DNA of 15,976 nucleotides. Origin: Klebsiella pneumoniae (GTDB lineage Bacteria; Bacteroidota; Bacteroidia; Flavobacteriales; Flavobacteriaceae). Numbering within the stretch: the first letter of the stretch is position 1; each line of letters begins with the position of its first letter. The stretch spans positions 1-15,976 of the forward strand of contig CALPPA020000008.1 in assembly GCA_943325355.2 (NCBI GenBank), read 5' to 3'. This document shows positions 1 to 15,976 of this stretch, in pieces. Under the pieces are notes generated by a model, which worked only from the letters and a program-made list of their open reading frames with translations, had not been told where the DNA came from and searched no databases. The translations under genes and the position numbers were made by a program.

Positions 1-1
1 A

Positions 2-259
2 TTGGAAGGCTACCAAGAAATTAAAATTTACGGTAAATACTATGATGTAAATGCAAATATCCTCGAAATCGAAGGATTGTCTGCTCATGGCGACCAAAAG
101 GATTTGCTGAATTGGCTTTCTGAATTGGAAAACAAACCTGAAAAAATGTTTTTAGTACACGGAGAAAACGAGGCGTTTTTAGAATTAGCTGAAAAAATAA
201 ATGAAAAATATGGTTTTGATTGCGTCATTCCTCAAATGAATCAAGAGTTTGAATTGTAA
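2..259 (+). CDS. MBL-fold (beta-CASP) RNA-processing-type metallohydrolase, C-terminal fragment
   Basis: The reading frame is open from the left edge, so this is only the last 85 residues; the true start lies outside the window. The visible part contains LSAHGDQ (about residues 26-32) and FLVHGE (about 50-55). These are the two histidine-bearing motifs typical of the C-terminal, RNA-specificity part of beta-CASP metallo-beta-lactamase proteins (YSH1/CPSF-like family), in which the histidines help coordinate the zinc pair. Known members are usually about 450 residues and act as RNA exo- or endonucleases in the cytoplasm; whether this one does cannot be judged from the tail. No convincing terminator follows. 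The next gene has its own promoter 26 bp downstream, so the two are probably separate transcription units. Confidence 0.8.
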   Translation: MEGYQEIKIYGKYYDVNANILEIEGLSAHGDQKDLLNWLSELENKPEKMFLVHGENEAFLELAEKINEKYGFDCVIPQMNQEFEL

Positions 260-285
260 AGATTATTCATTTAACATTTTTTTTG

Positions 286-315
286 TTGTTCGAATTACAA
301 TATGATGTAATTTTG
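286..315 (+). promoter_or_regulatory. Bacteroidota-type promoter of the HYC_CC_PP/TonB/HMA genes
   Basis: A -33 element TTG (286-288) is followed after 19 bp by TAATTTTG (308-315), an exact match to the TAnnTTTG -7 consensus of Flavobacterium. A second TTTG (282-285) gives a 22-bp spacer. The -7 box ends only 4 bp before the ATG at 320, so the transcript would begin at or within a few bases of the start codon. Confidence 0.65.
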
Positions 316-319
316 CGCT

Positions 320-745
320 ATGAAATTCAAAAAGCACACTAGTTTTTTACTAGCTATTTTCCTATTGGTTTCCAATACGGGATTTTCTGTTGGTGTGCAT
401 TATTGTGGAGGAAATGTTGCTTCTGTAAAACCTGTATTTTGGAAAACTTCTGAAACCCTAAATAAAGAGGAAAAAGGATGTTGTCCTCCTAAAGTTTCCA
501 CTATAGTTAATAAAAAAGACAGTTGTTGCAAGAATAAAGTGGTTCATTTTCAGAAAAAATCAGGAAAAGTAACCTTCAATTCAATCTCTTTTCAACCAGA
601 TTTTGTTTTTCTATTCGAAGAATGGAATCCTATTGTCTTTACTGCATTTACAAATTTTGAAAACAGTCGCATTACTTCTTATTATTGTGATGCCCATGCG
701 CCGCCACTTTTCAAATTATATCATCAATACATTTTCTACGCCTGA
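320..745 (+). CDS. HYC_CC_PP family small exported protein
   Basis: A 141-residue protein matching the HYC_CC_PP family of Bacteroidota, whose name describes its motifs. An N-terminal signal or anchor (MKFKK, then a hydrophobic run to about residue 24) leads into VHYCGG (Cys29). GCCPP follows at 53-57 (Cys54, Cys55), then another vicinal pair Cys69-Cys70, and near the end YYCDAHAPP (Cys123, His126). The family has no established biochemical role. The paired cysteines and the adjacent TonB receptor and HMA gene suggest periplasmic or membrane-associated metal binding, which is inference. The start at 320 is preferred because it directly precedes a good signal peptide. It lies only 4 bp after the -7 box, so the mRNA may be leaderless. 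It is the first gene of the apparent operon. Confidence 0.8.
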   Translation: MKFKKHTSFLLAIFLLVSNTGFSVGVHYCGGNVASVKPVFWKTSETLNKEEKGCCPPKVSTIVNKKDSCCKNKVVHFQKKSGKVTFNSISFQPDFVFLFEEWNPIVFTAFTNFENSRITSYYCDAHAPPLFKLYHQYIFYA

Positions 746-747
746 TC

Positions 748-808
748 TTAATGTTTAAATTAAAATCAAACTATTCTTTTGGTTTGATATTTAAATTATA
801 AACATTAA
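748..808. repeat. Long AT-rich imperfect inverted repeat between HYC_CC_PP and TonB genes
   Basis: The left arm (748-771) and right arm (782-808) pair over about 23 positions with four unpaired bases on the right side and a 10-nt loop. The outer stem TTAATGTTTA and the inner stem ATCAAAC are perfect. It fills most of the 73-bp gap. It has few GC pairs and no run of U after it, so it is not a classical terminator; it could be an RNA-processing or partial-termination structure setting the ratio of the two products. Confidence 0.6.
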
Positions 809-818
809 AATTTTAAAT

Positions 819-2846
819 ATGAAAAAACATTTTTCAATACTTTTATTGCCCTTGTTGTGTGTTTTTGTAACTTATTCTCAGGACACATTACAGGCTGTAA
901 AAGTAATTTCTAAAAACAAAGGCTTACAAAAATCCTCAAAGATTACCGCCAATACGACATTGGTAACCAGCAAGGAATTACTTAAAGCGGCTTGTTGCAA
1001 TCTTGCGGAAAGTTTCGAGACTAATCCCTCCATCGATGTCAATTTTGCGGATGCACTTACGGGTACAAAACAAATCAAAATGCTGGGATTAACCAGTCCT
1101 TATTTGATGATTGCCGAAGAAAATATCCCTTCAGTTCGTGGTGCTTCACAAGCTTATGGATTGTCATTTACACCAGGAACTTGGATTGAAAGTATCCAGA
1201 TCACAAAAGGAGCGGGTAGTGTTGTCAATGGATACGAAAGTATTTCAGGGCAAATTAACACCGAATTACTCAAACCTATAAACAATATTCCGTTTTTCTT
1301 GAATTTCTATGGTTCTACAGATGCTCGGTTTGAATTAAACACGCATTTCAATGCTAAAATTTCGGACAAATGGACCAGCGCTTTGTTTGTTCACGGTAAT
1401 ACAAGAACGGGCAAAAACGATATGAATGACGATGGCTTTCTCGACAATCCATTGGCAAAACAAATCAATATTTTGAATCGCTATCAATATTATAATGCCG
1501 AAAAGGGTTTGGTGAGTTTTATCAATTTCAGGTATATGAACGACAAAAAACAAACTGGCGAGTTGGATTTTGATCCCGATAAAGACAAAGGAAAAACAAA
1601 CTTTTGGGGTTCAGAAATAAACACCGAACGTTTTGATGTTTCCTCAAAAATAGGATATGTTTTCAAGGATATGCCCTATCAAAGTATTGGTTTTCAAAAT
1701 GCTTTTAACACTCACAATCAGGAATCGTATTTTGGATTGAACCAATATAATATTAAGCAAAGTAGTTTTTATTCGAACTTGATTTTCAATTCGATTATCA
1801 ATAATACGATGCACAAATTTGCCACTGGTTTGAATTTTTCTTACGACAAATACCAAGAATTTGTCAATGTGAATGATTATAGCAGAATCGATAATTCTGT
1901 GGGTGCTTTTTTTGAATACACTTATGATAATGATGATAATTTTAGCTTGATAGCAGGAGGAAGAGTGGACAGTCACAACCGTTTAGGACTTTTTATAACG
2001 CCAAGATTGCACATTCGTTACAATCCTTGGGAGAAAGGGGTTGTACGAGTTTCGGCAGGAAGAGGAAAACGTAGTGCTAATATTTTTGCTGAAAACCAAT
2101 CCCTTTTTGCTAGTGCAAGAACCTTTAATATTTTGGATACTAACGGAAAAATTTATGGTTTAGATCCCGAGATTGCTTGGAATTACGGATTGAGTTTTAA
2201 TCAAAAATTTACTGTTTTCGGACGAAATGCCGATGCAGGGTTTGATTTTTACAAAACCGATTTTACAAATCAAGTAGTGGTTGATTTATATACACCAACG
2301 GCAACTCCTGGAACGCATCAGGTTTTGTTTTATAATTTAAACGGAAAATCGTTTGCCAATAGTTTGCAAGTGGACTTCAATATAGAATTGGCAAAGCACT
2401 TTGATTTGCGGACGGCTTATAAATATTATGATATCCAAACCGATTTTTTAAGCGGAAGAAGCGAAAGGCCATTGCAGGCAAAGCATCGGTTTTTTGCCAA
2501 TTTAGGATATGAAACACCTAATGTAGATAAAGGAAAACAATGGAAATTTGATTTCACTTACAATTGGATGGGGCAACAAAAATTGCCCGAAACAGCTTCA
2601 AATCCCTTAGAAGATAGGCTTCTGGTGTATTCTCCTTCGTTTTCTTTGATGAATGCACAAATTACTCGAACTTTTTCTTCTACTTTTGAAATCTATTTTG
2701 GCGTAGAAAACATTGGGAACTATCGTCAAGAAAAAGCAATTTTGGGAAATGAAAATCCTTTTGGTTCAACTTTTGATGCTTCTATTACTTATGCACCTAT
2801 TTTTGGACAAATGAATTATGCTGGACTGAGATTTAAAATTAAATAA
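819..2846 (+). CDS. TonB-dependent outer-membrane receptor, probably metal-related
   Basis: A 675-residue outer-membrane receptor. A signal peptide (about 1-20, ending TYSQ) is followed by a plug domain (about 40-150), with MLGLTSPYLMIAEENIP and IESIQITKGAGSVVNGYESISGQIN resembling the conserved plug segments. A 22-strand-type barrel follows, rich in aromatic and Asn residues, and the protein ends in the typical beta-signal pattern YAGLRFKIK. The N-terminal carboxypeptidase-like domain seen in many SusC-type receptors is absent. The plug carries a vicinal cysteine pair (Cys59-Cys60, in AACCNLAESFETNPS), unusual for a receptor plug. Such receptors import scarce ligands with TonB-ExbBD energy. 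Next to an HMA protein, the substrate is plausibly copper or another soft metal or its chelate; this is inferred from context, and a siderophore-type ligand cannot be excluded. Confidence 0.88.
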   Translation: MKKHFSILLLPLLCVFVTYSQDTLQAVKVISKNKGLQKSSKITANTTLVTSKELLKAACCNLAESFETNPSIDVNFADALTGTKQIKMLGLTSPYLMIAEENIPSVRGASQAYGLSFTPGTWIESIQITKGAGSVVNGYESISGQINTELLKPINNIPFFLNFYGSTDARFELNTHFNAKISDKWTSALFVHGNTRTGKNDMNDDGFLDNPLAKQINILNRYQYYNAEKGLVSFINFRYMNDKKQTGELDFDPDKDKGKTNFWGSEINTERFDVSSKIGYVFKDMPYQSIGFQNAFNTHNQESYFGLNQYNIKQSSFYSNLIFNSIINNTMHKFATGLNFSYDKYQEFVNVNDYSRIDNSVGAFFEYTYDNDDNFSLIAGGRVDSHNRLGLFITPRLHIRYNPWEKGVVRVSAGRGKRSANIFAENQSLFASARTFNILDTNGKIYGLDPEIAWNYGLSFNQKFTVFGRNADAGFDFYKTDFTNQVVVDLYTPTATPGTHQVLFYNLNGKSFANSLQVDFNIELAKHFDLRTAYKYYDIQTDFLSGRSERPLQAKHRFFANLGYETPNVDKGKQWKFDFTYNWMGQQKLPETASNPLEDRLLVYSPSFSLMNAQITRTFSSTFEIYFGVENIGNYRQEKAILGNENPFGSTFDASITYAPIFGQMNYAGLRFKIK

Positions 2847-2859
2847 AAACAATGGTGAT

Positions 2860-2891
2860 ATCAATTGCAAAAATCAATTAAAAAATCAATT
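2860..2891 (+). repeat. Three direct ATCAATT repeats upstream of the HMA gene
   Basis: ATCAATT occurs at 2860-2866, 2873-2879 and 2885-2891, spaced 13 and 12 bp apart, in the short gap before the HMA gene. The region is very AT-rich, so chance is possible. If functional, the regular spacing would suit a repeated protein-binding site or an AT-rich translation enhancer. Confidence 0.3.
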
Positions 2892-2904
2892 AAATAATTA
2901 AATT

Positions 2905-3252
2905 ATGAAAAATCTATTTTTAGGAATGATGTTACTAGTAGCAACACTTTCTGCACAAGCACAAACGAATAAAAACGCTAAATACACTATAGAAGTAAAT
3001 GGCAATTGCGAACAATGTCAGAAGCGAATTCAAAAAGCGGCTTTTTCTGTAAATGGGGTTAAAACAGCAGTTTGGAGTATCGAAACTCATAAACTAGATT
3101 TGACTCTTAATGAAGAAAAAACTTCAATAGCTGAAGTTAAAAAAGCTATCGCAAAAGTGGGTCACGATACGGAAGGTGTAAAATCAACACAAGAGGATTA
3201 TGACAATCTTCATCATTGCTGCAAATACGACAGGGTAGAACCTAAGAATTAA
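2905..3252 (+). CDS. Periplasmic heavy-metal-associated (HMA) domain protein
   Basis: A 115-residue protein with a signal peptide (MKNLFLGMMLLVATLSAQAQ, cleavage near residue 18-20) and one HMA-like ferredoxin fold (about 25-92). The metal-binding loop is GNCEQC (Cys35, Cys38), a variant of the GMTCxxC motif of copper chaperones and P-type ATPases. The tail adds HHCC (His103, His104, Cys105, Cys106), a further potential metal site not part of the standard domain. It lies 58 bp downstream of the TonB receptor, same strand, with no terminator between them. It is probably a periplasmic metal-binding partner that receives metal from, or protects against metal entering by, the receptor. Copper is the most likely metal by family, but mercury, zinc or silver are not excluded. 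Confidence 0.82.
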   Translation: MKNLFLGMMLLVATLSAQAQTNKNAKYTIEVNGNCEQCQKRIQKAAFSVNGVKTAVWSIETHKLDLTLNEEKTSIAEVKKAIAKVGHDTEGVKSTQEDYDNLHHCCKYDRVEPKN

Positions 3253-3416
3253 ATTTGTAATGAATAGAGAAATGATTTTTTTAATCTTTCTAAAATTTAT
3301 ATATCAAGATTGATTTTATTAAATATTTATTAAAAAAATGCATTTCCATTGAGTTGATAGTGCTGTTTTACTAAATTATAATTACTTTCACGACCGAGAA
3401 TTTTTAAACTATTTTT

Positions 3417-4094
3417 ATGAGTAATTTCGATTGGACACAACTGATAAATCCAGAGTTTTATATATTAATGGAATTTGGTGGAATAAAAATGGGATTAGTA
3501 GTAATCCTTTTTATCATTTTTGCTGAAACTGGATTGTTTGCAGGGTTTTTTCTTCCGGGAGATAGCTTGTTGTTTTTAGCAGGCATTTATAGTGAATTAT
3601 TAACTCGGCAAATTTCAGTGGGTAACGATTTTGCTAATTTAGTATTATTATCTTCTTTAGTTGCTGCCGCTGGAGTTTTAGGGAATATGGTAGGGTATTG
3701 GTTTGGTGTCAAAGGAGGAACTTATCTCTATAAAAAAGAAGATACTTTTTGGTTTAAGGAAAAATACCTATTGCAATCAAGAGATTTTTTCGAAAAATAT
3801 GGAGGAAAAGCCATAGTGTTTGCTCGATTTTTACCCATTTTTAGAACATTCGCTCCTATAGTAGCTGGGATTGCATCAATGGATAAACAGAAGTTTATGT
3901 TTAATAACATTTTGGGTTCTGTGCTTTGGTCATTTAGTATGATTTTTGCGGGGCATTATTTGTCTGATTTCTTTAAAAATCAATTTGGCATAGATTTAAA
4001 AGCTCATATCGAATTGATTGTCATTGGTATAGTTTTCTTTACAACCGCTCCAGTTTTATGGAAATTACTTAAAAAAAGAGTTATTCATAAATAG
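3417..4094 (+). CDS. DedA family (SNARE-associated/VTT domain) membrane protein
   Basis: A 225-residue inner-membrane protein with the DedA layout. An N-terminal hydrophobic stretch (about 25-60) carries ETGLFAGFFLPGDSLLF. A second follows (about 75-100), then the amphipathic segment GGKAIVFARFLPIFRTFAPIVAG (about 129-151) with the conserved arginines, and two C-terminal helices. It ends in a basic tail, KKRVIHK. DedA proteins are linked to lipid-carrier or phospholipid flipping and to membrane-potential maintenance; the substrate of this member is unknown. It has a 164-bp upstream gap without a convincing promoter, so it may be read from its own weak promoter or through from the HMA gene. 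It is convergent with the next gene and ends at a shared terminator. Confidence 0.88.
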   Translation: MSNFDWTQLINPEFYILMEFGGIKMGLVVILFIIFAETGLFAGFFLPGDSLLFLAGIYSELLTRQISVGNDFANLVLLSSLVAAAGVLGNMVGYWFGVKGGTYLYKKEDTFWFKEKYLLQSRDFFEKYGGKAIVFARFLPIFRTFAPIVAGIASMDKQKFMFNNILGSVLWSFSMIFAGHYLSDFFKNQFGIDLKAHIELIVIGIVFFTTAPVLWKLLKKRVIHK

Positions 4095-4110
4095 TAAAAT
4101 TTAACCATAA

Positions 4111-4145
4111 AAAAACTCCGTTTGCAATTTCTAAACGGAGTTTTT
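4111..4145. terminator. Bidirectional intrinsic terminator between dedA and the 782-aa gene
   Basis: A perfect 13-bp stem (AAAAACTCCGTTT at 4111-4123, its complement at 4133-4145) with a 9-nt loop. It has A-runs on one side and T-runs on the other, so it works in both directions. It lies 16 bp after the DedA stop and 2 bp beyond the stop codon of the convergent gene. Confidence 0.9.
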
Positions 4146-4147
4146 AT

Positions 4148-6496
4148 TTATTCAATAGGTACATTATGCATTTCAGAAATCAATTGACCGTCGGTTGAAA
4201 ACCCTTCTATAAAAACCTGAATTACTTTTTGATTGCCTTTAGGGAACTTATATTCAAAGCTTTGATTTTCTTTTATTGTAGTATTTGGAGACCAATTTAA
4301 TGTGCCAAATGAATAAAACTCTTTTTGGGTGTCAAATGGAGTAGTTTTAAATTCTATGTTTTTGCTGTAGCCATCAGTTGCGATTAATGTTGTGAATTTT
4401 GTTCTGAAGTATTTGTTGTCATACCCTTTCTTTTGGTATATTTTAATTGTTCCAAAATAACCTGATGTTGTGTCCGAAAAGCCAGATTGATCGATATAGA
4501 TTTCGTCCACGTTGTTTAAGTTGAGGCTGTACAATAAATTATAGTCAAACACTAAAAAATCATCAATATATACAGCAGGAGAACCTTGGGCAAAAGAGCC
4601 TCTATTGCTCCTAATATATGCTGTATTTTCCTCTGGGTCAATTCCAGTTCGATATCCATTTTGCCCTATAAAATCCAGTACATTCCCAAAATCACCTTCT
4701 TCTATTTTAAAAGCTTTTGCGTTTATACCCATCTCATTTTTATGGGTAAATACTTCTTTTTTAAATTTATTGATTATGGTTATTTCGTTTAAATTTATTT
4801 CTTTTTTTGAAAGTTTAGAAGCTGAAAAAACGATGCTGTCTCCCTCCATTTTTTCTATTGGACAATTTGATTTATTGAATTTTATAGGCAAGTTAAACTT
4901 AGTTTCGTGATTAAATACTTTTGCTACCATTTTTGTATAGATAGAAGAATTCTTTTCATTTTCTAATTGTAAAATATATACTGTTGAGTCTTGTACATAA
5001 AAATTTTCGAATTTAAATGAATTATCTTTTCCCACAATTGTTTTTTCAAAAAGATTATCTTTTAATGAAATTAGCAATAGTTTATTGGTTAAATTTGGAT
5101 TAACAGTACGATTTATATTGCCACTTATAGTGACCCCTTTATTGAATTTGTAATATATTTTTGGGGGATTAGATTTAATATTTTCCCAGAGGAATTTACT
5201 TTTATTCTGGTTTAGCATTAACAAATCCATTTCTCTTTTTTTATCCTTATTTTCAGGGTCAAAATAGATGTAATTATTAATTTCTGGTGTTTCTAAATAA
5301 GCATTCAAATAGAATGTTCCGAGTATAGATCTCTTATTTTCTATACATATATTGTTTTCTGGAAGAATACTAGCACTAATGTTTGCCTGAGCTAAATTTG
5401 TACTTCCTTCTAGCATTATGCTGTCATTTGCGATGCCATTTGCCTTTACTTTTGTTTCAGGTTCAATTGTTGAATAATTATAAATTAACCTTTCTGTAAT
5501 CTCGTTTAGTTCTTCGTCAATAAGCCGAATACAATTGACACCATTGGGCAAATATTTTTTTTCAACAAGAATTATTTGTTCTTTTTCTTTGTTGTTGAAG
5601 TTGATTTCTTTTAGAATTGAGTAGCCGTTTTGTTGAATGAGTAGATTGAAATTTTTATTTTTATATAATTCAATTCCTTTTTCATTCGTTTTTACTGCTA
5701 CTGCAACTATGTTTCTGGGTAAATTGTTGTTGTATGAAATGGAAATGCCTGTTTGTTTTATCTTGGGTAATTCTTGAGAAAGATTTAGCTTTTCAGAATG
5801 TATTTTTAATGTGTATTTTTCATTTACATCTGCTATTAAGTAAAAAGCACCATAGCCCATTTTATTGGTGTTAAAACGGGAAATTTCATTAGATTTTGAA
5901 TCTAGAATAATAATATTGTTGAGTTCGAGGCCTTTATTATTACAGTCTGTAATCTTTACTCCGATAGTGTTGTTAATTCCATCGATGATATTCCCGCCTT
6001 CTGGGAAAAAGCCTATTTTAACTATTTTCCAATTGGGTTCATTTGTTTTATAATTGAAGGGTTCTTCAATGTTGTAAACTTCAATTGTTTGGCTGAACGA
6101 ATCATCTTCTTTAAAATTATTCATCCAATTGGTATAAAAATGGAAAAGATATTTTCCTGTTTTGAACTTTTTATTCAAATGAATTCCTCCTGAAAAGGCT
6201 CCATTAGAAGCATATAGCAATTGTTTTTGTACAATTTGATCCTGTTCGTCGTATATTACTAATTGTATATTAGATGTGTTAAGATGGGGTAAGTTAGTGT
6301 TTTTGCTTAAGATATATCCTTTGAAAGCAAGGTCTTCATTATTTAAATATGTAGTCTTATTGAATTGAACGTGAATGATTTCTCTGTCTTGTTGAAAATA
6401 GGTTTCAAGAAAGGTTTTAATTTTTTCTTGATTGTTTGGTGCTTGAGAAAAGGAAGTTAGACAAAGTAAAAAAAAGCAAAGCGTATATAATCTCAT
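4148..6496 (-). CDS. Large exported protein with MG2-like N-terminus and TonB-plug-like C-terminus
   Basis: A 782-residue protein with a clear signal peptide (MRLYTLCFFLLCLTSFSQA). An immunoglobulin-like macroglobulin MG2-type region (about 38-130, HVQFNKTTYLNNEDLAFKGY to the GKYLFHFYTNW end) is followed by a second beta-sandwich beginning FFPEGGNIIDG (about 164). Near the C-terminus a plug-like segment (about 645-705) includes AVYIDDFLVFDYNLLYSLNL and GYFGTIKIYQKKG, resembling a receptor plug, but no beta-barrel follows. This architecture recurs in Bacteroidota as proteins of unknown role, probably on the periplasmic or cell-surface side and possibly interacting with TonB-like partners or macromolecular substrates. 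The gene looks more AT-rich than groEL beside it and has no clear promoter motif. It is monocistronic by its flanking terminators. No enzymatic motif was recognised. Confidence 0.75.
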   Translation of the reverse strand: MRLYTLCFFLLCLTSFSQAPNNQEKIKTFLETYFQQDREIIHVQFNKTTYLNNEDLAFKGYILSKNTNLPHLNTSNIQLVIYDEQDQIVQKQLLYASNGAFSGGIHLNKKFKTGKYLFHFYTNWMNNFKEDDSFSQTIEVYNIEEPFNYKTNEPNWKIVKIGFFPEGGNIIDGINNTIGVKITDCNNKGLELNNIIILDSKSNEISRFNTNKMGYGAFYLIADVNEKYTLKIHSEKLNLSQELPKIKQTGISISYNNNLPRNIVAVAVKTNEKGIELYKNKNFNLLIQQNGYSILKEINFNNKEKEQIILVEKKYLPNGVNCIRLIDEELNEITERLIYNYSTIEPETKVKANGIANDSIMLEGSTNLAQANISASILPENNICIENKRSILGTFYLNAYLETPEINNYIYFDPENKDKKREMDLLMLNQNKSKFLWENIKSNPPKIYYKFNKGVTISGNINRTVNPNLTNKLLLISLKDNLFEKTIVGKDNSFKFENFYVQDSTVYILQLENEKNSSIYTKMVAKVFNHETKFNLPIKFNKSNCPIEKMEGDSIVFSASKLSKKEINLNEITIINKFKKEVFTHKNEMGINAKAFKIEEGDFGNVLDFIGQNGYRTGIDPEENTAYIRSNRGSFAQGSPAVYIDDFLVFDYNLLYSLNLNNVDEIYIDQSGFSDTTSGYFGTIKIYQKKGYDNKYFRTKFTTLIATDGYSKNIEFKTTPFDTQKEFYSFGTLNWSPNTTIKENQSFEYKFPKGNQKVIQVFIEGFSTDGQLISEMHNVPIE

Positions 6497-6594
6497 TTTA
6501 TGATTTTTTGAAAAGCATAGCTAATCTACTAAATTTAAATAGAAATTGAACTTTTGTAAGGGAATAATTTAATTATTTACTGCGATTTAAATGA

Positions 6595-6625
6595 AAAAAC
6601 CCGCTTGTAAAACAAGCGGGTTTTT
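6595..6625 (-). terminator. Intrinsic terminator of groES-groEL
   Basis: A perfect 13-bp stem with arms 6595-6607 and 6613-6625 (CAAGCGGG core) and a 5-nt loop TAAAA, flanked by T/A runs. It is located 29 bp beyond the groEL stop codon and insulates the 782-aa gene, which is read in the same direction, from chaperonin transcription. Confidence 0.92.
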
Positions 6626-6653
6626 GATTTATTTCAATTTGGAATTCAGATTA

Positions 6654-8365
<1,712 letters not shown>

Positions 8366-8367
<2 letters not shown>

Positions 8368-8641
8368 AGATAATTGCTAAAATGTCGTCTTCACGCATAA
8401 TTAGATAATCTTTTCCTTCTAATTTTAATTCTGTTCCAGCATACTTTCCGTAAAGTACAGAATCGCCAACTTTTACTGTCATTTCGTGATCTTTTGTGCC
8501 TTTCCCAACAGCGACAACAGTTCCTTTTTGAGGTTTTTCTTTTGCAGTGTCTGGAATAAAAATTCCTGAGGCGGTTTTTGTTTCAGCAGCTACAGGTTCA
8601 ATAAGAACTCGGTCTGAAAGTGGTTTAATATTTAAAGCCAT
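8366..8641 (-). CDS. groES: Co-chaperonin GroES (Hsp10)
   Basis: A 91-residue single-domain lid of the GroEL chamber. The sequence has LSDRVLIEP near the N-terminus (8-16), the mobile loop around [20 protein letters not shown] (about 21-40) that binds GroEL, and the C-terminal pattern [27 protein letters not shown]. Length and motifs are normal. It is the first gene of the groES-groEL unit, with a good promoter 41-73 bp upstream. No CIRCE inverted repeat (TTAGCACTC-N9-GAGTGCTAA) is present, so HrcA control is not indicated; stress control would have to act by another route. Confidence 0.98.
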
Positions 8642-8681
8642 AATGATAAATGTTATTTTTTAATTGAGAAATTTAATACTG

Positions 8682-8714
8682 CAAAAATAAGTAAAACTCA
8701 CGGTTATTCACAAA
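8682..8714 (-). promoter_or_regulatory. Promoter of groES-groEL
   Basis: On the minus strand, TTTG (8711-8714) is followed after 21 bp by TATTTTTG (8682-8689), an exact TAnnTTTG match. It lies 41 bp before the groES start. The -33 box touches the foot of the secG terminator stem (8715), so the two units are packed with no spare sequence. Confidence 0.6.
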
Positions 8715-8743
8715 AAAAGCGTTAACAAAATGCTAACGCTTTT
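8715..8743 (-). terminator. Intrinsic terminator of the miaB-secG operon
   Basis: A perfect 10-bp stem (AAAAGCGTTA at 8715-8724, complement at 8734-8743) with a 9-nt loop. It lies 19 bp after the secG stop and is followed on the minus strand by a run of T. It separates secG from groES. Confidence 0.85.
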
Positions 8744-8762
8744 ATATATTTTTTGATAAATA

Positions 8763-9107
8763 TTATTTTGCTGGAGTTGTTCCTGCCGGAGTGTTTTGAA
8801 CTGGAGCAACAGGCGTTTTAGTGCTTGGCGCAGTAGTTTCTGTTTTTTCAATAATTTTAGAATCAGTATCACTTAAGGATCCTCCAAAACTTAAACTAGA
8901 AAGTAATATAAGTACAATTAATATTGTGGCCAATGTCCAAGTGCTTTTGTCTAAGAAGTCAGTTGTTTTTTGAACTCCACCTATCTGAGTTGAACCACCA
9001 AGTGTTGAAGATAACCCACCACCTTTAGGGTTTTGAACCATAATTACTACAATCAATAGAAAGCAAACTATTGTTATTAAAACTAAAAAAATTGAAAATG
9101 TGCTCAT
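8763..9107 (-). CDS. secG: Preprotein translocase subunit SecG
   Basis: A 114-residue inner-membrane subunit that assists the SecYE channel in protein export. Two transmembrane helices are visible: residues about 4-25 (FSIFLVLITIVCFLLIVVIMVQ) and 56-76 (WTLATILIVLILLSSLSFGG). They flank the family signature QNPKGGGLSSTLGG (25-38). The tail is Thr/Pro/Ala-rich and low-complexity, as is common in Bacteroidota SecG. It begins 3 bp after the stop codon of the preceding TPR gene, so translation is probably coupled, and it is the last gene of the operon before a hairpin terminator. Confidence 0.95.
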   Translation of the reverse strand: MSTFSIFLVLITIVCFLLIVVIMVQNPKGGGLSSTLGGSTQIGGVQKTTDFLDKSTWTLATILIVLILLSSLSFGGSLSDTDSKIIEKTETTAPSTKTPVAPVQNTPAGTTPAK

Positions 9108-9110
9108 TGT

Positions 9111-9983
9111 TTATTTATTATTTTGTTGTAAAATCTTTATATCCGAAATACGGTCTGCAAAGAAACTACTTTTTTCTGGATATTTCAAAATTAATATCTC
9201 ATAAGCTTGAATAGCACGTTGATATTTTTTTTGTTCTAAATATACTCTTGCCAAAGTTTCGGTCATTAAATAGGAATTGTCAGTTTGATTGGCTTCGAAA
9301 TTGGTAGTTGATTCTGTTCCTTGTTTTAGTGGAGGAATTTTTGGACTAGCTTCAATAAATTTATCTATCAATTCTAATTTTTTCTTTTTGTCTTCATCCA
9401 ATACATTAGTATTAGAATTGCTTCCAATTTCTTTTTCTCTAACTATAGGTTGTATTCTGGATATTTGAAGCCATTCTTGAAAGGAATGTTTTTCATTAAT
9501 GGAAAAATCCAAAGGTTTTCCTATTTCCAAGTTTTCTTCCGCTGTCATTGCGAGATTCGAAGCAATCTCTTTTTCATCAATAGTTACTGCTAAAGCAGCT
9601 TCTTTTATTGATGTAAGTATAGATTGTTCTATGGTGTTTATTTTTGGCTCAAGTTTTAACTCGTGCTTAATTATTTCGTGATCAACCACGCTTATGTCAA
9701 GAAGTTCCAACACCTTTTTGTCATACAAACCTTTTTGGATGGCAACAAAAGTATCTGATGTAATGAAATCAAATAAAACAGTTCTATCAGTAGTATGAGA
9801 TGCAGTAACTTTCAATGCATAATTATACCTGAAGCTATTTTGATTGAACAATCCTTTTAAACGCAAAGCTCTCGCACTTTGAAAATAAGGAAAATCATCC
9901 AGTACTTTCCCTAATGCATCCGTTTGCTTTTCGTTGATAGCATTTGGTTTGTTAATTAAATAGGTATAATCGGTTACGTTCAT
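9111..9983 (-). CDS. TPR-containing protein of unknown function
   Basis: A 290-residue protein without signal peptide or membrane helix. The N-terminal part (about 1-110) is a helical region, with FPYFQSARALRLKGL and YNYALKVTASHTTDR recalling solenoid helices, recurrent in Flavobacterium but not functionally assigned. The middle (about 110-235) is charged and low-complexity. The C-terminus (about 239-286) contains a TPR unit, ETLARVYLEQKKYQRAIQAYEILILKYP. Residues 139-147 (EIASNLAMT) are encoded by an inserted REP-like repeat (9546-9567) in the low-complexity linker, which evidently tolerates insertion. It lies between lptE and secG; a scaffolding role in envelope biogenesis is possible but is only contextual inference. 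Confidence 0.75.
   Translation of the reverse strand: MNVTDYTYLINKPNAINEKQTDALGKVLDDFPYFQSARALRLKGLFNQNSFRYNYALKVTASHTTDRTVLFDFITSDTFVAIQKGLYDKKVLELLDISVVDHEIIKHELKLEPKINTIEQSILTSIKEAALAVTIDEKEIASNLAMTAEENLEIGKPLDFSINEKHSFQEWLQISRIQPIVREKEIGSNSNTNVLDEDKKKKLELIDKFIEASPKIPPLKQGTESTTNFEANQTDNSYLMTETLARVYLEQKKYQRAIQAYEILILKYPEKSSFFADRISDIKILQQNNK
9546..9567. repeat. REP-like 22-bp repeat, copy 2, inside the TPR gene
   Basis: It matches the groEL-start copy at 19 of 22 positions, differing only in the central trinucleotide; here the centre TTCGAA is palindromic. It is read in frame as EIASNLAMT (residues 139-147) of the TPR protein and does not break the gene. Confidence 0.75.
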
Positions 9984-10085
9984 TTCAGATTTCAGATTTG
10001 CTTTGCCTGTTCGCCATTCTGGCTCGAGTCAGATTTCAGATTTCAGATTTCAGCGGCTAACTAAAAACTGCAATCTGCAATCTGG
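9984..10085. repeat. Repeat-filled gap between TPR gene and lptE
   Basis: The gap is mostly 7-bp tandem units: TTCAGAT twice (9984-9997), TCAGATT three times plus a partial (10029-10053), and CTGCAAT twice (10068-10081). A 31-bp non-repetitive, more GC-rich segment (9998-10028) containing GCCA-TTC-TGGC splits the first array, as though it had been inserted. No promoter or terminator is visible. The array begins immediately before the TPR start codon. Confidence 0.65.
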
Positions 10086-10087
10086 AT

Positions 10088-10591
10088 TTACCATTTTGCT
10101 AATGATTCATTAAAAATATCTTGTGTGATTCTATCTAAAATCTCTTTTATTCCGGCATCCTTTGTTGCTCCAGTAAGTTGCTGTGATGCGGGATAATCGT
10201 AGAAAAAATCAAATTGTTTTTCAAAATTATCAGTTTCTTTATTTTTATTGGTAAACCTAACATTTATTCGGATAGTCAATCTATTTTGAGATGCTTGTTG
10301 ATCTGCGGTGGCAGTCATTGGAGTTATCCTGTAATCTGTTATTTCTCCTTCGTAGGTTAAATCCCCGTTGCTTTTTATCAAATTCAAGTTGGTTTGATTT
10401 TGGATAAGATCTTGTAAAGCCAAGGTAAATGTTCGGTCGAGCCCTGGTTCGATTAGTTCTGCATTATTTGGAAAAAAATTCACTTGAAAAGTTTTCGCAT
10501 CAATCTTACCGGTTCCAGTGAAGTTGTAAACAGAACAACTACTGAATGTCAAAAGAAATGTAACTGCAATACTATAACTTAGTAGTCTCAT
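10088..10591 (-). CDS. lptE: LptE family lipopolysaccharide-assembly lipoprotein
   Basis: The 167-residue protein fits the Bacteroidota LptE family, the outer-membrane lipoprotein plug of the LptD translocon that inserts LPS. A lipoprotein signal (MRLLSYSIAVTFLLTFSSC, lipidated Cys19) is followed by SVYNFTGTGKIDAKTFQVNFFPNNAELIEPGLDRTFTLALQDLI-type features: a beta-strand start and a conserved helix region near 45-60. A strand-rich middle (YEGEITDYRITPM) and a closing helix complete the fold. The frame extends to a TTG at 10621, but the ATG at 10591 gives an ideal signal peptide and is preferred. It starts 33 bp after the stop of the sigma-54 activator gene, in the same operon. Confidence 0.88.
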   Translation of the reverse strand: MRLLSYSIAVTFLLTFSSCSVYNFTGTGKIDAKTFQVNFFPNNAELIEPGLDRTFTLALQDLIQNQTNLNLIKSNGDLTYEGEITDYRITPMTATADQQASQNRLTIRINVRFTNKNKETDNFEKQFDFFYDYPASQQLTGATKDAGIKEILDRITQDIFNESLAKW

Positions 10592-10624
10592 TTTATATTT
10601 AAAAAGTTCAAAGATATTCAATTT

Positions 10625-11893
10625 TTAAAGATCAAATTGTTTTATTTTTCGATAGAGCGTTCTTTCGGAAATTCCTAATTCATCAGCCGCGGCTTTTCGT
10701 TTTCCTCTGTTTTTTTCCAAAGATTTTTTTATCATTTCGATTTCTCTTTGTTCTAATTTCAGAATTTCTTCTTCTTCAACCGTTTCTTCAAATTGGTAAT
10801 TATCATCTTGTTCTTGATAATTTTTTTCATTATTTGTTGCAGTAATTAAGCCAGTTCTTGGTTCGTCTTCTGCTTCTTCTTCAAAATCTATTTCGCTGTC
10901 CTCTTCGTGAGCACCATATATTTTATTGATTAGATGCGAATTTGTTTCTTGAACTTTAGTGACGCCGTTTTGCATCAATTCCATTGTCAATTTCTTCAAA
11001 TCGTTCAAATCACTTTTCATATCAAAAAGCACTTTGTACAGAATTTCCCTTTCAGTACTAAAATCGTTTTTGCTCTTTTTGTCTTTTATTACTGAAGGTA
11101 AATTACTAGCTTCGGAGGGTAAGTAGGATTGCAAAGTCGAAGCCGTTATATCGCGATTAGTCTCTAAAACCGAGATTTGTTCAGCTACGTTCCGCAACTG
11201 TCGAATGTTTCCGCTCCATCTAAATTTTTGCAATAATTGTACGGCATAATCGTCTAATTTAATGGGAGGCATTTTGTATTTATGGGCAAAATCAGCAGCA
11301 AATTTCCTGAACAATAAATGAATGTCATCTTTTCGGTCGCGCAAAGGAGGCAAAGTTATGTCTACTGTACTCAATCGATAGTATAAATCTTCTCTGAATT
11401 TCCCTTTTTCGATGGCGTCAAACAAATTGACATTGGTAGCAGCCACAATTCTCACATCTGTTTTTTGCACTTGTGAGGAACCTACTTTTAGAAACTCCCC
11501 GTTTTCTAGAATTCGTAACAATCGAACTTGTGTTGTCAAGGGTAATTCACCCACTTCATCCAGAAATATTGTTCCGCCACTAGCTACTTCAAAATAACCT
11601 TCTCGAGTGGAAGTTGCGCCTGTAAAGGAGCCTTTTTCGTGACCAAACAACTCACTGTCTATCGTTCCTTCTGGAATTGCTCCACAGTTTACCGCAATGT
11701 ATTTGCCGTGTTTACGGTGCGAAAGTGAGTGTATAATTTTAGGAATACTTTCTTTTCCAACACCACTTTCACCCACAACTAACACTGAAATATCAGTTGG
11801 TGCTACCTGAATGGCTTTTTCTATCGCACGATTGAGTTTCGGGTCATTCCCAATAATCTCAAATCTTTGTTTTATTGATTGAACTGTTTCCAT
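10625..11893 (-). CDS. Sigma-54-dependent transcriptional activator lacking a receiver domain
   Basis: A 422-residue bacterial enhancer-binding protein. The AAA+ domain starts almost at the N-terminus: Walker A GESGVGKE (41-48), sigma-54 contact loop GSFTGA (88-93, with Ser in place of the usual Ala in GAFTGA), Walker B GGTIFLDE (106-113), and the conserved FREDLYYRL. A long, highly acidic linker (about 330-385) follows, then a Fis-type helix-turn-helix at the C-terminus (GKRKAAADELGISERTLYRKIKQFDL, about 397-422). No response-regulator, PAS or GAF sensor is present, so its activity must be set by expression level, a partner or the acidic region. It hydrolyses ATP to open sigma-54 promoters. 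Its target genes are unknown; the operon partners (lptE, secG) hint at envelope control. Confidence 0.93.
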   Translation of the reverse strand: METVQSIKQRFEIIGNDPKLNRAIEKAIQVAPTDISVLVVGESGVGKESIPKIIHSLSHRKHGKYIAVNCGAIPEGTIDSELFGHEKGSFTGATSTREGYFEVASGGTIFLDEVGELPLTTQVRLLRILENGEFLKVGSSQVQKTDVRIVAATNVNLFDAIEKGKFREDLYYRLSTVDITLPPLRDRKDDIHLLFRKFAADFAHKYKMPPIKLDDYAVQLLQKFRWSGNIRQLRNVAEQISVLETNRDITASTLQSYLPSEASNLPSVIKDKKSKNDFSTEREILYKVLFDMKSDLNDLKKLTMELMQNGVTKVQETNSHLINKIYGAHEEDSEIDFEEEAEDEPRTGLITATNNEKNYQEQDDNYQFEETVEEEEILKLEQREIEMIKKSLEKNRGKRKAAADELGISERTLYRKIKQFDL

Positions 11894-11922
11894 AGTTTTT
11901 TGTTTAACACAAATTATTTTTT

Positions 11923-12449
11923 GCCACGAATTTCACGAATTTCACGAATTTTTTTAAATGTATTTTTTTTTGAAATTTAAACAACAACTCTTTTGTGCTG
12001 AAGCGTTTTAATATTAAAATTTGCGATTATTCCAATTTGACTTTCGGCTAAAACCATATAATTCAATGTTTGAGTTAGATGTTCATTTATAATTTCTTTT
12101 AGCGCTTTTACCTCAAAAATAATTTCATCATAAACTACAAAATCTGCATAATATTTATGTGAAATGGGATGTCCTTTATAAATTATAGAAAATGGTTTTT
12201 CTCTTTCATAGGGAATATTGTTAATCTTGAATTCGATTTCCAAAGCATCTTTAATATATATAATTTCAGATAATCCGCCACCTAAAACTCTATGAACTTC
12301 CATACATAAGCCTATGATTTTGTAATACTCTTCTTTTTTATATAACTCCATATTTATTGTTTTTTGCTACTGATTTCAATATTTCAATAGTTTATAAATT
12401 TTTTTAAAATTAATAAAAGAAATTTGTGCTAATTCGTGAAATTCGTGGC
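11923..12449. repeat. Inverted-repeat-bounded cassette carrying the GxxExxY gene
   Basis: GCCACGAATTTCACGAATT at 11923-11941 is repeated perfectly in inverse orientation at 12431-12449. Each end is built of 9-bp units of CACGAATTT type: three tandem units at 11925-11951; on the right, two clear units plus a degenerate third reaching 12420. The right end stops 9 bp short of the miaB stop codon, and the left end lies 29 bp before the sigma-54 gene. The whole looks like a discrete element of about 530 bp. No transposase is present. Confidence 0.75.
11977..12351 (-). CDS. GxxExxY family protein (PD-(D/E)XK nuclease-like)
   Basis: A 124-residue protein of the GxxExxY family, named for its motif, here GLSEIIY (about 26-32, preceded by HRVLGG). 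Downstream are KYYADFVVYDEIIFEVKALKEI (about 66-87), whose D-(x)n-ExK pattern (Asp69, Glu79, Lys81) resembles a PD-(D/E)XK nuclease core, and TQTLNYM (about 92-98), typical of the family. Its biological role is not established; a DNA-acting enzyme is a reasonable but untested idea. It sits between miaB and the sigma-54 activator inside a cassette bounded by inverted CACGAATTT repeats, and gives the impression of having entered an existing operon. No clear promoter of its own was found. It appears intact. Confidence 0.88.
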   Translation of the reverse strand: MELYKKEEYYKIIGLCMEVHRVLGGGLSEIIYIKDALEIEFKINNIPYEREKPFSIIYKGHPISHKYYADFVVYDEIIFEVKALKEIINEHLTQTLNYMVLAESQIGIIANFNIKTLQHKRVVV

Positions 12450-12458
12450 GAACTTTTT

Positions 12459-13904
12459 TTAATTCATCTCACTCAAACCAAGCGCTTCACCAATCAAAGT
12501 TCCACTGGTGCAACTCGTGATTTTTACATTTACAAAATCCCCGATTTTATAATTCTCTTTTGGAAAAACCACCACAATACTTTGCGAATTTCTTCCAGAC
12601 CAATCATTTTCAGATTTTTTTGAAGTTTTTTCTACCAAAACTTCTACGGTTTGTTCCAAAAACCCCTGAGTTCTTATCGCGCTATGGCTTCTTTGTAAAT
12701 CGACAATTTCTTGTAATCTTCTCAATTTTGTGCTTTCCGGAACATCATCTTTCATTTTGCGTTCTGCCAAAGTTCCAGGGCGTTCGGAGTAAGCATACAT
12801 ATAACCAAAACTATATTTTACATATTCCATTAAACTCAAAGTGTCTTGATGATCCTGTTCGGTTTCTGTTGGAAAACCAGAAATTAAGTCTTGGGTAACG
12901 GAACAATCCGGAATTATAGCCCTGATTTTATCAATCAAATTCATATACTCTTCACGAGTGTGCAAACGGTTCATTTCCTTGAGGATTCTGTTGCTTCCCG
13001 ATTGAACCGGCAAGTGAATATGGTTGCAAATATTCGAATGTTTGGCAATCACGTGCAACACACTTTCGTGCATATCTTGCGGATTTGAAGTCGAAAATCG
13101 GATGCGCATTTTTGGGAAACCAACGGCGACCATTTTGAGCAATTGATCAAAGTCAACAGCCGTTGCTTTTTGCATTTCAGTAGCGTTGACGAAATCTTTT
13201 TTCAATCCGCCTCCATACCATAAATAACTGTCCACATTTTGTCCCAAAAGCGTAATTTCTTTAAAACCTTTGTCCCATAAATCCTGAATTTCCTTCATAA
13301 TGCTTTGTGGTTCTCTGCTTCTTTCTCGTCCGCGAGTGAAAGGAACCACACAAAATGTACACATATTATCGCAACCACGAGTAATAGAAACTAAAGCCGT
13401 GATGCCATTGCTCATTAATCGAACGGGAGAAATATCGCCGTAAGTCTCGTCTTTTGACAAAATCACGTTAATCGCATCACGACCTTCTTCGACTTCTGCC
13501 AACAAATTAGGTAAATCTTTATAAGCATCTGGACCTACTACAAGGTCTACAATTTTTTCTTGTTCAAGGAACTGACTTTTCAACCGTTCTGCCATACAGC
13601 CCAAAACCCCGACTTTCATTTTAGGATTTTTGCGTTTCACGGCATTGTATTTTTCCAAGCGTTTTCGAACAGTTTGTTCCGCTTTGTCACGAATGGAACA
13701 GGTGTTGACCAAAACTAAATCAGCTTCTTCAAGGATTTGCGTGGTGTTATATCCGTTTGACGATAAAATTGAAGCCACAATCTCACTGTCAGAAAAATTC
13801 ATCGCGCAGCCATAACTTTCTATAAAGAGTTTTTTTGTGTTCTCAGGTTTGTATTCTAGAACAAGGGTTTCTCCTTGCTTGCTTTCTTCGATAATCTTTT
13901 CCAT
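12459..13904 (-). CDS. miaB: tRNA-2-methylthio-N6-dimethylallyladenosine synthase MiaB
   Basis: A 481-residue radical-SAM methylthiotransferase that adds the 2-methylthio group to i6A37 of tRNAs reading UNN codons. The N-terminal UPF0004 domain supplies three cluster cysteines (Cys33 in YGCAMN, Cys69 in NTCSIR, Cys103 in LGCMAE). The radical-SAM triad is CxxxCxxC (Cys178, Cys182, Cys185, in RGCDNMCTFC), with PFTRGRERSRE just after. The C-terminal TRAM-like RNA-binding region (about 415-475) contains VEVLVEKTSKKS and VNVKITSCTSGTLIGE. Length is normal for Bacteroidota. It is the first gene of the operon, with its promoter 18-49 bp upstream, and is divergent from topA. Confidence 0.96.
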   Translation of the reverse strand: MEKIIEESKQGETLVLEYKPENTKKLFIESYGCAMNFSDSEIVASILSSNGYNTTQILEEADLVLVNTCSIRDKAEQTVRKRLEKYNAVKRKNPKMKVGVLGCMAERLKSQFLEQEKIVDLVVGPDAYKDLPNLLAEVEEGRDAINVILSKDETYGDISPVRLMSNGITALVSITRGCDNMCTFCVVPFTRGRERSREPQSIMKEIQDLWDKGFKEITLLGQNVDSYLWYGGGLKKDFVNATEMQKATAVDFDQLLKMVAVGFPKMRIRFSTSNPQDMHESVLHVIAKHSNICNHIHLPVQSGSNRILKEMNRLHTREEYMNLIDKIRAIIPDCSVTQDLISGFPTETEQDHQDTLSLMEYVKYSFGYMYAYSERPGTLAERKMKDDVPESTKLRRLQEIVDLQRSHSAIRTQGFLEQTVEVLVEKTSKKSENDWSGRNSQSIVVVFPKENYKIGDFVNVKITSCTSGTLIGEALGLSEMN

Positions 13905-13921
13905 CTCGTTTTTTCAAAGGA

Positions 13922-13953
13922 CAAAGATAAAGCAATTTCAATAAATATGACAA
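13922..13953 (-). promoter_or_regulatory. Promoter of the miaB-secG operon
   Basis: On the minus strand, TTG (13951-13953) is followed after 21 bp by TATCTTTG (13922-13929), an exact TAnnTTTG box. It lies 17 bp before the miaB start codon, giving a very short 5' leader. Confidence 0.65.
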
Positions 13954-14124
13954 GATGTCAGATGAAGAATTAACAGTATTTTAAGTTCAGTCCAATATAA
14001 AATGGAAAATTACTGTATAAACTATTGTTCTTTAAAATTTCAGAATCAGTATAGATAAAATGGATATTTCATTGATTAAATTCACTTTTAAATTTTTCAA
14101 AAGCCAATATTTAAAAAAAATAGA

Positions 14125-14132
14125 TACTTTTG
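14125..14132 (+). promoter_or_regulatory. Probable -7 box of the topA promoter
   Basis: TACTTTTG matches TAnnTTTG exactly and lies 18 bp before the topA ATG. No clear TTG -33 element is found 17-23 bp upstream (only an AT-rich run), so this is a half-site call. The 246-bp gap 13905-14150 otherwise holds the divergent miaB promoter and no gene. Confidence 0.45.
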
Positions 14133-14150
14133 TCCTAGAAAAATACACCT

Positions 14151-15976
14151 ATGGCAAAGAATTTAGTTATCGTTGAGTCCCCTGCAAAGGCAAAAACTAT
14201 CGAAAAATTTCTAGGAAGCGACTATCAAGTCGAATCGAGTTATGGTCATATTGCAGACTTACCTTCTAAAGAAATTGGAGTGGATGTTGAAAATGGTTTC
14301 AAACCAAAATACGAAGTTTCTGCCGACAAGAAAGCATTGGTTTCAAAATTAAAAACCTTGGCCAAGAATGCTGATATGGTTTGGTTAGCTAGTGATGAGG
14401 ATCGTGAAGGGGAAGCTATTTCTTGGCATTTATCCGAAGAATTAAAGTTAGACAAGAACAAAACCAAGCGAATTGTTTTTCACGAAATCACGAAATCTGC
14501 GATTCTGAAAGCAATTGAAAATCCACGCGAAATAGATTATAATCTAGTCAATGCACAACAAGCTCGTAGAGTTTTAGACAGATTGGTGGGTTATGAATTG
14601 TCACCTGTTTTATGGAGAAAAATCAAAGGAGGGCTTTCCGCTGGACGGGTACAATCGGTTTCAGTTCGTTTGATTGTTGAACGTGAAAGAGAAATCCAGA
14701 ATTTCAATCCAATAGCTTCATATTCAGTTGTAGCAGAATTTACAAATGAATCCGGAAAATCATTCAAAGCCAAACTGCCGAAGAATTTCAATACCAAAAA
14801 AGAAGCCGAAGATTTCTTGAATAAGAATATTGGTTCTACTTATAAAGTTTCAGATTTAGAAACTAAACCAACTAAAAAATCACCAACCGGACCTTTTACA
14901 ACTTCGACTTTGCAACAAGAAGCTGCAAGGAAATTGTATTTGCCTGTTGGAATCACGATGCAACTTGCGCAACGTTTATACGAAGCTGGACTCATTACTT
15001 ATATGAGAACCGATAGCGTGAACTTGTCTAAAGACGCGATGGAAGCGGCTCAAGCTGAAATCATCAAATCCTACGGAAAGGAATTTTCTAAACCCAGAAC
15101 TTTTGTAAATAAAAGCAAAGGAGCTCAAGAAGCTCACGAAGCAATTCGTCCAACGGATATGTCCCGTCACACCGTAAACATTGACAGAGATCAAGCGCGT
15201 TTATACGATTTGATTTGGAAAAGAACCTTGGCTTCACAAATGAGTGACGCTGAATTAGAACGAACAAACGTAAAAATTGCGGCTAACAATCACGGAGAAA
15301 TATTCACGGCGTCTGGTGAAGTGTTACTTTTTGAAGGTTTCTTGAAAGTATATTTAGAAGGAAATGATGATGATGATGAGGAACAAGAAGGAATGCTTCC
15401 GGCAATGAAAGTCAATGAAAAATTAGAAAATAATTATATTACTGCAACCGAAAGATATTCTCGTCCGGCTGCAAGATTCACCGAAGCTTCTTTGGTAAAA
15501 AAATTAGAAGAATTAGGAATTGGTCGTCCATCGACTTATGCGCCAACAATTTCCACAATTATCAACAGAAATTATGTTGAGAAAGGAAATTTGGATGGTC
15601 AGGAGCGCAATTATATCCAACTGACTTTACAATCTGGAAAAGTAGCCGAGAAGTTACTCAAGGAAAATACAGGTTCTGATAAAGGAAAATTAGTTCCAAC
15701 TGATATTGGAACAATTGTTACGGATTTCTTGGTCAAAAATTTCGAAAACATTCTGGATTATAATTTCACTGCAAAAGTGGAACAAGATTTTGATGAAATT
15801 GCCGAAGGAAACGTCAATTGGACAAAAATGATGCAAGAGTTCTACGATAAATTTCACCCAACAGTGAAAGATGTAGAGGCCAATGCCGATAGAGAAAGTG
15901 GCGAGAGAATTTTGGGGAAAGATCCTAAAACAGGAAAACAAGTTTCTGTTCGGTTGGGGAAATTTGGTCCGATGGC
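14151..15976 (+). CDS. topA: DNA topoisomerase I (TopA), N-terminal 608 codons
   Basis: A type IA topoisomerase that relaxes negative supercoils; the frame is open to the right edge, so the C-terminus (normally zinc-finger or repeat modules) is missing. The TOPRIM domain begins MAKNLVIVESPAKAKTI (Glu9), with the metal-binding DxDxE at Asp82, Asp84, Glu86 (SDEDREGEAISWHL). The DRLVGYELSP and GGLSAGRVQSVS region follows, then the active-site Tyr284 in LITYMRTDS, and later EAHEAIRPTD and GIGRPSTYAP. An acidic patch (406-411, DDDDEE) interrupts the cap region. It begins with the ATG at 14151, directly upstream of the family N-terminus, and is divergent from miaB. Confidence 0.97.
   Translation, partial: MAKNLVIVESPAKAKTIEKFLGSDYQVESSYGHIADLPSKEIGVDVENGFKPKYEVSADKKALVSKLKTLAKNADMVWLASDEDREGEAISWHLSEELKLDKNKTKRIVFHEITKSAILKAIENPREIDYNLVNAQQARRVLDRLVGYELSPVLWRKIKGGLSAGRVQSVSVRLIVEREREIQNFNPIASYSVVAEFTNESGKSFKAKLPKNFNTKKEAEDFLNKNIGSTYKVSDLETKPTKKSPTGPFTTSTLQQEAARKLYLPVGITMQLAQRLYEAGLITYMRTDSVNLSKDAMEAAQAEIIKSYGKEFSKPRTFVNKSKGAQEAHEAIRPTDMSRHTVNIDRDQARLYDLIWKRTLASQMSDAELERTNVKIAANNHGEIFTASGEVLLFEGFLKVYLEGNDDDDEEQEGMLPAMKVNEKLENNYITATERYSRPAARFTEASLVKKLEELGIGRPSTYAPTISTIINRNYVEKGNLDGQERNYIQLTLQSGKVAEKLLKENTGSDKGKLVPTDIGTIVTDFLVKNFENILDYNFTAKVEQDFDEIAEGNVNWTKMMQEFYDKFHPTVKDVEANADRESGERILGKDPKTGKQVSVRLGKFGPM

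Follow-up and report, generated by a model that had tools for sequence, protein, structure and literature searches.

Inverted arrays of short repeats around a GxxExxY nuclease gene, and related gene-less hairpin elements

The cassette at the miaB/activator junction and its protein

The stretch of DNA analysed (the window, 15,976 nt) carries a gene for a small GxxExxY protein between two other minus-strand ORFs. The ORF at 12459-13904 we take to be miaB, as did an earlier sequence-only reading of this DNA. The ORF at 10625-11893, the sigma-54 gene of that reading, presumably encodes a sigma-54-dependent activator and not sigma-54 itself. The features are listed below.

10625..11893, minus strand: flanking sigma-54-dependent activator-like gene, its start 29 bp off the left end
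11908-11915: extra CACAAATT unit beyond the left end
11923..11950, plus strand: left end, GC followed by three 8-bp units with 1-bp spacers, CACGAATT-t-CACGAATT-t-CACGAATT
11923..11941, plus strand: left copy of the 19-bp perfect inverted repeat, GCCACGAATTTCACGAATT
11977..12351, minus strand: GxxExxY gene, 124 aa, PD-(D/E)XK-type protein (ORF and profile matches)
12421..12449, minus strand: right end, inverted, reading inward from 12449 as GC, then CACGAATT-t-CACGAATT-ag-CACAAATT
12431..12449, minus strand: right copy of the 19-bp perfect inverted repeat
12459..13904, minus strand: flanking miaB, its stop codon 9 bp off the right end

The two copies of the 19-mer (11923-11941, plus; 12431-12449, minus) enclose the GxxExxY gene in opposite orientation, as the sequence-only reading had claimed. 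That reading also described the ends as tandem 9-mers; the tandem arrays are there, but the unit is 8 bp with spacers of 1-2 bp, and the left and right ends are identical across the first 19 bp only. The 17-mer core CACGAATTTCACGAATT has three copies in the window, all at the cassette, even when three mismatches are permitted, vs a mean of 0.14 and a maximum of 1 in 200 shuffles. These shuffles, together with reversed-pattern controls, ruled out a chance origin of the repeat. In the source MAG (64% complete), the exact pattern CACGAATTNCACGAATT was found at the window site only, and its two copies with one mismatch lie on contigs of about 3 kb without a detected GxxExxY gene. Two further GxxExxY genes of this MAG have each their own, different inverted repeat: ACCGCAAATTCGCAAATT at the second gene (L002) and AACACATAGAAACATAG, with one mismatch on the opposite side, at the third (L003).

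The window protein is a member of the GxxExxY family, with 116.9 bits against TIGR04256 (cut-off 35) and 105 bits against PF13366 PDDEXK_3 (cut-off 22). Its modelled fold and the conserved residues E29, D70, E80 and K82, which supply the E, D and E-x-K of the motif, place it in the PD-(D/E)XK nuclease superfamily. PF13366 was the sole Pfam match, and this search found no HUH or Y1 transposase domain, so the protein is not a RAYT. The PDB sequence search found no relative (best E 0.23), and the PADLOC models gave weak Cas4 matches only (E 0.0019 and 0.024). The protein is modelled as a minimal PD-(D/E)XK core, similar to those of Cas4 and lambda exonuclease. The gene is under strong purifying selection, with dN/dS of 0.04-0.08 in all six chosen pairs.

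Right after the motif tyrosine, codon 33 (12253-12255) of the window gene adds one residue, giving YIKDAL vs YKDAL in the aligned relatives. Some GxxExxY copies are interrupted by stop codons (G157:C1:1646402, G042:C1:2102263, G045:C1:1552634 and G200:C27:285774), which points to turnover of the gene. A search with one relative (L106) as query at E 1e-5 gave no match among 50,697 phage records and eight among 72,556 plasmid records, and a phage- or plasmid-borne gene was dismissed on these counts.

Occurrence in the genus and in other phyla

The genus sample comprised 249 genomes (the genus was named Flavobacterium in the sequence-only reading). Their 30 best GxxExxY matches, 65-100% identical, all lie at the miaB/activator junction, and in all 30 the gene is flanked on both sides by one or more inverted CACNAATT-like units; the arrays are decayed in a few junction loci, such as L066. 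Among the 30 best activator-gene loci, the window included, GxxExxY occupies 8 junctions and 22 are empty. Empty sites in relatives, which the sequence-only reading had proposed to look for, do exist, and they speak against the gene being conserved everywhere at this site, which it had named as evidence against its own proposal. Array remnants persist at the empty junctions L085 and L101. In several junctions without GxxExxY, a small ORF (MTKKQ...FGSTFYIIRTYFPK-like) was read by eye between miaB and the activator gene (among L077, L084-L086, L090, L099, L101 and L103), and in several species an AT-rich repeat (AAGTTTAAAGTTTAAGGTTTAAAG..CTTTAAACTTTAAAC-like) lies directly before the activator gene (junctions L087, L092 and L096).

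For 54 junctions, 32 with the gene and 22 without, selected partly by having the gene, a midpoint-rooted protein tree requires about ten presence changes and has the gene on both sides of its deepest split; losses and gains of the gene at this site cannot be told apart. Gene presence clusters on the host tree, and the gene-bearing cassette is mostly a resident of the site. It also appears to have been exchanged there. GxxExxY distance follows host distance weakly (rho 0.26, n=32), and in all three host-sister pairs examined the cassette is far more divergent than its flanks, the nearest GxxExxY relatives being in other hosts. The flanks of G006/G057 are about 90% identical and the cassette 63-77%; the corresponding values are mostly 80-97% and 68-83% for G151/G157, and mostly 80-98% and 52-80% for G056/G151. 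The GxxExxY distance between G151 and G204 is 0.05, vs a host distance of 0.14. In five pairs with presumed donors, the similarity of the cassette equals that of the flanks or is somewhat higher; in G151/G204 it is 75-93% vs mostly 68-88% for the flanks, with the start of the activator gene hardly lower (83-88%). An old exchange fits better than a recent transfer of the cassette. Strict vertical inheritance of the gene with its ends was dismissed by this incongruence with the host.

At the junction, the array type tracks the GxxExxY protein (partial Mantel 0.51, 0/999); with the host there is no correlation (r 0.00). The left and right ends agree in type (rho 0.75, n=30 junction loci). Linkage alone would be enough to make the repeats go with the gene. 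At this same junction, G109 and G099 have a gene with another dialect of the repeat (CACAGATTAAAAGGATT-like, dialect C below). An untargeted scan of three blocks (1.2 Mb) for ORFs of 80 aa or more enclosed within 900 bp by an inverted repeat gave seven places, of which three hold GxxExxY by sequence. It missed the junction copy of G136 (L059), probably because the arms of that copy have diverged.

The association of the gene with inverted arrays extends to several phyla. The family was found in 101 of the 198 genomes of the phylum sample, and 21 of 30 loci taken from it scored above all 20 mispaired flanks each. Of 583 candidates in named genomes, the best 80 were kept and five of these were dropped for a flank shorter than 200 bp; 46 of the 75 testable loci beat the largest of 61 displaced controls (mean 16.5 vs 8.5). 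Mispaired flanks of different loci had a mean of 9.6, a 95th percentile of 15.0 and a largest value of 23, since units are common to different loci. The records of the loci scoring above 13 are titled Bacteroidota, Ignavibacteria, Planctomycetota, Chloroflexi groups, Acidobacteria, Verrucomicrobia, Alpha-, Beta- and Gammaproteobacteria, Mariprofundus, Nitrospinota, Sumerlaeota and Treponema, several being MAG contigs whose labels may err. Inverted arrays were found neither at the sole cyanobacterial locus (L185) nor at the sole archaeal one (L212).

The units in these other phyla are mostly CRCNNAG, e.g., ACCACAGAGACACAGAGACACAGAG. A three-unit pattern, CCRCRRAGNNCRCRRAGNNCRCRRAG, matched in 24 of 39 chosen genomes, at least five times in 13 of them and up to 116 times, with 0/39 for the reversed control. 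Several of the matches are plus/minus pairs 35-42 bp apart and some, for example in G462, run in one direction only as simple tandem repeats; in genomes with one or two matches, these may be the gene's own ends. PF13366 also matches in the control genomes Corynebacterium glutamicum, Lactococcus lactis and Sulfolobus acidocaldarius.

Repeat dialects and gene-less hairpin elements

Beyond the junction, the inverted-repeat score exceeded 13 in 34 of 39 genus loci, namely the two other genes of the source MAG and PF13366/GxxExxY loci from further genus searches, after gene fragments (L324-L327 and L354) had been dropped; the value of 13.0 is that of the largest displaced control, which came from mixed phyla and from flanks of 200 bp vs 220 bp for the genus loci. 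The arrays fall into the following dialects, with labels assigned by eye before the protein tree was seen.

Dialect A: CACGAATT with 1-2 bp spacers
Dialect B: CACGAATT without spacer, or CGCAAATT
Dialect C: CACAGATTAAAAGGATT
Dialect D: CCGCAAGG-CGCTAAGG-CGCAAAG
Dialect E: CCATTAAG-ATTAAG
Dialect F: CGCGGAT-ACGGATT
Dialect G: CGCAGATTTTGCAGAT
Dialect H: ACATAG
Dialect I: CGCAAAGACGC
Dialect J: CACAGAG
Dialect O: catch-all group

The dialect matches the protein lineage. On a tree of 43 proteins, the eleven repeat groups can be placed with 11 changes, one above the minimum of 10, vs a mean of 30.5 after shuffling (0/200). The A rows of this tree are 10 junction loci and its B row L352 scored only 11; loci with unclear arrays (L318, L337, L344 and L353) or with a dialect found once (L341 and L348) were left out. 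Related proteins share sites, and part of the dialect-protein match is plain inheritance. Of the 30 E-type gene loci examined, 26 have E arrays on both sides and all 30 have them on one side or both. Judged by about 1.2 kb on each side, these loci fall into three neighbourhoods plus one seen in a single genome. The E-type cassettes thus stand in three, perhaps four, neighbourhoods with their own arrays, which makes it probable that the cassette relocated together with its ends.

Arrays are also dispersed away from the genes. The pattern CACNAATTNCACNAATT is present in 178 of the 249 genus genomes, with up to 235 matches per genome and 0-1 for the reversed pattern. Many of the gene-less copies are palindromic (e.g., gcCACGAATTtCACGAATTggCACGAATTAATTAGTGagAATTCGTGaAATTTGTGgc at L026), and the five chosen elements all form DNA hairpins on folding (z -5.6 to -9.3). 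In behaviour they are REPIN-like, being dispersed, gene-less inverted doublets that form hairpins. A search of Rfam with the elements (16 sources) gave 0 matches at gathering score. L045 (G179) has, at about 1580-2230, some five head-to-tail copies of a hairpin unit roughly 150 bp long (CACAGATT/AATCTGTG with CACAAATT).

Paired elements measure 46-194 bp in three largely syntenic 400-kb blocks, the aligned parts of which share 84-88% identity. Between species, the element varies at all six intergenic spots that were aligned, in type at five and in length at one, and type A was found nested inside type C; no target-site duplication was seen by eye at these spots. A scan of the three blocks for clean insertions detected neither a gene-less A or E element with a clean empty site nor a target duplication. 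It returned mostly other DNA, besides one G-dialect hairpin in G088, opposite a repetitive region of G057, and an unrelated hairpin in G057 itself. This absence of clean insertions is the weakest point of the argument for mobility. The hairpin in G057 (block positions 364565-364651) is a clean 85-bp insertion vs G136 and of a different kind, TCAGGTTGAGCGAAGTCGAA...TTCGACTTCGCTCAGGATGAC; a hairpin related to it lies in G136 at the second of the aligned intergenic spots.

The abundance of the arrays is weighted by dialect. The E-type gene was found in 37 of the 249 genomes at E 1e-42 and E arrays in 100 of the 249. The median number of E arrays is 5 with the E-type gene vs 0 without, and at least five E arrays occur in 21 of 37 genomes with it vs 13 of 212 without, an excess that survives subtraction of two copies for the gene's own ends. 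A arrays have a median of 20.5 with the A-type gene vs 1 without in the same 249 genomes, where the A-type gene was assigned to 68 genomes from the best GxxExxY search rows, at least G109 and G099 of which have C ends. With genome size and the other gene type as covariates and kinship ignored, the partial correlation across the 249 genomes of A arrays is 0.37 with A-type genes (0/999) and 0.11 with E-type genes (66/999), and that of E arrays is 0.36 with E-type genes (0/999) and 0.12 with A-type genes (53/999). Some leakage is visible: with the E-type held fixed, E arrays still correlate with any GxxExxY hit (r 0.27, 0/999), and there is a weak correlation of A arrays with E-type genes when size is the sole covariate (0.14, 26/999). 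Dialect copy number thus tracks the matching paralog best, though not exclusively.

At least five A arrays occur in 113 of 205 genomes with any detected gene vs 3 of 44 without, and, within genomes of 2.0-4.4 Mb, in 58 of 143 vs 3 of 42. The sequence-only reading had held that repeats unrelated to GxxExxY genes would count against it; arrays do occur away from the genes, but in number with them. The gene-less copies also lean to the unit type of the resident gene, with a median CACGAATT share of 0.37 (14 hosts) vs 0.13 (12 hosts; p 0.001). This comparison used 25 of the 30 junction genomes (G000, G003, G163, G192 and G216 being excluded) plus G139, with author-assigned classes in which some ends are mixed. 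An exception is G006, whose gene is of the CACAAATT type and whose gene-less copies have the proportions of its sisters.

PF13366 had no match in 10 chosen array-poor genomes. It also had none in G044, G135 and G178, which have 10, 15 and 7 A arrays and one of which is rated 100% complete, and G191 has 49 A arrays and a sole PF13366 gene without inverted arrays. Strict one-to-one presence of gene and array was dismissed by these four genomes; persistence of the arrays after gene loss would explain such cases.

Proposed mechanism, alternatives and relation to known systems

We propose that the cassette belongs to a family of interspersed hairpin elements, of which it is the member that bears the gene, and that it works in a REPIN/RAYT-like manner with an unrelated nuclease that acts on its own dialect; we consider this probably correct. 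With its inverted arrays of 6-9 bp units, the element could fold back on itself, either single-stranded or as a cruciform. The GxxExxY nuclease, encoded between the two ends, would recognise the dialect of its own element and cut in or beside the folded-back array, most likely during replication. Host replication and repair would then copy the element to other sites, with the gene-less copies served in trans, and less often the whole cassette would be copied into an allelic or a new site. Binding, cutting and copying of the repeats by the protein are inferred. An alternative in the sequence-only reading, that GxxExxY would recognise the repeats as part of a system associated with them, agrees well with the data. 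Its other idea, a non-autonomous mobile element, was half right: the gene-less hairpin, with up to 235 pattern matches per genome, is the non-autonomous part, but the gene-bearing cassette (8 of 30 activator loci) is mostly resident.

The hairpins could instead be moved by another enzyme, such as an IS200/RAYT-type or other transposase, with GxxExxY as a passenger repeatedly caught between copies. Arrays without a matching gene do exist, Pfam finds the nuclease domain alone, and two gene-less copies can enclose another gene, as with one ORF in G088. Such a passenger would not be predicted inside these arrays at locus after locus in several phyla, nor would its lineage be expected to match the dialect and to best predict the gene-less copies of that dialect, and we regard this account as unlikely. 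Homing-like behaviour, in which the nuclease cuts allelic sites that are empty or of another type, repair copies the cassette and the gene-less elements are decayed leftovers, agrees with the exchange at one site, with dialect C at that site in G109 and G099, and with the remnants at the empty junctions L085 and L101. It is unlikely: in many genomes arrays outnumber genes tenfold or more, beyond what cassette decay would supply, and the arms of chosen gene-less copies are better matched than decay would leave them.

A nuclease useful to the host, possibly in defence, with its expression controlled by the terminal hairpins and dispersed copies kept as terminators or mRNA stabilisers, would account for the intergenic position of the aligned elements, the strong purifying selection on the gene and the weak PADLOC similarity to Cas4 (E 0.0019). 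However, dialect-weighted abundance, host incongruence, nesting and several neighbourhoods mark mobile DNA, and a terminator has no need of tandem 8-mers common to one nuclease lineage; we judge this reading improbable. Ordinary inherited inverted repeats, or a functionless local duplication, would be passed on where linked to the gene. This is contradicted by the multi-phylum recurrence against displaced controls, by near-zero reversed-pattern controls and by dialect-weighted abundance, and is highly improbable.

Returning to the hairpin family with its own nuclease, we lean somewhat towards a broader statement, that GxxExxY proteins, which occur across many bacterial phyla, are the dedicated enzymes of a second, independently evolved REPIN/RAYT-like world, with lineage-specific dialects, hairpins propagated in trans and a domesticated resident gene at times exchanged or relocated together with its ends. 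If true, this would assign a function to a so far uncharacterised nuclease family and would explain where the abundant short intergenic hairpin repeats of the genus and of other phyla come from. It would also mean that an arrangement of resident enzyme plus hairpins evolved more than once with unrelated nucleases, and would offer natural pairs of protein and repeat dialect for the study of DNA recognition.

Within the PMC literature (most subscription journals and bioRxiv preprints lie outside it), nothing was found on the function or repeats of GxxExxY; two of its papers mention GxxExxY, incidentally only in the extracts it yielded, one has PF13366, and the terms PDDEXK_3 and TIGR04256 were not found. 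Four of five repeat strings were absent from the same literature and one appeared in a fish eDNA paper.

Extracts of the REPIN and RAYT papers describe REPINs as inverted doublets with hairpins and report putative REPIN intermediates in population sequencing (PMC3116915), and describe RAYT genes as flanked by repeats and REPs as defined by a GTAG or CGTC tag at one end (PMC3733652), and RAYTs as vertically inherited single-copy genes, with more REPIN copies where a RAYT gene is present and no RAYT seen on plasmids (PMC8049555). As far as these extracts go, the GxxExxY gene is similar in being chromosomal, rare on plasmids and placed between inverted repeat copies, with many gene-less hairpin doublets and with arrays commoner in gene-holding genomes. 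Unlike RAYTs, which are HUH tyrosine transposases, GxxExxY is a PD-(D/E)XK protein, and, as compared with the vertical inheritance in those extracts, at one site its gene does not follow the host tree. Unlike REPINs, its ends are tandem arrays of short units, in several dialects per genome; at the window they are GCCAC arrays without a GTAG or CGTC tag and thus fall outside the REP/REPIN definition.

Similarly to MITEs, there are short gene-less elements with inverted ends and a related gene-bearing form, but no target-site duplication was seen at the six aligned spots and no transposase domain in Pfam, and the gene-bearing form encodes a nuclease core only. As with homing endonuclease genes, a nuclease gene seems to be exchanged allelically at one site; in contrast to them, the window site is intergenic, with no intron or intein seen, and gene-less copies are many and dispersed. 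The predicted fold and the E-D-ExK residues are those of Cas4, lambda exonuclease and RecB-type nucleases, but the 124 aa of GxxExxY leave no room for the iron-sulphur part of Cas4. The enzyme and the repeats of the GxxExxY-hairpin system are unrelated to those of the elements compared; its proposed way of working has a known counterpart in REPINs and RAYTs.
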